Shown piece by piece: positions 1 through 64,000 of a stretch of DNA of 64,000 nucleotides. How positions within the stretch are numbered: position 1 is the first letter of the stretch; every line of letters begins with the position of its first letter. The translations under genes and the position numbers were made by a program. The notes under the pieces are model-generated. The model was not told the origin of the DNA, ran no database searches, and saw only the letters and a list, made by a program, of their open reading frames with translations. This stretch comes from a virus. The stretch lies in IMG/VR virus record IMGVR_UViG_3300034093_002374, positions 1-64,000 of that record; one strand, written 5' to 3'.

Positions 1-1
1 A

Positions 2-619
2 AATGTCCCCTGGGTAAACTTTGATGGTAAAACTATTGAACAAAACTTTACTCAAAGCTTTGAACAACGACTTGCGTATCGAAATAAAGACGGAGTGTGG
101 GTAAACAATATTCTGCAAGTGCCTCAAAAAACGGAAGCTGGTGTTTGGGATCAAATCATTAACAAAGATGGTAAAATCAATGATATTGCTGATGTCACAA
201 GGGCAAGAACAGCGTTTGCAGTTAACGGCAACCACTCTAACGACGCCGTATTGGTGAAACAATTTCACCTGTGGGGTCGTGAAGCCGGTGTTCAAACTTC
301 AACTATCCACGACGCGTTTTTTACCAACGCTGCTGAAATGCTTAAAGCTCGTCAAGCTCTTAGAAAGATCTATGCACGTGCACTAAAAGCAAACTCAATT
401 AAAGCAACTTTGGATGAAATGCTAGCTCGCGGTTTGCCTAAACCAATTTATGATGCATTCTTGGAAGAAGCAATTACTTCAGGTCTCATCCCTGTACCCG
501 GTAAGTCGATTGTCGGCGGTCGTGTTCTCAAATTAGAGGATATTTTGACTGAAGAAGATATTTTGCGTGAAGTCGCTAAAGACTTCCGAAGTGACAAGTC
601 CTGGTATGGAATAGGTTAA
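2..619 (+). CDS. Virion-type RNA polymerase, C-terminal end (5' partial)
   Basis: The reading frame is open from the left edge, so this is the last 205 residues of a larger protein. It contains the block NGNHSND (codons 224-244) followed by TIHDAFF, with the Asp codon at 311-313. These match the end of single-subunit RNA polymerases: in T7 RNAP the corresponding segments are NFVHSQD and IHDSFG, which holds catalytic Asp812. A helical tail follows. The gene directly precedes the scaffold and capsid genes, which is where phages place large packaged proteins with an N4 vRNAP-like domain. I infer that it is injected with the DNA and transcribes early genes. The palm motifs A and B would lie left of the window and cannot be checked. 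A complete T7-type polymerase is encoded separately at 24942. Confidence 0.75.
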   Translation, partial: NVPWVNFDGKTIEQNFTQSFEQRLAYRNKDGVWVNNILQVPQKTEAGVWDQIINKDGKINDIADVTRARTAFAVNGNHSNDAVLVKQFHLWGREAGVQTSTIHDAFFTNAAEMLKARQALRKIYARALKANSIKATLDEMLARGLPKPIYDAFLEEAITSGLIPVPGKSIVGGRVLKLEDILTEEDILREVAKDFRSDKSWYGIG

Positions 620-623
620 CGCA

Positions 624-641
624 ACCCCGTTAGATTAACCC
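624..641 (+). promoter_or_regulatory. Candidate phage promoter, copy 1
   Basis: The sequence is ACCCCGTTAGATTAACCC, identical to copy 2 at 21957 and differing by 2-3 bases from copies 3-5. It lies 5 bases after the stop of the upstream polymerase gene and ahead of the scaffold and capsid genes. The core GTTA-GAT-TAAC is an inverted repeat. The leader after it carries small hairpins, such as GAGGCA/TGCCTC near 697-709. Five intergenic copies on the coding strand suggest a promoter for a phage RNA polymerase. Confidence 0.65.
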
Positions 642-740
642 AGGCGCGAGAGAGAGGGGCTGTGCTCAACTCCTCGCGTCCTGACCCTATTTAAAAGAGG
701 CAGTGCCTCGATTTTGAGCAGTGCTCAGAAAGAATATAAG

Positions 741-1418
741 ATGACTACGCAACTGAGTGAAGAAGAGAAGTTGGCTAACGTCGCTGCTGGTCTTAATGAA
801 GACGGCTCTGCTAAGCAAGAAGACAAGCAAGAAGAGACGCCTAAAGAAAAGACTGAAGCTGAAAAAGCTGCTGAAGCTGTTGCCGCTGAGAAGGCACGGC
901 AAAAGAAGCAGCTAGATGACGCCTATGCCGCGCGTGATGCTGAAAAGAAGCGTGCCGATGATTTGGCCGCTGCTGCTCGCGCACGTGAACTAAAAGACTT
1001 GGAAGACCAAGGCAAACATGTAGAGGCTGAAAAACAGCGAACTGCAGCCGCTGAGGCTCGGGCTGCTGCCGCCGAGGCTCGCGTAATAAAGCTTGAACGT
1101 GACCAAGTCGTTAAAGATTCTCTTGCCGACATTCAGTTCCGAAATGCTCGTGCTCGTGAAACTGCTTTTAGCAGTATCGTCAGTGAGTTGATCCAAGATG
1201 ATAATAAAGATTGGGTCCATAAGTCTGGAGCCTCAATTGCTAGCTTTGTAACAACTTTCGTTGAGGATGAAGATAACGACTTCCTTCTCAAGCCAAAGTC
1301 TAACACTGGTGGTGGTGTAGATAAGCTCACCCCCTCTAAGACTGCAAAAGAGCCGAAGAAACTTTCGGAAATGAACACAGACGAGCTTATTAAGCACTTC
1401 AGCCCTAAGCGAACCTAA
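741..1418 (+). CDS. Head scaffolding protein (by position and composition)
   Basis: This 225-residue protein is strongly charged. An acidic N-terminus is followed by a long Ala/Glu/Lys/Arg coiled coil (about residues 30-125), a short mixed segment and a basic Lys-rich C-terminus ending near KHFSPKRT. These features and its place directly before the major capsid gene are typical of scaffolds, which shape the procapsid and then leave. I chose the ATG at 741; an in-frame TTG at 714 would add nine residues. No protease domain is visible, so this is probably a plain scaffold. The assignment rests on context rather than a family motif. Confidence 0.7.
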   Translation: MTTQLSEEEKLANVAAGLNEDGSAKQEDKQEETPKEKTEAEKAAEAVAAEKARQKKQLDDAYAARDAEKKRADDLAAAARARELKDLEDQGKHVEAEKQRTAAAEARAAAAEARVIKLERDQVVKDSLADIQFRNARARETAFSSIVSELIQDDNKDWVHKSGASIASFVTTFVEDEDNDFLLKPKSNTGGGVDKLTPSKTAKEPKKLSEMNTDELIKHFSPKRT

Positions 1419-1436
1419 TAATTTTAAGGAGTCCAC

Positions 1437-2636
1437 GTGACTGTTAAAACTGCAATCCCTGGTGCCTCAAACGAGGTACTCCAGAGCGCCATCAGCGGCG
1501 TTTCTGAAGAGGCGTACACCAACGCCAAGAAGCTGTCGGGCACCGGCCTTGTTGGTACTAACCCTGACATTGACCCCGGCACTGAAACCTTCATTGGTCA
1601 AGTTCGTTGGCACAAGCCTCTGAACCCGACGATCAACGTTGCCTCGTTGACCGATTCGACCGACGGTAGCAGCACCAGCTACTCGTCTGACTACATGCGC
1701 TACGTGAAGTCCGTTCGGACCCACGGCGCTCAAAAGGTCAACATGCAGAAAGTCGTCACCGGCGTTGATGCGCTGGCGAAAATCGGTCGCGACTTCGGTG
1801 AGACTCGCGCTCAAGACGAGCATAATGCCATCCTGTCAATTCTCAAGGGTGTCGCTATCTCGGAAGCCCTTAACGGTGCCGCTACTGGCTCCGGCGCTAC
1901 CGGTCTCGGTGGTCAAACCTTTGACAACGACCCCACCGACAAGAAGTATGGCTTCTACGTTGATCTGGGCTCTGCTAAAGCCGTTGTTGACGCTACCACG
2001 ATCCTCCAAGGTGCAGCTCGTGCTCAAGGCTTCTTGAACGCCTTTGGCATGGCCTTTAAAGACTACGAGCCTGAATACGCTTATCTGGCTACCTCGCCGG
2101 AAATGATGGCTTCGTTCCGTTCCGCTAACATGGTTGACCAGGATCGTGTAACTGACGGTGAAATCGAATTCCAGACGCTGTTTAACGGCAAGTTCCGTCT
2201 GATTTCGACTCGCGCCGGTCAGTCGATGTCGAGCGCACAGCTGACCAAAATCAACACTGGTGCCGGTGTCGATATCGTTGGTACGAAGACCTCGTTCATT
2301 ATCCTGCCGGGTGCTCTCGCTATGGCACAGCTGGACGTTCCTGATTCGACCGAAATCACCCGTCGCGGCGCTGCCTACAAAGGCGGTGGTGTTACGGATA
2401 TTTGGTATCGTTGGGGTTACGTGTTTGCGCCCGTCGGTTACGACTGGATTGGCTCGGAAGAAGTCTTCGCCAGCGACGCAAGCTACACCGGTGTTATCGA
2501 AGGTGCTGCTGACTCTGCCGGCACGAACGCTAAGGCGCTTACCGCTGTCACTACGATTGCGGACGCCAAGGGTACCTGGAACCGTAAGACCGCCTCGGCT
2601 CTGTCTCTTGGCATCCTGCCGGTCTTCCACTCGTAA
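1437..2636 (+). CDS. Major capsid protein
   Basis: A 399-residue protein starts at GTG behind a strong AAGGAG and follows the scaffold by 18 bases. Length, position and the overall look (N-terminal helical arm, then a Gly/Thr-rich alpha-beta body) fit a HK97-fold capsid subunit. Its codons are markedly richer in C and G at third positions than those of neighbours such as the connector genes. The tail tube (3891) and the 46129 protein share this trait, as expected for very highly expressed genes. There is no visible maturation-protease site, and none is needed if the scaffold is separate. I recognise no specific subfamily. Confidence 0.85.
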   Translation: MTVKTAIPGASNEVLQSAISGVSEEAYTNAKKLSGTGLVGTNPDIDPGTETFIGQVRWHKPLNPTINVASLTDSTDGSSTSYSSDYMRYVKSVRTHGAQKVNMQKVVTGVDALAKIGRDFGETRAQDEHNAILSILKGVAISEALNGAATGSGATGLGGQTFDNDPTDKKYGFYVDLGSAKAVVDATTILQGAARAQGFLNAFGMAFKDYEPEYAYLATSPEMMASFRSANMVDQDRVTDGEIEFQTLFNGKFRLISTRAGQSMSSAQLTKINTGAGVDIVGTKTSFIILPGALAMAQLDVPDSTEITRRGAAYKGGGVTDIWYRWGYVFAPVGYDWIGSEEVFASDASYTGVIEGAADSAGTNAKALTAVTTIADAKGTWNRKTASALSLGILPVFHS

Positions 2637-2650
2637 ACGGAGGCTTTTAA

Positions 2651-3127
2651 GTGGCCCTCAGCAAAGGCACTAATTCGTACGTAACAGTTGAAGAAGCGAA
2701 CGCGTATTTCGTCGATCGTATTGATGCTGCTGCGTGGACAGATGCAAGTGACTCGCAGAAGGCCCAAGCTCTCGTTACCGCAACTTCCCAGCTGGACCAA
2801 ATGCGCTGGCTGGGAAGTGTGGTGAGTAGTGAGCAGCCGTTGGCCTTTCCGCGTGATGGTGAATACCTAGACACACGTTTAGGATTCACTGTTGCTTTCA
2901 AAACACCTACACCTGATCGTATCATTAAAGCGACTTACGAGTTGGCTTATCATCTTCTTAATAACGACGGTCTACTTGACGAAACAGGGCGTGTGGCCAC
3001 ACTGCAAGTTGCAGGAATTGCATTGACTGACATCAGCAGTACTCAAAAAGTACCAAGTGTTGTCCGTAATCTAATTGCTTGTATGCTTACAGGTGGTGGC
3101 TCTAGGCAAGTCTGGAGGGCTAATTAA
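2651..3127 (+). CDS. Head-tail adaptor-like protein (DnaT-like fold family)
   Basis: The protein has 158 residues and a GTG start after GGAGGCTTTTAA. Its N-terminus reads SYVTVEEANAYF, the opening typical of phage proteins annotated as DnaT-like or as head completion adaptors. A helical body follows with WTDASDSQKAQAL and a Trp-rich RWLGS turn. It sits immediately after the capsid gene and overlaps the next gene at ATGA-type spacing, the usual place for the adaptor that docks under the portal. A role in joining head and tail is inferred from family and position. Confidence 0.7.
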   Translation: MALSKGTNSYVTVEEANAYFVDRIDAAAWTDASDSQKAQALVTATSQLDQMRWLGSVVSSEQPLAFPRDGEYLDTRLGFTVAFKTPTPDRIIKATYELAYHLLNNDGLLDETGRVATLQVAGIALTDISSTQKVPSVVRNLIACMLTGGGSRQVWRAN

Positions 3128-3480
3128 TGAGTTATGCGGGACTGGTCGATGGCCAACTCCGTAAAGCTTTTATTATGCTCAAGGACCTGGCCAAAGACGT
3201 CACTATCGCCAAGAAAACTATCGGCGCTTTTAACTTCGTTACCGGTCAAGCAGCTGTAACAACTGATAACTCAGTCGTTACAAGAATTGTTATTACTTCA
3301 AAAGAAAAACTCTCTCGCGATCGTAAAACAGTTTCAATGGACATAATGCTAAAGTCGAAAGACGTAGGTACTATTTCAGACTGCTCGACGGTAACAATTG
3401 ACGGCGTGGTTTGGAAGTTTGGTGCAGCTACCAAAGACTCAGGGTTTATTCTTTTAACCTCTGTCTACAGGGAGGTGTAA
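3127..3480 (+). CDS. Head-closure / head-tail stopper protein (by position)
   Basis: This 117-residue protein is rich in beta strands and turns, with repeated Val/Thr/Ile patches. It overlaps the adaptor stop and abuts the next gene. Size, predicted beta character and position between adaptor and tail terminator match siphovirus stopper proteins, which plug the portal after packaging. There is no diagnostic motif, so the call relies on gene order. Confidence 0.55.
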   Translation: MSYAGLVDGQLRKAFIMLKDLAKDVTIAKKTIGAFNFVTGQAAVTTDNSVVTRIVITSKEKLSRDRKTVSMDIMLKSKDVGTISDCSTVTIDGVVWKFGAATKDSGFILLTSVYREV

Positions 3481-3888
3481 ATGGGTAAACACACACAAGC
3501 TACGATGGATGTTTTTTCTATCTTTGGAAGTGTCGCTTGGACAACTGCGTTTGGTGCTAATAAAACTTTTCCACAAGAATACACTGGTGGAGGCGACGAG
3601 TTTATTCGCGTCTCTGTCGTTTTGTCAGGAAAAGGCGTCAACCGTGCGTCTTCATCGGGTGTTTTAATCATTGAGATATATACAACCGCAGGTCTTGGTC
3701 CTGAACGCCAAAACTTTATTGCGGACCTCCTTGACTCCTTTTTGGAGAACAAGTCAGTCTTAACGGCAGGTAATAATCGTACGCAGTTTCAAAACAGTAC
3801 GCTTATGCCGCAAGGTACAGACAAAGCGAACCCAGCACTCGCTAAGGCTCGTTACGAACTTCCCATGAACTACTTTGGAGTGACCTGA
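3481..3888 (+). CDS. Tail terminator-like protein
   Basis: A 135-residue protein begins right after the stopper stop codon. The order adaptor, stopper, terminator, tube is standard in siphoviruses. Its pattern fits gpU-like terminators: N-terminal helix, strand FIRVSVVLSG, strand GVLIIEIYTT, then helix FIADLLDSFLENKSV. These hexamers cap the finished tail tube and present it to the head. The call is supported by order and secondary-structure pattern, not by a catalytic motif. Confidence 0.6.
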   Translation: MGKHTQATMDVFSIFGSVAWTTAFGANKTFPQEYTGGGDEFIRVSVVLSGKGVNRASSSGVLIIEIYTTAGLGPERQNFIADLLDSFLENKSVLTAGNNRTQFQNSTLMPQGTDKANPALAKARYELPMNYFGVT

Positions 3889-3890
3889 AA

Positions 3891-4490
3891 ATGGCACACA
3901 TTTCGTCCATCGGCGCGGCCATGTTCTCGGACCTGGCCATTGCCACCCCCTCGACCGAACTCAGCAATGCCACGCTGACTGCTCTTGACACCGCCGCTGA
4001 ATTCCAGGCGCTGTTTGCTACCGAAATCGCCAATGTCGGTGGTACCCGCGCCGCCGGTGCTTTCGTCCGCGTCAGCAACGTTCGTGAATTCCCGGCCATG
4101 GGCACCCCGCCCAACGTCGTCAACGTCCCCACCTACGGTAAGAAGACCTCCTCGCAGGTGCAAGGCCAGGCCGACGCTCCGTCGATGGAAATCACGCTCA
4201 ACTACGTCCCCACCGAGTGGGCTGACGAAGCCGGTAACATCTGCGGCCTGATGGTCGGCGATGGCATCCAGCGCGTCTTCCGCTTTAGCCTCCTGAACGC
4301 TGAATCGACCGGCTCCGGCGCGACTAAGTACGCGTCCACCGTCGGTGGTTTGGGTACCGTGCAAAACAGCCAGTACTACTGGGTTGGTAAGCTCGAAGCT
4401 CTGCAAGTGACGCCGGGCCTGACAGACGCCACCACGGCGACTATCACTATCACCATGCAGTCGGAATTCTTCGGCGCATACACCATCTAA
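3891..4490 (+). CDS. Major tail tube protein
   Basis: The 199-residue protein is Ala/Thr/Val-rich with alternating beta strands, including EITLNYVPTEW and TATITITMQSEF near the C-terminus, as in siphovirus tube subunits. Third codon positions are dominated by C and G, like the capsid gene and unlike the genes on either side, which suggests very high expression. It follows the terminator gene by two bases and is separated from the chaperone genes by a hairpin at 4500-4543, as expected for a protein needed in hundreds of copies. Confidence 0.8.
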   Translation: MAHISSIGAAMFSDLAIATPSTELSNATLTALDTAAEFQALFATEIANVGGTRAAGAFVRVSNVREFPAMGTPPNVVNVPTYGKKTSSQVQGQADAPSMEITLNYVPTEWADEAGNICGLMVGDGIQRVFRFSLLNAESTGSGATKYASTVGGLGTVQNSQYYWVGKLEALQVTPGLTDATTATITITMQSEFFGAYTI

Positions 4491-4499
4491 ATTGCGTTA

Positions 4500-4543
4500 G
4501 GGAAGCTCTTAAAGGTACGTCAGACCACTTTTGAGAGCTTCCC
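4500..4543 (+). terminator. Hairpin between tail tube and chaperone genes
   Basis: GGGAAGCTCT (4500-4509) pairs perfectly with AGAGCTTCCC (4534-4543), and an inner AAA/TTT extends the stem. No U-tract follows, so it may be a partial terminator, a phage-polymerase terminator or an mRNA-stabilising 3' end. Its position right after the abundant tube gene suggests it sets a drop in expression downstream. Confidence 0.55.
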
Positions 4544-4567
4544 GATCGTACTATCCTGGAAAGTATT

Positions 4568-4810
4568 ATGGCAGACAGTATCGCCGCCACGAAACCTTTC
4601 GACAAGTCTTACGTTTTGCGCGTTACTGTCAAGCACATGCGACGCGACCTAGATATCAGTATTCGTAAAACTTTCGAACGGCTTCCTGAGTTCGCTAATA
4701 ACGAAGTTAAGTCAAAAGAGATTTTTACAACGCTTATGGTCCTACAAGCCATGAGGAACCAGCTGGAAGATTTCCAGCAGATCAATCAAGAACATTTCTC
4801 CGGAGAATAG
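4568..4810 (+). CDS. Small tail-module protein of unknown function
   Basis: This 80-residue protein lies between the tail tube and the tail-assembly chaperones. After a short N-terminal strand (SYVLRVTVKHM) it is mostly charged helix, with Lys/Glu-rich and Gln-rich stretches near the end (QLEDFQQINQEHF). It follows the 4500 hairpin and ends three bases before the chaperone start. I recognise no family. A tail assembly role is likely only because of position. Confidence 0.6.
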   Translation: MADSIAATKPFDKSYVLRVTVKHMRRDLDISIRKTFERLPEFANNEVKSKEIFTTLMVLQAMRNQLEDFQQINQEHFSGE

Positions 4811-4813
4811 AGA

Positions 4814-5197
4814 ATGGCACAACCGTCTACGGCCCCCGTTAGCATTTCAACGCTGCTTGGCAAGAAAGTCTCTAAGACTGTTCCTTTCCTGGGCGCTCAC
4901 ATTACTATTAATAAGCTGACTGTTGCGGAAGTTAAAGACATCCAAGACGCAGCGACTCTTGCAGATAAAGCCGTAAAAGCTGCAATTGCAAATCCTGAAG
5001 AAGACGCTGACGTTGATCAACTTGGTGTTTTGCGTGCTATTGTCCGGTCTTCCGTTGAAGGTGGTCAAGACCTGACAGACGAGAATTTTCAAGAGTGGCC
5101 TATCGAAGACATTTCGAAACTGGCCAAAGAAATCATGAAATACTCTGGTATTGGTGACGACGATACGGGAAAGTCGTCCTCACAGACGAAGAGCTAA
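4814..5197 (+). CDS. Tail-assembly chaperone, short form (gpG-like)
   Basis: The 127-residue zero-frame product corresponds to lambda gpG: a helical protein with a conserved look (LTVAEVKDIQDAA, WPIEDISKLAKEI), placed directly upstream of the tape measure. Near its 3' end the slippery heptamer G GGA AAG occurs in the correct phase at 5167-5173. The short form terminates 24 bases later at TAA. Such chaperones coat the tape measure and recruit tube subunits, and they are not part of the finished tail. Confidence 0.85.
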   Translation: MAQPSTAPVSISTLLGKKVSKTVPFLGAHITINKLTVAEVKDIQDAATLADKAVKAAIANPEEDADVDQLGVLRAIVRSSVEGGQDLTDENFQEWPIEDISKLAKEIMKYSGIGDDDTGKSSSQTKS

Positions 5198-5517
5198 GTC
5201 TTTACGAAGTAGCATTTCAACTTAAAAAGACTGTTGGTGAGTTGCAATCTATAACTTACGAAGAGTTAAAAGGCTGGCATGCTTACTTTGAACGACGACC
5301 TCCTGAGTGGCGTGATGATGACAGGACCGCCAAGTTGTTACAAGCGCAAGGTGCTAAGTCTAAACCTTGGGAGTTGTTCCCTTCATTAAAGAACATTTAT
5401 AATTCTCTAGGCAGCAGTGACGCTTCAAGCACTGCACCTAGAGGTTTGAAAGGTTCTTTCATGGGTCACCTTATGATGTCTTCGAAAGGCGGCGAGAAAT
5501 TAGCCTTTGAGGAATGA
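4814..5517 (+). CDS. Tail-assembly chaperone, -1 frameshift fusion (gpGT-like)
   Basis: A -1 shift at GGGAAAG joins the first 120 residues of the short chaperone to 114 residues in the other frame, giving a product of about 234 residues. The second-frame part reads without stops from before the slip site. It contains LTDEELSLYEVAFQLKK, then ELKGWHAYFERRPPEW, which resembles T-domain helices of siphovirus gpGT proteins. A TTG at 5242 could start a stand-alone ORF, but the open frame upstream and the phase of the heptamer make the fusion much more likely. The gene ends just before the HK97 gp10-like gene. Confidence 0.85.
5167..5173 (+). promoter_or_regulatory. Ribosomal -1 frameshift slippery site
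   Basis: GGGAAAG lies in the phase G GGA AAG relative to the chaperone reading frame. This is the same heptamer used by lambda G/T. Slipping back one base yields GGG AAA GTC and opens the second frame through to 5517. Confidence 0.85.
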
Positions 5518-5520
5518 CGC

Positions 5521-5805
5521 ATGGCAAAGTTCGATTTAAACAAAGCTCACGCCATTGCCGTTAAAAAAGCTATGGCACCGAAACTAAGCACGATGGTGGC
5601 AGCTCTTAAAGTTGCAACACCAATAGACACGGGCGAGGCTCGTGATGGTTGGCGGTATGAAGCCGGTAAGATAGTCAATGACGTAGATCACATTGTCGCA
5701 CTGAATGAGGGTAGTTCTAAACAAGCACCCACGCATTTCATTGAGATGTCACTACTGTCGCACGAGGGCGTCCGCCCAAGTGGAATCATCGTGAGGTCTC
5801 AATGA
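5521..5805 (+). CDS. HK97 gp10-like / tail-completion-type small protein
   Basis: A 94-residue protein contains the block TPIDTGEARDGWRYEAG, characteristic of the HK97 gp10-like family of head-tail or tail-completion proteins, followed by ALNEGSSKQAPTHFIEM. In most siphoviruses this family sits in the connector cluster. Here it lies between the chaperone fusion and the tape measure. A strong terminator follows at 5811. The family assignment rests on that motif. Confidence 0.6.
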   Translation: MAKFDLNKAHAIAVKKAMAPKLSTMVAALKVATPIDTGEARDGWRYEAGKIVNDVDHIVALNEGSSKQAPTHFIEMSLLSHEGVRPSGIIVRSQ

Positions 5806-5810
5806 CCTTG

Positions 5811-5843
5811 AACCCCGCTGGACACTTCGTCTGGCGGGGTTTT
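5811..5843 (+). terminator. Intrinsic terminator before the tape measure gene
   Basis: AACCCCGC (5811-5818) pairs with GCGGGGTT (5834-5841). The stem continues inward through TGGAC/GTCTG with two wobbles to a loop ACTTC, and TTTT follows. It separates the small tail genes from the tape measure, which has its own strong AAAGGAGAA site. Confidence 0.8.
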
Positions 5844-5863
5844 AAATTAACAAAGGAGAAGCT

Positions 5864-8800
5864 ATGTCTGGCGTTATTATTGATGTCGACACAAGGGCAG
5901 AAAGCTCTAAGAAAGACTTGGCGTCGCTTAACCGTAGTCTTGCATCGCTCATTACAGGTGCAGGGCGTGCTAAAGGTTCACTCAACGGTATTCGTGCAGA
6001 TGGTCTAAGTAACCTAAATAAAGACGTTGCTCGTTCAACTGCTGCCATGACTCGTCTAGGTACGAGCGGTCAAGCGTCAATGAACCAAATTGCACAAGGC
6101 GTCAGAAGCGTAACGAATGACATAGGCTTGCTCAAAAGCGGTGTATTTGCCGCTGCTGCCGGTTTTGCAGCTTTGAAAGCTGTTGGCTCGCTCAACGCTA
6201 TGTCTGATGACCTTACGAACGTTCAAAATAGACTACGGCTTGTTACAAACGGCACGTATGAACTTATGCAAGCTCAACGTGAGATGCTGCGTCTATCTAA
6301 TGATACACGTAGTAGCGTTCAAGGTACAACGTCACTTTATGTAGCGTTTGCCAACGCTATGTCAAAAGCGGGTGTTTCTCAAGAACGCCTGGTTGCAGGG
6401 GTTCGTGTTATTCAGCAAGCAGCTGCTGTCAGTAACATGGGCGTAGAGTCTACCAACGCAGCTATTACTCAGTTGAATCAAGGCTTATCTTCGGGTACGC
6501 TTCGTGGTGAAGAACTAAACTCTGTTCTTGAGCAAATGCCGTATCTCGGTCAGCAACTTGCTGTTCAACTTAAGATGACTACCGGAGAGATGCGCAACTT
6601 TGCGGCTGAAGGTAAGCTAACCACAGACATTGTGTTTAAAGCTTTGGAAGGCATGGCCGCGCGTACAGACGTTGCGTTTAGATCAACTAATGCTTCAGTA
6701 GCTCAAGGTCGTGCTGCTTTTAAACAAACGATTGCTTACAACATTGCTGATCTTAATGCTTACCTTGGTATTTCTGCCGCGTTTGCTAGAGGGTTGATGA
6801 CAAACGCTGAGCGTTTTGAAGGTGCCAGCGATCGCATGATTCAAAAAGTTAGCCTTATCAGGTCTTCGCTGAAAGGATATCTTAACGAAATTGAACGCAG
6901 TAATGTGTTGACGTCAACCTTTAAAGCTGCGCTTCGGTTTGAGTTTTTGCCTTTTTCTGCAACAGAGCAGTTTAAACAACGCAAGTTGATTAAAGCACAT
7001 GTCAAGACGCTACAAACGCTCTTTAATAAGAACGAAACGGTTGAAGTCAACGCAAACCCAACCGGTCTTGCTAGAGTCTTCGGTGCACGTCGCACTGATC
7101 CTGCTGAAGAAGACCCTGCAGAAAGCGCAAACAAACTTCGTAAACGTGTTCGTGACATCGTTGATTTGTCGGCTACGATGTATGAAGCGTTTGCTGTAAG
7201 CGTCAGAAACACTGCAAGACTACTACCTAGACTTTACTTGCCGCTTAACACGTATATTGACCAGCTGGAGCTTTTCTTTGTAAAGTCTCGAGTAGGTGTC
7301 AGCGCATGGGTCGCAAACACCATCCGCCCTGCATCGCGTGGGATTGAAGCATTCAATGAAGTGCTGTCAGTATTTGCAACAGGTGACATGCGCGTTGAGC
7401 GTGCCTGGGTAAATCTGTTTAAGTCGGAAAATCTTGAAACCTTTACTGCTAACTTGGCTAAGCTAAATACAGCAAGGGAACAGTTAAAGCTTAACGATAA
7501 GGCGGCATTTGGTAGAATTGAGCTGTTCCGTTTTGATGTTGCAAACGACAGCATTGAGCGTGTTCTAATTCAGCTGGGCCTTATGGAGAACCGTTTCAGG
7601 CTTAAAATCCCTGTTGCTGAAATTACGAGCAAGTTGAAGACAGTTGGTTCTATTATCCAAAGAGTCTATGCTGACGTTTTGGCTCCGAAACTTGAACCAG
7701 CTTTTAGAAAACTGTCAATACAAATTAGGACTGCTGCTAACTCACTGGCATCAGGGCTTCGAAATACGTTTACTAGAAACGTAGGAGAGCGTCTTGGCCG
7801 TGTTGTTGGTGAGGGTTTTGAAGATGCGTTCCTGTATATCTTTGATTCTTGGGAGGGTTTCGAAAATGTCGATTTTAGTGAACAACTTGTAACCGCTGTT
7901 CAGAAAATAAGCGCGGCGTTGGCAGGGCCGCTTACTCGTCTTCGTGATTTTATCTCTGGATTCTTCAAAGGACTGTTTGACAACCAGAACGTCTTTGACG
8001 ATGTGTTTGACGGGTTTAATTCTAATCCTCTGGAAAAGATGTTTAACTCGATATCGAAAACCGCAAATGACAAGCTAAACGCTGTTCAGGATCGTGTAAA
8101 GTCTTTTGGAACGTTTATCAAAGACGTTTTCTTTGATATCTGGGACAAAGTCGTTGGTCACTCCTACTGGCCTGACATGGTCGATGGTGTGGTTGACTAC
8201 ACCAGAAATCTCTCAAAGGCGCTGCCGTCGTTTGACAAGCTCGGCGATCAAGTTAAAGACGTGTTTAAGGGGTTGAAAAGCAGCGTTAGGAAAGGTCTTG
8301 ACGAAGTAAGCGACCTCCCGTCGCAGCTGTATTGGAACCTCTTTAAGAATCTCGCAAAGGCCGAGGGTAAGTATGACTTTAAGTTCAATCTGAACCCGTT
8401 TGAAAAGGCCTCTAGGGACTTCCTTCGGATGACGCTGTCCTTGATGGTGACGGCTGAGTATCAGCTGGCTCGTGTCGAAGAGCGCATCTACAAGTTTGGC
8501 AGCACTGTCAAGGATGTTTTCTTTGATATCTGGGACAAGGTCGTTGGTCACTCCTACTGGCCTGACATGATCGATAGTGTAGTTGATTACACAGAGAACC
8601 TCTTTAAAGCCGATACTAAAATTGAACGTTTTGGTGAGTCAATTAAACGTACGTTCTCAAAAGCCCTGTCGGAAGTTGCACAACTAGGCAGAGACTCAGG
8701 AGGCGTCTTTGGAAAGGTTGTTGAAACACTCTCTAACGTAAATTGGAATGAGGCGCTTAAGAAGTTGTCTGACAACGTAGGCGGCGCTGTGCTTGCCGGG

Positions 8801-11800
8801 ATCTTCTTAGCCTTTGGTGCTCCGCAGATGAAGTTAGCAGCAGTTTCTTATTTGCTGTCTATCTTTAATGTTGCGCTAAACAACACGCTTGGTGTAATCG
8901 GTCCGGGACTTGCTTCAATAGCAGGTTCCATCGGTGGTGAGTTTGCAGGGCATCTTGTAGAAGGTTTTCTCCGTTCAGCCAACATTGTTGTAAACGCAAT
9001 TCCTGCTTTTATTGAATCGTTCACTACGGCGCTCCTTGCGGGTGTGCCGATTATTGGTGACATTGTTAAGCTTGCATTTTCTTGGTTCCCACTCGTTTCT
9101 AACAACCTTGTGTTGATGGCAGCGGGTCTGGCTGGCTTGTCGGCATTTTTCTTTGCAGACACTCGTAAGAGTATTGTTACCGCGTTGTTTGGGACTCCTG
9201 CCAGGATCAGGAAAGACGGAACAGTTGTGACAGCTGCAGTCATGGGTCTTTTGCCTGTTATGCAGTCTATGCTTTTTGGGTGGGTACCTAAAGGGGCCGG
9301 TCAGTTTGTAAATAACTTCTTTAGTGGTTTTAGAGATAAGAAGTTTGCAATAGCTGGCGCACTGGCATTGTCGTCAATGCTGCTTGAAAGCGTAACGATG
9401 GTAGAGGCGCTGCAAGTTGGTGTCCCACTTCTCGGTCTTGCGCTTCTCGGACCGGAAGGGGGGTTGCGTCTTGCTAAAGATTCTACTACTATCATTCTTT
9501 CAACAATCAAGGCAATGGGCAATCTTGCGGCGGGTGCAATTAAACAACATGCACCTACACGCGGTTTCCTTGCAGCTATTTTTGGTGCCGGCGCTGTCGG
9601 TCTTGAAGCTTTGAACGGTAACGATTTCGGTGATGAACAGAAAAAAGTCGTAACTACTGCATTCGGAACGTTGTTTAAAACGCTTTCTGAAATTCCTGGG
9701 AACCTGGCTAGGAACGGTGATGCATACGGCCAGAACAAGATGGGCCTTCTTGCAGCAATGTTTACAGGACCTCTTGAGGCACCTGCTGCACCTATCGCCG
9801 ATGTCAACGGTCTTATTTGGGATAGCGTAAAAGGCGATGAAAACGGTTTGCGTTATTTCACGGCTAAAGTTGCGCCGATTAGAGAGCAGTTTAGTGCAGC
9901 TGTAAACAGCGTTTTGGATTTTGCACCAGACAAGAGCGGAAGAACACTTAATAACACCTTTGGCGTTGTATTTAAATCACTGCTGGATCAGTTTAATGCG
10001 TTTAAGCTGCAAATGGGTGAGGGCGGTGGCTGGGCTAAAATTGGTGCAGCTATTTCTAGCGTTTTTGAAATAACTGCGTTGAGTGTTCGTAGATCACTCG
10101 GACTCATGCGCGACGGCCTCTTGGCGCTCTTCACACTCCTTCGTAACAAGTTTGTTTTGATTCTTCTCATCTCAGGCTTGTTTGCGGGTGCTGCAAAAGC
10201 GGCTACAGATGCAGGTGGTGCGATTAGTGAGCTCACTAGCAACTTTGCTGGTCTAGTCACAACGGTTCTTGGCGCTGTAGTGGCGTTGAAAACATTAGGT
10301 ATTGTTTTCCGTACGGTAAAGGCTTTTAATACAGGAAAAGCTGCATTTGAACTTGCTAATCCTCTTCAAGGAGGCGGTACAAAAGCCGGTCTCGCGGCTG
10401 CAAGTACTTATTTAGGTGACATTGGTTCAAGTATTGTCAATGGCGTGAGTGAGCTGATAAACAGTCCACGGACTGATCTAAAGAGTGCTCGTCGTAACGC
10501 TGTTGCCAATCGTGAGATGTTTGATGCCGGTACGTATGGGCCATTTCGTCCGGGACCGGTAATGTATGGACCTCAACGCCCACGAGTTGCTGAGCAATAT
10601 GGTCCCAGAGCTAATAATGCGCACATCTATGCAAATTTGTTGAGAGACAGCCTTGCGGATCTTTCAAGTGCACCCTCTATTCAAAAGCTAAATACATCGT
10701 TTAAGTTGCTTGGCAAAACGGGCACGTCTTCGTTCAAGAATGTAACTGGTGCAATGACCGGAACTCTTGAAGCTGCGGCTAAAGGACCTGGCATTCTTGG
10801 CACACTTGCCAACGGTTTCTTTGTTCTTGGTAGTATTGGTGTTGCAAGCTTACGAGCAATGGCGGTCGCTGCATGGAGCTTTGTTGCGCCTCTTCTACCG
10901 CTTATTGGAGCGGTTTTAGCAATCGGCTCTGTTGTGGGTCTTCTTGGTGTCATGCTGTTCGGCAAGGGTAACACATTCTTTGATAAGCTTGCTTGGGCTT
11001 ACGATAAGATTCGTGCTATGCTTGGTCTTACTCAAGTTACCGATCAAGGTCGTCGCTCTGCAATACAAGACGCCTTGAAACCGCGTGAAATAGATGGTGT
11101 AACTTACGACTTCAGCGCAACTATTGAACGTGTTGATTTCGAAGGCATGTCAAATGAAATGTTTGGCACAGTTAAGACACAAGCTGAAGAAACCGGCAAG
11201 GCCATCGATGAGCTTAGTGAAGCCTACCGTCGTCAAGGTTTTATTTCAGCAAAACAGCGGCAAGAGCTTGACGACATGTATCGTGAACAAGAGTCACTGC
11301 TTGGTCGCCAACAGCAGCGCCCTGTGCGTACTATAAGTGAAAGTCTTGATGATGCCAACGCAGAAATCAGTAGACTTGATAATAGTTTGCGTGCACGCAT
11401 TAATAGACTTTTTGGTCAAAATCGCGATCAACAAACGTTTGTAACAACACCCACCCGTCGGCCAGAGACGCGATTGTCTGCAGCAATTCGAGCAAACCGT
11501 GAAGGCGGTGGACCGATTGGTCGTTGGTGGACAAGTATGCCGGAGCGTGAGCGACGCGTGAGTTCAGCGATCGCGCAACAGAGGGCGTTAAATCAACAAA
11601 AGTTAGATCGTTTTACTGAGTATAATAGCGTTAGATACTTCGGCGCGACGCCTACAACGGCGCGTCAAAGCCGTGCGTCTAATGTTATTGCCGATAGTAA
11701 AGCAGCATTACAACCGGTCGAATCTTTGATTTCGCAGGATGATACGGACAACTTCACTGCGTTGATTGCACAGTATCGCGATGCACAAACGCTAGCAAAT

Positions 11801-14800
11801 ACGTTTGAGACTACTAAGTTCACCGGACGTTTTGATGGTGAAAGGGAAACGTATGAAGCTTACCAAGTACGGAAACTTGCAGCAATCCAAGAAGCTGATC
11901 TCTTGGAACGTCGCCTTATTATCGAGCGACAGCGCCTTCAAGAAAAAGGTATAAAGCAGCTTAAAATAACTACGTTCCAAGCCTTTTTGGCATCGTCTGT
12001 CACAAATATTAAAGATCAATTAGATATTGATTTCGGTGAGGGAGGTCGTGACTTTGTCGGCACTGGCGAGGAGCTTCGTGAGTTCAATAATGCGGCTAAA
12101 CGCGTTGCTGATCTAAATGCTCAAATTGCTACGACGGCTAACTCATCTCAGCTGGCGATTTTGAACTCCAAGCGGTTGGCTGAGCAAGCACGTAGCCAAG
12201 CAGAGGCCGAACGCATCAAGGCTGAAGCGTTCTTTAGCACTAGCAATGAGTTCCTCTCAGGAGTTACTGGCGACTCTGCTCAAAGTATCGGGGCAATGTT
12301 TGCTGTCAACCCTGAAGACTTCAAAGCTTACAAGACTGTTGCCGATGACCTAGCCGATGTAAACACTCAGCTGGCTAACGTACCCACTAACGCCCCTGAC
12401 GCGCAAGCTCAAATCGCGCGGCTAACCGATGAGGCGCTCAATCTTAGTAATCAGTTGGCTCAGCTTGGTCCAAAAGCTTTTAGTATTGAAGCTATAAACG
12501 CTGAATTTCAGAAAGTAAATATTCCAGAAGTTACTCTTGATCAGTATTTGTATTTCTCACCCGAGCATATAAGAGGTCTTCAAGGCAGCTTTCAAGCGGT
12601 TGAGATTGCAACAAATGAAGTTCAAGCAGCACTTTCCAAGCTTGGTGATGACGACGTAAGTCTCCAACGTTATATAGAGTCTCTGCGTAAGCTTCGTCGT
12701 GAAATTCAAAACACACAAGCTGTAGCAGCGGCTTTGACTGCGGCAGATGTACGCGAGCGTATTGCAGAACGCGGTAGTGGCGCAGCAAGTGCAAGAGCTG
12801 TTGGCGATCTTACTGGCATCGTGACTACTGCAAGAGGTCTGCAAAATGCAGAGCGTGTTGTTGCACTCTCGCAAGAGCTTCTTGATATACGTGCCCGGTT
12901 GGAGCTATACGATGTCAATGAAACAGCATCGGCTGATGTCGATCGTGAAATCACACGAGATAAGACTAAAGAAGAACAACTTGTCGCAAGACTCAACGCT
13001 CTCAATGCTCCACTAGAGAGTGGAGGTGGAGGCACTCCGCGTCTTTTGTCTGACATTCTTGGTCGTTTAAGTGAAGTCGGTATTGCTGTAGACGCAGTAA
13101 ACTTCACGAGACTTGCCGCTGACGCGCGTAGTTCTCTTTCTTCAATAGGTGTTAATCTAGATATTATTGCCAAAAGAATTGAAAAAGCAAAACCTGGAGA
13201 TGACATTTCAGCGTTGCTCGCTCGTCGTGCTGAGCTGTTTAATGACGCTAGAGTTAAACTTCTAGATACGCTTTACAACACAGGTGCGGGTCTCTCAGCC
13301 GCATTCAGTCGTGTCGGTGTTGCTGACAACGCTGCTATTGCCAGGCTTGACCCGACTGACGCCGCCGGTTTGCTTGCGCTTGATCGCGAGAGTGAGAACC
13401 TCCGTCTTCAACGTGATCAAGTTAATACGCAAGAAGAATTCTTTGCCATCACCCGCAAGATGGCAGACCTTGATCGTGAACGTTTAGCTTACGCCGCCAG
13501 ACTTGATAAAACACTAGAGGAACAAGTTAGCACAATCAATGACGTCTTTAATGCGTCACTGGAAGCTGCTGATGTTCGCTTCTTTGGCGCTGATATGGTG
13601 TCACAACTAAGTGGTATTGCAGCAGGTCTTCAGATCGAACTTCAAAGAGCGGTCGATGGCTTAACATCGCGTCTTGGCGACTCCTTGGAAGAGGCTTTTA
13701 GTACGTTCACGGCAATTCAACGTCGCGGTCAACTAGTTGGTCTGTTCCGTGAGTTTGAAACTAGTCTTGCTGACGCGTTGGGTCGTGGTGCAAGAACCGG
13801 CTTCGAGCGTATGAGCAATCTCGTAGAGGGTATTACCCTTGACGATTACTTGCAAGTCGACCGTAGTACACGTCAAGCTTTGACGCAGGAAGACGTTGCT
13901 CTAGAGAGTCTTGGTAACGTTCTTGATAGTGGTGCTCTCAATGATGAAATGATTCGCTTTATCAATGAGAACTTCACCAATGGCAACATGAGCGCAGTTG
14001 ATACGATGCGTGGTCTTGAAGCCATACCGGCGTTCAATGAAGATGTAATGTCGCTGTTTGTCACTCCTATGGAGGCATTGAACGACACTACTCGTCAGCT
14101 TGTTGAAGCAACACTTGACAATGTTGCTGCCCTGCGCGGCCAAAGTGTTGAGAGGCTGGATACGCCTACGTCAGGCGATCGTGTAAACGAACTCGATACC
14201 GTTATTGTAAATGGCGTTCCTGTTCGTCGCCCGTCTTCAAACCCTGTACTGTCGCCTACCGTGACAGAGGTGCTTGATGAAGACGCTTATGGAAGAGTTG
14301 AACGTGGTGTACGTAGCAATGCTGCTGCGCGTATTGCAGGTGCTGCTGGTCCCAACCAACGAAGACTTGCCATTGCGCTTGCTCAGCTCAGCGGCGTACG
14401 TATTGAAGTAGAGACTATCAATCTCGCTTCTCGCACGCAACTTGACCAGCTTAACCAGCTTGGCGGTGACTTTGCGCACTACACCGAACAAATGGCGTTG
14501 GCGCAAAAAGGCATCACTACAGCGTTGACTATACCAGAACTTCAAACACGCATCAATGAAATCGGTCTTCGAATGCAAGACCTTGGTGATTACATTGAAG
14601 ATGCCGCAAGGCGCATGGCTGAAGCTGGTCGAACGCTGTCAGATGACGTCAGATCTAATCTGGTTGACTCTGTCAAGGCGTTTGCTAAAGGTGATATGAG
14701 TCTAAACGATGTTGTTGGTTCTTTCCTTGACACGCTGACTGCCTCGATCGTAGACAGGTTTATTGAAGGTCTTATGGATCCACTTACAGGCGAAGGCGGT

Positions 14801-15637
14801 CTTCTTGATCAACTTCTGCGTGGGCTTGGTGAATCAATCTTTGGTGCCGGTCAACTTACAGGTGGTAAGCGCGGTCATATGGAAGGTGCTACTTCAGGTT
14901 TGAGCAGTGCTCTTGGCAACGTAATGGGCAGCGGCGCTAAACCAGTAGCAGAACCTTTGGCTAATCTCGGCAACAAGTTTGTCGAAAGCACCTCGCAGCT
15001 CACTGGTGGTGTTAAAGTGCCGATGGAAACGCTTTCAGCTGGAATAGACTCTGAGATGCCGCTTCTTACTAAGGCTTTGACTGATATTAGTCCTAGCGGC
15101 GAAGGTGGTGGTCTTGCAGGGATGCTAGGCGGTCTGTTCGGTGGCGGAGGCGGTGGTAAAGGCGGTGGAGGTGGTCTGGGAAGTCTCTTCTCAGGCGGAG
15201 CCGGTATGTGGGGTGCCCTTGGTGGTATCTTCGGTTCACTTCTCGGAGGTATGTTTGCAGAGGGCGGTCTTATTGGCGGTCACGGCACAGGTACTTCTGA
15301 CTCCATGATTATAGGCGCGTCAAAAGGCGAGTTTATGATCAACGCTGCAGCTACTCGTAAACACTATCCGCTTATTAAAGCAATTAACAACGGCAAGCTT
15401 TCTAAGATGATGCCGAAATTTGCTGAAGGCGGTCTTATAGCGCCGTCACTTATTGCAGCAATGCCTATGTCTACAATGGACGCCGCTGCTCGTGCAAACA
15501 GCCCAACTAAGGGCAATACGACAACTGTTAATCTCGGTATTACCGGCGACGTCAGTCGTCAAACAAAAGCGGAAATTTTCCGCATGCTGCCTGACATTAC
15601 AAACGGTGTCAACGCGGTCAACAGAGAGAGAGGCTAG
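5864..15637 (+). CDS. Giant tail tape measure protein
   Basis: At 3257 residues this is far longer than lambda gpH (853). About residues 60-270 form the classic tape measure domain, with NDLTNVQNRLRLV, SSGTLRGEELNSVLEQMP and a GKLTTDIVFKAL helix. Several hydrophobic stretches lie around residues 980-1600. Most of the rest is helical and coiled-coil. The C-terminus has Gly-rich runs and MFAEGGLIGGHGTGTSDSM...GEFMINAAATRKH, typical of tape measure ends. A 28-residue segment with VVGHSYWPDM occurs twice, 130 residues apart. The protein sets tail length and probably enters the envelope during DNA ejection. At about 0.15 nm per residue it implies a tail near 490 nm (inference). Confidence 0.95.
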   Translation: MSGVIIDVDTRAESSKKDLASLNRSLASLITGAGRAKGSLNGIRADGLSNLNKDVARSTAAMTRLGTSGQASMNQIAQGVRSVTNDIGLLKSGVFAAAAGFAALKAVGSLNAMSDDLTNVQNRLRLVTNGTYELMQAQREMLRLSNDTRSSVQGTTSLYVAFANAMSKAGVSQERLVAGVRVIQQAAAVSNMGVESTNAAITQLNQGLSSGTLRGEELNSVLEQMPYLGQQLAVQLKMTTGEMRNFAAEGKLTTDIVFKALEGMAARTDVAFRSTNASVAQGRAAFKQTIAYNIADLNAYLGISAAFARGLMTNAERFEGASDRMIQKVSLIRSSLKGYLNEIERSNVLTSTFKAALRFEFLPFSATEQFKQRKLIKAHVKTLQTLFNKNETVEVNANPTGLARVFGARRTDPAEEDPAESANKLRKRVRDIVDLSATMYEAFAVSVRNTARLLPRLYLPLNTYIDQLELFFVKSRVGVSAWVANTIRPASRGIEAFNEVLSVFATGDMRVERAWVNLFKSENLETFTANLAKLNTAREQLKLNDKAAFGRIELFRFDVANDSIERVLIQLGLMENRFRLKIPVAEITSKLKTVGSIIQRVYADVLAPKLEPAFRKLSIQIRTAANSLASGLRNTFTRNVGERLGRVVGEGFEDAFLYIFDSWEGFENVDFSEQLVTAVQKISAALAGPLTRLRDFISGFFKGLFDNQNVFDDVFDGFNSNPLEKMFNSISKTANDKLNAVQDRVKSFGTFIKDVFFDIWDKVVGHSYWPDMVDGVVDYTRNLSKALPSFDKLGDQVKDVFKGLKSSVRKGLDEVSDLPSQLYWNLFKNLAKAEGKYDFKFNLNPFEKASRDFLRMTLSLMVTAEYQLARVEERIYKFGSTVKDVFFDIWDKVVGHSYWPDMIDSVVDYTENLFKADTKIERFGESIKRTFSKALSEVAQLGRDSGGVFGKVVETLSNVNWNEALKKLSDNVGGAVLAGIFLAFGAPQMKLAAVSYLLSIFNVALNNTLGVIGPGLASIAGSIGGEFAGHLVEGFLRSANIVVNAIPAFIESFTTALLAGVPIIGDIVKLAFSWFPLVSNNLVLMAAGLAGLSAFFFADTRKSIVTALFGTPARIRKDGTVVTAAVMGLLPVMQSMLFGWVPKGAGQFVNNFFSGFRDKKFAIAGALALSSMLLESVTMVEALQVGVPLLGLALLGPEGGLRLAKDSTTIILSTIKAMGNLAAGAIKQHAPTRGFLAAIFGAGAVGLEALNGNDFGDEQKKVVTTAFGTLFKTLSEIPGNLARNGDAYGQNKMGLLAAMFTGPLEAPAAPIADVNGLIWDSVKGDENGLRYFTAKVAPIREQFSAAVNSVLDFAPDKSGRTLNNTFGVVFKSLLDQFNAFKLQMGEGGGWAKIGAAISSVFEITALSVRRSLGLMRDGLLALFTLLRNKFVLILLISGLFAGAAKAATDAGGAISELTSNFAGLVTTVLGAVVALKTLGIVFRTVKAFNTGKAAFELANPLQGGGTKAGLAAASTYLGDIGSSIVNGVSELINSPRTDLKSARRNAVANREMFDAGTYGPFRPGPVMYGPQRPRVAEQYGPRANNAHIYANLLRDSLADLSSAPSIQKLNTSFKLLGKTGTSSFKNVTGAMTGTLEAAAKGPGILGTLANGFFVLGSIGVASLRAMAVAAWSFVAPLLPLIGAVLAIGSVVGLLGVMLFGKGNTFFDKLAWAYDKIRAMLGLTQVTDQGRRSAIQDALKPREIDGVTYDFSATIERVDFEGMSNEMFGTVKTQAEETGKAIDELSEAYRRQGFISAKQRQELDDMYREQESLLGRQQQRPVRTISESLDDANAEISRLDNSLRARINRLFGQNRDQQTFVTTPTRRPETRLSAAIRANREGGGPIGRWWTSMPERERRVSSAIAQQRALNQQKLDRFTEYNSVRYFGATPTTARQSRASNVIADSKAALQPVESLISQDDTDNFTALIAQYRDAQTLANTFETTKFTGRFDGERETYEAYQVRKLAAIQEADLLERRLIIERQRLQEKGIKQLKITTFQAFLASSVTNIKDQLDIDFGEGGRDFVGTGEELREFNNAAKRVADLNAQIATTANSSQLAILNSKRLAEQARSQAEAERIKAEAFFSTSNEFLSGVTGDSAQSIGAMFAVNPEDFKAYKTVADDLADVNTQLANVPTNAPDAQAQIARLTDEALNLSNQLAQLGPKAFSIEAINAEFQKVNIPEVTLDQYLYFSPEHIRGLQGSFQAVEIATNEVQAALSKLGDDDVSLQRYIESLRKLRREIQNTQAVAAALTAADVRERIAERGSGAASARAVGDLTGIVTTARGLQNAERVVALSQELLDIRARLELYDVNETASADVDREITRDKTKEEQLVARLNALNAPLESGGGGTPRLLSDILGRLSEVGIAVDAVNFTRLAADARSSLSSIGVNLDIIAKRIEKAKPGDDISALLARRAELFNDARVKLLDTLYNTGAGLSAAFSRVGVADNAAIARLDPTDAAGLLALDRESENLRLQRDQVNTQEEFFAITRKMADLDRERLAYAARLDKTLEEQVSTINDVFNASLEAADVRFFGADMVSQLSGIAAGLQIELQRAVDGLTSRLGDSLEEAFSTFTAIQRRGQLVGLFREFETSLADALGRGARTGFERMSNLVEGITLDDYLQVDRSTRQALTQEDVALESLGNVLDSGALNDEMIRFINENFTNGNMSAVDTMRGLEAIPAFNEDVMSLFVTPMEALNDTTRQLVEATLDNVAALRGQSVERLDTPTSGDRVNELDTVIVNGVPVRRPSSNPVLSPTVTEVLDEDAYGRVERGVRSNAAARIAGAAGPNQRRLAIALAQLSGVRIEVETINLASRTQLDQLNQLGGDFAHYTEQMALAQKGITTALTIPELQTRINEIGLRMQDLGDYIEDAARRMAEAGRTLSDDVRSNLVDSVKAFAKGDMSLNDVVGSFLDTLTASIVDRFIEGLMDPLTGEGGLLDQLLRGLGESIFGAGQLTGGKRGHMEGATSGLSSALGNVMGSGAKPVAEPLANLGNKFVESTSQLTGGVKVPMETLSAGIDSEMPLLTKALTDISPSGEGGGLAGMLGGLFGGGGGGKGGGGGLGSLFSGGAGMWGALGGIFGSLLGGMFAEGGLIGGHGTGTSDSMIIGASKGEFMINAAATRKHYPLIKAINNGKLSKMMPKFAEGGLIAPSLIAAMPMSTMDAAARANSPTKGNTTTVNLGITGDVSRQTKAEIFRMLPDITNGVNAVNRERG
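8120..8202 (+). repeat. Tape measure internal repeat, copy 1
   Basis: These bases encode KDVFFDIWDKVVGHSYWPDM and the following eight or so residues, starting at residue 753. The copy at 8510-8592 differs at only about eight nucleotide positions, several of them synonymous. This indicates a fairly recent duplication. The YWPDM-type motif is seen in many tape measure proteins. Confidence 0.85.
8510..8592 (+). repeat. Tape measure internal repeat, copy 2
   Basis: This is the second copy of the 83-base segment at 8120, starting at residue 883. The 130-residue spacing between copies shows that a larger block was duplicated, and that only the WDKVVGHSYWPDM core stayed conserved. Confidence 0.85.
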
Positions 15638-15641
15638 TTAA

Positions 15642-16232
15642 ATGACTTATGGTATCTATGAAGGCGAGACGCTGGTCGCGCGCTTTGTGGCTCCGGCCAC
15701 GGTGCGTTCGAACCGTCCGATTTTCGCCTCAGATACCCTCTCGTTGAAGAGGAAAGTAAGTGGACGAGGGGCTCAGCGTTGGGAGATTGAAGCCAATCTT
15801 GAGCCCCTTACCACCGATGCGAACGCCTTGTTCGTTAACCTCGTCACGAAAGGGGAATCTGAAACGGTGACCGTTCGTGTCCCGCAAAACTATGGAGTAA
15901 TCTTTAAGAGAACTTCGACGAGTGTTCCGTCTGGAACAGGCGCTGCAGGTGCAACGACTGTAGTTGTTATCAATAACAGTGGGTTGATCCCGCTAGGTAC
16001 GTTCATTCGATTTGCATCACACAGCAAAATTTACATGCTGACAGAAGACCTTCGCAACAATGGCGAGATGCACATTTTCCCGCCGCTCCGACAGAGTGTT
16101 AACGCAACATTCACGCACCGTGATGACGTAATTATGCCTTGTAAGTATGACACTGATACAGTAAAAGGCATGGTCTACACGGACGGTATTATGATGGACG
16201 TCGGAACCGTCAAACTTATAGAGGATCTTTAA
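15642..16232 (+). CDS. Minor tail protein following the tape measure
   Basis: The 196-residue protein is rich in beta strands, for example LVARFVAPATV and SETVTVRVPQNYGVIF, with a middle Thr/Gly loop. It starts four bases after the tape measure stop and abuts the next minor tail gene. In siphoviruses this slot usually encodes a distal tail (Dit/gpM-like) protein at the base of the tube. No specific family motif was recognised, so the call rests on order and fold pattern. Confidence 0.6.
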   Translation: MTYGIYEGETLVARFVAPATVRSNRPIFASDTLSLKRKVSGRGAQRWEIEANLEPLTTDANALFVNLVTKGESETVTVRVPQNYGVIFKRTSTSVPSGTGAAGATTVVVINNSGLIPLGTFIRFASHSKIYMLTEDLRNNGEMHIFPPLRQSVNATFTHRDDVIMPCKYDTDTVKGMVYTDGIMMDVGTVKLIEDL

Positions 16233-16823
16233 ATGCGACAACTCAGCGCAAATATAACTGCTCTATTAGAATCTGATGAAACTGTTGAAATGTTTCAAAT
16301 GGTTCGCATCACGGACAGAGTAGGTGCTGTGATTTATGCTGACACTACACACTATGCACCGGTTACACTTAGTAACGGTTCTGTACACCCGGCAACGGGT
16401 AGTCTAGTCAGTGTTGATCCACCACAACAAAGCACGACAGTCGATCGAGAACAATATCAAATTACTATTGCCGACCCTGAGTTTATTCTAGGAGGCCTAG
16501 CTGAAGCAAACCTTGTCGGTAAGCGTTTGGAAAGTCGTGTTGGCTTTATTAATCCTGCAACCGGGACGCCCTTCACAAATGTCAACGACACATTTCTTAC
16601 GTATAAAGGTGCAGTAAACAGCGGTGCTTACAAGGTCACTCTTGAAGAATTCGGTGAGGCACTTTTTCAAATCACCGGTGTAAGCCCAATTCTTAGTCTT
16701 GAAACGCGACGCGGTATTTATCTCAGCCGTGACGCAGTTAGACAACGCAATCCTGCAGATTCCTGCTGTGATAAAATATTTGAAGGGTCTGGCTCGGCGA
16801 CTCTCAAGTGGGGGAAAGTCTGA
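16233..16823 (+). CDS. Minor tail protein (DUF2163-like)
   Basis: This 196-residue protein resembles the second minor tail protein downstream of tape measures. Features include an N-terminal strand pattern with [19 protein letters not shown], a middle [15 protein letters not shown], and a Cys pair in [10 protein letters not shown] near the C-terminus. Paired C-terminal cysteines are known in lambda gpL-like proteins, where they bind an iron-sulfur cluster; that role is only a possibility here. Its TGA overlaps the ATG of the tip protein gene. Confidence 0.55.
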
Positions 16824-19800
16824 TGTTGCTTCTTGCAGTTGCTAGCTTTGTCATTTCGGCAGTCAGCGCGGCTTATCAAGTCATTCAAGCCAAAAAGATG
16901 CAAGAAGCTGCTGATGCAGCCGCTGAAGCACGTCGTGGTTTTGAGATTGTCACTGAAGGTGAAGGCGGTGACCTTGCTCTAATTTACGGAAGAGCGCTCG
17001 TTGGTGGCAAGCGTACTTGGCATGCTACAAGCAGTGTCTTTAAACACGTAACATCTAACGCTGACAAAGTCCTTCAAACCGGCGCAACAAACGTTCCAGG
17101 AACAACGTTTGAGTACGATTACTGGACAAACTCGCCAAGTCCTTCACGACCCGCTACGACAGGTACAGGACTTCTAAGTGTACCCGGTTCAAGCAACGGT
17201 TATTTGAACAGTAATCAAGAAGGTAAAGCAAACGAGTATCTTTACTTTCAGCAAGCATTGTGTGTAGGTCCTATTCACGCAATCCATGACGTTGTTGTTG
17301 ACGGCTCTCGCTATATTGACGATCCTGCACTAGGCACTTATGGCCGTAGTGAATCAGACAATACAACACGCGTTAAAGCCGCGATGCGGATCGACTGCCA
17401 CTACGGTAACACTGCTGTAGCTGACGCTATCGCTACGGCTAACTTTGTTGAGCGCTCTACCGCTGTGTTTCAAGACATGGCTTGGGTCAGTACTGTTACG
17501 CGTATTGACAGAGACGACCCTCAACATAACGCAACACCAAATCTTCAGTTTCTCATTGAAGGTCGCAAAGTACCTGACGTTGTGTCTGGTGCGTTTGTTG
17601 CTACCAGAACTTACAGCAACAACGGCGCGCGTTGTCTTCTAGACTACCTGCTTGATGACGTTGTAGGCGCAGGTATTGCTCTTGATGAAATCGAGCTTTC
17701 GTCTTTTGAAAACGGCAAAGCTGTATGCGCAACGATCGTTCAAAACGCTGTTACTGTGGGTGGTAAAATCTACCAGCCAACCGACTTGTCTAGAAACGTT
17801 ACGCTTGTTGACTTGCCATTGTATGAATGTAATATCGTTCTTGACCCTCGAAAGCCTATTCGAGAAAACATTGAAGCGATCCTGGCAACGATGGGTGATG
17901 CACGCCTGGTTTGGTCTGCCGGTAAATACAGCTTAAATATACAGTATCCAGAAACTGCTGAAGACATCATTATTGCTGAAACAGTCACTGACGAAAACCT
18001 TGTTGACGGGCAGACAATCGACATTACGTGGCCCACGGCTTCTGAGCGTTTGAATAACTGCACTGTTCGCTTTAAGAATGAATTCGAAGGCTTCAAAGAC
18101 GATAGTGTCAGCTGGCCTCCTAAAGTGACGAGCAGCTATTGGAGAGGTGTTGGCGGTACGACGTATGGCCTTCCTACTGATTCCTGGGATGATGCGCGTG
18201 TTGGCGGTCGTCTTCTCAACTCGTACGGTGTTTGGAGTGGTGATGTAGACTCTATTTCACTTACGTATAAGTTTAGGGTACCTGCAGCGCAAGCTGGTAC
18301 GTATAACGTAACGTTTACAGCTGATGATTACGGCTCTATTACAATTTTTGAGACGAATCGCCCTGACGGCGCTCCTGACGTGCAAGTCTTTAATAGAGGC
18401 GCTTCGGATTGGCGTTCTGTTGTTACCGCCTCTTGTGACCTTGGTGGTGCGGGTGGTGATAAAGTGTACCGTGCTGTTCTTGCAGCCACAAACACCGGTG
18501 GTAAACGAGGTCTTGCTGCCAAGATTGAAAACGCCAGCACTGTTCTTTGGACAACTCGCGACCCAACGTACTCTAGTTTTGTACAAGTGACTTACGACAG
18601 CGCGGTCTATGATGCGATGTTCCTTGAAGACGGGAACCTCGACCTACCGAGTGAAATTTTTGCGGAAGGTATTACAGATCCTTATCACGCGCTAGCTAAA
18701 GCAGAAGAATTGGTGAGAACTTCTCGATCTGCTTTCACAATGAAGTTCAAGTATCAGACAACTGATGTTTTGTCTGAGCCAGGTGACTTTGTACGTTTTT
18801 CTAGTGAAACTCTTAAATTGGGTGTTGATACACCGCTTTACTTGCGAGTATCGAGTGTCAAGCTAGACGAAAAACGTGTCTGTGAGATGACTGCTAGTAG
18901 ATTTGATGTCAGTCAACTTGCTTGGAACGTTAAAGATGATGTCAGCATCACTGTACCGTCACTGTACGAGACACGTCTTGTTGAACCATCAGACATTGAA
19001 TACGCACCACCCGGTGATTCAGTGTCAGATTCTTCTGGTAGTCTTTCATGGGGTGCTGTGCCTGGGTCATCTGTCGCAGGTTATGTTATTTACATGCATA
19101 ATCCTGGTGTTGACGGTGTTGACGACGAAGGCCAGCTTGTTTTTAATGAGATAGGTCGCTCTATAGTACCTTTCTTCCCGCTACCGCCTATCAACGCAGC
19201 TTCAGCCGCTTTCGGTGTAAGGACACTCGGTATCGGTGGTCGTAAGTCTGTTATGACCGTTATTTCGAGAACGTTAGCCACAACGCTAGTTCATAACTGG
19301 CTTCGTGGCGTTTATATCGGTCTTAGCGATTACGAGTTTGTTAGAGATAAAGACACGCTGCTAGTTGGACCGGCATCAATTATTGCAACTGCTGTTGCCG
19401 TTAATTTTGTGTCACCGACTTATAAATGGTACGTCAATGACGTGCTTCAATCGGGCCAGACAGCGTCTACATTTACGCTTAATTCTTTTGACAATGTGCG
19501 CTCAAAAACTGTTAAAGTTGTTGTAGATGAAGGTGGTGAAGGTCGGATATATGAAGTAAGCTCTCTTATTACTTATCGTGAAGAAGCCGTTCCCGGTGTT
19601 CCTGGTCCGCCGGGTGCTGATGGTGTCACGTTGTATACATGGATTGCTTACGCCGACAACGAAACTGGAACAAGTAATTTTACTACAGGCACACCCGGTA
19701 CACGCGCTTATATTGGCATTGCTAATAACAAAACAACACCGACTGAAAGTACGACGGCTAGTGACTACACTTGGTCGTTGATAAGGGGTGCCGATGGTGT

Positions 19801-21781
19801 TCCTGGCACACCGGGTATTAATGGCGCGCCTACTTATACGTGGTTTGCTTACGCTGACAATGCTGATGGGACAATTAACTTCACCACAGGTGTACCTGCT
19901 AATAGATATTATATTGGTATTGCGCCTAATCAATTGTCACCAACTGAAAGCACAGACCCGGCACAATATACGTGGTCATTAATGCGTGGAGCTAACGGAG
20001 CTGATGGTGTACCGGGTGCACCGGGCGTAGCAGGGGCAACTCTTTATACGTGGATTGCTTACGCTGACAATGTTGACGGCACAATTGGTTTTACTACAGG
20101 CACACCCGGTAGCAGAGCTTATATTGGCATTGCTAATAACAAAACAACACCGACTGAAGGCACAACAGCTAGCGATTATACTTGGTCGCTTATTAGAGGT
20201 GCTGACGGAGCGACAGGCACTCAAGGTGTGCCCGGTACGCCTGGTGCTGACGGTGTAGCAACTTATACTTGGTTTGCTTACGCTAATAGTTCAGATGGCC
20301 TTACCGATTTTACTACTGGTGCACCCGGTGATAGATACTACATTGGTATTGCACCTAATCAATTGTCACCAACCGAAAGCACAAACCCGGTTGCTTATAA
20401 CTGGTCTTTGATTAGAGGTAGTGACGGTTCTCCTGGATCTCCCGGTGACCCTGGACCGCCCGGTACAGATGGCGATGATGGTGTAAGTCCGGTTGTTGCT
20501 TATTTAACAAACGAAGCCCATGTTGTTGCAGCAGACGCGTCTGGTACAGTTTTGTCTTTTACTGGCGCAAGCGGTAATATGTTAGTATATGAAGGTGTGA
20601 CAAATGTAACCGCATCTTCTACGTTTGCTATAGCATCATCTTTAAATGTTACTGCATCAATAAATTCTACAACTGGTGCTTATGCGGTTTCTGCGATGTC
20701 TGCAGACACTGGAACAGTAACATTTCGTGCTTCTTACGCCGGTCAAATTCGTGATGTTGTTTTCTCTATTTCAAAATCAAGAGCAGGTGGTGTAGGCCCT
20801 ACAGGCCCCACAGGACCAACAGGTCCTACAGGTCCAGCGGTTTATACATGGATTGCTTACGCTAACAGCGAAGACGGTGTTACTGATTTTACAACGGGAA
20901 CACCGGGTAGTCGTTCTTATATTGGTATTGTTTCCGGACAAAGTGATCCAATCGAAGGTACAAATCCGGCAGCATACAACTGGTCTTTGATAGTTGGACC
21001 AACAGGACCAACGGGGCCAACAGGACCAATAGGACCGGTGGGTCCGGCAGGTAGTGACGCTGACGTTACTGAACTTGTTTCTGATCTTCTTGATGGTACA
21101 ATTAAACCTCTTGAAATTCAAGATATGGGTTTGTTGGCTAAATCAAGCCTGACACCTGCACAAGTACAAGGACGTTTCTTAGGTTCTTTTGAAGGTGATA
21201 CAGCAGCAAACACTGCCGGTCTTCAAGACGGTGATATCTATTTTGATACAACGTATTTTCCTGCTGGACTACGAACTAAAGCTGGTGGTGTAATTACAGA
21301 GCTTAACACTTCTGGAACAAAATCTGTAAAAGTAACACAAGCTGACGTGATGTCTACAAGTAGCGCTGTCATAGCTCAGTTAACAATTGACGACATAGCG
21401 CCTGGAAGTACTGTCAAAATATGGGCGGTGCTTAACTTAGAAACAACGCCTTTGCCAACTACACAGGGTGCAGGAAGTCAATACCCATCAGGAATTTATA
21501 CACTAAATATGGTATCATTTGTTGTAAGTCGTGTTTTAGGTACAGGGACTTGGTCAGCATCACCCTTCTTTGGTGGAGGGACAGGAGCTACTCTTGATGA
21601 AATCACAGTAGATACTTATTCTGCTGCAGCATCTTCAACAAATGTTAGCGGAGAAGCAGTAGTGCCTGAAGGTGGTCTCAGAACTTTTAATATAGCAATG
21701 TATTTAGATAGTGGTGCTAGACCAATGATAAACTTTGGTGTATCGTTGTTTGTAAGAGTGCAGCGGACGATCGTCGAGTAA
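16823..21781 (+). CDS. Tail tip / host-specificity protein (J-like) with collagen repeats
   Basis: I chose the ATG at 16823, which overlaps the preceding TGA and sits behind GGGGGAAAG; a GTG at 16808 is less likely. The product has 1652 residues. The N-terminus is hydrophobic (about residues 3-20), followed by [16 protein letters not shown], typical of J-like tip proteins. The middle includes [13 protein letters not shown] and a fibronectin-like [12 protein letters not shown] region. From about residue 925 collagen-like runs ([31 protein letters not shown]) alternate with five copies of a domain of about 55 residues starting YTW(I/F)AYA. A beta-rich C-terminal domain probably contacts the host receptor. 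Confidence 0.88.
19600..21050 (+). repeat. Alternating domain and collagen repeats in the tip protein
   Basis: Five copies of a YTW(I/F)AYA...YIGI...YxWSLI domain begin near 19633, 19834, 20044, 20266 and 20842. Copies 1 and 3 share [15 protein letters not shown]; copies 2 and 4 share [15 protein letters not shown]. Collagen-like Gly-X-Y runs separate the copies, and an Ig-like beta domain lies between copies 4 and 5. The alternation points to duplication of a two-domain unit. Confidence 0.85.
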
Positions 21782-21839
21782 GCACGCCTTCTCAAAAATC
21801 ACGTCGTCTACTAGTGGTCAACCACGCCTCGCAAGCGAA

Positions 21840-21883
21840 ACGGACGCCGGATACCCGCCATGATCGGCGAGGACGGCGTCCGT
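21840..21883 (+). terminator. GC-rich hairpin after the tail module
   Basis: ACGGACGCCG (21840-21849) pairs perfectly with CGGCGTCCGT (21874-21883). There is no U-tract. It lies about 60 bases after the tip gene and about 75 bases before the promoter candidate. A phage-polymerase terminator or 3'-end stabiliser is plausible. Confidence 0.55.
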
Positions 21884-21956
21884 CAGCGGGCCGCGTTATC
21901 GCGCGTATTTAGGACGAAATTCACACCAAGGTAGGTGCGCCGTTGAGGTTGAGCTG

Positions 21957-21974
21957 ACCCCGTTAGATTAACCC
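21957..21974 (+). promoter_or_regulatory. Candidate phage promoter, copy 2
   Basis: ACCCCGTTAGATTAACCC is identical to copy 1 over all 18 bases. It precedes the holin, lysozyme, small membrane protein and RNA polymerase genes. If it is read by the T7-type polymerase encoded in this block, the polymerase would amplify its own expression. Confidence 0.65.
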
Positions 21975-22059
21975 TTAGTCGCCCCTCCCTTTATTATCCC
22001 TTTCATAAACTGATGAAGGGGTAGAGTTGTTTTCATAAATCAACATAAAGGAAAACCTC

Positions 22060-22590
22060 ATGTTGGAAGGTCTTGTAGCCTCCCTCGCGAGCAAGGGTCT
22101 CGGTCTACTCGCTGGCGCTGTTGCTAAGCGAGGGACAGACTTCATTAAAGAAAAGACAGGTATTGATTTGTCAGCAACAGCTGAAGTCACAGATGACGAA
22201 GCCTCAATGTTGCGTGAGTTTCAGGAAACTAACCAAGTCGAAATCTTGGCGTATCTTACAGCAAAAGATCAAACAAATCTTGAAAGAGAGCGACTGACGT
22301 TTACTGATACGTCGAACGCCAGAGCAATGCAGATCGCGGCGCTGGGTTCTACAAGCAGCTTCGGTAAGTTGTTCGTTTACATCATGGCTTCGTATCTGTT
22401 GGTTGTGTCAACGGTTTACGTTGGTTACATTACCTTCGGTACAATTCCGGAAGCTAACGTTCGGTTTGCTGACGTCATTCTTGGTTTCTTACTCGGTACT
22501 GTAATTTCTTCTGTCATTAACTTTTTCCTTGGCTCTTCGCGTTCAGCGCAGACCAAAGACGATACTATTGCGAGAGCTCTGCATGGATGA
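22060..22590 (+). CDS. Holin-like membrane protein (GTA 3TM holin type)
   Basis: A 176-residue protein has an amphipathic N-terminal helix (LVASLASKGLGLLAGAVAKRG) and a charged middle that includes LREFQETNQVEILAYL. Two strong membrane segments follow near residues 106-127 and 136-155, then a polar tail. This pattern resembles the holin family first described for gene-transfer-agent release. It overlaps the lysozyme gene by eight bases, supporting a role in letting the endolysin through the inner membrane. Confidence 0.7.
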   Translation: MLEGLVASLASKGLGLLAGAVAKRGTDFIKEKTGIDLSATAEVTDDEASMLREFQETNQVEILAYLTAKDQTNLERERLTFTDTSNARAMQIAALGSTSSFGKLFVYIMASYLLVVSTVYVGYITFGTIPEANVRFADVILGFLLGTVISSVINFFLGSSRSAQTKDDTIARALHG

Positions 22591-23236
22591 GTTTAACTAC
22601 GACGAGAGCAACTTGTTTGTTGCTATTCGTGAGCTTCTCGGTCGCGGTTTGACGAGTGACGAAGTTCGCAAGGTGCAGTCGGCTCGTGTTCGTGACGCCG
22701 TTGCTCAAGTGACAACCGCCGTCGTCTCAGGGCAAAACGGTGCAACGGTCGGTATGCAACCGTCACAACGAATTATTGACTTCCTTCACGAGTTTGAAAC
22801 GCTTCAGTTGGTGCCTTATAAAGACCCCGGCTCAGCAAACGGTCTCCCCATCACGTGTGGTTGGGGTTCGACGACGCACCTGGACGGTCGCAAGATTCAA
22901 CTCGGTGAAGCACCCTGGACAAAAGAGTACGCGGACCAAGTTTTCAACAAGGATCTTCGTGCCTTTACTGCGGGTCTTAACCTTCTCATCGGTAAGTCAA
23001 AAACGTCCCAAGGACAGTTCGACGCCATGTTTAGCTTCGCTTACAATTGTGGACTGGACATCGATGAGGACACGAAAGCAGAGGGTCTCGGTGACAGTAC
23101 GTTGCTGAGAAAACATCTGGCAGGTGACTACGCGGGCGCAGCCGCTCAATTCGCAAGCTGGAATAAAAACGACGGGAAGGTTCTTAACGGACTGACGCGT
23201 CGTCGCGCTAGAGAAGCTGAAATTTACGCTTCTTAA
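22583..23236 (+). CDS. Endolysin, GH24 phage lysozyme
   Basis: I start at the ATG at 22583 inside the holin 3' end; the longer open frame only extends into the holin. The 217-residue product has an unassigned N-terminal part (1-58), then a T4-type lysozyme domain. EFETLQLVPYKDP gives catalytic Glu72 and Asp81 with T4-like spacing of nine, and PITCGWGS gives the Thr. Further on are FDAMFSFAYNCG and a C-terminal NGLTRRRAREAEIY typical of the family. No signal peptide is visible, so release probably depends on the holin. It cleaves peptidoglycan glycan strands. Confidence 0.92.
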   Translation: MDEFNYDESNLFVAIRELLGRGLTSDEVRKVQSARVRDAVAQVTTAVVSGQNGATVGMQPSQRIIDFLHEFETLQLVPYKDPGSANGLPITCGWGSTTHLDGRKIQLGEAPWTKEYADQVFNKDLRAFTAGLNLLIGKSKTSQGQFDAMFSFAYNCGLDIDEDTKAEGLGDSTLLRKHLAGDYAGAAAQFASWNKNDGKVLNGLTRRRAREAEIYAS

Positions 23237-23362
23237 ACCTAACGGACCTGAGTATGTCGTAAAACTGCTCACTAAAATTTGCGCAAATACCGGTATCTTA
23301 TATGAAAGACCACCTAGGTTTTTAATCTGTTAACCTCAAGTGAGAATCAAAGGAACTATCTC

Positions 23363-23740
23363 ATGAAAAATCAATTTTGCGTTTTTATACAGCGCTTACA
23401 GTTGTTTTCGCTTAAAGTCGAGCACACACTGACTCACGCGTCTGCAACGATCCAAGAGGTTTTTTCTTCTTGGGCCGAAGACAGACGTTACGCACTCGCA
23501 AAGATTCACTACAGCGAACGCACTGAGTCGATCAAAGATCGAGAGTTTTACTATGACCGTGTGTCACAAGCTATGCTGCAAGGTAGTCGCGATGCGCACC
23601 GTCGCTGTGAAGCTCTTGAGCGTATGATTGCTGTCGTGTCTTCACAAGTCATTGATGGTGTTCATACGTCGACATTTGAAGAAGATCTTCGTCGCTATTA
23701 TGATGAGGCTCTTCCCGAACCGTCTTGCTACGAAAACTAA
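23363..23740 (+). CDS. Unknown charged protein of the lysis region
   Basis: This 125-residue protein follows a 126-base gap after the lysozyme gene and has its own AAAGGAA site. It is mostly helical with many Arg, Glu and His residues and ends in EPSCYEN. No membrane segment is convincing; the first 20 residues are mildly hydrophobic. Spanin function was considered because of position, but no lipobox or transmembrane anchor is present. The function is unknown. Confidence 0.6.
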   Translation: MKNQFCVFIQRLQLFSLKVEHTLTHASATIQEVFSSWAEDRRYALAKIHYSERTESIKDREFYYDRVSQAMLQGSRDAHRRCEALERMIAVVSSQVIDGVHTSTFEEDLRRYYDEALPEPSCYEN

Positions 23741-23771
23741 CTTAACAACCCAACTTAAAGGAGACTTCCAA

Positions 23772-23975
23772 ATGGAAGAACTTGCTAACTTCTTCGTGCT
23801 CGCCCTCGTCTGGTTTGCCAAGGCGATTATCTTCGTGCTGTTTTACGTTATGTTTATCGGCGTGTTCCTCGGTCTGTTCAAACTGGCGCTGCGTATGGGT
23901 GCCGCTCTCGCAAGATACCTCGCACGTTCTCAAGAAGACGTGATTGAAGGCCAGTGGAAAGAAGTTAAATCATGA
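23772..23975 (+). CDS. Small membrane protein (67 aa)
   Basis: The ATG at 23772 follows AAAGGAGACTTCCAA. A very hydrophobic stretch (about residues 7-40: FVLALVWFAKAIIFVLFY and onward) gives one or two membrane passes. A charged tail with RSQEDVIEGQWKEVKS follows. It overlaps the next small gene by four bases. It belongs to a run of five tiny, mostly membrane proteins between the lysozyme and RNA polymerase genes; a lysis or membrane-modifying role is only a guess. Confidence 0.7.
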   Translation: MEELANFFVLALVWFAKAIIFVLFYVMFIGVFLGLFKLALRMGAALARYLARSQEDVIEGQWKEVKS

Positions 23976-24115
23976 TGACAGTTTTTGTGATCTTTTTTAC
24001 CCTGTCTGCAATCTCTTTTCTTTTGACGAGTATTGGTTTTCTTCTCGTCAGAACTGCAAGCGAGATTGCGCGCGAGGAGGACCCTCTTGCAAAAGTCAAA
24101 CGAACAAAAAAGTAA
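23972..24115 (+). CDS. Small membrane protein (47 aa)
   Basis: ATGATGA overlaps the previous stop. The product starts MMTVFVIFFTLSAISFLLTS, continues as one membrane segment to about residue 26, and ends in a Lys/Arg-rich tail (KVKRTKK). The inside-positive tail suggests N-out, C-in topology. It also contains the GAGGAGG ribosome site of the next gene. The family is unknown. Confidence 0.65.
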   Translation: MMTVFVIFFTLSAISFLLTSIGFLLVRTASEIAREEDPLAKVKRTKK

Positions 24116-24338
24116 ACTTCGCGACAAAACACAGATTGAACTTCTGGCAATCGCTTTTGGCATAATGTTAGTGTTTACATCTGTAGTGTTTTTCTTGTTT
24201 GCGATGGTAAAAGCACCTGCAATAGGTGTTCTTAAAATCAGTGTTGCTGTTCTCGGTCACTTTACTTCAGTATTGTGGGCAGGAACGCTAGCACTGTGGC
24301 TTGCACTTAACGTCCGTAAGCCGGTAAAAACGTCTTAA
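24087..24338 (+). CDS. Small two-pass membrane protein (83 aa)
   Basis: I chose the TTG at 24087 because GAGGAGG lies six bases upstream; the longer frame lacks such a site. A Lys/Gln-rich N-terminus precedes two membrane segments: one covering ELLAIAFGIMLVFTSVVFFLF, and a second around FTSVLWAGTLALWLAL. The C-terminus is basic. Partial overlap with the preceding gene implies translational coupling. The function is unknown. Confidence 0.65.
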   Translation: MQKSNEQKSKLRDKTQIELLAIAFGIMLVFTSVVFFLFAMVKAPAIGVLKISVAVLGHFTSVLWAGTLALWLALNVRKPVKTS

Positions 24339-24361
24339 CAACTCAACACAAGGAAAGCCAA

Positions 24362-24631
24362 ATGGGCTACTATGTAAATCCTCCCGGTGGTCAATCTAAA
24401 GAAGAGTGGCTTGACATCAATGGTACGCCGTGTGAGTACGTTCCCGATTATGATAACACGCGTATTAACATGGCTGTTTGTCTTGTTGACAACGGTGGTT
24501 TTACCGCAGCGGGCGTTGCTTATTCTTCAAACGAATTAGAATGCTTTGCTGTTGAAGACGGGCGTCAAAAACGTTGGTATATGGTGCCAAGCGATAAACT
24601 TGTCGCAATTGTCCCCGGTCTACCTTTTTAA
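24362..24631 (+). CDS. Unknown soluble small protein (89 aa)
   Basis: The ATG follows AAGGAAAGCCAA. The protein opens MGYYVNPPGGQSKEEWL, a phrase I associate with small phage proteins of unknown function. It has two Cys residues, acidic and aromatic clusters, and ends in VAIVPGLPF. There is no membrane segment, unlike its neighbours. It could be an intracellular takeover protein, but no function can be assigned. Confidence 0.65.
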   Translation: MGYYVNPPGGQSKEEWLDINGTPCEYVPDYDNTRINMAVCLVDNGGFTAAGVAYSSNELECFAVEDGRQKRWYMVPSDKLVAIVPGLPF

Positions 24632-24650
24632 ATCCAACAGGGACCTGAAC

Positions 24651-24773
24651 ATGTCCTTCCAAAAACTGTTCACTTTTACTTTTTATTTTTTCTTTCTCGG
24701 TCCGACCACATTGACTCTTTCCCCAAGTGGGAATTTTAGTCAATTGTTTGAAACACCAAAGAAAGGAAGCTAG
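24651..24773 (+). CDS. Tiny hydrophobic protein (40 aa)
   Basis: The ATG follows GGACCTGAAC, a leader phrase that recurs elsewhere in this genome. The N-terminus MSFQKLFTFTFYFFFLG is strongly hydrophobic and Phe-rich, followed by a polar tail with SPSGNFSQLFETPKKGS. It could be a short membrane peptide or a leader-type peptide. Its 3' end supplies the AAAGGAAG site for the next gene. Confidence 0.45.
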   Translation: MSFQKLFTFTFYFFFLGPTTLTLSPSGNFSQLFETPKKGS

Positions 24774-24777
24774 GTAA

Positions 24778-24927
24778 ATGCGTCGTAAACGCAAACACGG
24801 CTTGCTGTTAGAGATCCTTTTTAAGTTTGTGATCTTTTGCGTCATAGTCAGGTTTGCCGTCTACGTATTTGTATTCGTCGTAGCTTTCTATATACTAACA
24901 GCAATAGCAAGAATCATCACTAGATAG
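24778..24927 (+). CDS. Tiny membrane protein (49 aa)
   Basis: The ATG at 24778 lies behind AAAGGAAGCTAGGTAA. A basic start (MRRKRKHG) is followed by a continuous hydrophobic segment through about residue 44, and the protein ends RIITR. This is a single-pass protein with N-in topology by the positive-inside rule. It ends 14 bases before the RNA polymerase start. The function is unknown. Confidence 0.55.
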   Translation: MRRKRKHGLLLEILFKFVIFCVIVRFAVYVFVFVVAFYILTAIARIITR

Positions 24928-24941
24928 CAGGGCAACCGCAA

Positions 24942-27197
24942 ATGCGAAATAAACTAAAAGATTTGCTAGCGCTGCGTCTAGCAGATGAAATTGCTCCGCA
25001 GAATCCACTAAAGTTCCTTAACAAGTTTTCAGTTGACGACTACCTTGATACAGTAATTTCTGTCGTGTATCTATATACAAGACCTCGGAAAGGTACAACG
25101 AAGACTGCTATTTATTTTGCCGAGATAATTTCTGCACTCGGTCACCAAGTTCGAAACAAGCTTAAACAAAAGAAAGACTCTGCACTCGCCGCAAAAACGG
25201 GTGCTTTTATTTTGTACTCAATCGAGCAACTTGGCTTAGTAGAGGTACTTTTAGGACAAGGTTCAAAAGGTCATGCAAGCTATATTGTCAACATAACAAA
25301 TGATGATGAGATATGTGAGCTATGGGCAAAAGTTGATCCTAACAAAGTGGAAAAGCTTCCGTCCATAGTTCCCTATGCGCCTTGGACGAGTGCAAAGCAC
25401 CCTACCGGTGTAAATCTTGTGAAGACCGGTAATAAAGAAGTGCTTGAAAAACTTACGCCAGAAACACACCCTATTGTCTTTGCGTGCATCAATCGTGCGC
25501 AAGAGCAAGGCTGGCAAGTTAATGAAGATGTTTATCGTGTAAGCCTCTGGGCGCTACGCAATCGCACAGAAGCTTTTGCCGACGTTTGGGAACAGTCAAA
25601 TCCTGAAGCACGCGCCACTAAACTGCGTGAAGTAAAGACCATCGGTGATGTCGCCAAACGGTTCCTTAACAAGACGTTTTACCATTTATACTACTATGAT
25701 TTCCGTGGTAGAAAGTACCCAACAACAGCTTTCTTACATGAACAAGGTTCAGACCTTGCTCGTGGATTGTTGCTGCGTTCTGATAAAAAAGCAATCGGTA
25801 AAACGGGTTTCTTTTGGTTAATGGTGTCAATCGCTTCTAATTGGGGTGGTGATTCAGGACGGGAAGACGGTCTTAAAACAGATAAGTTACCGCTAGCTGA
25901 ACGCTTCGCATGGGCTATGGATAACGAGGAAATCTTTCTTGGTTATGCTTCTAGTCCACGTCTTCACCAAGGTTGGATGCAAGCAGATAAAACTTGGCAA
26001 TTCCTTGCTGCTTGTATTGAGTTGATGAAACTCAGAACGTGGCAATACGAACAAGGTGTTGCTACGGGGAACGTTTCATTTGAAAACTACGATTATGAAT
26101 CTCACTTAGAGGTCTATATCGATGGTTCTAACAACGGTTCACAACACCTTGCTGCACTCACAAAAGACGAGGTTACAGCGCCTCACGTCAACCTAGTGCC
26201 ACAAGCGTTGCCCGGCGATTTGTATAAATATGTCGGTGACCACGTTTGGACGCGTCTAGAGAAGCAAGTTGCTACGCTCGATCCTGAAACTCTGGAAGAC
26301 TGTGAATGCTACATTGACACCTTGATTGACATGAAGCGTCAAATCATGGAGTCACCTCCAAAGAGCGAGTTGAGAACACAACTAGTAGAGCGAATCCAAG
26401 CTTACAAAGAAGACAACAATCTTCTAGGTATTCTTGCAAGCCCCGTCTATTGGCTGCGCGTAAAAGATCCTAAGCATCGTCGAAAGATCGTTAAAAGAAA
26501 TGTTATGACGCTTCCTTACGGCGGCACTGCTTACGGTCTCGGTCAACAACAAATAGATGACGCTAAAAAGCATGGCATCACGCAATTACTTTATTTGGAA
26601 CACAAGTGGGGTTCCTTTTTAGGTCGTGAGATTTTTGAAGATTGCAAGGTTTCTTTACAACGACCGATGCAACTTCTTGAAGTGTTTGAGAGGGCGGGTC
26701 GTGCAGCCGAAGCTCGCGGAGAGTTTCTTTCTTGGACTGTTCCAGTGACAGGCTTTCCTGTTGTTCAAAACTACACACAAGGTAATGTTAAGAAAATCTG
26801 GGTGCAATACGGACCTCCAAAAGGAGAACGTCGTAGCACAGGTTATTACGAGAACACTTTGCAAATAGCAATTTCGTTCATAGAAGACGTAACACCTTCC
26901 AGAGGTAAACAAGCATCAGGTGCAAGCCCTAATGCCATTCACAGTCTTGACGCTGCTCACCTTGCTTTGACAGTGTATCGTTGTGAATTTTCAGTAACAA
27001 CGATTCATGACTCTTTCGGTTGTTTGCTTGCAGACATGCCGGCCCTGTTCAGCTGTATACGTTCGACATTTGTTGAACTCTATGCAGCTGACCCGTTGAC
27101 ATCTCTTATGAGAGACATCGATGGCGATCTAACTCACGTTCAAATTGGGACGCTTAATATTGACCTAATACGTGATTCTGAGTATAGCTTTGTTTAA
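24942..27197 (+). CDS. T7-type single-subunit DNA-dependent RNA polymerase
   Basis: The 751-residue protein is shorter than T7 RNAP (883) but has all palm and fingers motifs. Motif A is DGSNNGSQH with Asp394. Motif B is KRNVMTLPYGG with Lys518 and Tyr526, at the same eight-residue spacing as T7 Lys631 and Tyr639. Motif C is TIHDSFG with His689 and Asp690. The segment NAIHSLDAAHL precedes motif C, and the protein ends in an aromatic foot (SFV) like T7's FAFA. The N-terminal domain, which reads promoters, is compact and divergent. It transcribes phage genes, probably from the 18-bp elements. The start codon has only a weak ribosome site (CAGGG). Confidence 0.96.
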   Translation: MRNKLKDLLALRLADEIAPQNPLKFLNKFSVDDYLDTVISVVYLYTRPRKGTTKTAIYFAEIISALGHQVRNKLKQKKDSALAAKTGAFILYSIEQLGLVEVLLGQGSKGHASYIVNITNDDEICELWAKVDPNKVEKLPSIVPYAPWTSAKHPTGVNLVKTGNKEVLEKLTPETHPIVFACINRAQEQGWQVNEDVYRVSLWALRNRTEAFADVWEQSNPEARATKLREVKTIGDVAKRFLNKTFYHLYYYDFRGRKYPTTAFLHEQGSDLARGLLLRSDKKAIGKTGFFWLMVSIASNWGGDSGREDGLKTDKLPLAERFAWAMDNEEIFLGYASSPRLHQGWMQADKTWQFLAACIELMKLRTWQYEQGVATGNVSFENYDYESHLEVYIDGSNNGSQHLAALTKDEVTAPHVNLVPQALPGDLYKYVGDHVWTRLEKQVATLDPETLEDCECYIDTLIDMKRQIMESPPKSELRTQLVERIQAYKEDNNLLGILASPVYWLRVKDPKHRRKIVKRNVMTLPYGGTAYGLGQQQIDDAKKHGITQLLYLEHKWGSFLGREIFEDCKVSLQRPMQLLEVFERAGRAAEARGEFLSWTVPVTGFPVVQNYTQGNVKKIWVQYGPPKGERRSTGYYENTLQIAISFIEDVTPSRGKQASGASPNAIHSLDAAHLALTVYRCEFSVTTIHDSFGCLLADMPALFSCIRSTFVELYAADPLTSLMRDIDGDLTHVQIGTLNIDLIRDSEYSFV

Positions 27198-27209
27198 GGA
27201 GTACTGCAA

Positions 27210-27653
27210 GTGAAGGTATATCGAACAATGCAAGAAATGGGCGAAGATCAAACGCTCCCAATTTTTGCACCTGAAGTGCTTGCGTTCCAAGAGGCAATGA
27301 GCAAGCAGTCTAACCTGAGTGGTTTCTTTGAAGCCGATTTTGGCGGAGACGTCTTTCTTGTCGAAACTTTAGAAGACCTGGATCAAATAGACACGCTCGA
27401 AGATGATCCTGCAAATAAAGCGCGTAGACTAAACATTAGAGAAACTGCCTCTACGTTTGACCAAGCTGCATACCTACCTGGTCGTACTTGGGCAATTATT
27501 TGGATGGCGACAAACAACAACGGTGGTAATGCGTATTTCATTCCTAAGTGTGTTGTAGAGCAGTGCCCCAACATTGAAATCAGCATGAAGTTATCGTCAG
27601 TAGACGGACGCGTTGAAGAAATGAATAAGGATAACCGTTATGAAGATCACTAA
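27210..27653 (+). CDS. Unknown protein after RNA polymerase (147 aa)
   Basis: A GTG start follows AAGGAGTACTGCAA, 12 bases after the polymerase stop. The protein is acidic with a mixed alpha-beta look (DVFLVETLEDLDQID, RTWAIIWMATNNNGGNAYF). It overlaps the next gene by 14 bases and is presumably co-transcribed with the polymerase. I do not recognise the family. A Trp-Ala-Ile-Ile-Trp core suggests a small folded domain rather than a disordered linker. Confidence 0.65.
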   Translation: MKVYRTMQEMGEDQTLPIFAPEVLAFQEAMSKQSNLSGFFEADFGGDVFLVETLEDLDQIDTLEDDPANKARRLNIRETASTFDQAAYLPGRTWAIIWMATNNNGGNAYFIPKCVVEQCPNIEISMKLSSVDGRVEEMNKDNRYEDH

Positions 27654-27840
27654 GATCTCTATGATTAGCGGTAAAGAAAACACGCTCGACTTGAATATAA
27701 CAGAAGAGCAACTAACACGTTATAACGCTGGTGACGGTCTCATTCAGAACATTTTTCCTGATCTTACTCCAGGTGAAAGAGAGTTTCTGATGACGGGCAT
27801 CACTGAGGAAGAGTGGGATAAACACCTTAGGCCGGGATAA
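27640..27840 (+). CDS. Small conserved phage protein (66 aa)
   Basis: The start MKITKISMISGKENTLDLNI and the end DLTPGEREFLMTGITEEEWD match a widespread family of short phage and plasmid proteins of unknown function that I recognise by this pattern. It overlaps the previous gene and ends 21 bases before promoter candidate 3, closing this gene block. Confidence 0.75.
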   Translation: MKITKISMISGKENTLDLNITEEQLTRYNAGDGLIQNIFPDLTPGEREFLMTGITEEEWDKHLRPG

Positions 27841-27861
27841 GTCCACGGCAACGCAACGGCG

Positions 27862-27879
27862 AACCCGTTAACTTAACCC
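27862..27879 (+). promoter_or_regulatory. Candidate phage promoter, copy 3
   Basis: AACCCGTTAACTTAACCC differs from copy 5 by one base. It lies in the 82-base gap between the 66-residue protein and the SSB gene and heads the replication block. The core GTTAA-C-TTAAC is a perfect inverted repeat. Confidence 0.65.
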
Positions 27880-27922
27880 TCTCCCCACAACTACAACATT
27901 TAATCCAAAAGGCACTATCCAA

Positions 27923-28576
27923 ATGGCGATTATCAAGAACGCTGAAATCTGGTACTTGAAGTGTGACGAAAAGCGTCCGAACGCAAAGTACAATAAAAAG
28001 AACCCGACTTGGGAAGTTGAGATTCGGACTAACGTCCTTGAAGAAAAGAAGGCTTGGGAGGCTCTTGGCCTTGAGCCCAAAGCAGTCACCGACGAAGAGA
28101 CCGGTGCGCGGCTTTACTGGCGTGTCAAGCTGCGGCGTAAGTCGATCAAAGTTGACACCAAGACTAACCCGCCAACTGAAACGCCGAATCCGGCACCAGA
28201 AGTCAAGAACGGCGCTCTGCAACCGATTGACCCTAACACGGTCGGTAATGGTTCTATCGCGAACATTCGTATCTTCCAATATGACTTTACTGATGACGAT
28301 GGTCAAAAGAAACAAGTCAGTGTACTCATGGAAGTTCAAGTCATCAAGCACAAGGTCTACAAGCCCAAGAAGCGCGAAGATGAGTTCACGCCGACTGACA
28401 CTGAAACCATTCAACCCGCCAAAATGGATGACGACGACAATCCTGAAGGCGACTCGGCTCCTGATCACGAAGATGACGGCTACATTGCGCCGCCTGTAAA
28501 AAAGCCGCTGGCTGACGACGACATTCCGTCGTTTACCCCACCGTCAAGTCCTGCTGCGCCTAAAGAAGGCTTTTAA
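27923..28576 (+). CDS. Single-stranded DNA-binding protein
   Basis: The 217-residue protein starts behind AAAAGGCACTATCCAA. Its body (about 1-150) has alternating strands and basic or aromatic residues, as expected of an OB-fold, including NAEIWYLKCDEKRPN, LYWRVKLRRKSIKV and QVSVLMEVQVIKH. The C-terminal third is Pro-rich and very acidic (MDDDDNPEGDS) and ends EGF. An acidic tail ending in an aromatic residue is the hallmark of SSBs such as T7 gp2.5, where it contacts the polymerase and helicase. The primase-helicase here also ends KGF. It is first in the replication block behind copy 3, which fits high demand. Confidence 0.75.
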   Translation: MAIIKNAEIWYLKCDEKRPNAKYNKKNPTWEVEIRTNVLEEKKAWEALGLEPKAVTDEETGARLYWRVKLRRKSIKVDTKTNPPTETPNPAPEVKNGALQPIDPNTVGNGSIANIRIFQYDFTDDDGQKKQVSVLMEVQVIKHKVYKPKKREDEFTPTDTETIQPAKMDDDDNPEGDSAPDHEDDGYIAPPVKKPLADDDIPSFTPPSSPAAPKEGF

Positions 28577-28587
28577 CTAAAACTACA

Positions 28588-28615
28588 AGAGGGTCGTCTT
28601 AACGGACGGCCCTCT
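28588..28615 (+). terminator. Hairpin after the SSB gene
   Basis: AGAGGGTCGTC (28588-28598) pairs with GACGGCCCTCT (28605-28615) with one wobble and a six-base loop. Only a short A/T stretch follows. It probably lowers read-through from the abundant SSB message into the replication genes. Confidence 0.65.
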
Positions 28616-28640
28616 ATTAGCTTACGAGAGGGAAACATCA

Positions 28641-29021
28641 ATGCGATTTACTTATGAACTAAAGAACAAAGACGGCAGTCGTAAAGATATTCATACGCGG
28701 CTACGCTATGAAGACTTTGCTGCGCACATTCGCACCGGCGGCTGGATAGACGTAACAGATCAAGAACGCGTGGCTAAAATGGGACAAAACTACGATTACA
28801 TTGATTACTCTTTCCACACGGTTATGCAATTAAACTTCTTTGTAGAAAATAATCGGAATGAAGCAAACGTTTGGGCAAAAAACGAGCCTAAACCAGTAGA
28901 GCTTCCGATAGTCGTAAAAGAGGAAATTGCGTGGCTGCATGAATTGCTAGATGTACTTGTTCGCTGTCCTCGTCCGTCTTTGTTGAGCACAGTAAGCAAT
29001 ATTCTGTCAGGTCGTAGCTAA
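28641..29021 (+). CDS. Unknown protein upstream of DNA polymerase (126 aa)
   Basis: The start ATG follows GAGAGGGAAACATC. The protein begins MRFTYELKNKDGSRKDIHTR and contains GGWIDVTDQERVAKMGQNYDYIDYSF, then a helical C-terminus with WLHELLDVLVRCPRPS. It overlaps the polymerase start by one base, so the two are probably translationally coupled. No family is recognised; a replication accessory role is suggested only by linkage. Confidence 0.65.
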   Translation: MRFTYELKNKDGSRKDIHTRLRYEDFAAHIRTGGWIDVTDQERVAKMGQNYDYIDYSFHTVMQLNFFVENNRNEANVWAKNEPKPVELPIVVKEEIAWLHELLDVLVRCPRPSLLSTVSNILSGRS

Positions 29022-31075
29022 TGTGGAAACGCATCTACTTCGACATTGAAGGTGACGCGCTGCTTCGTCACGTAAGTCGTATGTGGTTGCTGTTTGCAAT
29101 TGATCTTGATACTGGAGAAAAGCGTTATTTTCTAGAAGGCGACCACGGTTGGCGCGCGCTGTTTGATAACGCCGATCTTGTTGTTGGTCATAACATCACA
29201 GGTTACGATCTAAAGGTGCTTAAAAAACTCTTTGGATATGTCCTAAAACCACATACAAAGAAAATTGACACTGCGCTTCTTTCTCGTGTTCTTAACTGGA
29301 AACGCTTCGGTAACGATGTTCGCCACAGCCTTGAAGCGTGGGGTCTTGCTCTTGGTTATCCTAAGATTGAGTTTGACGACTTCTCTAAGTTTAGTCCTGA
29401 AATGCTCACTTATTGTGAGCGTGACTGCGACCTTGGCGTCATGGTATTTAACGTTGTTATGGGTGAGTATGTCGCAACGCGTGAACGGAGCCCGGTAATT
29501 GCGGAATACCTTCGCGCTGAACACGCTGTTGCTGATTGGTCTGCTGAAGCCGAGCTGCAAGGCTGGCCTTTTGACCTTGAAGCAGCAATTGAGCTAGAAG
29601 AAATTCTTCAAAAAGAACTTGACAGAGCGCATGAGCTGCTGTCCCACAAGCTTGGAATGAAAGCCGTGATTGTTGATCGTGTACCTCACGAAGGTATCGG
29701 TGAGCCAATGTCGATGCTCTATACTAAGCAAGGCATCTATCACGCAGCTAAAGCTTCGTGGTTTGGTATTGAGCCTATTGAAGCTTGGATGGAAGTCGAA
29801 GAACGCCCGTATCAACGTGAGTTTGTCGGTCCTTACTGCCGTGTCAAGTTTGAGGACCTCAGTCTTGACTCAAGCGACGATGTCAAAGTCTTTCTTTACA
29901 GACAAGGCTGGGAGCCTGATGAGTTCAACTACAAGAAAGATCCTGTAACAAAGCGTAGAACGAAAGAAATTTCTTCAGCCAAGATTACAGAAAGTTCTCT
30001 TGAATTTCTTGGTGGTGATGGTGTTCTTTATCGTGAGTTTGTTGTAGCTAAGTCAAGACACTCTAATCTTAAAACATGGATTGAAGAGTGCGACGCAGAC
30101 GGTAATCTTCACGGTAGTTGTATGACGGTTGGAACACCTTCAATGCGTTCTACTCACAAGGTTATCGTGAACATTCCTTCCAGCGATTCCGCTTGGGGTC
30201 GCCAAATGCGCTCACTGTTTAAGTGCAAGCCTGGTTGGAAGCTCATCGGTTGTGACTCTGCATCTAACCAAGCACGTGGTCTTGCTCATAACCTCGGTGA
30301 CCCTGTCTTTACAGACAACTTGATCAACGGTGATATTCACAAATACAATGCTGTACTGCTTGACGGCGTTCTTGCAAATATGCGTTTTAACTGGACAGAC
30401 TTTGTAGTCCGTACAGACAAGGCTCGTATTCCTGAAACGCTTGAACGCTGGCTACAACAACGTGGCTTTACCAAAAAAGAGTATCTTGAAAACCGACTAC
30501 GGTCTAATCGTAAAGGGGCGCGTAAATGGGCTGAGAAGTTCATATTCGCGGTTAAGAGAGCCGCCGCTAAGCGCATTCTCTACGCCTTTCTTTTCGGTGC
30601 TGGCGGTGCTAAACTTTGGCTTTATATCACAGGCGCATCCGACGTTACACAAGGTAACAAACTAAAGAACGGTTTCACCAAAGCAGTTCCAGGCTTTAAA
30701 GACTTAATTGACAAGCTGGAACGTATTTATAATAGTACTAAAAAGTACGGTGACGGCTACATTCCTGGAATCGGTGGGAACCGTATTTATGTAGATAGCA
30801 ATCACAAGTTGCTAGTTTATCATCTTCAAGCAACGGAAAAAGCAACGTGTGGAGCGGCTTTGATGCTCACAATGGAGAGACTTGAAGCTGCAGGTATTCC
30901 TTACGTTCCTTGTATTATGATGCACGATGAGATTGATTTCATGGTACCTGAAGAGCACGCTGAGACAGCTCGCTTGATTGGTAAACAAGCATTCATGGAT
31001 GGTCCGAAGTTGTTTGGAATCACTATCATGGACGGTAGCGGCAAGGTCGGAGATAATTGGTTTGACGTCCATTGA
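29021..31075 (+). CDS. Family A DNA polymerase, T7-like, with 3'-5' exonuclease
   Basis: The 684 residues match T7 gp5 in layout. The exonuclease domain (1-170) has YFDIEGDALL, VVGHNITGYDLK and YCERDCDLG. Polymerase motif A is GCDSASNQARGLAH with Asp412. Motif B is AKRILYAFLFGAGG with Lys517 and Tyr521, the ddNTP-selectivity position that is Tyr526 in T7. Motif C is MMHDEID with His635 and Asp636. At the steric-gate position, T7 Glu480, there is Gln417. The protein presumably replicates phage DNA with the SSB and primase-helicase nearby, and may recruit host thioredoxin as T7 does, although the binding loop cannot be judged by eye. Its 3' end overlaps an HNH gene. Confidence 0.95.
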   Translation: MWKRIYFDIEGDALLRHVSRMWLLFAIDLDTGEKRYFLEGDHGWRALFDNADLVVGHNITGYDLKVLKKLFGYVLKPHTKKIDTALLSRVLNWKRFGNDVRHSLEAWGLALGYPKIEFDDFSKFSPEMLTYCERDCDLGVMVFNVVMGEYVATRERSPVIAEYLRAEHAVADWSAEAELQGWPFDLEAAIELEEILQKELDRAHELLSHKLGMKAVIVDRVPHEGIGEPMSMLYTKQGIYHAAKASWFGIEPIEAWMEVEERPYQREFVGPYCRVKFEDLSLDSSDDVKVFLYRQGWEPDEFNYKKDPVTKRRTKEISSAKITESSLEFLGGDGVLYREFVVAKSRHSNLKTWIEECDADGNLHGSCMTVGTPSMRSTHKVIVNIPSSDSAWGRQMRSLFKCKPGWKLIGCDSASNQARGLAHNLGDPVFTDNLINGDIHKYNAVLLDGVLANMRFNWTDFVVRTDKARIPETLERWLQQRGFTKKEYLENRLRSNRKGARKWAEKFIFAVKRAAAKRILYAFLFGAGGAKLWLYITGASDVTQGNKLKNGFTKAVPGFKDLIDKLERIYNSTKKYGDGYIPGIGGNRIYVDSNHKLLVYHLQATEKATCGAALMLTMERLEAAGIPYVPCIMMHDEIDFMVPEEHAETARLIGKQAFMDGPKLFGITIMDGSGKVGDNWFDVH

Positions 31076-31514
31076 TTGGAATAAGTATTTTGATTACGTA
31101 GAAGGCTTTCTCGTTTGGAAGGTATCGCGTGGACGTGTCAAAGCAGGTCAGATTGCTGGAAATGTGAATGGTGCCGGTTACTGGCAAGTTATGCTTGATG
31201 GTCGTAATCACATGGTTGCTAGAATCGTTTGGGAGTTACACAATGGCGCAATAGCAGCAGACTGTGAGATTGACCATTTCGATCGCGATCGACAAAACAA
31301 TCTGATAGAGAACCTTCGCGAAAAGACACCATCGCGTAATTGCCATAATCGAGAGAATCCAGCGAACAAACACGGGTTTCCTGGAGTTCAGAAGGTAGGC
31401 ACACGCTTTTCTGCGTCTATTCAGGATAACGTTGGACGTCGATATCTCGGTCGTTTTGATACTGCCGAAGCAGCCTCTGCAGTGTACCAAGCAGAAAAAG
31501 CTAAATACAGCTAA
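31062..31514 (+). CDS. HNH homing endonuclease with AP2-like DNA-binding domain
   Basis: I chose the TTG at 31062, which gives 150 residues and overlaps the polymerase 3' end by 14 bases. An upstream ATG at 30978 would add only polymerase-frame shadow. Residues about 60-105 form an HNH module: CEIDHFDRDRQNNLIENLRE, then SRNCHNR. After it comes GFPGVQKVGTRFSASI...YLGRFDTAEAASAVYQ, an AP2 domain common in phage homing enzymes. This is a free-standing mobile endonuclease inserted between replication genes. No intron or intein is visible in the polymerase. Confidence 0.9.
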   Translation: MTSIDWNKYFDYVEGFLVWKVSRGRVKAGQIAGNVNGAGYWQVMLDGRNHMVARIVWELHNGAIAADCEIDHFDRDRQNNLIENLREKTPSRNCHNRENPANKHGFPGVQKVGTRFSASIQDNVGRRYLGRFDTAEAASAVYQAEKAKYS

Positions 31515-31526
31515 GAGGAGAACATA

Positions 31527-31853
31527 ATGAAAAAACCAGTACCGTGGGCGCTAAAGAAAGCGCGAGACCTTGCCTGTGAAAAAGCAGACACAACCACTAT
31601 GGAGCGTCACATTGTTAATGGCGACTTTGACAACACACCCATGATGATGGCACTTACTTCGTTGGTTGAAAGTCATTTTCCAGACCCGTATCTTATAGCA
31701 GCACGACAGCTTGCTGTTGACGTCTACAAAGAAGCAGGATCACCTTGTTTAGGCGCGCTTGCTAGCGACTACCTCAACGGCAGCAAAGACACCTCCCTGG
31801 AAGTTCGTGTTGCTTACCGTGCTTTGCTTCACTTGGAGAATCCACCATCATGA
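31527..31853 (+). CDS. Unknown small protein (108 aa)
   Basis: A strong AAGAGGAGAACATA site precedes the ATG. The product is helical, starts MKKPVPWALKKARDLA and contains FPDPYLIAARQLAVDVYKEA. It overlaps the next gene by four bases. Nothing identifies its function. It sits between the mobile HNH gene and a MazG-like protein. Confidence 0.6.
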   Translation: MKKPVPWALKKARDLACEKADTTTMERHIVNGDFDNTPMMMALTSLVESHFPDPYLIAARQLAVDVYKEAGSPCLGALASDYLNGSKDTSLEVRVAYRALLHLENPPS

Positions 31854-32152
31854 TGACACGAGAACAATACCTCTTTCAGTGTCTCGCAGAAGAGCTTATT
31901 GAAGTCGCCAAGGAGTGTCTCAAAGCATCTCGCTTTGGGCCTCTCTGTGACTGGTATGAAGGTCAAACAAATCTACAACGGGCCAACGTCGAATGGTCGC
32001 AAGTCAGCGCGATTATGGACATCATTGAGTGTGAGTTCGGACACAAATTCATTACTGATCAAACAGAAGTAGAAAAGAAACTAAATACCTTTGAAATGTT
32101 CTATGATCATTCGGTTCGCCTAGGGATGGTAAAGGGGGCGCAAAGATGCTAG
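31850..32152 (+). CDS. MazG-like helical protein (possible NTP pyrophosphohydrolase)
   Basis: This 100-residue protein contains LAEELIEVAKECLKASRFG, resembling the EE(x)nE helix of the all-alpha NTP pyrophosphohydrolase superfamily that phages often carry near replication genes. A second acidic helix (IMDIIECEFG) could provide further metal ligands. Such enzymes hydrolyse non-canonical or excess nucleotides. The match is only by motif shape, so the activity is tentative. It overlaps the exonuclease gene by seven bases. Confidence 0.5.
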   Translation: MMTREQYLFQCLAEELIEVAKECLKASRFGPLCDWYEGQTNLQRANVEWSQVSAIMDIIECEFGHKFITDQTEVEKKLNTFEMFYDHSVRLGMVKGAQRC

Positions 32153-33000
32153 CAATCATTGACGGTGACGTTCTCGCTTACCAAGCTTGTCGTTCCCGTT
32201 ACGTCAAAAACGATCTTGGCAATGGCTCTCAACTTGTCCCTCTTGACGAAAACGGTCAGCGCATTTATGAAGAGTTTACAAAAGAGCAAGATACGCAGTA
32301 CATGAAAGAATGTTGGCGTAACTTTCAAAAAGAACTTGAAAGGTTGCTTGAAACAGTCTTTGCTGACGATTTCGTTATGGCAGTTAAAGGAGAAGGTTGC
32401 TTTCGAAAGCTAATCTTTCCTGAGTACAAGATGAACCGCCATAAAGAAAACGCGCCGGAACGATATCTCACTAACTTTGTTCCGGCACTTCGTGAATTGG
32501 CTGTAATGAACGAGCTCGCCATACCGTCACACTTCTGTGAGGCTGATGACCTTATCCGTATCTGGGCAGAAGAAGCGCGTCGTGCAGGTCAAGACTATGT
32601 TATTTGCTCTATTGATAAAGATCTTCAATGCATTCCTGGTTTGCACTATGTTATGCATTACATAGACGAAAAACGAGGTCCGTTAACTGTCACTGAAGAC
32701 GACGCAAAGCGCTTCTATTACAAACAACTTATAATGGGCGACTCGACTGACAACATCGCCGGTGTTCCCGGTATCGGTAAAGTCAAGGCCGGTAAAATGA
32801 TCGAGAAGTGTGTCACTGAGGCTGACATGCAAGAGGCTGTTGTGAACGCTTACTTGACAGCTTACCCACCAGACGTTCACGGTGACCGTGCATGGTACGA
32901 GCAATTTATCCTAAATGGTAAGTTAATTCACATTCAAACACACTGGAACGACTACTTTGAGTGTGATAAGTGGCCTATCATAAAGGAGCTTAGAGGCTAA
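32146..33000 (+). CDS. 5'-3' exonuclease (FEN / T7 gp6-like)
   Basis: The 284-residue protein begins MLAIIDGDVLAYQAC, the first metal-binding Asp site. It continues with EADDLIRIW, YVICSIDKDLQCIPG and GDSTDNIAGVPGIGKVKAGKMI, which are the remaining metal ligands and the helix-three-turn-helix of the flap endonuclease family. In T7-like replication this enzyme removes RNA primers and degrades host DNA. The full motif set is present, so activity is expected. It overlaps the MazG-like gene and is followed two bases later by a GIY-YIG gene. Confidence 0.92.
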   Translation: MLAIIDGDVLAYQACRSRYVKNDLGNGSQLVPLDENGQRIYEEFTKEQDTQYMKECWRNFQKELERLLETVFADDFVMAVKGEGCFRKLIFPEYKMNRHKENAPERYLTNFVPALRELAVMNELAIPSHFCEADDLIRIWAEEARRAGQDYVICSIDKDLQCIPGLHYVMHYIDEKRGPLTVTEDDAKRFYYKQLIMGDSTDNIAGVPGIGKVKAGKMIEKCVTEADMQEAVVNAYLTAYPPDVHGDRAWYEQFILNGKLIHIQTHWNDYFECDKWPIIKELRG

Positions 33001-33001
33001 T

Positions 33002-33490
33002 ATGAAACCTTTCACCGGCATCGTGCCTCCTGCACCTGAAATCGTCGTACCTCGTTTCGACAACGGTCGCTGGCACTTTGAAGAACAAATGGGCGGTAAA
33101 GAGTTTGTTGGCTTCGTTTATGTAATCTACGATAATGTGCTCAATCGTGCGTATCTGGGTAAGAAGTTATACCGCGGTCATGGTCAAGTTAATAAAGGCC
33201 TAGAAAGTGACTGGCGGCGTTACAAGTCATCATCTACGCTGCTTAAAGACATGTGGAAAGAACGTCCCATGTCAGAGTTTGAATTTGTTTGTATTGAGCA
33301 ATACCGTACAAAAGGTGCATTGTCTTATTCTGAATCGTGGTCGCTAGCGTTTGTTGAAGCACCTACGACTAAATACTTTTATAACACACGCTTAGAAGGT
33401 GTGTCTTGGAAAGTTTCAGAGGCAATCACAATTCGTCACAAGCAGCACTTAATTAATCTTCTGGAGAGAATGAATGAGAATCGTATTTAA
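33002..33490 (+). CDS. GIY-YIG-like endonuclease (SegE-type)
   Basis: In this 162-residue protein, FVGFVYVIYDNVLNRAYLGKKLY is a variant GIY-YIG core, and DWRRYKSSS follows. This pattern is found in phage proteins annotated as SegE-like endonucleases. ALSYSESWSLAFV later supplies an acidic residue. It may process replication intermediates or act as a mobile nuclease. It overlaps the next tiny gene by 17 bases. Confidence 0.7.
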   Translation: MKPFTGIVPPAPEIVVPRFDNGRWHFEEQMGGKEFVGFVYVIYDNVLNRAYLGKKLYRGHGQVNKGLESDWRRYKSSSTLLKDMWKERPMSEFEFVCIEQYRTKGALSYSESWSLAFVEAPTTKYFYNTRLEGVSWKVSEAITIRHKQHLINLLERMNENRI

Positions 33491-33635
33491 CGCCTTGTTT
33501 GGATTGACTGCACTTGTTGCTCCACAAATAGGTCTTTACTTTCTGTATGTGCAAGAAGGCTGGCAAAGTCCTCTTTTCTGGACTGCTGTGTCTGTTGACG
33601 CACTTTACATTTTGTATACATTTCGTGAGGACTGA
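33474..33635 (+). CDS. Tiny two-pass membrane protein (53 aa)
   Basis: The ATG at 33474 lies behind CTGGAGAGAATGA. The product has two hydrophobic segments (VFNALFGLTALVAPQIGLYF and SPLFWTAVSVDALYILY) and ends FRED. Its TGA overlaps the ATG of the primase-helicase gene as TGATG, indicating coupling. The function is unknown. Confidence 0.6.
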   Translation: MRIVFNALFGLTALVAPQIGLYFLYVQEGWQSPLFWTAVSVDALYILYTFRED

Positions 33636-35581
33636 TGGGAAAAATCGTTGAAAATGATCAACCTTGCTTAGATCAGGTTGGCTGTTGTTCAAGCGACGGT
33701 GTTCAAGTCTATGAAGATGGTGCTGGTTTTTGCTTTTCTTGTAAAAAGCGGTGGGGTGACTATGTCTTAAAAGCTAACGGTGTTGAGCTGCCTCGTAAAA
33801 CTAATAAATCAACTTTTAGAGAAAGCAGCCAGAGGGTGACTGACACACTAGCAGAAGTATTAGAATACCCTATCCGGCCACTTAAAGATCGTAACATCCC
33901 TCGCGAAATTTGCGATTTCTTCGGGGTCCGTGTTTCATTTAACGAAGAGCAAAAACTTACACACCACTACTACCCTTATGAAGGTGATGCTAACTTTAAA
34001 ATTCGACGCATCACAGACAAAAAGTTTTTCTGGGCAGTGCCGGGTAAGGTTTCAAAAGACCTTTTCGGACGTGATAAGTTTAACAGCGGTGGCAAGCGTG
34101 TAATCGTTGTCGAAGGTGAAATTGACGTTCTCAGTGTAGCCGTGGCTCTCAAAGAACGCTACGGCAAAATCTATCCTGTTGTCGGTCTTTCGTCTGGTGT
34201 TATGACAGACTCGCTCTTGCTGCATCGCGATTGGTTGCGTAGTTTTGACGAAGTCGTTCTGTTCATGGACCAAGATAAAGTCGGTGAAGAGGCTCTTTCA
34301 AAAGCACTCAAAATTGTGGGTACGGACAAGGCCAGAATCGTTAAAACGTCGCAATACAAAGACGCTAACGAAGTCCTCAGTGACGCCACTGCTGGTGGCT
34401 CAAAAATCTTGATGCAGCTTATCTTTGATGCTGCACCGTATGTGCCATCTGGTATCATCGCTAAAGATGAAATCAGAAAACGAATGATTGACAGGCAAAA
34501 TCGTGTTGCCATCCCGTATCCCCCGTGTGTTCGCGGCCTAAATGTCAAACTCGGTGGCATGCGCGGCGGAGAGATTACGCTATTTATCTCGGGCACAGGC
34601 TCGGGTAAGACGACGTTGATGAAAGAAGATGTTCTTTGGCTGCTTGACTTCCAACCTAAACTGGAGCTGTTGATCGCTGAACGTAACTTACAGCTTGAAG
34701 AAGGGCAGGAGCCGCTCAAGCCGTTTAACATCAAAGTCGGCGCAGTAATGCTTGAAGAACCGCCTGAAGAAACGGCGGAAAAACTCGTTACGATGCACCT
34801 TAGACGTAATCCTGAAGAAGAGTTTGTTTCCCAAAAGCTTATCTTAGATACTTTCGATGAAATCTTTGATGACGAGAAAATCATGCTGTTGGATCACCAA
34901 GGTTCGATGGGTGATGGCTCGATTATCGAAAAGCTCGAATACATGATTCTCAGTGGGTGTACGCACCTCTTTGTGGATCACATCACCATTCTTGTTTCTG
35001 AAGGCGCTGAAGGGCTTACGGGCAACGAAGCCATTGATAAAGTAATGAACGATCTGCTTCGGTTGGTCACACGTTACCCGCACGTTTGGATTGGTCTTGT
35101 GTCGCATCTTCGAAAAGCTGCAAGCGGTAAGCCTTTTGAAGCAGGTCACATGCCTACAATTGACGACATTAAAGGCTCAGGCTCTATCAAGCAGATTTCG
35201 TTTGATATTGTTGCTTTTTGTCGTGACATGACAGCAGCAACAGAAGATGAACAAAATCATATCATGATGTCTGTGCTAAAATGCCGTCGTACAGGCCGCA
35301 CAGGTGAGACTCCTGGTGCGCGTTACCACCGACCAACTGGACGTCTTCAGTACGTCTCAGACGAAAGCTTTAGTACAGAAGCAACCGAAACCATTGTTGA
35401 TATTACGCCAAGATCAGATGACATCGTTATACAAGCCGTAGATGTCTCTATACCTAAGCAACTAAAGAATGCGGTAGTTGCACCAGACTTTAAAGCACCC
35501 TCTGTACCTCCTGCAGCGAGTACGCTACGTGTACCGCTCAAGGTACCTCCCGCACCGCCTCCAAGCGTAAAAGGTTTCTAG
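33635..35581 (+). CDS. DNA primase-helicase (T7 gp4-like)
   Basis: The 648-residue protein has three parts. The N-terminal zinc ribbon uses Cys11, Cys17, Cys33 and Cys36 in a CCSSDGVQVYEDGAGFCFSC context; the first spacing is CX5C instead of T7's CX2C. A TOPRIM-type primase follows with RVIVVEGEIDVLS and LFMDQDKVG. The RecA-like helicase has Walker A GTGSGKT with Lys325, Walker B HLFVDHITIL and a C-terminal SGSIKQISFDIVAF block. The Pro-rich tail ends VKGF. It unwinds DNA and lays primers for the T7-like polymerase. Confidence 0.95.
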   Translation: MGKIVENDQPCLDQVGCCSSDGVQVYEDGAGFCFSCKKRWGDYVLKANGVELPRKTNKSTFRESSQRVTDTLAEVLEYPIRPLKDRNIPREICDFFGVRVSFNEEQKLTHHYYPYEGDANFKIRRITDKKFFWAVPGKVSKDLFGRDKFNSGGKRVIVVEGEIDVLSVAVALKERYGKIYPVVGLSSGVMTDSLLLHRDWLRSFDEVVLFMDQDKVGEEALSKALKIVGTDKARIVKTSQYKDANEVLSDATAGGSKILMQLIFDAAPYVPSGIIAKDEIRKRMIDRQNRVAIPYPPCVRGLNVKLGGMRGGEITLFISGTGSGKTTLMKEDVLWLLDFQPKLELLIAERNLQLEEGQEPLKPFNIKVGAVMLEEPPEETAEKLVTMHLRRNPEEEFVSQKLILDTFDEIFDDEKIMLLDHQGSMGDGSIIEKLEYMILSGCTHLFVDHITILVSEGAEGLTGNEAIDKVMNDLLRLVTRYPHVWIGLVSHLRKAASGKPFEAGHMPTIDDIKGSGSIKQISFDIVAFCRDMTAATEDEQNHIMMSVLKCRRTGRTGETPGARYHRPTGRLQYVSDESFSTEATETIVDITPRSDDIVIQAVDVSIPKQLKNAVVAPDFKAPSVPPAASTLRVPLKVPPAPPPSVKGF

Positions 35582-35584
35582 TTA

Positions 35585-37363
35585 ATGATAAGAAAAGCAG
35601 CAGTAAAAATTGACCCGTCACGTGACGAGCTTTTTGACGAACTCGGTCTACGTCGTCTACGTGACTCTTACATGATGCCGGGTGAAAAATCTCCGCAAGA
35701 ACGCTTCTCCTACGTTGCTCGTGCGTTTGCGTCTAATGAAGACCACGCACAACGCTTGTATGATTATATGAGTAAACACTGGCTTAGTGCTTCAACGCCG
35801 GTCCTTTCTTATGGTAGATCAAAACGCGGTCTTCCTATTTCTTGTTATCTTGTTTACATTCCGGATACAAGAGAAGGCCTTGTTCAATCACAATCAGAAA
35901 CTAACTGGCTTTCAATGCTCGGCGGCGGTGTTGGTCTAGGCTTTGGTCTTCGTTCAGAAGACCACACGTCTGTGGGTCTTATGCCACATGTCAAGACTTA
36001 CGAGTCTAACTCAATGGCGTATCGCCAAGGTTCAACACGTCGCGGTACGTTTGCCGGGTATGTTGACATTAGTCATCCTAACGTTGTTCAGTTTATGGAC
36101 ATGCGTAAACCAACAGGTGACCCTAATCAGCGTGTTCAAGAAATGTTTAACGCTGTCAATATTCCGGATACTTTCATGCAGCTGATTATGGGCAGTATGG
36201 AAGACGCAAACTTTGACGATTCTTGGCCGTTGATTGACCCTCACACTAAGAAAGTCAAAGAAGTAGTCTCTGCCAAGCGTCTTTGGGAAAATCTTATTGA
36301 GACGCGAATGCGTACGGGTACGCCGTATTTGCATTTTATTGATGCTTCAAACAGAGCACTTCCTGACTATCAAAAAGCGCTCGGTCTCTCAATCAAGCAG
36401 TCAAACATTTGTACTGAAATCACGCTTGCGACTGACGCAGAGCGTACGGCCGTTTGCTGTCTTGCTTCAGGAAATCTTGAGTATTGGGAAGAATGGAAAG
36501 ACAGCTATCAGTTCTACCGTGATTGCGCGGAAATGTTAGACAACGTCTTAACGAGCTTTATTAAGAAAGCTCCAAAACACGTTGCTAGAGCCGTGTTCAG
36601 CGCGTCTCAAGAGCGTGCCATCGGTTTCGGTGCTCTTGGTTTCCATGCGTTGCTTCAGAAAAAGAATGTTCCTTTCGAGTCAGCCGTTGCTGTTTCGATC
36701 AATAAGAAGATCTTTGAGCGCTATAAAACCTACATGGATCAGGCGTCCTTTGAGCTCGCTAAAGAACGTGGGCCGTGTCCTGATGCCGCTTCTGCAGGTG
36801 TGATAGAGCGTTTCTCTCACAAACTTGCAATTGCACCTAACGCGTCTACATCGATTATTATGCAAAATACATCGGCTTCGATTGAGCCGTTTCGTGCAAA
36901 CGGTTATAAACAAGACACTTTGTCAGGTTCGTTTGTTAACAAAAATAGGTTCCTTGATGCAATCCTTAAGAAACGATTGGATAATGTGTCTTACGAGAGG
37001 GCTTGGAGCGTCATCATTGCTTCAGGTGGTTCTTGTCAGAGCCTCGAATGTCTCACCGACTACGAAAAGGCAGTATATAAAACCTTTTCTGAAGTAGACC
37101 AAATGTGGGTTATACAACATGCAGCCGATCGTCAAGTATTTATTGACCAAGCTCAGTCGCTTAATCTGGCGTTCCGTGCCGATGCGCCGATTCAATATCT
37201 GCACGCAGTGCACTTTGACGCCTGGCTCAAAGGTCTTAAAACTCTCTACTACTGCCGTTCTGACAAGCTTTACTACGGTGAATCAGAAAACAACCAACGG
37301 TCAGATATGCAGTATAACATTTCGACTACCCTTGGTGAACCCTCCTGTCTGGCTTGTGAGTAA
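35585..37363 (+). CDS. nrdA: Ribonucleotide reductase, large subunit (class I)
   Basis: The 592-residue protein carries the class I alpha motifs. SNICTE holds Asn274, Cys276 and Glu278. Redox partners are Cys87 in PISCYLVYIP and Cys291 in AVCCLASGN. Near the C-terminus are the tyrosine pair LYYCRS and the regenerating pair CLAC just before the end. There is no N-terminal ATP-cone, so dATP feedback at the activity site is probably absent, as in many phage enzymes. With the small subunit downstream it makes dNDPs from host ribonucleotides for phage DNA synthesis. Confidence 0.95.
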   Translation: MIRKAAVKIDPSRDELFDELGLRRLRDSYMMPGEKSPQERFSYVARAFASNEDHAQRLYDYMSKHWLSASTPVLSYGRSKRGLPISCYLVYIPDTREGLVQSQSETNWLSMLGGGVGLGFGLRSEDHTSVGLMPHVKTYESNSMAYRQGSTRRGTFAGYVDISHPNVVQFMDMRKPTGDPNQRVQEMFNAVNIPDTFMQLIMGSMEDANFDDSWPLIDPHTKKVKEVVSAKRLWENLIETRMRTGTPYLHFIDASNRALPDYQKALGLSIKQSNICTEITLATDAERTAVCCLASGNLEYWEEWKDSYQFYRDCAEMLDNVLTSFIKKAPKHVARAVFSASQERAIGFGALGFHALLQKKNVPFESAVAVSINKKIFERYKTYMDQASFELAKERGPCPDAASAGVIERFSHKLAIAPNASTSIIMQNTSASIEPFRANGYKQDTLSGSFVNKNRFLDAILKKRLDNVSYERAWSVIIASGGSCQSLECLTDYEKAVYKTFSEVDQMWVIQHAADRQVFIDQAQSLNLAFRADAPIQYLHAVHFDAWLKGLKTLYYCRSDKLYYGESENNQRSDMQYNISTTLGEPSCLACE

Positions 37364-37366
37364 ATT

Positions 37367-38398
37367 ATGAATAAACGTGTTAGTAAAACAATGTCTCGAG
37401 TCTTTCAAACTAGAGACACATTTAAGCCGTTCATCTACCCTTGGGCTTATCAATCGTGGCTAAAGCACGAACAAGTTCACTGGCTGGCGCGCGAAGTGCC
37501 GCTGCATGAAGACGTTCGTGACTGGAATAACAAGCTGACACTTGAAGACCAAGCTTTCTTGCGTGATGTGTTCTTGTTTTTCACGCAGTCAGATGTTGAT
37601 GTTCTTGGTGGCTACATTAACGACTACTTTCCTTACTTTAAGCAACCTGAATTGCGCATGATGCTGGCAGGCTTCGCCAGTCGTGAGTGTGTTCACATTG
37701 ACGCGTATTCATACTTGATTGAGACACTCGGTATGGAAGACAGCTTCTATAAAGAGTTCTTGAATGTTCCTGCTATGCGTCAAAAGCACGAGTTTTTCGA
37801 GAACGTAGTTAGCAGCTGTCGTAAAGGTAAAACACGAGAACAACTTCTTACAACTATCACCGGTATTAGCGCCGGCACTGAAGGGCTGTTTTTGTTTTCG
37901 TCTTTCGTCATGCTTCTGAACTACCCGAAGAACAACCTAATGAAGGGTATGGGTCAGATCGTTTCGTGGTCCGTTCTTGACGAGCAAATGCATGTTGCCG
38001 GTCTAACAAAGATTGCCAACACTATTGTCGAAGAGAACCGTGGGTGGAAAAGTAGAGAATCTGACGCCGAAATCAGAGCCACAATTGAGCTCATGGTCGA
38101 GTTTGAGTTTGACTTCATTGACACAGTCTATAAGAAAAAGCTTGAAATGCGTGGTCTTCTTAAAGAAGACCTTAAACAATACATTAGGTGGACTGCTGAT
38201 AAACGACTTCGTGACCTCGGTGTGACACCTCTCTATGGTGTTACTGAAGATCCTCTTCCGTGGGTTGCTGAAATGATTGGCTCTCAAAGCCACGCCAATT
38301 TCTTTGAAGCTCGTGAAACAAGTTACGCCAAAGCATCTCTCACAGGCTCGTGGGGTGATGTTTGGGGTGCTTTTAAACGAGCATTACCGAAAGGATAA
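37367..38398 (+). CDS. nrdB: Ribonucleotide reductase, small subunit
   Basis: This 343-residue protein starts three bases after nrdA. Metal ligands align with E. coli NrdB: Asp76 (E. coli Asp84), Glu107 and His110 in ASRECVHIDAYSY, and a later VLDEQMHVAG giving Glu and His. Tyr114, seven residues after Glu107, matches the radical-bearing Tyr122, so a normal tyrosyl-radical class I enzyme is expected. The C-terminus ends ALPKG. It works with NrdA and a reductant, possibly the glutaredoxin at 48640. Confidence 0.95.
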   Translation: MNKRVSKTMSRVFQTRDTFKPFIYPWAYQSWLKHEQVHWLAREVPLHEDVRDWNNKLTLEDQAFLRDVFLFFTQSDVDVLGGYINDYFPYFKQPELRMMLAGFASRECVHIDAYSYLIETLGMEDSFYKEFLNVPAMRQKHEFFENVVSSCRKGKTREQLLTTITGISAGTEGLFLFSSFVMLLNYPKNNLMKGMGQIVSWSVLDEQMHVAGLTKIANTIVEENRGWKSRESDAEIRATIELMVEFEFDFIDTVYKKKLEMRGLLKEDLKQYIRWTADKRLRDLGVTPLYGVTEDPLPWVAEMIGSQSHANFFEARETSYAKASLTGSWGDVWGAFKRALPKG

Positions 38399-38400
38399 CT

Positions 38401-38853
38401 ATGACTGCTGACCGCAAGAAGGCATACTTCATGCGCGTTGCGGAGGAGACCGCTCTGCTTTCACATGCTGTAAAGCTGAAGGTTGGGGCGGTCGCCGTCC
38501 GAGATAACCGTATTATTTGTACTGGCTATAACGGTACCGGTCCTGGTGAAGATAACTGTTGTGAGCATCGTGTTTGGGTGCCGTACGTTTTATCCGCTGG
38601 TGGACAGTATGTACTTAAAACTAAAGACAACGTCACTCACGCCGAAAAGAACCTCATTGACTTCGCCGCTAGAAAAGGTATTGCTCTTGAAGGTGCCGAG
38701 CTTTTCGTAACTCACTCACCCTGTATGGCATGTGCGAGGTCAATTGCCAATGTCGGTTTTACTCACGTCTATTACAAAACTAAGTTCTCTCATCTTGAAG
38801 GGCTGGAGTACCTCGAAGAAGCTAGAGGCGTCACAGTCATCGCGCTTGCTTGA
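38401..38853 (+). CDS. Deoxycytidylate deaminase
   Basis: The 150-residue protein has the zinc-dependent deaminase signature: THAEKNLID with catalytic Glu, then HSPCMACARSI. It opens TADRKKAYFMRVAEETALLS and has TGYNGTGPG, typical of dCMP deaminases. It would convert dCMP to dUMP to feed dTTP synthesis, directly after the ribonucleotide reductase genes. No thymidylate synthase or cytosine hydroxymethylase is seen in the window. Confidence 0.9.
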   Translation: MTADRKKAYFMRVAEETALLSHAVKLKVGAVAVRDNRIICTGYNGTGPGEDNCCEHRVWVPYVLSAGGQYVLKTKDNVTHAEKNLIDFAARKGIALEGAELFVTHSPCMACARSIANVGFTHVYYKTKFSHLEGLEYLEEARGVTVIALA

Positions 38854-39124
38854 AGATCTTCAGGCGAAGGCTGCAACTCTTGTTAGGACATCAGCAGTTC
38901 ACGTTGCCTTGTATGATGGCAGGTTTGCAACCGTTCGAGCAATGACAATTAAAGATTTGCTACTCGTTGAAGGCGTAAACAAGCCTATTGACAGAACAGT
39001 TAAATTGCTGTCTTTACTGACACTTATTGAAAATAAACCAATTACAGTTTCGCAGTTACTAGACCTTCATCATACAGACCTCAACACCCTTGCGGTTGCA
39101 GCGTCTAAAGCCACAAAGATGTGA
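38846..39124 (+). CDS. Unknown protein (92 aa) overlapping the deaminase end
   Basis: I favour the TTG at 38846, overlapping the deaminase stop by eight bases; an ATG at 38732 would overlap far more. The product reads LLEDLQAKAATLVRTSAVHVALYDGRFATVRAM, then a helical region with TVKLLSLLTLIENKPITVSQLLDL. The repeated hydrophobic helices hint at a small DNA-binding or regulatory fold, but no family is recognised. Start choice is uncertain. Confidence 0.5.
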   Translation: MLEDLQAKAATLVRTSAVHVALYDGRFATVRAMTIKDLLLVEGVNKPIDRTVKLLSLLTLIENKPITVSQLLDLHHTDLNTLAVAASKATKM

Positions 39125-39127
39125 TTT

Positions 39128-39394
39128 ATGAATCAAGCTAAACACCATTACTATGCGTCATCGTTAAATTGTTTTACGACAAGTGTTGATCTGGAAGACA
39201 TCGTCGCGAGAATGAAAGTAGAAGCTTGTGACTTCACCGTGTGGTGGGTGCCGCTATCGCTGTTCTCTAACTACGAAATTGTCGACTACGCCCCGCAAGT
39301 TGAAGGCGCTCATACGTTGAATGAATGGCGTGTAATTCATGAAGCCGGTGTGAATCGTGTTATTGAAAAGCTGTGGTCAAATGCACCTATCTGA
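39128..39394 (+). CDS. Unknown protein, tandem paralog A (88 aa)
   Basis: This protein and the next are paralogs: here SVDLEDIVARMK...YEIVDYAPQVEGAH...EAGV, there GVDLEEQIRFHK...YEVLEYAPQVDGSF...KAGV. Both have a hydrophobic strand (FTVWWVPLSL or FLIYLVPCAI) in the same place. The pair looks like an ancient tandem duplication. No function is recognised. Confidence 0.65.
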   Translation: MNQAKHHYYASSLNCFTTSVDLEDIVARMKVEACDFTVWWVPLSLFSNYEIVDYAPQVEGAHTLNEWRVIHEAGVNRVIEKLWSNAPI

Positions 39395-39689
39395 GTTACC
39401 TGAAGACTGGCACTTTTTTAGTACGTCTGTGGCATACTGGCGTAGTGGTGTTGATCTAGAAGAGCAAATCCGATTCCATAAAAAACAAGGTTATACGTTC
39501 CTTATTTATCTTGTGCCATGCGCCATAGACACGCCTTATGAGGTGCTTGAGTACGCACCGCAAGTTGATGGTTCTTTTATCATTGTTAAGTACGTTGTTG
39601 AAGAAGGGCTACTTAAAGCCGGTGTAAGAAAGCGAACTTGGACGATAACAACACATCGAAATAAACAACTAAGAGGTGATGAACTATGA
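39381..39689 (+). CDS. Unknown protein, tandem paralog B (102 aa)
   Basis: The ATG at 39381 overlaps paralog A by 14 bases. Residues about 10-75 align with paralog A through VDLEE and YAPQVDG motifs. The C-terminus is longer and basic (KRTWTITTHRNKQ). It ends in a GAGGTGATGAACT sequence that serves as ribosome site for the next, GC-richer gene. Confidence 0.65.
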   Translation: MHLSELPEDWHFFSTSVAYWRSGVDLEEQIRFHKKQGYTFLIYLVPCAIDTPYEVLEYAPQVDGSFIIVKYVVEEGLLKAGVRKRTWTITTHRNKQLRGDEL

Positions 39690-40219
39690 GCGAGAAACTG
39701 TTACCTTGTCCGTTTTGTGGGGGCGAGGCCCGCACCTTTGAATACGACGGGGCCAATCAGGCGACCTGCGGAGGAAAACATATCGACTGCGCGGGAACCG
39801 ACGTTGTGGCCCCTGTCGCTATGTGGAACCGCCGCACCCCTGCACCAGAGGGGGAGGCTTGCCCGCATGACGCTTACGAAACCGACGCGGCAGGTCAGCC
39901 TGTTCGTTGCGTGGATTGCGGAATGGCTATCGCGTCCGCAGCAGCTCCTGTCGTTCCTGTAGGGGTGAGAGAGCGGGTCTTGGACGAGCTTGACGGGGCG
40001 TGGCTTCATGGTCAGCGGCGGACTCCGTGGAGACGCGATGAATCCGCCGACGCCATTATGGCCGCTTGCCAACCTGCCGTTTCGGTAGAGATGAAAGAGC
40101 AGATTGCGTCGATTATCGAGCGCGCTATGCGTGATGTAGGTCTTCGTCATAAAGTAATCGAACTGGCGAGCAAGGACATCCTCGCAGCCCTTTGCCCTAC
40201 CGATACAAGGAGTGAGTGA
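39686..40219 (+). CDS. Lar-like zinc-ribbon protein
   Basis: The 177-residue protein opens SEKLLPCPFCGGEARTFEYD with a second Cys pair and APVAMWNRRTP. This is the pattern of Lar-type restriction-alleviation or zinc-ribbon proteins of phages. A second CPHDAYE...VRCVDCGM ribbon follows, then an APVVPVGVRERV linker and a helical tail ending in CPTDTRSE. The linker and tail recur in the gene at 40533, so the protein is modular. An anti-restriction role is known for Lar itself but is not shown here. Confidence 0.6.
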   Translation: MSEKLLPCPFCGGEARTFEYDGANQATCGGKHIDCAGTDVVAPVAMWNRRTPAPEGEACPHDAYETDAAGQPVRCVDCGMAIASAAAPVVPVGVRERVLDELDGAWLHGQRRTPWRRDESADAIMAACQPAVSVEMKEQIASIIERAMRDVGLRHKVIELASKDILAALCPTDTRSE

Positions 40220-40536
40220 TGACTATAGAACCGGATAACCTGTTGGCTGTCGAGGGCGCAGAACAAGCGCGTATCTCGCCAGCAATGGGTGTCGCAATGA
40301 TTGCTCTAAACATGGCGCTAAAATACCACGACATTAACACTATTCAAGACGGAACCCTTTACCAGCAGTACAAAATGGAAGGAAAAAACATGGATACGCT
40401 GCATCTCGACCATGTTTTTGAAACGGCCCGCAGCATTGAAGACCATCTACTGAAGTCTAATGACAGAATCACTCAACTGATGGTAGATGGTGTCATTGAT
40501 GCGTTAGAAGGCCTTGTCGCAGAGGAAGCAGCATGA
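40219..40536 (+). CDS. Unknown helical protein (105 aa)
   Basis: The ATG at 40219 overlaps the previous TGA as GTGATGA. The product is helical, with EQARISPAMGVAMIALNMAL and a C-terminal IDALEGLVAEEAA. Codons are less GC-rich than its two neighbours, so it may predate the mosaic insertions around it. It overlaps the next gene by four bases. The function is unknown. Confidence 0.55.
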   Translation: MTIEPDNLLAVEGAEQARISPAMGVAMIALNMALKYHDINTIQDGTLYQQYKMEGKNMDTLHLDHVFETARSIEDHLLKSNDRITQLMVDGVIDALEGLVAEEAA

Positions 40537-41105
40537 CCCCCGACGAACTCCCCGCTGATATGGAGAGGGAGGCTTGCCCGACCTGCAACGGCGTTCGCCC
40601 AGAGTTTTGCTCCAACGCTTTCCATCTCGCATCCCCTGTCGTTCCCGCACCAGAGGGGGAGGCTTGGACTGCTCGGCACATCGTTTTTGACGGTCCGCCA
40701 GATCACAACGGTCCTCGGTTTATCGAGGTCGAAACACCGGAGGGCAAGAGCGTCAACGCCGGGGAATGGCGGCAGCGCCCCGACAATCTGTGGGAGTTGG
40801 TGATTGCATCCCCTGTCGTTCCGGTAGGGGTGAGCGTTGACGCGTTGGCGCAAGAAATCCGCCGTGTCGATGGGCGCCATACCCTCGGAGCCGGTGCGCT
40901 GGCAGAGGCGTTGTTGCCGTTCCTCACAGCCCTTCGCCAGCCTGTCGTTCCGGTAGGGGTGAGCGAGGAACAGCGCCAGCGCGTCGCGGAGATCGTTGAG
41001 GCGGCTATCGAGCGTCATGCGCCCGCGAACAGCATCCGGCACACGCTGGACGACGTTGACGCCATCATCGCAGCCCTTCGCCCTACCGATACAGGGAGGG
41101 AGTGA
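40533..41105 (+). CDS. Modular zinc-ribbon / PVVPVGV-repeat protein
   Basis: The 190-residue protein has a CPTCNG motif near the N-terminus, then the phrase SPVVP(A/V) three times, in SPVVPAPEGEAW, SPVVPVGVSVDAL and QPVVPVGVSEEQ, joining otherwise unrelated helical segments. The ending AALRPTDTGRE matches the end of the 39686 protein. It looks assembled from shuffled coding segments. No enzymatic motif is visible. Confidence 0.55.
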   Translation: MTPDELPADMEREACPTCNGVRPEFCSNAFHLASPVVPAPEGEAWTARHIVFDGPPDHNGPRFIEVETPEGKSVNAGEWRQRPDNLWELVIASPVVPVGVSVDALAQEIRRVDGRHTLGAGALAEALLPFLTALRQPVVPVGVSEEQRQRVAEIVEAAIERHAPANSIRHTLDDVDAIIAALRPTDTGRE

Positions 41106-41341
41106 TGGCCGTTTTTCTGACCGCCGCGTGGGTTTTGTTCGTTCTGGCCGCTTGGCCGCGCCTGACATGGGATGACATGGAGGAGCGCCACAAGCCGCTG
41201 ACCGGCTTCATTTCCGCCGTCCTCATGCCGAGCATTCTGGTTGTCGGCCCGATAATGGTGGTCGCTATCCTTCTGGCCGTTGCAGTCACTGAAGAAGGCC
41301 CGCGCCGCGTCCGCAAATGGTGGAGCGCATCATGGTCATGA
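41105..41341 (+). CDS. Small two-pass membrane protein (78 aa)
   Basis: The ATG at 41105 overlaps the previous stop as GTGATGG. Two hydrophobic segments (FLTAAWVLFVLAAW and SAVLMPSILVVGPIMVVAILL) flank a charged loop with DDMEERHKPL, and the C-terminus is basic (RRVRKWWSASWS). It is typical of small prophage membrane proteins. It overlaps the following gene by ten bases. Confidence 0.55.
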   Translation: MAVFLTAAWVLFVLAAWPRLTWDDMEERHKPLTGFISAVLMPSILVVGPIMVVAILLAVAVTEEGPRRVRKWWSASWS

Positions 41342-41589
41342 CCACCCCTGACATAGCCGGTCTGTGCGAGAGGCTGAAAACGCTCTGGCTTGAACTGAAC
41401 GACGCCCACGCCAAACCGCCAGCAACCGCGCGAATAATGAACGCGCTTCACCAGAGCGGCGTCGCCCTTGAACGCCAAGCCGCTGAGATAGAGAAACTGC
41501 GGACTACACTAGGTTATTACAGCTACGCTGATGATGGAGGCAAACGTGCTATTGCCGCCCTTAAAGGAGACACACATGACCACCCCTGA
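41332..41589 (+). CDS. Ea22-like coiled-coil protein A
   Basis: I start at the ATG at 41332, with GGAG six bases upstream; an ATG at 41338 is also possible. The 85-residue product contains MTTPDIAGLCERLK and ALERQAAEIEKLRTTLG, phrases of Ea22-like proteins common in prophages, and ends in a short polar tail. The next gene repeats both phrases, so the two arose by duplication or by recombination between related prophages. Confidence 0.55.
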   Translation: MVMTTPDIAGLCERLKTLWLELNDAHAKPPATARIMNALHQSGVALERQAAEIEKLRTTLGYYSYADDGGKRAIAALKGDTHDHP

Positions 41590-42046
41590 CATAGCGGGTC
41601 TGTGCGAGAGGCTGCGGGAAACCCGTTCAGTTTGGTCTGAAGCGAAAGAAGCCTCAATCAAACGGCGTCGTAACCCCGACGGCCCCGAAGCAGCCGACAC
41701 CCTTGAACGCCAAGCCGCTGAACTTGTGGAGGCCCGAACGCTCGACAAGGGTTTCAGCGAGTGGATGATCGAACGCGACTTGCTCGCGCGTGGTGAAGAA
41801 GTTGAATGGGGCGATATTGTCACCGCCCTGACTGAACATGAAATCGAGCTTACGGGGGACGACCGGCTCGTTAAGCGCCAAGCCGCTGAGATAGAGAGAC
41901 TACGGAGCGATGTAGATTTTGCCGTATCGTGTCTTTGTTCTTTGCGGAAGAACTATGCCGACGGCCTTGGTATATGGGATGACGTTGACAAAGCAATTAG
42001 CGCCCGAGCCGCCCTTACAGAAAGAAATAAATCTGATGTCGTTTAG
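41576..42046 (+). CDS. Ea22-like coiled-coil protein B
   Basis: The ATG at 41576 follows AAAGGAGACACAC. The 156 residues repeat MTTPDIAGLCERLR, then carry three LERQAAE-type heptads (LERQAAELVEAR, KRQAAEIERLRSD) with a longer insert between them. Its final 40 residues return to the AT-richer style of the following ligase gene, marking the right border of the island. The function is unknown. Confidence 0.55.
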   Translation: MTTPDIAGLCERLRETRSVWSEAKEASIKRRRNPDGPEAADTLERQAAELVEARTLDKGFSEWMIERDLLARGEEVEWGDIVTALTEHEIELTGDDRLVKRQAAEIERLRSDVDFAVSCLCSLRKNYADGLGIWDDVDKAISARAALTERNKSDVV

Positions 42047-42953
42047 ACCAATTCTTTGTCCAATAGACGACCCTCAAAAGAATCCTAGGTTCTTTGACTT
42101 CTTTCAATACCCCATGTGGGTGTCGCCGAAAGTTGATGGGATTCGTGGCGTCACACCGCGTATGTACGGCATGGTCTCGCGGTCAGGTATCCAACTACCG
42201 TCGTCTCAAGTCCAGCAAAAGTTTGGCCGCTTCCAAGGGCTTGACGGCGAGTTAACTGCAGGTGTTCCTTACAACACACCTGGTGTCTATAACATAACAC
42301 AAAGCCATGTTATGTCTGAAGACAAACCCGCTGAGTTGCTTCAGTACTACGTTTTTGACTGTATCCTAGAAGCGCATATTGGCCGTCCTTACTACGAGCG
42401 ACAAGAAGCTCTTAAAGAACTCGTAACACATTACGCCAACCCAGATATTAAAATTCTGGAGCAAGTTGAAGTAGAGTCGCTCGAAGAACTACTAGCATAC
42501 GAACAAAAGCAACTCGCTGACGGCTTTGAAGGTATCATTGCTCGTAGTCCCGTAGGTCCCTACAAGAACGGTCGCGCCACAATGCGTGAGTGTAATATCT
42601 ACAAGGTTAAGCGTTTCCAGGACCTTGAAGGTGTCGTCGTAGGTTTCTACGAAAAGATGACTAATACAAACGAAAAAGAGGAAAGCGAACTTGGTTACTC
42701 CAAGCGATCTACCGCCCAAGAAGGCATGGTTCCGGCGGGCACTCTTGGCGGGTTCCTCGTTGACTTCCAAGACGGCAACGATGTGGAACGAGTTGGGTGC
42801 GGTGCATTCACCCACCCTCAGCGACAACACATCTGGGATTCCAGAAATAGTTATCTCGGACAACTCCTTAAGGTACGCCGCTTTGCGCACGGCGCTAAAG
42901 ACCGATCGCGCCAAGCACGCGCTATCGGTTTTAGGTCTAGAATGGATCTTTAA
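42036..42953 (+). CDS. ATP-dependent DNA ligase
   Basis: The ATG at 42036 gives 305 residues; the longer open frame upstream is island shadow. Nucleotidyltransferase motifs are present: motif I SPKVDGIRG with adenylated Lys32, LDGELTAG, YYVFDCIL, FEGIIARSP and NIYKVKRF. An OB-fold C-terminus with GVVVGFYEKM follows. Length and motif order fit the T7-type small ATP ligase that seals Okazaki fragments. It overlaps the preceding gene by 11 bases. Confidence 0.92.
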   Translation: MSFRPILCPIDDPQKNPRFFDFFQYPMWVSPKVDGIRGVTPRMYGMVSRSGIQLPSSQVQQKFGRFQGLDGELTAGVPYNTPGVYNITQSHVMSEDKPAELLQYYVFDCILEAHIGRPYYERQEALKELVTHYANPDIKILEQVEVESLEELLAYEQKQLADGFEGIIARSPVGPYKNGRATMRECNIYKVKRFQDLEGVVVGFYEKMTNTNEKEESELGYSKRSTAQEGMVPAGTLGGFLVDFQDGNDVERVGCGAFTHPQRQHIWDSRNSYLGQLLKVRRFAHGAKDRSRQARAIGFRSRMDL

Positions 42954-43050
42954 CGTCCCTTGGTGGGATGTTGATTGGGAAGACATCAATCGACTCGTCG
43001 AGTACTACTACGAGGACGTCGTCATCGAAAAGATCGAAAGAGTCAAATGA
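42883..43050 (+). CDS. Small ORF overlapping the ligase 3' end
   Basis: A frame different from the ligase is open to 43050. Past the ligase stop it encodes FNVPWWDVDWEDINRLVEY and a charged tail, which looks like real coding sequence. The best nearby start is a TTG at 42883 with AAGG ten bases upstream, giving 55 residues; the frame stays open back to 42691. Another possibility is a sequencing or programmed shift that extends the ligase. Start and reality are uncertain. Confidence 0.4.
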   Translation: MRTALKTDRAKHALSVLGLEWIFNVPWWDVDWEDINRLVEYYYEDVVIEKIERVK

Positions 43051-43081
43051 TATACCTGACAAAGATTGAAAGAAAAGCCTG

Positions 43082-43312
43082 ATGACAATGAATATAGAAG
43101 GTCAAATTGTTGCGTCAGCCGCTGTTGAAGTAATCAAATTGATTGATGAACACGTTAAAGAGGGTGGGCCGTTTGATAATGAACTACTTCTTAGCGTGTC
43201 AGCGGCTCTCGGTGAGTGTCATCGCATTGAAATCATTCAGGACAGCGATTTAACCGCGTTTGTGGCCGAAAATGAAAACGCCACAATTGAGGCTGAAAAT
43301 GGGTGTGAATAA
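43082..43312 (+). CDS. Unknown small acidic protein (76 aa)
   Basis: The protein starts MTMNIEGQIVASAAVEVIKLIDEH and is helical and acidic, ending ENATIEAENGCE. A second ATG at 43088 is also possible. It overlaps the next gene by 14 bases. No family is recognised. Confidence 0.55.
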   Translation: MTMNIEGQIVASAAVEVIKLIDEHVKEGGPFDNELLLSVSAALGECHRIEIIQDSDLTAFVAENENATIEAENGCE

Positions 43313-43640
43313 ACGACATCGTAATGGCAACACCATGCGCGATGCAGATCGCAAACGAGCCTTCGGTCTTCAACCTAAAGACAGGTGGCCAGCCGCAGGG
43401 CTTCCTTTGCGTATTATAGAAACAGGTTGGGGGCCGGTCATTCACGAAGTTCGTTCAATAGGCGACCCTCTTCATCAAACTAAGCGTAAAGGACGACGAG
43501 CAGTTGCGCACTGTCCAAAGTGTGCCACTTGGGTCTGTGCCGGTCATCTAGGTCAACATATAGCAAAACATTATAAAGAAGATCCAAATGGGAATGAAAT
43601 CAACAACCGTCAAAAAAGTACTTCGGAAGAAACTCACTGA
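43299..43640 (+). CDS. Small basic zinc-finger-like protein (113 aa)
   Basis: From the ATG at 43299 the protein is very basic at the N-terminus (MGVNKRHRNGNTMRDADRKR). Near the C-terminus CPKCATWVCAGHLGQHIAKH forms a C2H2- or C3H-type zinc site. Such small basic finger proteins often bind nucleic acid. It overlaps the nucleotidyltransferase-like gene by 53 bases. The start could instead be the ATG at 43335. Confidence 0.5.
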   Translation: MGVNKRHRNGNTMRDADRKRAFGLQPKDRWPAAGLPLRIIETGWGPVIHEVRSIGDPLHQTKRKGRRAVAHCPKCATWVCAGHLGQHIAKHYKEDPNGNEINNRQKSTSEETH

Positions 43641-44604
43641 CTGGCAGACGTCCATTACAGACGAGGCGCTTCGCTGCCTTGTGCGTCAAGACACAATTGT
43701 ATCGGGTGGCTGTATTGCCTCTATGCTAATGGGTGATACTGTTAACGACTTTGACATTTACTTCAGAACGCGTGAAACAGCACGTGCCGTCGCTGAGTAC
43801 TATGTTAAAAACTTTAATAACACTAAGGGTCTACTTAAACACAAAGCTGCTCACCACATAAATCCTGAATTGCGCGACGAGCGCATCACTAACCTTCGGG
43901 GTGAAGAAGAAGATCGCATCATCATTTTTATGAAATCTTCAGGTGTTGCTGGAGAAGATCAGACTGAGTATACATACTTTGAGACGCATGCTTCGGAAGA
44001 AGCTGAAGACAACTTTATGGCGAGTCTCGGCCAGAATGAGTATGGTTACGACAGTCTTGTTGCTGATTCTTTGGGTGTTGCTGAAGAACTGCGTTCTGAA
44101 GTTCGTGGCGACCAAGGCGTTAAGGTAAAGAAAGCAGCGTATCGTCCTGTCTTCCTTACTGACAACGCAATTACTCTTTCTGATCAGGTGCAACTGATAA
44201 TTCGTTTTTACGGCACGCCCTCAGAGATTCACGACAACTACGACTATGCGCACGCAATGTGCCACTATGATTGGTGTAATGACTCACTCGTTACGCCGCA
44301 AGAAGCTCTTCTTTCTATGATGTCTAAGGCGCTCATTTACCGTGGTTCTCTTTACCCACTGTGTTCGATGATGCGCCTTCGAAAGTTTTTAGGGCGAGGG
44401 TGGCGTATCTCTGCTGGTCAAATTATTAAGATTGCGCACCAAGTTCGTTCAATCGATTTTAACAATCCAAAAGTGCTTCGTGAGCAACTAATGGGTGTTG
44501 ACGCCGCCTATATGGGCGAGTTGATCAGCGCTATCGAAACGGCTCCCGGCAAGATTGATGAAACGTATCTTGCTAAACTTATCGATGAGGTGTTTGATGC
44601 GTGA
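43588..44604 (+). CDS. Nucleotidyltransferase-fold protein
   Basis: The 338-residue protein contains VSGGCIASMLMGDTVNDFDIYF, the GG...DxD signature of the nucleotidyltransferase head found in poly(A) polymerases, CCA-adding enzymes and MNT toxins. This gives two candidate metal-binding Asp residues about 50 residues in. The middle is charged and the C-terminal half helical. Similar proteins occur in large phages without known substrate. RNA tailing, tRNA repair or protein modification are all possible, and none is shown. It overlaps genes on both sides. Confidence 0.65.
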   Translation: MGMKSTTVKKVLRKKLTDWQTSITDEALRCLVRQDTIVSGGCIASMLMGDTVNDFDIYFRTRETARAVAEYYVKNFNNTKGLLKHKAAHHINPELRDERITNLRGEEEDRIIIFMKSSGVAGEDQTEYTYFETHASEEAEDNFMASLGQNEYGYDSLVADSLGVAEELRSEVRGDQGVKVKKAAYRPVFLTDNAITLSDQVQLIIRFYGTPSEIHDNYDYAHAMCHYDWCNDSLVTPQEALLSMMSKALIYRGSLYPLCSMMRLRKFLGRGWRISAGQIIKIAHQVRSIDFNNPKVLREQLMGVDAAYMGELISAIETAPGKIDETYLAKLIDEVFDA

Positions 44605-44770
44605 AGTTGACTTTCTTGTCATTCACAGGTGGATTCAAGCTGAAGCAAAAGTAATTATGGCAAAGCGGACTTATACAAACGCTCGTGCTATCGGTGAAGC
44701 TGAAGCAAAAGCTGATGTACTTCGTGAAGAAGCTCGTCATATTCTGGTGACAGGTGATGCCGAGAGGTAG
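44597..44770 (+). CDS. Unknown small helical protein (57 aa)
   Basis: The ATG at 44597 has GAGG six bases upstream and overlaps the previous stop. The product MREVDFLVIHRWIQAEAKVI... is rich in Ala, Glu and Arg, with EAEAKADVLREEARHIL forming an amphipathic helix. It overlaps the next gene by 14 bases. The function is unknown. Confidence 0.5.
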   Translation: MREVDFLVIHRWIQAEAKVIMAKRTYTNARAIGEAEAKADVLREEARHILVTGDAER

Positions 44771-45098
44771 AATTCCTATACGTCCTAAACCGGGTTACTA
44801 CTACGTTACTGACAACGGTATTGTCATGTACGTTATCAAGGTAACAGAAGATAAAATCTTTCCTCTAATTGTACGTGACCCGGACGGCGGTATGCATCGG
44901 TATACCGCCAAAGGGCGCTACTTTCACGGTTTAGGAAACCACCCTTTGCATTTCAATCGTGAGGTGCGCGATCAAGGAAACCCGTATGAACCAGAAGAAC
45001 TCAACACCGATAAGCCCGGACCAAAAGAACGTAACCGAAGAAATATCGGCTGGGTCGCTAAAATCCGAGCAATCAAGCCGCCAAAACGAGCACTTTAA
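44757..45098 (+). CDS. Unknown basic protein (113 aa)
   Basis: The ATG at 44757 follows ACAGGTG. The protein has KPGYYYVTDNGIVMYVIKV and GGMHRYTAKGRYFHGLGNHPLHF, a small beta-rich domain, then a basic tail (PGPKERNRR...PPKRAL). It overlaps the next gene in another frame by 113 bases, unusually long even here. No family is recognised. Confidence 0.55.
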   Translation: MPRGRIPIRPKPGYYYVTDNGIVMYVIKVTEDKIFPLIVRDPDGGMHRYTAKGRYFHGLGNHPLHFNREVRDQGNPYEPEELNTDKPGPKERNRRNIGWVAKIRAIKPPKRAL

Positions 45099-45405
45099 AG
45101 AAGCCGGTGTTTTGAAACTTAGCGAGGAAACTATCACAATCTCGCTAGAAGCTGATAAAGTCTGGAAAGCACCTTTACGGCTAAACAACACGCAGTTCAT
45201 GGAACGTCTCATGAACTTTTCGCCGTTTGGTGCGTTGGTTCAACCGTTTGTCATTACCGGTCTAAGTACTTATTGTGATTCTATTCTTGCAACACCTTGT
45301 CCAACTGAACCTGGCACCGGCTTGGTTAACGAAATTGCATGGTGGCGTATTGCTGCAGATGTTAAACGTCAGCTTGACGAACAGTATGGACCTGAACCAA
45401 CGTGA
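44986..45405 (+). CDS. Unknown protein (139 aa)
   Basis: The ATG at 44986 follows CAAGGAAACCCGT. The first 35 residues are polar and lie in the overlap with the previous gene. The rest contains LSEETITISLEADKVWKAP, NNTQFMERLMNFSPFGALVQPF and EIAWWRIAADVKRQL. A strand-then-helix pattern is visible but no family. It overlaps the acetyltransferase start by four bases. Confidence 0.55.
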   Translation: MNQKNSTPISPDQKNVTEEISAGSLKSEQSSRQNEHFKEAGVLKLSEETITISLEADKVWKAPLRLNNTQFMERLMNFSPFGALVQPFVITGLSTYCDSILATPCPTEPGTGLVNEIAWWRIAADVKRQLDEQYGPEPT

Positions 45406-45857
45406 TTCGTCCGGCCAGGCTTGAAGACATACCGGCGTTGATACCGATGGGGTTAGCTTTCCACTCGGCATCCGGTTATGGCTCTTTCATTTCAATAGAC
45501 GCCATAAGTCTAGCAAAATCCCTTCGGCGTATGATACGCGCCGAAGGGAACGCTCGTCTAATTGTTTATGAACGCGCCGGTGTCGTCATGGCAGCTGCCG
45601 GTGTTATCACTATGCCCAGCTTTTTTAATGCTGACGTTATTGTTGGCAGCGAACAGTTTATTTTTGTGTCGCCTGATTTTAGAGGTGCGTCACACGGTTC
45701 TAAATTGATCGAGGCTTTAGAAAAAGTCGCTAAAGAGTTAGGTTGTCAAACCCTTTCTTTGGCTTGTCTAGAAACCCTTTCCCCAGAGTTGTTGCATAAC
45801 GTATACCTATCGCATGGTTATACGTTGATGGAACACATGTACATCAAACGGCTTTAA
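45402..45857 (+). CDS. GNAT-family acetyltransferase-like protein
   Basis: The 151-residue protein starts at GTG (MIRPARLEDIPALIPM). It has the acetyl-CoA loop FVSPDFRGASHGSKLIEALE and a C-terminal LLHNVYLSHGYTLMEHMYIKRL typical of the GNAT fold. The substrate is unknown. Phage GNATs may act on host proteins, and the DNA-modifying enzyme Mom shares this fold, but nothing here specifies either. It is the last gene before a GC-rich intergenic region and promoter candidate 4. Confidence 0.75.
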   Translation: MIRPARLEDIPALIPMGLAFHSASGYGSFISIDAISLAKSLRRMIRAEGNARLIVYERAGVVMAAAGVITMPSFFNADVIVGSEQFIFVSPDFRGASHGSKLIEALEKVAKELGCQTLSLACLETLSPELLHNVYLSHGYTLMEHMYIKRL

Positions 45858-45933
45858 AACGAGACGTAAACTTTCTACCCCGCAAAAAACGCGCGTGGGC
45901 AGGCGTTTCTACCGCCGATGATGCACCCCTGGC

Positions 45934-45981
45934 CGACGCGAACTCGCTTGCGTCGCCCCCGGCCTCCCCGAAACGTCGGGG
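45934..45981 (+). terminator. Pair of GC-rich hairpins after the acetyltransferase gene
   Basis: CGACGC (45934-45939) pairs with GCGTCG (45950-45955), and CCCCGA (45966-45971) pairs with TCGGGG (45976-45981). No U-tract follows. Like the hairpin at 21840 they lie between the end of a gene block and the next promoter candidate. The rest of 45858-46128 holds no ORF. Confidence 0.45.
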
Positions 45982-46026
45982 TCTGTCGGTCCACCCGGTC
46001 TGCGTGGCATCCAGCCGCTGCTCTTG

Positions 46027-46044
46027 ACCCCGTTGACTTAACCC
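46027..46044 (+). promoter_or_regulatory. Candidate phage promoter, copy 4
   Basis: ACCCCGTTGACTTAACCC differs from copy 5 by one base. It lies 85 bases upstream of the gene at 46129, whose codons suggest very high expression. An inverted repeat, ATGATAGG/CCTATCAT (46086-46109), in the leader could protect the message 5' end or bind a regulator. Confidence 0.65.
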
Positions 46045-46128
46045 TATATCTTGAAACCATTTCTGCGCAGATTAGGGTAACTTATATGATAGGAATCAAT
46101 ACCTATCATCAACCTTAAGGATGACACC

Positions 46129-46863
46129 ATGTCGCAACAACTGAAGCAAGTTTTCCAAGCCGCCGATGGCACGACTTTCGACACGCGTGCTGATGCTCTG
46201 GATTACATGCGTCGGCCGCTGATCGCAGCTGCCTTCAATAAGCTGACCGCTGACAATGCGGACCTGACGAACTGGCTCATTGCTGAGCAAGACGAAATTG
46301 AGAACGCCTTCGACACGGGTACGATTCGTCGTATCACCAAGACCGAGAAGAAGCATCTGGCTTCCGCGCTCGATCGTGTTGTTGAGCTTGCCAAGGACGA
46401 CCGCAAGCTGGCCTTCCTGGCTGAGCATGCCGAAGGTCTCAAGACGACCTTCCGTTACCCGCCTGTCACGCGTATGTCGGACGACGAGAAAGCCGTTGCC
46501 GCTAAAAACACGCTTATGGCTCGCACCAACAACAACGCTCAACTGACTGACTGGATTCTGGGTAACAAGGACGCTATCCTTGCTGCCTACCAAGCCGGTG
46601 TTGAGAAGCGTGAAGTCTCGCCGAAAGCCACCGAGGCTCTGCTTGCGTACCGCATCAAGACTGCGGAAGAAAAGCTGGTCGCTTTGCGCGCCAATGCTGA
46701 AAGCAAGCCGGAAGACATCGCTGAGCTGGAAGGCAAACTTGCCGCTATGAAGTCGGGCGTTGCCCCGACGATGGCCGCACCTTCGGCTGCTCCCGCCGTG
46801 GAAGCTGAAGAAGTCGTTGAAGAGGTGGTTGAAGAAACCGCCGAAGAAACTGTCAACGAGTAA
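46129..46863 (+). CDS. Abundant unknown protein with internal duplication
   Basis: The 244-residue protein stands directly behind promoter candidate 4, with TTAAGGATGACACC as ribosome site. Its codons are C/G-ending, like the capsid and tail tube genes and unlike its neighbours. Residues about 41-85 (NADLTNWLIAEQDEIENAF...) resemble residues about 133-180 (NAQLTDWILGNKDAILAAY...), an internal duplication. The C-terminus is an Ala/Pro linker and a Glu/Val-rich acidic tail. A DNA-mimic, scaffold-like or host-takeover role is conceivable but unsupported. It is followed by the structured RNA region. Confidence 0.75.
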   Translation: MSQQLKQVFQAADGTTFDTRADALDYMRRPLIAAAFNKLTADNADLTNWLIAEQDEIENAFDTGTIRRITKTEKKHLASALDRVVELAKDDRKLAFLAEHAEGLKTTFRYPPVTRMSDDEKAVAAKNTLMARTNNNAQLTDWILGNKDAILAAYQAGVEKREVSPKATEALLAYRIKTAEEKLVALRANAESKPEDIAELEGKLAAMKSGVAPTMAAPSAAPAVEAEEVVEEVVEETAEETVNE

Positions 46864-46869
46864 TCAACA

Positions 46870-47203
46870 AAATTTCGACCCAAGTGGGTCCCTCTAGTCA
46901 GAGGCTAACTGACAGTGTTAACGTCGATGGAGACACGCCTAAGCCGCGTGTCGTCAGAACTATTTGCAGGGCGTATCTTGTGTACGCTGCATGTCTAGCC
47001 TGACTCTTAAACGAAGTGCGCTTCAATTGGAAGCACTCGTCCAGCGCGTTTAACGCACTCCTCTTGAAGGGAGCTTCACCCTACTTTGTCAAGAAAGTAA
47101 TGTGGCTCTGGGACTTGACGCCTATGCTGTCGAAAGCATGAGGCTCCCTTCAAGCGGACTGCGTTCAGCCCATTGTCCAAAGTGACGGTGGGCTTTTATT
47201 TAG
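46870..47203 (+). ncRNA. Candidate structured RNA (about 330 nt) with its own terminator
   Basis: No ORF covers this gap, but helices fill it. Hairpin 46877-46890 is GACCC/GGGTC. A closing helix (46896-46907 with 46996-47005) encloses GACACGC/GCGTGTC (46932-46952) and a bulged hairpin (46966-46990). Hairpin 47011-47040 follows. A long helix pairs 47052-47074 with 47143-47165, including the 12-bp perfect CTTGAAGGGAGC/GCTCCCTTCAAG and flanking 3- and 6-bp segments separated by 1x1 mismatches. Inside it, ACTTT/AAAGT (47083-47098) has loop GTCAAG, complementary to CTTGAC at 47114, a possible pseudoknot. A terminator ends it at 47167-47203. No separate promoter is seen, so it may be processed from the 46129 transcript. 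Confidence 0.7.
47167..47203 (+). terminator. Intrinsic terminator closing the structured RNA
   Basis: AGCCCATTGTC (47167-47177) pairs with GACGGTGGGCT (47184-47194) over 11 bp including two G-U wobbles, with loop CAAAGT, followed by TTTATTTAG. It starts two bases after the long helix of the RNA, so the two could stack. Confidence 0.8.
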
Positions 47204-47242
47204 TCCGAAACCTAACAACCTAACCGCAAGGAGCGACCGTCT

Positions 47243-47509
47243 ATGAGTGATGACCAACAACGAGATGTAGCACCACCGCAACGTGGTCCGCACAAGCCTA
47301 AGCAACAAAAGCCACGTGTTTACAGAGTTGTTTCAGTGACGCGGTTCGGACGAACTTCTCACATCGATTACCATGACGCTGAGACAGCTTTCATGACGTA
47401 TGAGAACAAAAGAAACCTCATCAACTTCATGTTTGTCGCGCTCTTTCGTGACGGCCATCTGCTGCTAAACGATATTAAAGAGTACGTTGAAACAGAAGAG
47501 GAAGCTTGA
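47243..47509 (+). CDS. Unknown small protein (88 aa)
   Basis: The ATG follows CGCAAGGAGCGACCGTCT. A polar, basic N-terminus (PPQRGPHKPKQQKPRVYR) precedes a mixed domain with SVTRFGRTSHIDYHDAETAF and an acidic end (YVETEEEA). It is the first gene after the structured RNA. No family is recognised. Confidence 0.6.
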   Translation: MSDDQQRDVAPPQRGPHKPKQQKPRVYRVVSVTRFGRTSHIDYHDAETAFMTYENKRNLINFMFVALFRDGHLLLNDIKEYVETEEEA

Positions 47510-47526
47510 AAGGCTGTTAGTTAACA

Positions 47527-47709
47527 ATGGCAAAAATCAGTGAAATCGTAGCGGCACTGCTGCTAGTCAAAGAAGAAGAAGGCAATCTAGAAGTTGTTGT
47601 TGTTAAAGAAAAAGAATTTCGAGCACCGACACTTGAAAGCGCTTTTGTAGAGCTTTGTGATATAAGAGGCAAAACTACAGCACGTGTAGTCATTATAAAG
47701 GAGCTTTAG
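47527..47709 (+). CDS. Unknown small protein (60 aa)
   Basis: The protein alternates Val/Glu/Lys-rich strands (NLEVVVVKEKEF, ARVVIIKEL) after a helical start MAKISEIVAALLLVKEE. It may be a tiny ferredoxin-like or beta-grasp fold. It overlaps the next gene by one base. The ribosome site is poor. The function is unknown. Confidence 0.5.
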   Translation: MAKISEIVAALLLVKEEEGNLEVVVVKEKEFRAPTLESAFVELCDIRGKTTARVVIIKEL

Positions 47710-48101
47710 TGACTAAACAAGTTCCAATTAAGCCTATTCGTCGTTTAATGCCTGTAACACCGTCATCGGCGTTACTTCGCAGTCAATTTATATACGACAT
47801 TGTTCACTCTAAACGTAAACTTGCTGTAGACCTTGATACAGGCGTTTTAACGATCTTGTCAGGACGTCACCTTCTCGGACCTGAACCAAAGTACGTGTTT
47901 CGTTCAGGTGGTGCAATTATTAGTGTGCCGCTGTCACGTGATTGGGGTGAGGCAAAAGAGCAACTTTTAGAACTTTCAATTGACGTACCTCGTGGATCAT
48001 TTTGTCATGGTTCACGCTGTGTGTCATTTTTAGGTTCCTGGAGAAATTTCAGAGATACCGTAAGTTTTATTTATAATAAAACAAGAAAAGCGAGCAATTA
48101 A
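47709..48101 (+). CDS. Unknown protein (130 aa)
   Basis: A GTG start lies behind AAGGAGCTTTA. The product has a basic N-terminus (IKPIRRLMP), then strands KLAVDLDTGVLTILSG and YVFRSGGAIISVPL, and a Cys pair around GSFCHGSRCVSF. An 80-base gap with only a seven-codon ATG frame follows. No family is recognised. Confidence 0.55.
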   Translation: MTKQVPIKPIRRLMPVTPSSALLRSQFIYDIVHSKRKLAVDLDTGVLTILSGRHLLGPEPKYVFRSGGAIISVPLSRDWGEAKEQLLELSIDVPRGSFCHGSRCVSFLGSWRNFRDTVSFIYNKTRKASN

Positions 48102-48181
48102 AATTATACCCACTCGGATGAGTGAGGCTTTGAGAGGAGTCTTAAAATGCCTTTTAACAATACAAGCTAAAGAGGTCAACC

Positions 48182-48403
48182 TTGGAGCTACGAGAAGAAA
48201 TTGAGCAATCTGCTGACGCCCTTGAAAAACTCTTTTACAAGGCTGCAGATGCACGCGACAAAGCCAAAGGCCCTGAAAAGACACGGCTACGTCGTATTAC
48301 GAAAAGAATCGATGCGGCACTTTCTTTGATGGAGCACGCTGAAGATGAATCTGAAAGAAACACCAATGTTGCAAGTGCAAGAAATACTGGCGCAACTACC
48401 TGA
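48182..48403 (+). CDS. Unknown helical protein (73 aa)
   Basis: A TTG start follows AAAGAGGTCAACC. The product is almost entirely charged helix (MELREEIEQSADALEKLFYKAA..., RLRRITKRIDAALSLMEHAEDE) ending in a Thr/Asn-rich tail that lies in the overlap with the next gene. It could form a coiled-coil dimer. The function is unknown. Confidence 0.5.
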   Translation: MELREEIEQSADALEKLFYKAADARDKAKGPEKTRLRRITKRIDAALSLMEHAEDESERNTNVASARNTGATT

Positions 48404-48665
48404 GTCAACAAAAGAATATGTAGCTACACTTCTTGTTTGTCCTAGTCATCGTTTAGACAAAAACGCAAAACTGGCGCATAATGTTATTGTTGGTTACGCC
48501 AACTGTACGCCGTCTGATGCAAAAGAAGTTTGTGATATACTTATTCGACTTGGTAGAGAGTGCAATAAATGGGAGCTTCGTGAAAAGTGGGAAGCTGCTT
48601 TTCATGACATTAATACAAAACCACTTGGAACAAGATCGCATGCAACGGGTCATCGTCTTATCTAG
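48345..48665 (+). CDS. Unknown protein (106 aa)
   Basis: The ATG at 48345 lies inside the previous gene's end, behind GAAGATGA. The protein is helical, with MLQVQEILAQLPESTKEYVATLL and SDAKEVCDILIRLGRECNKW. It overlaps the glutaredoxin gene by 26 bases. No family is recognised. Confidence 0.5.
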   Translation: MNLKETPMLQVQEILAQLPESTKEYVATLLVCPSHRLDKNAKLAHNVIVGYANCTPSDAKEVCDILIRLGRECNKWELREKWEAAFHDINTKPLGTRSHATGHRLI

Positions 48666-48885
48666 CAACAGCTGTGTTTGGTGTGAAAAGATTAAAGAAT
48701 TTCTTACACAACATGACATTGAGTACCTTGAACTGAACATTGACAATAATGAAACAGCTGCTGAGATTGCTACGTCTCAACAATTTATAAAGATGCCTCA
48801 AGTCCTCGCGGATGGATGCTTTATAGGTGGCCATGATGCCACAATTGCTTACTTTAACAAACAACAGGAAAAACACAATGGATAA
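48640..48885 (+). CDS. Glutaredoxin
   Basis: The 81-residue protein has the redox active site SCVWCEK near the N-terminus, the cis-Pro segment KMPQV, and DGCFIGGHDA, the glutathione-contact region. It is the right length for a phage glutaredoxin. It probably re-reduces the ribonucleotide reductase encoded at 35585-38398, although it is transcribed in a different block. It overlaps the next gene by eight bases. Confidence 0.88.
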   Translation: MQRVIVLSSNSCVWCEKIKEFLTQHDIEYLELNIDNNETAAEIATSQQFIKMPQVLADGCFIGGHDATIAYFNKQQEKHNG

Positions 48886-49192
48886 CATCACGCCCTTCCA
48901 ACGCTATTTGCACGATCACACTGAGCTTCGTGCCGAAAACGCGTTGAAAGTTTATCGCCTTTATGACAATCATGTCATGTCGGAAGACGACGCCAAAGTA
49001 GCGATGGTTGCTGAAGTTCAAGAGTTCATCAAATTGGTGAGCCCTGCGCATCCTAATCTCGCGCTCTTTAGAGAGATTGTACGTTTCAACACTGAAAGCG
49101 TTGCGGCCCCGGTGGCCGCTGTTGCTGTCGTCGAAGACGTAGTGGCTGCTCCCGAGGTTGTAGAAAAAAATTCCGTCTCGGAAGAAAGCTAA
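48878..49192 (+). CDS. Unknown protein (104 aa)
   Basis: The ATG follows CAGGAAAAACACA. The helical body starts MDNITPFQRYLHDHTELRAENA and is followed by a Val/Ala/Pro-rich acidic C-terminus like that of the 46129 protein. It contains a YRLYDNHVMSEDDAKVAMV segment. A strong terminator follows at 49214. The function is unknown. Confidence 0.6.
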   Translation: MDNITPFQRYLHDHTELRAENALKVYRLYDNHVMSEDDAKVAMVAEVQEFIKLVSPAHPNLALFREIVRFNTESVAAPVAAVAVVEDVVAAPEVVEKNSVSEES

Positions 49193-49213
49193 AACTTAAG
49201 TAGTTAACTAACG

Positions 49214-49242
49214 AAAGGGCGGTCCTTGTGGCCGCCCTTTTT
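49214..49242 (+). terminator. Intrinsic terminator
   Basis: AAAGGGCGG (49214-49222) pairs with CCGCCCTTT (49232-49240) and is followed by further T residues. It ends the 47.2-49.2 kb gene run. The next gene has its own AAGGAGA site immediately after. Confidence 0.85.
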
Positions 49243-49256
49243 AAGGAGATACTAAC

Positions 49257-49844
49257 GTGACCAGGATTGGTTCAAGGACGCTCGTGGTGGATGCCCCGGC
49301 GCTGCTGAATGTTGCGGCTGCTTTCATAAGAGAGACGCCCTCAGAAGTTAACGAAAATGCGCAGCTTACAGGTCGCTATCAGTTTTTCTCTGATGGTCGA
49401 GACCCTGACGCGTGCGACATCACCATCCCTTTCCACGTACCGGGTGCTGTGAAGTACAAACGAGGTCGTCTGACTTGCTTCGTTGGTAGCGGCGGTACGA
49501 ACATTGCGATCAAAGCTGCTCTTATACGTGCTTTGATACTGAACTCTGAATCGATTCAACTTGACGGTAAAACTGTCATGGTTAAAGACATTCAAACACT
49601 GAATGTTGAGTTCAATATAAAGTGGGCCAAGGCCCGTTGGGCGTCCAAGGCGCTACCTTACAACGGTCGTTGTCGGATAATGGAAGACACAAACAGTCTT
49701 TACATCTTGATGTTCTTCTTAACTAAAGCAAGAGCCTCAAGAACATTCGCTATTGCAAAACGATGGGACGAAAAGTTTCATAACGACTCTTTGCGTTGGT
49801 CCCACTTGTGCTCCAAAATCAGTATGCGCGAGGTGATACGTTAA
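49257..49844 (+). CDS. Unknown protein (195 aa)
   Basis: A GTG start follows TTAAGGAGATACTAAC. The protein is mixed alpha-beta with basic patches: PFHVPGAVKYKRGRLTCFVGSGG and NIKWAKARWASKALPYNGR. A segment LNSESIQLDGKTVMVKD suggests an S4- or RNA-binding-like strand-turn, but I would not assign it. Its stop overlaps the next ATG as TAATG. Confidence 0.55.
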   Translation: MTRIGSRTLVVDAPALLNVAAAFIRETPSEVNENAQLTGRYQFFSDGRDPDACDITIPFHVPGAVKYKRGRLTCFVGSGGTNIAIKAALIRALILNSESIQLDGKTVMVKDIQTLNVEFNIKWAKARWASKALPYNGRCRIMEDTNSLYILMFFLTKARASRTFAIAKRWDEKFHNDSLRWSHLCSKISMREVIR

Positions 49845-50110
49845 TGTCAATCAGATTACCCAGCCGCAACGAAGTCGCACCTTTCATTCACTGGCTTCGT
49901 GCCAGGAAGTACGTCGTAGACACTAAAGAAAATGCCTGGGATGTTGGTTCCGTTATTGTAAACGGTGAAAAGCTTTTCATGTTCTGCGATAAGAAAAAGC
50001 GATTCGGAAAGGTGCTACTACCGGTGGCTCTTCAAAAGCTGTTTGATAAATACCTTTTTGAAAAAGAATTTCAACAACAGAGGATCGGAAGACACAAAGA
50101 TGACGCCTGA
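49844..50110 (+). CDS. Unknown small protein (88 aa)
   Basis: The ATG at 49844 overlaps the preceding TAA, with GAGGTGATACG upstream. The product is basic with strands SVIVNGEKLFMFCDKKK and a Lys/Phe/Glu-rich C-terminal helix. It overlaps the next gene by 11 bases. No family is recognised. Confidence 0.55.
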   Translation: MSIRLPSRNEVAPFIHWLRARKYVVDTKENAWDVGSVIVNGEKLFMFCDKKKRFGKVLLPVALQKLFDKYLFEKEFQQQRIGRHKDDA

Positions 50111-50327
50111 ACAACGACGTATTGATGACTTGCTTGAGGCGAACAACCGTTATCTTGAACGAGCGAGGTCGGCTGAACACTTGCTTCTTACCGCAATGTC
50201 GACGTTCAGAAAGTATGAGAGGCATCATTTGGCGAAGAACACGCCAGAGTCGTTCATGAAAGCGAAAGACAACGCTGACTTCGCCGATCTTATTGAGAAG
50301 CGACTCAGAGAGACCAACTCACTTTAA
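50100..50327 (+). CDS. Unknown coiled-coil protein (75 aa)
   Basis: From the ATG at 50100 the protein is a continuous charged helix (RRIDDLLEANNRYLERARSAEHLLL) with a short polar middle and a second helix (DFADLIEKRLRE). The ribosome site AGAGGATCGGAAG lies slightly far upstream. The function is unknown. Confidence 0.5.
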   Translation: MTPEQRRIDDLLEANNRYLERARSAEHLLLTAMSTFRKYERHHLAKNTPESFMKAKDNADFADLIEKRLRETNSL

Positions 50328-50373
50328 CCCAACACACGGACCTGAATAGGTTTGTAATTTCAAGGATCTGAAT

Positions 50374-51183
50374 ATGACTCTTCGTTTAAAGATGGCGGTC
50401 TATCTTGGCCACAAACCAAAGAACGCTCCACAGAAACTGTCACTGAATTTTATTTTACTTGGACAGGTTGAAGATGACTTCCGTAAACACTTTGGTTTCG
50501 AACCTGGTGACGCAATGCGATTTCGTTTGGAGATGGATAAAAGCCAAGGAGACCGCGCTATCGGTCGGCTAGTGGCTGACCCACTACAAGGGACTGTCCT
50601 CACGAAAAACGGCCCGAATTGGTTCATGGGCTTTAACAGCTTTTCAGTTGAAGATGTCGGTGAACGGTGTGGCATGACAGAAGTACGAGACCTCAACTTT
50701 GGTGAAGATGATATTGTCTTTGCGCTTCCATCAAACAGCGACCGTAACACAGGCAAAGTGGGTATGGGGGAAGGTTGCTCAAGAGATAGACCTTCAGGAC
50801 ATGTGCCTATTCACGGCACTGCTCAGAGAGCACCTGTAGTCGAAAAGCCAGTAAAAAGAAAACCAGAGGGTGCTTACAGGGACTGCCCTGACTGCAAAGC
50901 AGTGGATGGGGTTCAATCCTATTCGGATGGTGCTGCCTTTTGTTTTATTTGTAAAAAAGCAGTCCTTGGCTCTATTCCAAAGGAGCCAAGGAAAGAAGTG
51001 TTTGTCCCCACACCTGATGCGATCGCAACTGCAATGCGTGATCATATCAAGAAAGCTATTCACTCCACCAACAGGGCTTATGAACATGCTATAAAGCTTG
51101 GTCTCAAGCTGGAATTCAACATTGTCATTGACGCTGAAGGTCTTACTAAGTTGAAAGTGCGTATTGAAGAAGAGTTCTCTTAA
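50374..51183 (+). CDS. Protein with stand-alone primase-type zinc ribbon
   Basis: This protein has 269 residues. The first 120 form an unrecognised alpha-beta domain (MRFRLEMDKSQGDRAIGRL, NWFMGFNSFSVEDV). A polar linker leads to CPDC (Cys171, Cys174), then 15 residues including GVQSYSDGAAF, then CFIC (Cys190, Cys193). That matches the T7 gp4 zinc ribbon in spacing and sequence, and is similar to the ribbon of this phage's own primase. A helical C-terminus follows. No TOPRIM or helicase is present. It might modulate primer recognition or bind ssDNA (inference). Confidence 0.7.
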   Translation: MTLRLKMAVYLGHKPKNAPQKLSLNFILLGQVEDDFRKHFGFEPGDAMRFRLEMDKSQGDRAIGRLVADPLQGTVLTKNGPNWFMGFNSFSVEDVGERCGMTEVRDLNFGEDDIVFALPSNSDRNTGKVGMGEGCSRDRPSGHVPIHGTAQRAPVVEKPVKRKPEGAYRDCPDCKAVDGVQSYSDGAAFCFICKKAVLGSIPKEPRKEVFVPTPDAIATAMRDHIKKAIHSTNRAYEHAIKLGLKLEFNIVIDAEGLTKLKVRIEEEFS

Positions 51184-51215
51184 ACTCTTAAAACAGGCTC
51201 ACCACAGTTGTTAAA

Positions 51216-51244
51216 GAAGGAGGGTCCGGACGGGCTCTCCCTTC
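51216..51244 (+). terminator. Hairpin between genes
   Basis: GAAGGAGGGTCC (51216-51227) pairs with GGGCTCTCCCTTC (51232-51244) with one bulged C and some wobbles. No clear U-tract follows. It separates the zinc-ribbon gene from the next ribosome site, CAAGGAGATTGACA. Confidence 0.5.
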
Positions 51245-51264
51245 AACCGTCAAGGAGATTGACA

Positions 51265-51639
51265 ATGAGAAAAGAAATGACGATCGTCGCCGCAACTCAC
51301 GGTGGCTTTCTTGTATACGACCTCACAACAGGCTCTAAAGACGTTCAACCACTCTTTGCCGGTGACCTAGATGCTTGTACAGGTTTCATGACGCAAGCTT
51401 TCTCAGACGGTCAAGTCACACAAGAGGTGACTCGTTGGCGTGTTGCTTACGACGCGCTTCTGAAAGCTCAAACGATGGGTTCACATGACACTCCGACGTT
51501 TCTTGACTGGTTGGCCGACAGGCTTGTTGATATCTATGACGAAAGTCCACAGCTTGACTATGTTCTAAGTCTTCGTGAACGTGCCAACCAAGGGCGTTAT
51601 GCTTTGCTTCTTCATGAACAAGGGCAACTACTTAAATGA
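51265..51639 (+). CDS. Unknown protein (124 aa)
   Basis: The ATG at 51265 lies behind CAAGGAGATTGACA. The protein has a strand-rich start (MTIVAATHGGFLVYDLTTG), an acidic middle (FAGDLDACTGFM) and helical segments (FLDWLADRLVDIYDE). It overlaps the next gene by four bases. No family is recognised. Confidence 0.6.
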   Translation: MRKEMTIVAATHGGFLVYDLTTGSKDVQPLFAGDLDACTGFMTQAFSDGQVTQEVTRWRVAYDALLKAQTMGSHDTPTFLDWLADRLVDIYDESPQLDYVLSLRERANQGRYALLLHEQGQLLK

Positions 51640-51833
51640 GAGACAGTCAACCGGCAGCTGTTATCAGTCGTTATAAAGCAGCTTACAAACATGCAAACGG
51701 GCGTGAGCCTGTAGTCACATTTCTCCGTGGCTACTACACAATAATGGGCAGTCGCTACCGTTTAACTGAAGTGCTAAAGATGACAACGACCTTGCTCGGA
51801 CGCCAAAGCTATCTTGACCGCCACTACCTTTAA
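51636..51833 (+). CDS. Unknown small basic protein (65 aa)
   Basis: ATGAG overlaps the previous stop. The protein is basic and aromatic: ISRYKAAYKHANGREPVVTFLRGYYTIMGSRYRLTEVLKM. Such composition can indicate nucleic-acid binding, but no motif is present. The next gene follows after a 15-base gap with GGAGAAAC. Confidence 0.55.
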   Translation: MRDSQPAAVISRYKAAYKHANGREPVVTFLRGYYTIMGSRYRLTEVLKMTTTLLGRQSYLDRHYL

Positions 51834-51848
51834 CTCGGAGAAACCTAA

Positions 51849-52274
51849 GTGCTCACACGCCAAAATCTAATCAACTACTACCGCTCTCGTTATGACTTTC
51901 ATGCTACGCGTGCTGAGGATGAAACGCTTCCGGAAAGAAGCAGGGTGTACTCAAAGAAGAAAGCTTCCAACTATCGCAATGAAATGAATCGTTGGAAGTT
52001 CCTCCCCGATGATGTCTTTGACGCAATTCAAGACGGCATCGATGTGGAGGAGCCCGCCGAAACACCGCTGTGGCATATCATTGTGTATGCCACCGAGGAT
52101 GATACAACTGTTGTCGTAGAGTATGAAGATATTCCAGACAACGATCTTCCTGCTATCTTGGGTAACATTCGTGAGAAGATGCGTGTGAATCATGTCGGAG
52201 ACGAACCTGATGAACTTTACACGCCCGAGAATGAAATCAGCATCACTCCTGTCTTTGAAGAGGATGATTTTTAG
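51849..52274 (+). CDS. Unknown acidic protein (141 aa)
   Basis: A GTG start follows CTCGGAGAAACCTAA. The N-terminal helix is polar (NLINYYRSRYDFHATRAEDE). The C-terminal half is strongly acidic with strands WHIIVYATEDDTTVVVEYED and ends FEEDDF. The acidic aromatic end recalls SSB-type tails, but the body does not look like an OB-fold. The function is unknown. Confidence 0.55.
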   Translation: MLTRQNLINYYRSRYDFHATRAEDETLPERSRVYSKKKASNYRNEMNRWKFLPDDVFDAIQDGIDVEEPAETPLWHIIVYATEDDTTVVVEYEDIPDNDLPAILGNIREKMRVNHVGDEPDELYTPENEISITPVFEEDDF

Positions 52275-52281
52275 GTGACCG

Positions 52282-53016
52282 ATGAAACCTCTCACGCCTG
52301 TCCCGCCCGGTTTATTCCCACCGTCCAAGTCTACGACCGTTCCCTCTATAGCGACGGCACCCCAAGGCCCTGGTGGTCCACTCTCACCGAGCGTTCCATC
52401 ACCACCTTTAACGACGATGACTGTCCCAGCGGTCTCGGCAACGCCGCCAGTTCCTGGGATGCCGAAAGAGCAGGTCCCGTCGCTCTCACCGGTGACACCC
52501 TCACCTTTGAAGAAGTTATCGGTACCGTCACTGTCACCACCACTCTCCGTCCCCGCGCCGGTAATAGAGAAACTCAGCACGCCATCTCCCCTTGGTTTTT
52601 CTGTGCCGCCGTTGAAAGCACCGTCAACAGAGGTTAAAGTACAGGTTGTTACGCTTACCTTAGACGACTTAGTAACTAAAGACTCTAAGAAACCTATACC
52701 TGTCATACGTGGACCACTTCCGACATTCATGGAAGTTTACATGTCTGAAATGGAGACAGGTTCAGTTGACTTCTCCCCTCGGTCTGGTTTTATTCGAACT
52801 CAACGTTGGGCAAGAATGATTTCAGAGCAACTCGTCGAACGACTCAGTAAAGAGCCTGGTGTCACTGTCACTCATCAGCAGTGTGGTGATTTAGCCGCCG
52901 CTAGAGTTCATTTAGAAAAAGCTCTCAATCATCTTGATCAAACAGGGTGGTGTATGGAGTGCGTGGCTAAAAAATCCGTCGACGGCATTCACGGTGATGC
53001 TACAATTTTGCCTTAA
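52282..53016 (+). CDS. Proline-rich protein with C-terminal folded domain
   Basis: The first 115 of 244 residues are almost only Pro, Ser, Val, Thr and Leu (for example VPSIATAPQGPGGPLSPSVP). This is a long disordered arm. Residues about 120-244 form a domain with VVTLTLDDLV, SGFIRTQRWARMISEQLVERL and HLDQTGWCMECVAK. The ribosome site is AGGTGA. The arm region is also open in a second + frame (52275-52637) and on the - strand, which follows from its C-rich codons. I take only this frame as real because it alone continues into ordinary coding sequence. Confidence 0.65.
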   Translation: MKPLTPVPPGLFPPSKSTTVPSIATAPQGPGGPLSPSVPSPPLTTMTVPAVSATPPVPGMPKEQVPSLSPVTPSPLKKLSVPSLSPPLSVPAPVIEKLSTPSPLGFSVPPLKAPSTEVKVQVVTLTLDDLVTKDSKKPIPVIRGPLPTFMEVYMSEMETGSVDFSPRSGFIRTQRWARMISEQLVERLSKEPGVTVTHQQCGDLAAARVHLEKALNHLDQTGWCMECVAKKSVDGIHGDATILP

Positions 53017-53030
53017 CTAGACGAGAAACA

Positions 53031-53303
53031 ATGTCTAACATAGCTAAGCTTGAGCGCTTTTCCAGATTTGCAGTAACTCAAGGTTATTGTACCACGCTTT
53101 ATCGATCAGGCCAGCCTCTAGGTGTTTATATTGATAATGCTTGGTGTTATATTAAGTTAACTGATGGGATAATTACAACAATTCCACAGCCTCTTAAAAA
53201 ATTGTTTAAAGCGTTTGAAGATCATCGACCTATAGCGTCTTACGTTGAACGACCCAAAGGTCAACGGCGTCGTTTGAAAATAAAGCACCCAGACGTAGTA
53301 TAA
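53031..53303 (+). CDS. Unknown small protein (90 aa)
   Basis: The protein has a strand-rich middle (YCTTLYRSGQPLGVYIDNAWCYIKL) and a basic C-terminus (RPKGQRRRLKIKHPD). The start ATG follows ACGAGAAACA, a weak ribosome site. No family is recognised. Confidence 0.55.
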   Translation: MSNIAKLERFSRFAVTQGYCTTLYRSGQPLGVYIDNAWCYIKLTDGIITTIPQPLKKLFKAFEDHRPIASYVERPKGQRRRLKIKHPDVV

Positions 53304-53335
53304 ATCAACATAAATTATTTCAAAAGAGATAACTG

Positions 53336-53707
53336 ATGCAAGTAGAAACAACACAAGTTCAATCAATACAGCTTACTCTTCTTAAACTCAATGTAAGAGA
53401 GCGATCTTGGCTTATTGGTCTTTCGCACGATTGGCTGACCACGCCACGACATTTAGTGACGTCCTATAGTTGCGACCTTAAAGATGCTCAAGCAGCTTTT
53501 AAAAAGTTTCGTGAGCTTGGTTTAGTGACTTACGAAACACGACACGATGAAAACGGTCGCTTAAAAGGACGAGCGTATGCTCTCAGCCTTTTCGGCCTAA
53601 ACGTAAAAGACGCTCTGATTAAGTTGACTGTTAATACAAAACTTGCAAACACTAAAACCAAAATGCCTTTTTGGAAGTCGTGGACTCTTAAGCTTTTTAG
53701 GAAGTAA
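53336..53707 (+). CDS. Possible winged-helix protein (123 aa)
   Basis: The region DAQAAFKKFRELGLVTYETRHDENGRLKG has the helix, strand, turn, strand look of a winged-helix DNA-binding domain. It is preceded by LTLLKLNVRERSWLIGLSHDW, which could be the first helices. The C-terminus is basic (KMPFWKSWTLKLFRK). It might regulate phage or host promoters. The call is by pattern only. Confidence 0.45.
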   Translation: MQVETTQVQSIQLTLLKLNVRERSWLIGLSHDWLTTPRHLVTSYSCDLKDAQAAFKKFRELGLVTYETRHDENGRLKGRAYALSLFGLNVKDALIKLTVNTKLANTKTKMPFWKSWTLKLFRK

Positions 53708-53715
53708 CGCAACTT

Positions 53716-53904
53716 TTGTCTAACCTTCCGCCCAAGTCTCCTCTCATCACACACGGTGAGAGGTTTCTTGGTCTGAAGAGGGACAGACTTGCTTCACTGG
53801 CACTCTCTCTAACTCACCGTTGCCAGTATGCTAACCCAAAAGGAGGCTGTTATGTAAAACGCTTGGGCTCTCGACCACAGCTTAAAACTGTCGATGACCT
53901 GTGA
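53716..53904 (+). CDS. Doubtful small ORF (62 aa)
   Basis: The TTG start has AGGAAG upstream. The product is basic and contains two Cys residues (HRCQYANPKGGCYVKRL). The frame also contains the inverted repeat CTCTCA/TGAGAG near 53740-53763, so this could equally be an untranslated 3' region before the terminator at 53939. Confidence is low. Confidence 0.3.
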   Translation: MSNLPPKSPLITHGERFLGLKRDRLASLALSLTHRCQYANPKGGCYVKRLGSRPQLKTVDDL

Positions 53905-53938
53905 TGTCATATTAAACTCACCCTCCCTAATAAACTTT

Positions 53939-54010
53939 CTCCTCAACTTTACTTGTCCTTCGTGGATAGGTGAAGTTGAGGAGAGTTCTTTCTTTATTTT
54001 TTTATTTTTA
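53939..54010 (+). terminator. Very strong intrinsic terminator
   Basis: A 20-bp uninterrupted stem (53939-53958 with 53964-53983, three wobbles, loop TTCGT) starts CTCCTCAACTT and is followed by a T-rich tract to 54010. It closes the 46-54 kb block. Promoter candidate 5 follows 29 bases later. Confidence 0.92.
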
Positions 54011-54038
54011 CTGGCTAACTCAACTTAGCCTTGACCAG

Positions 54039-54056
54039 ACCCCGTTAACTTAACCC
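54039..54056 (+). promoter_or_regulatory. Candidate phage promoter, copy 5
   Basis: ACCCCGTTAACTTAACCC lies directly downstream of the strongest terminator in the window and upstream of the terminase, PAS and fibre block. The core GTTAA-C-TTAAC is a perfect inverted repeat. Confidence 0.7.
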
Positions 54057-54361
54057 AAGGAGGTCTCCCGAGAGACTCCCCCTCGCCAGAGGGCGACGAG
54101 GAATCACTCTTCGACTCCAGGGGTTTTTGTTGTAACAAAACCCCTCTCCCAGAGACGTGGGCGTCCCCAAGATATATTTATAAAGATTTTGGTGACGTTT
54201 AGTTATTAAACACTTCTTTAAAGAGCGGGATGAGGCTTGGTGATGACAGTGATCGGTGATGCATTTCTTGACTTTTCGATGCCGGTCATGTGGTGTTATT
54301 TGTCAACCCGCCGTCATCAACTTTCTGTACAGGCAAATACAATAAAGCTATCTATACATAA
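54057..54361 (+). other. Structured leader of 305 bases without genes
   Basis: No convincing ORF is present. Hairpins are GTCTC/GAGAC (54063-54076), CGCC/GGCG (54084-54095) and a strong AGGGGTTTT/AAAACCCCT (54119-54145). GTTTA/TAAAC (near 54199-54213) and a longer-range TGATGAC/GTCATCA pair are also possible. It may be an untranslated leader that stabilises the message, an attenuator or a small RNA. The last 60 bases are AT-rich and could hold a host promoter, but no clear -35/-10 pair was found. Confidence 0.5.
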
Positions 54362-54376
54362 ATGATAGGAACAACA

Positions 54377-54703
54377 ATGGAAAAGATTATTCTGGTGATC
54401 GCTATTATTGCGATCGTTTGCGGTGTTGCTTGGATTGCTTTGGCTTTCCTTGAGCCACTTATTGATCGTGTTGGCAATAAAGTCAAAGATGTGGTGCTAA
54501 AAGAATATGTCCCACCAGCGCCGTTGGCTTCGTTGAATACTATTCAACATATTCCGATAGCTGTGCCAACCGACTCAGGCCGCTCACTGCAATTTCTACG
54601 TGCCGGTGTTATTAAGAGTGTTGACCGCCGTGGTCGTACAATCTATCGCCGTAACGGTCGTATTATTTCTCGTAAAGAGGCAGTGCAACTGGAAGTTAAA
54701 TGA
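54377..54703 (+). CDS. Single-pass membrane protein (108 aa)
   Basis: I chose the ATG at 54377, with AGGA upstream; an in-frame ATG at 54362 lacks a site. The N-terminus (MEKIILVIAIIAIVCGVAWIAL) is a membrane segment, followed by a Pro-rich linker and a basic domain with AGVIKSVDRRGRTIYRRNGRIISRKEAVQL. N-out or signal-anchor topology is likely. The function is unknown. It is first in the terminase block and overlaps the next tiny ORF by four bases. Confidence 0.6.
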   Translation: MEKIILVIAIIAIVCGVAWIALAFLEPLIDRVGNKVKDVVLKEYVPPAPLASLNTIQHIPIAVPTDSGRSLQFLRAGVIKSVDRRGRTIYRRNGRIISRKEAVQLEVK

Positions 54704-54795
54704 AAAAACCCTTCAACTCACCGTGGTTTATCACTACGGTAACATGTTCAAGTGTTGTGTTTATTGTCTTTTCCTCGCTATTGGTGTTCAGCTAA
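54700..54795 (+). CDS. Tiny membrane peptide (31 aa)
   Basis: ATGA overlaps the previous stop with GGAAG upstream. MKKPFNSPWFITTVTCSSVV is followed by a hydrophobic run, giving one membrane segment. Its TAA overlaps the next ATG as TAATG. The tight coupling on both sides argues that it is translated. Confidence 0.5.
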   Translation: MKKPFNSPWFITTVTCSSVVFIVFSSLLVFS

Positions 54796-55004
54796 TGTCG
54801 CGCGGTTTTAAGACTTTTACAACCACCCGTGATGTCGTCATTCCTGCAGGGACTCTTATTCAGGCACCTCCAAGTAAATCCAGTCGTTGGGGTCGTGATT
54901 GGGAGGGTGTTGTTGAGCTTGACCGCGATCACACCGGCTGGTTTAGCCTCGATTTAAATGACGCTATTGACACCGGACTAGTTCAAGAAGTATCTAGCAA
55001 ATAA
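54795..55004 (+). CDS. Unknown small protein (69 aa)
   Basis: From the ATG at 54795 the protein reads as a small beta domain (FTTTRDVVIPAGTLIQAPPS, WEGVVELDRDHTGWFSLDL). The SH3-like look (strand, PAGT turn, RW loop) is common in small phage proteins. No separate ribosome site is seen, so it is probably coupled to the upstream peptide. Confidence 0.55.
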   Translation: MSRGFKTFTTTRDVVIPAGTLIQAPPSKSSRWGRDWEGVVELDRDHTGWFSLDLNDAIDTGLVQEVSSK

Positions 55005-55020
55005 CTCATTTAACGCGCTA

Positions 55021-56283
55021 ATGCGTGTCCCTGATAACCAACCAGTGGACAATAAAATGGTGCAAATGAGTGACCCGCCAGAGTGGGCGACAGCTACTCA
55101 ATTACGTTACGTAGAAGTTTATGAAAGACTTGGTTCTTACTCAAGAGCGGCGGAAGCAGTAGGTGTTTCAAGACAGTCTTTTACAAAGACAATTGAAGCA
55201 TACTATGAAAAAGCAGCAAGACATGGTTTAGCGCCCGGTCATTTTAATAATGGTGTCCCTCCGGGTTACCTTATGGGTAAGGTCACCATTCAACGACGAC
55301 AAGAAGACGGTACGTTTACTTGGGAGAGAGTTTCTCCTTATACGGAAACCGTGCAAAGCATGATTCGTGATGGTGTTGAATCCTTTATGGAAACACCTAT
55401 TATCGTTCCGGCATTTGAGTGTCCGGCTTATGACACTGACGTAATCCCTTGGATACAAATCGGTGACGCACATATCGGCATGCTTGCTCATGAAGCAGAA
55501 GCAGGTGCTGCATTTAATGTCGAGATTGCTCAAAGAGAGCTATGTGCCGCTTTTAAGCTTATCATAGACCAGATACAGCCTTGCGAACGTATTGTCGTCA
55601 ACGACCTCGGTGACAGAGACCATGTAGAGAACACCGAAAAAGTAACAGCTAACTCACGACACCCGTTGGACGCTGAAAGACCGCGTCTGATGATACGTAC
55701 TTCAAGCAAAGTGATGCGGTTTGTGATCGATCTTGCGCTTACAAAAGCGAAGTATGTTGATGTCATTATCAACCAAGGTAATCACAGCCGCTTCGGTGAC
55801 TTCTTTATGAATGAACTGCTTGAAGTGGCTTACGCTAACAGTGGTGGTCGTGTCAACGTTATCGATAATGAGAACGTCTTTATCGGTTACAGAATGGGTA
55901 AAACTTTTGTAATGACGCATCACAGTGACAAATGTCCTGTCGAGCGTCTACCCGGTGTGCTGATAAGCGATTTTAAACAAGATTTCAGTGAGACTGACTT
56001 TCATTATATTGACATCGGTCACATTCATCACAAAATGACTTCAAAAGAACGCGACGGAATTGTTGTAGAGTCTTGGAATACGCTAGCTAGAGGCGACAAA
56101 TGGCATAAAGATAGTGGCTATCGTGCTCGTCAAAGTATGTCTCTAGTGTTTCGTAGTAAGACTTATGGAGAAGTCGGCAGACGTCTCGTACCTATCCAAA
56201 TGGTGTACGACGCAATTAAACGTGGACATAACGCGGTTGGTCTTACGTTCATGCCAAGTATACGAAGAGCTTTCACAGTTTAA
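55021..56283 (+). CDS. Calcineurin-like phosphoesterase with N-terminal HTH
   Basis: Residues about 25-60 (LRYVEVYERLGSYSRAAEAVGVSRQSFTKTI) form a helix-turn-helix. Residues about 140-380 carry metallophosphoesterase motifs: QIGDAHIGM, NDLGDRDHVE, NQGNHSR, THHSD and GHIHHKM. All five metal-binding blocks are present, so an active phosphodiesterase or nuclease is likely. Proteins with this HTH plus phosphoesterase layout occur beside phage terminases, where a DNA-processing role has been suggested. The ATG at 55021 has a poor ribosome site, and the ATG at 55057 is an alternative. Confidence 0.8.
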   Translation: MRVPDNQPVDNKMVQMSDPPEWATATQLRYVEVYERLGSYSRAAEAVGVSRQSFTKTIEAYYEKAARHGLAPGHFNNGVPPGYLMGKVTIQRRQEDGTFTWERVSPYTETVQSMIRDGVESFMETPIIVPAFECPAYDTDVIPWIQIGDAHIGMLAHEAEAGAAFNVEIAQRELCAAFKLIIDQIQPCERIVVNDLGDRDHVENTEKVTANSRHPLDAERPRLMIRTSSKVMRFVIDLALTKAKYVDVIINQGNHSRFGDFFMNELLEVAYANSGGRVNVIDNENVFIGYRMGKTFVMTHHSDKCPVERLPGVLISDFKQDFSETDFHYIDIGHIHHKMTSKERDGIVVESWNTLARGDKWHKDSGYRARQSMSLVFRSKTYGEVGRRLVPIQMVYDAIKRGHNAVGLTFMPSIRRAFTV

Positions 56284-56292
56284 GGTAAACAT

Positions 56293-56664
56293 ATGACAGA
56301 CGCCTCTCAGGGCGATGCGCCCAAGGGCCGTCCGTCCAAAGAACATAAAAGTTTGGCTCGCTTAAATGAGCTTAAGTTCGACCCTATGCAACGTGTGGTT
56401 GATAACTACCGTAGGCTAGAAGGTGAACTCGCCTGGTGGGAAGGCATCAGAGACGGTTCTATTGTCTCACTACTAGCATCGGGTAAAGAGCGTTCTTACA
56501 GCTTCGACGCTCACATGCGGATTTATGAGCAGCTCAACACTGTCGCAGATCGTCTTATGCGATACGGCTACGGTCGTGTGCCCGAGACACAAATCACTGA
56601 GAATAGGGGTCGCGTACCCTTCGTAATCAATCTATCAGGCAATTCTGAGAAAAACGAGGGTTAA
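56293..56664 (+). CDS. Possible small terminase subunit (123 aa)
   Basis: The N-terminus (DAPKGRPSKEHKSLARLNELKFD) is basic and followed by helices (RVVDNYRRLEGELAWWEGI). It lies between the phosphoesterase and the large terminase. Small terminases are helical, basic and sit just upstream of TerL, but two small genes intervene here and no HTH is obvious. The call is tentative. Confidence 0.4.
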   Translation: MTDASQGDAPKGRPSKEHKSLARLNELKFDPMQRVVDNYRRLEGELAWWEGIRDGSIVSLLASGKERSYSFDAHMRIYEQLNTVADRLMRYGYGRVPETQITENRGRVPFVINLSGNSEKNEG

Positions 56665-56668
56665 ATAA

Positions 56669-57067
56669 ATGTCTACTATTCTACATACAGGTTTGCGAAG
56701 CTTGCTAGAAACGGTTTATGGCGTCGCTCGTAGTGAACGTCGTATTGTTATCGTTATTGAAGACGGTAAGGCTCTAGAAGTGCGTACCGAGCATGAGCCA
56801 TCAACACGTGTCATACCTTCTTACAGCGAGTTTGTAGAACATTTTGTTGAGAAACGCTTTGAGCCGGTTACACCAAGTCCTTTTAAAAGTCCTACGGCTG
56901 CTGACGTACCGCCTTTCTTTCAAGCACCTACGTCAGGTGAAGGCGGGGCCACGATTTCAGAGGTCGTTCAACAACTCTTGGACGCTAATCCAGGAGCGAC
57001 GCTTTCGACTATGCCAGACACAGCAATAACAATCAGTCTCAAGGAGGATCCACCATGGTCGGTTTAG
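56669..57067 (+). CDS. Unknown protein upstream of terminase (132 aa)
   Basis: The protein has an N-terminal domain with ERRIVIVIEDGKALEVRTEH, a Pro-rich middle (VTPSPFKSPTAADVPPFFQAP) and a C-terminal helix (ISEVVQQLLDANPG). It overlaps the next gene by 13 bases. An AAGGAGGA near its 3' end is the ribosome site of that gene. The function is unknown. Confidence 0.55.
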   Translation: MSTILHTGLRSLLETVYGVARSERRIVIVIEDGKALEVRTEHEPSTRVIPSYSEFVEHFVEKRFEPVTPSPFKSPTAADVPPFFQAPTSGEGGATISEVVQQLLDANPGATLSTMPDTAITISLKEDPPWSV

Positions 57068-57264
57068 CGATCCTCTCTGCGCTGCCTTGTAAGGCCTGTA
57101 ACAAACGTCCTGTGTGGCATACTCAAATGCGTAACACGTTGAGGTGTCCTCCCGGTCAAGTGTTTCTGTCGGACAGCGAAGAAATCTTTTGTGACTCTTT
57201 TCTGACAAGATCGACGCAAGACGTAGCGGTCCAGGACTGGAATGAACGGCAAAGACATGGCTGA
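57055..57264 (+). CDS. Small zinc-ribbon protein, Lar-like (69 aa)
   Basis: The ATG at 57055 follows AAGGAGGATCCACC. CKACNKRPVWHT, a later RCPPG and VQDWNERQR resemble the two-Cys plus WN pattern of Lar-type ribbons, in a shortened form. It overlaps the terminase start by 23 bases. Anti-restriction activity is possible but not shown. Confidence 0.5.
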   Translation: MVGLAILSALPCKACNKRPVWHTQMRNTLRCPPGQVFLSDSEEIFCDSFLTRSTQDVAVQDWNERQRHG

Positions 57265-58651
57265 AGTCAACCTACATGAAGGTCAAACAGCCGTTTTTAA
57301 AGACATCTTTCTAAACTTTGACGACACGCTCGGAGAAGACGGTCTTCCGCTTCTTCTTACAATGGTGTACGTTGTAGCCTGCTGCTCACGTGGTTGGGGG
57401 AAGTCTTTTGAGATGACCGTTTGTGCAATGACCGCTGTGGTTGAGTTGATGGAACTTGATGACGACGTTCCTAACAAGAACGTTTGGATTATTGCGCCTA
57501 CGTATGACCAAGTTACCGAAATTTACTGGCCTATCCTAATCATGTTAGGTGCCACCGAGTACGCTGAGAAATCGTCTAAATCAGATGGTTACTTAGAGTT
57601 TCCCGGCAACGTTCGTCTAGAACTCATCTCGTATGAGTCTGTTGAACGAATGCGTGGTAAAGGCGCTTATTTTGTGGGTTGGGACGAGGTCTCTTCTTGC
57701 CACAAAGGAATGCCCGCTAAAGAAGCCTGGGAAGGCATTATTCAACCGTGTATCGTGACGCGTTGGTCTCCTAAAGCCGCAAGAATGCACGGCTCTAAAC
57801 GAGCCGGAAGGCTTTTTGCAATCAGTACTCCTAAAGGGTACAACTTCTTTTATGATATGTACAACTACGCTGAGACAGATCCTGAATGGAAAAGTCATCA
57901 TTTTGATTTTACTCAGAGTCCTTATCTTGACGAAGAACAAATCGAGAAGCTACGCTCTAAGATGGACCCCATCAGGTTTGCACAAGAATACCTGGCAACC
58001 TTTAAAGATTCTGGTAACAACGTCTTTTACATGCTCGACAGAAAAGTCCATGCACGAAGAGACCTTGCACCATTCAGACCTCCGGCAGACGATTCTAGCC
58101 GTGATGGTGAAGATGTTCATGTGTGTATCGACTTTAACGTCGGTATCATGGCTGCATCGTGTTTTGCCTTAAGAGGCAGTCAAATGCAGTTCTTGCATGA
58201 ATTCAAAGGGCACCCTGACACAGACGCGCTCGGTAAACGTCTTCAAGAAAAATTTCGAGGACATAAAATTATTGCGTACCCTGACCCTTCAGGTAAGGCA
58301 AGAAAATCATCCGCAGCAGTAGGTGTCACTGACTTCTCTATTTTGCAATCTTACGGCATTGAAATACGAGCACGCTCAAAAGCGCCTCCTATTGTTGATT
58401 CTGTGAACGCTGTTAATAGACTTCTCATGAATGCCAACGGTGTAGTGTCTATCTTAATTGATCCCGTAGCATGTCCTGGAACACTCGACTCTCTTGAAAG
58501 AACTTCATGGGTTGACCGTAATCCAGATTTGGCAACGATTGATAAAACAGCCGGAGTTGAACACTTCTCTGACGGTGTCCGTTACGCCGCTGAATACTTG
58601 TTCCCTGTTACCGGTGGTACTAAGAAAACTTCAATGGGTCGTTCGTTCTGA
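57242..58651 (+). CDS. terL: Terminase large subunit
   Basis: The 469-residue protein has an ATPase domain with Walker A CCSRGWGKS (Lys54), a VWIIAPTYDQ strand, Walker B YFVGWDE and the coupling motif FAISTPKG. The C-terminal nuclease has VCIDFNV, a middle YPDPSGKARKS and a late HFSDGVRYA with acidic residues of the RNase H-like site. It packages DNA into the procapsid through the portal. The ATG at 57257 is an alternative start. Lying at 57 kb while the capsid genes are at 1 kb, it suggests that portal and vRNAP genes continue past the right edge of a circularly permuted map. Confidence 0.93.
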   Translation: MNGKDMAEVNLHEGQTAVFKDIFLNFDDTLGEDGLPLLLTMVYVVACCSRGWGKSFEMTVCAMTAVVELMELDDDVPNKNVWIIAPTYDQVTEIYWPILIMLGATEYAEKSSKSDGYLEFPGNVRLELISYESVERMRGKGAYFVGWDEVSSCHKGMPAKEAWEGIIQPCIVTRWSPKAARMHGSKRAGRLFAISTPKGYNFFYDMYNYAETDPEWKSHHFDFTQSPYLDEEQIEKLRSKMDPIRFAQEYLATFKDSGNNVFYMLDRKVHARRDLAPFRPPADDSSRDGEDVHVCIDFNVGIMAASCFALRGSQMQFLHEFKGHPDTDALGKRLQEKFRGHKIIAYPDPSGKARKSSAAVGVTDFSILQSYGIEIRARSKAPPIVDSVNAVNRLLMNANGVVSILIDPVACPGTLDSLERTSWVDRNPDLATIDKTAGVEHFSDGVRYAAEYLFPVTGGTKKTSMGRSF

Positions 58652-58674
58652 CCAAAGTACAGTAAGGAAATTCC

Positions 58675-59208
58675 ATGATCAGAACGCTCACATACGAGCA
58701 GAAAGACGCGTTGCTCACTACGTTGTGGGATCGCTCGCTTGTCGGTGTGGCGTTGGTCACTAAAGAGGGGCGTTTTGAGTTTGCCAACCAGGCTTTCTGT
58801 AGACTCCTTGAGTACTCAGAAACAGAGCTTCGCAATCGTCATTTTCAAGAACTAACTCACCCAGACGACGTACATGCAGACGTTTCAATGTCCCGTGACA
58901 TCACGCTTCGTGAAGCTGATGAATACACGATGCGTAAACGTTACATTACGAAGACTGGTAAAGTCGTTTGGATGATTTTACATGTGCAGGGACTTATCGT
59001 TAACGATGAGCTTCATTATTTCGTGTCTCAAATTTCAGAAATAATTCCTGTACTAAACACAGAAAGAGTTGCGCCTAAACGAACTTCAATATCAACTAGC
59101 GCTTTTCGATTTGTCAAGGATAACCTTGCTTGGATTGTTTTGGCGCTTAGTGGTTTTGCTTACATTGTTGCTGAAATCCTAAAATCCCTCGATGAAGGAT
59201 CGAAATGA
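58675..59208 (+). CDS. PAS-domain protein with C-terminal membrane anchor
   Basis: Residues about 10-125 form a PAS fold: SLVGVALVTKEGRFEFANQAFCRLLEYSETEL, then FQELTHPDDVHADVSM, then KRYITKTGKVVWMILHVQGLI. This matches PAS/PAC layout from core to C-terminal strands. Residues about 150-170 (NLAWIVLALSGFAYIVAEIL) are a membrane segment. No kinase, cyclase or DNA-binding output is attached. The ATG follows TAAGGAAATTCC, 23 bases after terL. A sensor or an interfering partner for a host PAS signalling protein is conceivable (inference). Confidence 0.88.
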   Translation: MIRTLTYEQKDALLTTLWDRSLVGVALVTKEGRFEFANQAFCRLLEYSETELRNRHFQELTHPDDVHADVSMSRDITLREADEYTMRKRYITKTGKVVWMILHVQGLIVNDELHYFVSQISEIIPVLNTERVAPKRTSISTSAFRFVKDNLAWIVLALSGFAYIVAEILKSLDEGSK

Positions 59209-59279
59209 GTAAAAGCGTTCTATTGAACACTGTTGCTAAGGCCCCTCTTTGGGCCGCGTTAATGTGGAAATGTCGCTAA
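59205..59279 (+). CDS. Tiny ORF coupled to the PAS gene (24 aa)
   Basis: ATGA overlaps the PAS stop, with AAGGA six bases upstream. The product is MSKSVLLNTVAKAPLWAALM plus four residues, a short amphipathic helix. The sequence also contains a GGCCC/GGGCC hairpin. The 65 bases after it show no gene. It may be a small membrane peptide or only a translated tail. Confidence 0.4.
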   Translation: MSKSVLLNTVAKAPLWAALMWKCR

Positions 59280-59344
59280 GGGCAGTCCACGGAGACGTAA
59301 GTCCCGACAACCTACCTCACATCATTTATTTATAGAGAATTTTT

Positions 59345-59701
59345 ATGTCTGATAACCAATTTCAGCCGCGTGTCGCCAACATTGCTTATCAAAGCGTTTT
59401 TGGTTCTAGTGTAGTGTTTGCAGTCGTGACGATGCAAAACGGTTTCATTGTCACCGGTCAAGCGCCTTGTGTTCGCCTTGAGCACTTCGATCAACAAGCC
59501 GCTATGGAAGCTGCGCTTCAAGACGCCATGTCAAAAGTTTTCATGCTTGAATCGTATTTCCTTGCTGAAGTCGCTATGCAGGAATTCCAACGCGCTCAAC
59601 TTGAAGCTGATCGTGTTCAAGAAGAACGTGCTGAAGAAATAACGCTTGAAGCAGCACGTACTCGTCAGGCCGATTCATCGCACCTTGTTGAAGCGCAGTG
59701 A
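59345..59701 (+). CDS. N4 gp49 / Sf6 gp66-like protein
   Basis: The segment VVFAVVTMQNGFIVTGQAPCVRLEHFD, then FMLESYFLAEVAMQEFQRA, fits the phage gp49/gp66 family, whose hallmark is a strand followed by NGF.VTG and an L.SYFL-type helix. A Glu/Ala-rich helical tail follows. The family is widespread in phages but its function is unknown. It overlaps the next gene by four bases. Confidence 0.75.
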   Translation: MSDNQFQPRVANIAYQSVFGSSVVFAVVTMQNGFIVTGQAPCVRLEHFDQQAAMEAALQDAMSKVFMLESYFLAEVAMQEFQRAQLEADRVQEERAEEITLEAARTRQADSSHLVEAQ

Positions 59702-59889
59702 CTACCTGGGTAGACCGCCTCAAAGACGAACGCCGCGACCTTGTTCTTAGAATCGAAGCCCTCGCGCGTTATAAACTGTCAGACGAGTTTAGGACACTGC
59801 CCAAACAAACACAGCAGTTGATGATGGATCAACATCGTCACATGAATGCTTACGCAGACTGTCTTTACAACCGTCTAAAATTAACCTGA
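59698..59889 (+). CDS. Small conserved helical phage protein (63 aa)
   Basis: A GTG start overlaps the previous stop. WVDRLKDERRDLVLRIEALAR...FRTLPKQTQQLMMDQHRHMNAY matches a widespread short phage family whose pattern is a charged helix, a short loop with LP or LS and a Gln/Met-rich second helix. It often pairs with gp49-like genes, as here. The function is unknown. Confidence 0.7.
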   Translation: MTTWVDRLKDERRDLVLRIEALARYKLSDEFRTLPKQTQQLMMDQHRHMNAYADCLYNRLKLT

Positions 59890-59902
59890 TCAAGGAGTAC
59901 GA

Positions 59903-60493
59903 ATGGCCAGGGAGAAACTGACAGAGGTCTCAACAGACCTCATAACCGATGCTGGTACGGTGCTCTGGTCTTTCATCAAAGGCGAGCAACTAGAATACCC
60001 CATCACTCTAGATTTTCTTGAAGGTGCCGCAACAACAGGTTACGTTTTTGAAGCCGTTGTTGTCGAAGCGTTGAATGTTCTTGACCAACAAGAGCGTCCT
60101 ACTACGATTAAGCCTGCCGGTGTTCAAACAGTACTCGTAGTCCGAAGACCTGATTTTGTCGGTGCTTGGAACGCTCTCACTCAATACAACTATGAAGAAG
60201 TTGTGTCTTATGGCGGTCTTTATTATCGCCTCTTGAGTGGCGTTGCTTACACAAGCGCAACGACGCCTGACTTAGACGCTACGTGGGAAGTAACCACGTT
60301 GTCACGGATTTATGTTCAGTTCCCTAGTACGTTGGGTGCAACTTATGCTGTACAGCCGACGGTTCTGGGTTCTATTTATGGCTTCTTTGAACTGCGCGTT
60401 ACTGAGCCAAATAACAGTGTCTTTGTAAAGACCTGGAAACCGGTTCGTGGCATGGTAGAACTTCTTTTCAGCCCCACTGACATTGTTGCTTAG
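59903..60493 (+). CDS. Fibre- or baseplate-associated protein (196 aa)
   Basis: The ATG follows TCAAGGAGTACGA. The protein has beta-rich N- and C-terminal parts and a middle AWNALTQYNYEEVVSYGGLYYRLL that resembles small carbohydrate-binding repeats. A Trp-Lys-Pro turn near the end (KTWKPVRGMVELLF) is typical of fibre-adaptor proteins. It is first in the fibre cluster. The role is inferred from composition and context. Confidence 0.55.
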   Translation: MAREKLTEVSTDLITDAGTVLWSFIKGEQLEYPITLDFLEGAATTGYVFEAVVVEALNVLDQQERPTTIKPAGVQTVLVVRRPDFVGAWNALTQYNYEEVVSYGGLYYRLLSGVAYTSATTPDLDATWEVTTLSRIYVQFPSTLGATYAVQPTVLGSIYGFFELRVTEPNNSVFVKTWKPVRGMVELLFSPTDIVA

Positions 60494-60495
60494 CG

Positions 60496-61161
60496 ATGGT
60501 GATAAAGCGGGTTGACCTTTATACAAATACGCCAATTATTGCTGCTAAAGCACCGGTAATTCAAGCACGGTTGACTGAGACAAAAGATTTACAAATCCAT
60601 CTTTCTATTGATTTAGCAAAGATGCGAACTGGTCTGTATCAGAAGTTTTATGAGTCGGCGCTGTTTGCTGAACTTGTAAATAAAGCGACTTCTATTAGCA
60701 AAATTGAAACTTTCGCTTCAACTGACCTTTTAACAATAGCATTCGGCAAAGTTGGTCAAGAAACAGTCGCTCTAGCTGAGAACATTGTAAAAGACTTCTC
60801 TCGTGTCAACTCGGAAACGTTTGCTGCTGCTGAACAGTTTAGCTTAGCCATTGCAAAAGAACTTTTAGACGCAGCTACCTCAGTAGACTTAATAACAATA
60901 CATACAAATAAGCTTGTTCTAGATGTGCTCACTCCCACGGATGATTGGGCCGGAATTGCTAACATAGACGACGACCAGTATATTGATTTCGGCAAAAATT
61001 CTGTCGAGTATCTGACCATTCAAGAAAGCTTGATAAGAGACTCTGCCAAGGTAGCGGTAAATACAGTTTTGACTGTCGAATCGCGAATTGCCTGGATGCA
61101 AGACTACTGGGCCTTCGACTATAACGCGACTGACTATGTTGGTCTTTCCGCAACAATCTAG
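60496..61161 (+). CDS. Fibre-region protein (221 aa)
   Basis: The N-terminus has strands (MVIKRVDLYTNTPIIAAKAPVI...). The middle is helical with repeating KIETFASTDLLTIAFGK-like heptads, suggesting a trimeric coiled coil. The C-terminus is Trp/Tyr/Asp-rich (MQDYWAFDYNATDYVG). It lies between two fibre-associated genes. No family is recognised. Confidence 0.5.
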   Translation: MVIKRVDLYTNTPIIAAKAPVIQARLTETKDLQIHLSIDLAKMRTGLYQKFYESALFAELVNKATSISKIETFASTDLLTIAFGKVGQETVALAENIVKDFSRVNSETFAAAEQFSLAIAKELLDAATSVDLITIHTNKLVLDVLTPTDDWAGIANIDDDQYIDFGKNSVEYLTIQESLIRDSAKVAVNTVLTVESRIAWMQDYWAFDYNATDYVGLSATI

Positions 61162-61173
61162 AAAGGCATTTCG

Positions 61174-61623
61174 ATGCAAGACTGCTTGAAAGCAAAAGGC
61201 GAACTAACGATTCGTCTTACACGAGAAGACGGTTCTGTTGAAGAGACAAAGGTTAAAAACCTTATTGTTAATCTCGGCCTAGCGTATATCGTCTCCAGGA
61301 TGAAAGACGCTGCCGCAACTGCTATGTCACACATGGCAATCGGCACGGGTACTACCGCTGCGTCTGGTGCTCAAACGGCTCTCGTTACTGAAGCCGCTCG
61401 GGTCGGTTTGACGTCGACCACTCTTGTTACTACCGTTGTAGCTAACGACGCTATTCAGTACGTCGCTACGTTTGGAGCAGGTGTCGGTACGGCTGCTATT
61501 ACTGAAGCCGCGCTGCTTAACGCTAGCTCCGGTGGTACGATGTTGTGTCGTACGGCTTTCTCGGCGATTAATAAGGGTTCTCTTGATTCCCTTACGATCA
61601 CCTGGAAAATTACGGCTCAGTAA
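61174..61623 (+). CDS. Fibre-associated protein with conserved N-terminal strand (149 aa)
   Basis: The opening GELTIRLTREDGSVEETKVKNLIVNLGLAYIVSRM is a pattern I recognise from phage proteins beside tail fibres. It is followed by HMAIGTGTTAASGAQTALVTE and a beta-rich end SLDSLTITWKITAQ. Such proteins are probably attached to the tail or act as fibre chaperones. It ends 12 bases before the long repetitive ORF, with TAAGGAG as the shared site. Confidence 0.65.
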   Translation: MQDCLKAKGELTIRLTREDGSVEETKVKNLIVNLGLAYIVSRMKDAAATAMSHMAIGTGTTAASGAQTALVTEAARVGLTSTTLVTTVVANDAIQYVATFGAGVGTAAITEAALLNASSGGTMLCRTAFSAINKGSLDSLTITWKITAQ

Positions 61624-61635
61624 GGAGAGTTCTCG

Positions 61636-64000
61636 ATGACGGCAGCAATCATTACGCGCGCCACGGCGGGAACGGGTGCCACCGTCAAAGGAGCACCTCT
61701 CACAAACGCTGAGGTTGACACGAACTTTATCAACATCAACGCCGAAGTTGATCTTAAAGCTGACTATGCAAGTCCCAAACTTGGGGCGGGTTCGTTAGCG
61801 TCGCTGACTACTGGTACTAATAATACAGCGCTTGGTGTCAACTCTCTTACGCTAAACACGTCGGGTAGTACCAACACAGGCGTAGGCCGTAATACGCTAA
61901 ACGCAAACACAACAGGTACTGATAACACCGCCTCAGGTGCTTTTGCGCTTTTGTCCAACACGACAGGCTCGTATAACACAGCAGACGGTGGTTATGCGCT
62001 GCAAAACAACACGGTTGGCAGTAACAATACCGCAGTCGGTCACAGTGCTCTTGTGTCTGCTACCACAGCCAACAACAACACTGCTGTCGGCGCTTACGCA
62101 CTGGACGCTAACACGACGGGCACCTACAATACCGCTATGGGCGTGAACGCCCTCGGGGCGACTACGACAGGCAACTACAACGTCGTAATCGGGGGAGCCG
62201 CCGGAACGAACAATACGACCGGATCACTAAACACAGTAGTCGGGTACACCGCTCTGGCGTCAAATACGACGGGCTCACAGAACTCCGCCTTCGGCGCGCA
62301 GTCGATGCACAACAACACCGAAGGCTACTTTAACGCCGCCTATGGCGCTAACACGCTGTACGCAAACACGACAGGTATCCAGAACACTGCTATTGGGTGG
62401 GGTGCGCTAAACCTAGCTACTACCGCTTCTAACAACGTTGCTGTTGGCGCTTTTGCACTGGATGCCAACATTACAGGCGCGGGTAACGTTGCGGTTGGCT
62501 ACAACTCGCTCGGGGCCAACACAACCGCCAGCAACAACAGCGCATTCGGTGTTAACGCACTGCAAAGCACTACTACAGGTGTCGATAACGTCGCGGTAGG
62601 GGCCAGTGCTTTGGCAACAAATACGACGGCTTCTAACAATACAGCTGTGGGTGTAAACGCCTTGTTTGCTAATACCACAGGCGCTAACAATGTGGCTATT
62701 GGCCTAAACAGTCTTGATGCTAACACGACGGGTGCCGAGAACGTCGCGCTAGGGGCGAGCGCGCTTGGGGCTAACACCACGGGCGCGAATAATGTTGCCG
62801 TAGGCAATAGCGCACTCAGCGCGAACACTACTATTTCAAACCTCACGGCTGTCGGTGTTACGGCGCTACGTGATAACACAACCGGCACTAACAACACCGG
62901 ACTTGGTCGCGCGGCACTTCAAGTCAATACGACAGGCAGTGAAAACACTGCCGTCGGTACCTACGCGCTACAAAACAATACTACGGGTGGTAGTAACACA
63001 GGCACTGGCTATCAGGTATTGTTCAGGAACACGACAGGAACTCGCAACTCGGCGTTCGGCCTTAACAGTGCTTTTGATAACACGACCGGTACTGACCTTG
63101 CAGGCTTCGGCTACGCCGCGCTCGGTGCCAACACGACCGGTACCCTCAACAGTGGTTTCGGCTCTTACGCACTTTATTACAACACCACGGGTGCCGGAAA
63201 TACTGCCGTAGGTTACTCTGCACTGTTTTTGAACACGACCGGTACCGTTAATACGGCTGTCGGTCGTAGTGCTATGCAAGCTAACACAACAGGTGAGTAC
63301 AACGCGGCACTCGGTTATGTCGCGCTCGCCGGAAACACAATCGGTATCTACAACACCGCAATCGGTGCGTTGGCTCTTTACTCGGCCACAACCGGTAGCT
63401 TCAATACCGCGCTCGGTGGAAACACGTTGAGGTTTGCTTCAACGTCAAGCAACAATATTGCGGTCGGCTACAACGCCCTTTATACAAACACTACAGGGGC
63501 ACAGAATATCGCCGTCGGTGTTGGAGCGTTGAACTCTAACACGACTGCGGACTACAACATTGCAATCGGCTACTTAGCGCTCACGGGCAACACAACCGGC
63601 AGCCAAAACCTTGCTGTAGGTACAAGTGCGTTGTTTTCTAATACAACCGGAACGCAAAACTCTGCTTTCGGTTTTCAATCGCTTTATTACAACACAACTG
63701 GATATAACAACGTTACTCAAGGTTATAATACGTTGTTTGCCAATGTTAGTGGCGCTAATAATACGGCAATTGGACACAGCGCGCTCGCGGCAAACACTGC
63801 CTCTAATAACACGGCTGTTGGTGCAAACGCTCTAGACGCTAACACCACGGGTACTTACAATACCGCTGTTGGTTCAGGAGCGTTAGGAGCTAATACAACG
63901 GGCGCTGATAACGCTGCGTTTGGCGGGTTAGCACTAGTTACTAACACGACCGGTATTAACAACATTGCTATCGGCACTGTGGCTTTGCATTCCAATACCA
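61636..64000 (+). CDS. Repetitive fibre/spike-like protein (3' partial)
   Basis: The ATG at 61636 lies behind TAAGGAGAGTTCTCG. The frame is open to the right edge: 788 codons without a stop. The first 45 residues (GAPLTNAEVDTNFININAEVDLK) resemble the start of fibre proteins that follow a DTNF motif. After that, about 40 imperfect repeats of roughly 17 residues, consensus NTTGxxNTAVGxxALxx, fill the rest. The Asn/Thr/Gly pattern predicts a beta-solenoid or trimeric beta-roll, as in head domains of trimeric adhesins. A receptor-contacting fibre is the likely role. The C-terminus lies outside the window. Confidence 0.85.
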   Translation, partial: MTAAIITRATAGTGATVKGAPLTNAEVDTNFININAEVDLKADYASPKLGAGSLASLTTGTNNTALGVNSLTLNTSGSTNTGVGRNTLNANTTGTDNTASGAFALLSNTTGSYNTADGGYALQNNTVGSNNTAVGHSALVSATTANNNTAVGAYALDANTTGTYNTAMGVNALGATTTGNYNVVIGGAAGTNNTTGSLNTVVGYTALASNTTGSQNSAFGAQSMHNNTEGYFNAAYGANTLYANTTGIQNTAIGWGALNLATTASNNVAVGAFALDANITGAGNVAVGYNSLGANTTASNNSAFGVNALQSTTTGVDNVAVGASALATNTTASNNTAVGVNALFANTTGANNVAIGLNSLDANTTGAENVALGASALGANTTGANNVAVGNSALSANTTISNLTAVGVTALRDNTTGTNNTGLGRAALQVNTTGSENTAVGTYALQNNTTGGSNTGTGYQVLFRNTTGTRNSAFGLNSAFDNTTGTDLAGFGYAALGANTTGTLNSGFGSYALYYNTTGAGNTAVGYSALFLNTTGTVNTAVGRSAMQANTTGEYNAALGYVALAGNTIGIYNTAIGALALYSATTGSFNTALGGNTLRFASTSSNNIAVGYNALYTNTTGAQNIAVGVGALNSNTTADYNIAIGYLALTGNTTGSQNLAVGTSALFSNTTGTQNSAFGFQSLYYNTTGYNNVTQGYNTLFANVSGANNTAIGHSALAANTASNNTAVGANALDANTTGTYNTAVGSGALGANTTGADNAAFGGLALVTNTTGINNIAIGTVALHSNT
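61780..64000 (+). repeat. 51-bp coding repeat array
   Basis: An approximately 51-base unit encoding NTTGxxNTAVGxxALxx recurs through the end of the window with few gaps. Copies differ at many third positions and at the variable residues, but the Asn, Gly and Ala anchor positions persist. The array could recombine and change fibre length. Confidence 0.85.

Follow-up and report, generated by a model that had tools for sequence, protein, structure and literature searches.

Locus and Upstream Gene

The 64-kb window, i.e., the whole stretch of DNA that was analyzed, comprises most of a 67.8-kb phage record in IMG/VR. The gap described below and its elements, the gene before it, the RNA polymerase gene and the two pseudoknots elsewhere in the window all lie on the + strand. 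Among the genes in the window is one for a T7-type single-subunit RNA polymerase (24942–27197), which served as the query for finding related phages. Other genes encode a family A DNA polymerase, a primase/helicase-like protein, a ribonucleotide reductase and a terminase; the largest ORF (5864–15637) has a length of 3257 aa. By RNA polymerase, the nearest cultured phages are the Ruegeria phages DSS3_VP1/PM1, with 34% identity. A gene for a protein of 244 aa is located at 46129–46863, and a protein family search with this protein gave no match. The gene has seven homologues among the RNA polymerase-related phages and was found at no fewer than 29 loci in viral contigs when a profile was used. 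These homologues mark the same site in the relatives.

Between the end of the 244-aa ORF at 46863 and the next ORF, which starts at 47243, lies a gap of 379 nt (46864–47242) that indeed contains no gene, as a preliminary description of this DNA had stated. That description had presented the gap as an undescribed structured RNA, and this is borne out by the strength of the fold and by the absence of an Rfam family. The minimum free energy (MFE) of the gap is -139.6 kcal/mol (z -4.3), a value reached by none of 100 dinucleotide shuffles; in a separate run with 60 shuffles z was -5.8, and without the terminator it is -5.5. After correction for GC content, the stability of the gap is among the top of 337 windows of the same length. 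The gap contains no tRNA, and a search with Rfam 15, at gathering as well as permissive thresholds, yielded chance hits only.

Structure of the Gap

The most prominent element in the gap is a long helix between 47052–47074 and 47143–47165, which exists exactly as first proposed: 6+3+12 pairs separated by two symmetric mismatches, i.e., an inverted repeat matching at 21 of 23 positions. Its 12-bp core has a predicted pair probability of approximately 1.0, while the outer nine pairs appear half-formed (approximately 0.4). In the MFE fold, two further elements precede this helix. These are a hairpin GACACGC/GCGTGTC with a 7-nt loop (46932–46952) and a hairpin domain GTCAG...CTGAC containing an inner GCAG/CTGC hairpin (46953–47004). 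A likeness of the latter domain to relative L071 (GTCAGAAC...ATGTC...TGACTC), noticed by eye, gave an alignment not above shuffles. The closing helix around two hairpins that had been proposed at 46896–47005 does have complementary arms with a 2-nt bulge (AGTCAG(AG)GCTA at 46896–46907 and TAGCCTGACT at 46996–47005), but it is disfavored, with a pair probability of 0 and a cost of 5.7 kcal/mol relative to the MFE. The gap structure is followed, as described before, by an intrinsic terminator (47167–47201), consisting of a hairpin at 47167–47194 and a T-rich tail.

Within the long helix, a pseudoknot between GTCAAG and CTTGAC had been suggested. Their complementarity is exact. GTCAAG (47088–47093) forms the entire loop of the hairpin TACTTT (47082–47087)/AAAGTA (47094–47099), and it could pair with CTTGAC at 47114–47119, resulting in an H-type pseudoknot of 6+6 bp without a first loop (47082–47119). 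The pseudoknot itself is weakly backed, as 1 of 60 shuffles equals its score. Among the H-type pseudoknots of the gap it ranks first, and its formation is plausible according to these folding predictions. The same pattern had five other matches, all in unrelated sequence.

The Same Site in Related Phages

The sequence that follows the gene homologues in related phages is mostly 110–450 nt long and usually has a terminator at its end. In most relatives this 3′UTR is structured, with a mean z of -3.9 (n = 17). For the architecture of the window's gap no diverged homologue was found, the sole other copy being 100% identical. DNA similarity searches against phages and 16 related records returned short chance pieces only. 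When the gap was aligned with the gaps of 17 relatives, L047 was a slight outlier (z 3.0, 2 of 100 shuffles), and the remaining alignments were at background, including that of L071 (18 of 100 shuffles). In some relatives tRNAs are present near the site: inside the gap in L067, approximately 1.7 kb downstream in L047 and downstream in L038. In L067 and L068, a tRNA gene is situated in the gap behind the homologue of the 46129 gene or further downstream, and L048 has an apparent tRNA-Ser as well (by eye).

Besides hairpins, pseudoknots recur at this site. A short pseudoknot of the form S1-CU-S2-AU-S1′-nnAAACU-S2′, referred to here as class 1, is the most frequent module and occurs in the gaps of approximately 12 of approximately 20 non-redundant relatives (in L048 by eye). 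A longer pseudoknot, class 2, has the form S1-UA-S2(7 bp)-G-S1′-hairpin-S2′, with a hairpin ending in AAAU or CUAAU. Class-2 cases were observed in the 3′UTRs of 46129-gene homologues in L033/L070, L048, L049, L052 and L053; their stems are fully changed between phages, and five real cases stand against one in shuffled sequence. Descriptors for both classes found neither pseudoknot in the window's gap. A long-loop candidate in this gap, CTCC-T-CTTGAAG-GGAG, does not exceed shuffles, and a generic H-type scan with looser settings did not discriminate.

The site after the 244-aa gene can thus be regarded as a modular RNA site in this phage group, occupied by pseudoknots, stable hairpins and sometimes tRNAs, and the gap in the window probably represents one more structured 3′UTR, specific to its line. 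According to a different view, the gap would encode a discrete small RNA, such as a regulator, a decoy or a virion RNA, with no relation to the class-1 pseudoknots. The strong fold, the terminator and the lack of clear similarity to the gaps of relatives fit this view. However, a search for sigma-70-type promoters, and for these only, gave none within the gap, and the RNA of relatives at the same site is structured but different, which suits an mRNA 3′UTR better than one dedicated RNA gene. A discrete small RNA is therefore quite unlikely. It is even more doubtful that the gap is just a terminator with a stable spacer and without a specific function. Such a spacer would explain why the exact architecture occurs in no diverged relative found and why relatives L045, L046, L060 and L064 have almost no gap (14–65 nt). 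It fits poorly with the stability that remains without the terminator, with the long inverted repeat, with the mean z over the 17 relatives and with the recurrence of pseudoknots at this site.

Class-1 Pseudoknots: Structure and Covariation

Class-1 elements have a length of approximately 27 nt and consist of stem S1 (3–5 bp), loop L1 (CU), stem S2 (4 bp), loop L2 (AU), S1′, loop L3 (nnAAACU) and S2′. Viral contigs (more than 240 of them), phages of S. aureus and prophages were found to contain them. The pattern of the commonest form (GAC/GTC) has at least 120 matches in IMG/VR and occurs in 29 contigs of GTDB genomes, where an estimated 0.2 or so would be expected by chance. The form in which stem 1 is doubly compensated, GTC...GAC, likewise has at least 120 matches.

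Several observations indicate that both stems are maintained by pairing. When the search was anchored on the loops only, both stems pair in 75 of 202 unique hits (S1 in 86, S2 in 79), compared with 0 of 104 in shuffled sequence. Among 349 non-redundant sites (2.87 Mb), S1 is paired in 347. S1 cores that were never searched for (ATC:GAT, CTC:GAG, TTC:GAA, CAC:GTG, AAC:GTT and TAC:GTA) are paired in 63 of 65 cases. An alignment of 48 sites contains two-sided changes in 104 cells, versus 35 in shuffles, with core pairs that had been preselected for pairing; the outer pair, which was not selected, is a standard pair in 37 of the 48 sites and has 21 two-sided changes. Compensated stems are also present in Labelle, S-EIV1, ICBM3 and SIO1. 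Judged by this strong covariation in the sequences, the class-1 element is an H-type pseudoknot.

The window itself contains two class-1 pseudoknots, located 7–9 nt after stop codons. The first (23244–23270; GGAC-CT-GAGT-AT-GTC-GTAAAACT-GCTC) starts 7 nt after the stop of an ORF ending at 23236. The second (24639–24671; AGGGAC-CT-GAAC-AT-GTCCTT-CCAAAAACT-GTTC) is situated just after a TAA at 24629–24631, approximately 270 nt upstream of the RNA polymerase gene, and has a compensated S2 (GAAC/GTTC). Relative G003 has two class-1 copies upstream of its own RNA polymerase gene, and in L047 two consensus copies and a third candidate are arranged in tandem.

At the class-1 pseudoknots and in the gaps of the relatives, only tRNAs and one adjoining GP20-b RNA pass the Rfam thresholds. 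No description of the class-1 sequence or of such a phage element was found in the literature accessible without subscription, and the pseudoknot is apparently undescribed. It is rare to find a small RNA structure that is widespread in DNA phages but missing from Rfam.

Genomic Placement of Class-1 Pseudoknots

Class-1 pseudoknots are positioned shortly after the preceding gene: 135 sites start 5–15 nt after a stop codon and four start at 0–4 nt. This spacing would place the pseudoknot just outside the terminating ribosome. A role as a pseudoknot that stimulates readthrough or frameshifting is rejected, as the spacing to the stop codon occurs in all phases and most sites are in no long ORF. 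A promoter just upstream was rejected as a general rule as well, since no fixed distance shows an enrichment of TATAAT. Knots that look 5′-terminal are confined to a few loci (L087, L088 and L100). In viral contigs, the gene directly upstream most often encodes a small Hsp20-like chaperone (34 in one cluster, judged by eye; for example at L087 and L102).

As for the genes downstream in cultured phages, S. aureus phage 80, Lactobacillus phiEF-1.1 and Lj771 have a class-1 pseudoknot before their scaffold and major capsid genes. In S. aureus B166, phig1e, Bacillus poppyseed and Anoxybacillus A403, it comes before a small gene that is itself followed by a gene for a capsid or minor capsid protein. 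Other neighbors are a thioredoxin gene in Lentibacter ICBM3, an ATPase gene in Sulfitobacter EE36phi1, a primase gene in a crAss-like phage and a tRNA in Mycobacterium phage Labelle. Many sites are located 20–35 nt before a start codon, and some copies are part of leaders with no stop codon nearby.

A number of smaller observations concern these contexts. In Weissella prophages (L194, L193, L198, L203, L206, L210 and L216) the pseudoknot is found in leaders of integrase-like genes, the likeness being judged from N-termini and several copies coming from one W. muntiaci genome. At L074, L127, L128 and L231, a tRNA-like sequence or an annotated phage tRNA gene comes a short way after the class-1 pseudoknot. 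The leaders at L080, L093, L095, L105, L108 and L189 combine a TATAAT-like box, two hairpins and a pseudoknot 20 nt before the start codon, which constitutes a recurrent multi-element 5′UTR in freshwater phages. At L197 (1677–1778), a class-1 pseudoknot is followed by a Rfam GP20-b RNA, and a second knot-like copy is located just upstream.

The placement bears on two alternative functions. Firstly, the pseudoknot could be a 3′-end shield that protects the mRNA of the upstream gene against PNPase and RNase R. Such a shield agrees with the abrupt beginning of the distribution 5 nt past the stop codon, most sites being found at 5–15 nt, and with the location between gene and terminator in the phage group of the window. 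The repeated position before scaffold and capsid genes, however, points downstream, and a shield does not account for the copies in leaders. Moreover, 3′-to-5′ exonucleases are general and also present in E. coli, so that the absence of class-1 sites from 28 Gb of E. coli sequence would be left unexplained. A 3′-end shield is thus a rather unlikely function. Secondly, the pseudoknot could be an operator to which a phage or host protein or a small molecule binds, thereby regulating translation of the next gene. The loops CU, AU and AAACU are strongly conserved and the stems vary freely, as in a binding site, and the many sites 20–35 nt before a start codon are suitably located. The conserved loops may, however, simply serve triplexes in a minimal H-type knot. 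In addition, one regulator for all sites is difficult to envisage given that the neighboring genes are varied, belonging to many clusters, and that the hosts span several phyla. An operator function is accordingly considered improbable too.

Hosts and RNase J

RNase J is an enzyme that many bacteria possess. The count given here covers carriers of the common form of class 1 only, and all 24 of these bacterial and archaeal genomes contain an RNase J match. In 22 of the 24 the match is above the curated cut-off; in one of the other two it falls slightly short (391 of 400 bits), and in the other the gene is broken into two parts. These genomes are not independent, as they include three Weissella, three Ktedonobacteria and several CPR members, and the host searches started from a single form of the motif. 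The crAss-like phages cr7_1 and cr124_1 also match the motif; their presumed Bacteroidales hosts are outside the RNase J count.

In 28 Gb of E. coli sequence there is no class-1 site, the only match being one of 19 nt inside a gene. On plasmids, every hit spanning the complete motif comes from Bacillota. Matches in phages of Erwinia, E. coli and Salmonella were discarded, being partial (17–19 nt) or inside genes, and so was a Pasteurella phage hit with a broken stem 2.

A Possible Roadblock to 5′-to-3′ Decay

Taken together, the preferred reading is that the gap is a 3′UTR in a modular RNA site and that the class-1 pseudoknot mechanically blocks RNase J. This reading is given a probability of roughly 45%. 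It is proposed on the basis of the conserved loops and topology, the position just beyond the terminating ribosome, the frequent location before highly expressed structural genes and the co-occurrence with RNase J. A further ground is that RNase J1 is halted in vitro by a knotted RNA of viral origin (PMC5760640).

In this mechanism, the mRNA would be cleaved upstream of the class-1 pseudoknot, and RNase J, degrading in the 5′-to-3′ direction, would be mechanically halted by it. The RNA downstream of the knot, containing the next gene (often scaffold or capsid) or a tRNA, would thereby be protected. Where the knot is located before a terminator, the protected product would be a short stable 3′ RNA. 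The 3′UTR of the 244-aa gene, i.e., the gap, ends at such an intrinsic terminator and may do a similar job by a different fold, to judge only from its position and stability. More tentatively, class-1 elements may constitute a prokaryotic type of exoribonuclease-resistant RNA (xrRNA) that halts RNase J, has spread in phages whose hosts possess this enzyme and sets the ratios between neighboring genes on one transcript, with the modular 3′UTRs giving rise to stable short RNAs.

Further considerations count against a roadblock: the window's gap itself has neither a class-1 nor a class-2 pseudoknot, the ring of flaviviral xrRNA has no obvious counterpart in a simple H-type knot, and the position just after stop codons would also suit the 3′-end shield discussed above.

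If the roadblock does function as proposed, it would help to explain how much more capsid than portal protein is obtained from one late-operon transcript. It would also offer a portable 27-nt mRNA stabilizer for bacteria with RNase J, and the window's gap would be an example of the fast diversification of 3′UTR modules. Class-1 pseudoknots are present in well-studied phages (S. aureus 80 and phiETA, Lactobacillus phig1e and Bacillus Page), which makes the proposal testable in laboratory systems.

Comparison with Known RNA Elements

Short H-type pseudoknots, sometimes in tandem, are known from the ToxI RNAs of type III toxin-antitoxin systems. In class 1, by contrast, single copies are the rule, there is no linker repeat and no toxin gene was noticed alongside; the annotated neighbors are capsid, scaffold and other phage genes. 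The preQ1-I riboswitch is an H-type knot with an A-rich third loop. Class-1 pseudoknots differ from this and other H-type riboswitches in having no Rfam match, in their loops and contexts and in their varied phage neighbor genes. GP20-b (RF03003) is an RNA found near a phage operon, and at L197 a class-1 pseudoknot precedes it by 18 nt. GP20-b is nevertheless a different, larger family, without a match at any class-1 pseudoknot itself.

A further element for comparison is the coremin xrRNA of plant viruses (GUCCGAAGACGUUAAACUAC), a very short element that blocks both Xrn1 and scanning ribosomes (PMC10520033). Like class 1, coremin is very short and combines a GUC/GAC stem with an AAACU stretch. 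The order of pairing differs: coremin has been modeled as two small hairpins, the first being GUC-CGAA-GAC (PMC10520033), whereas in the class-1 consensus nGACCTGAGCATGTCnTTAAACTGCTC the S1 strands flank the 5′ strand of S2 and AAACU precedes the 3′ strand of S2. The coremin arrangement, in which GUUAAACUAC stands between a hairpin GUC-YGAD-GAC and a second one, is absent from class 1.

Flaviviral xrRNAs (Xrn1-resistant RNAs), one of which physically halts RNase J1 in vitro (PMC5760640), have a larger, ring-like multi-helix fold, while class 1 is a single knot of approximately 27 nt and has no sequence in common with them. The ring-like three-way junction and the consensus of the flaviviral type are not found in the two-stem class-1 element, nor is there an Rfam match. 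What the class-1 element does have, in contrast to the window's gap, is a compact pseudoknotted fold conserved with covariation, one of the features expected of an xrRNA. Both flaviviral xrRNA and class 1 are compact pseudoknotted viral RNAs that are present in 3′UTRs and sometimes occur in tandem, as do the class-1 copies in L047. Short phage RNAs originating from the modular 3′UTRs would be comparable to the subgenomic RNAs of flaviviruses, and if RNase J is indeed blocked, DNA phages would have solved the same problem as the RNA viruses of eukaryotes.
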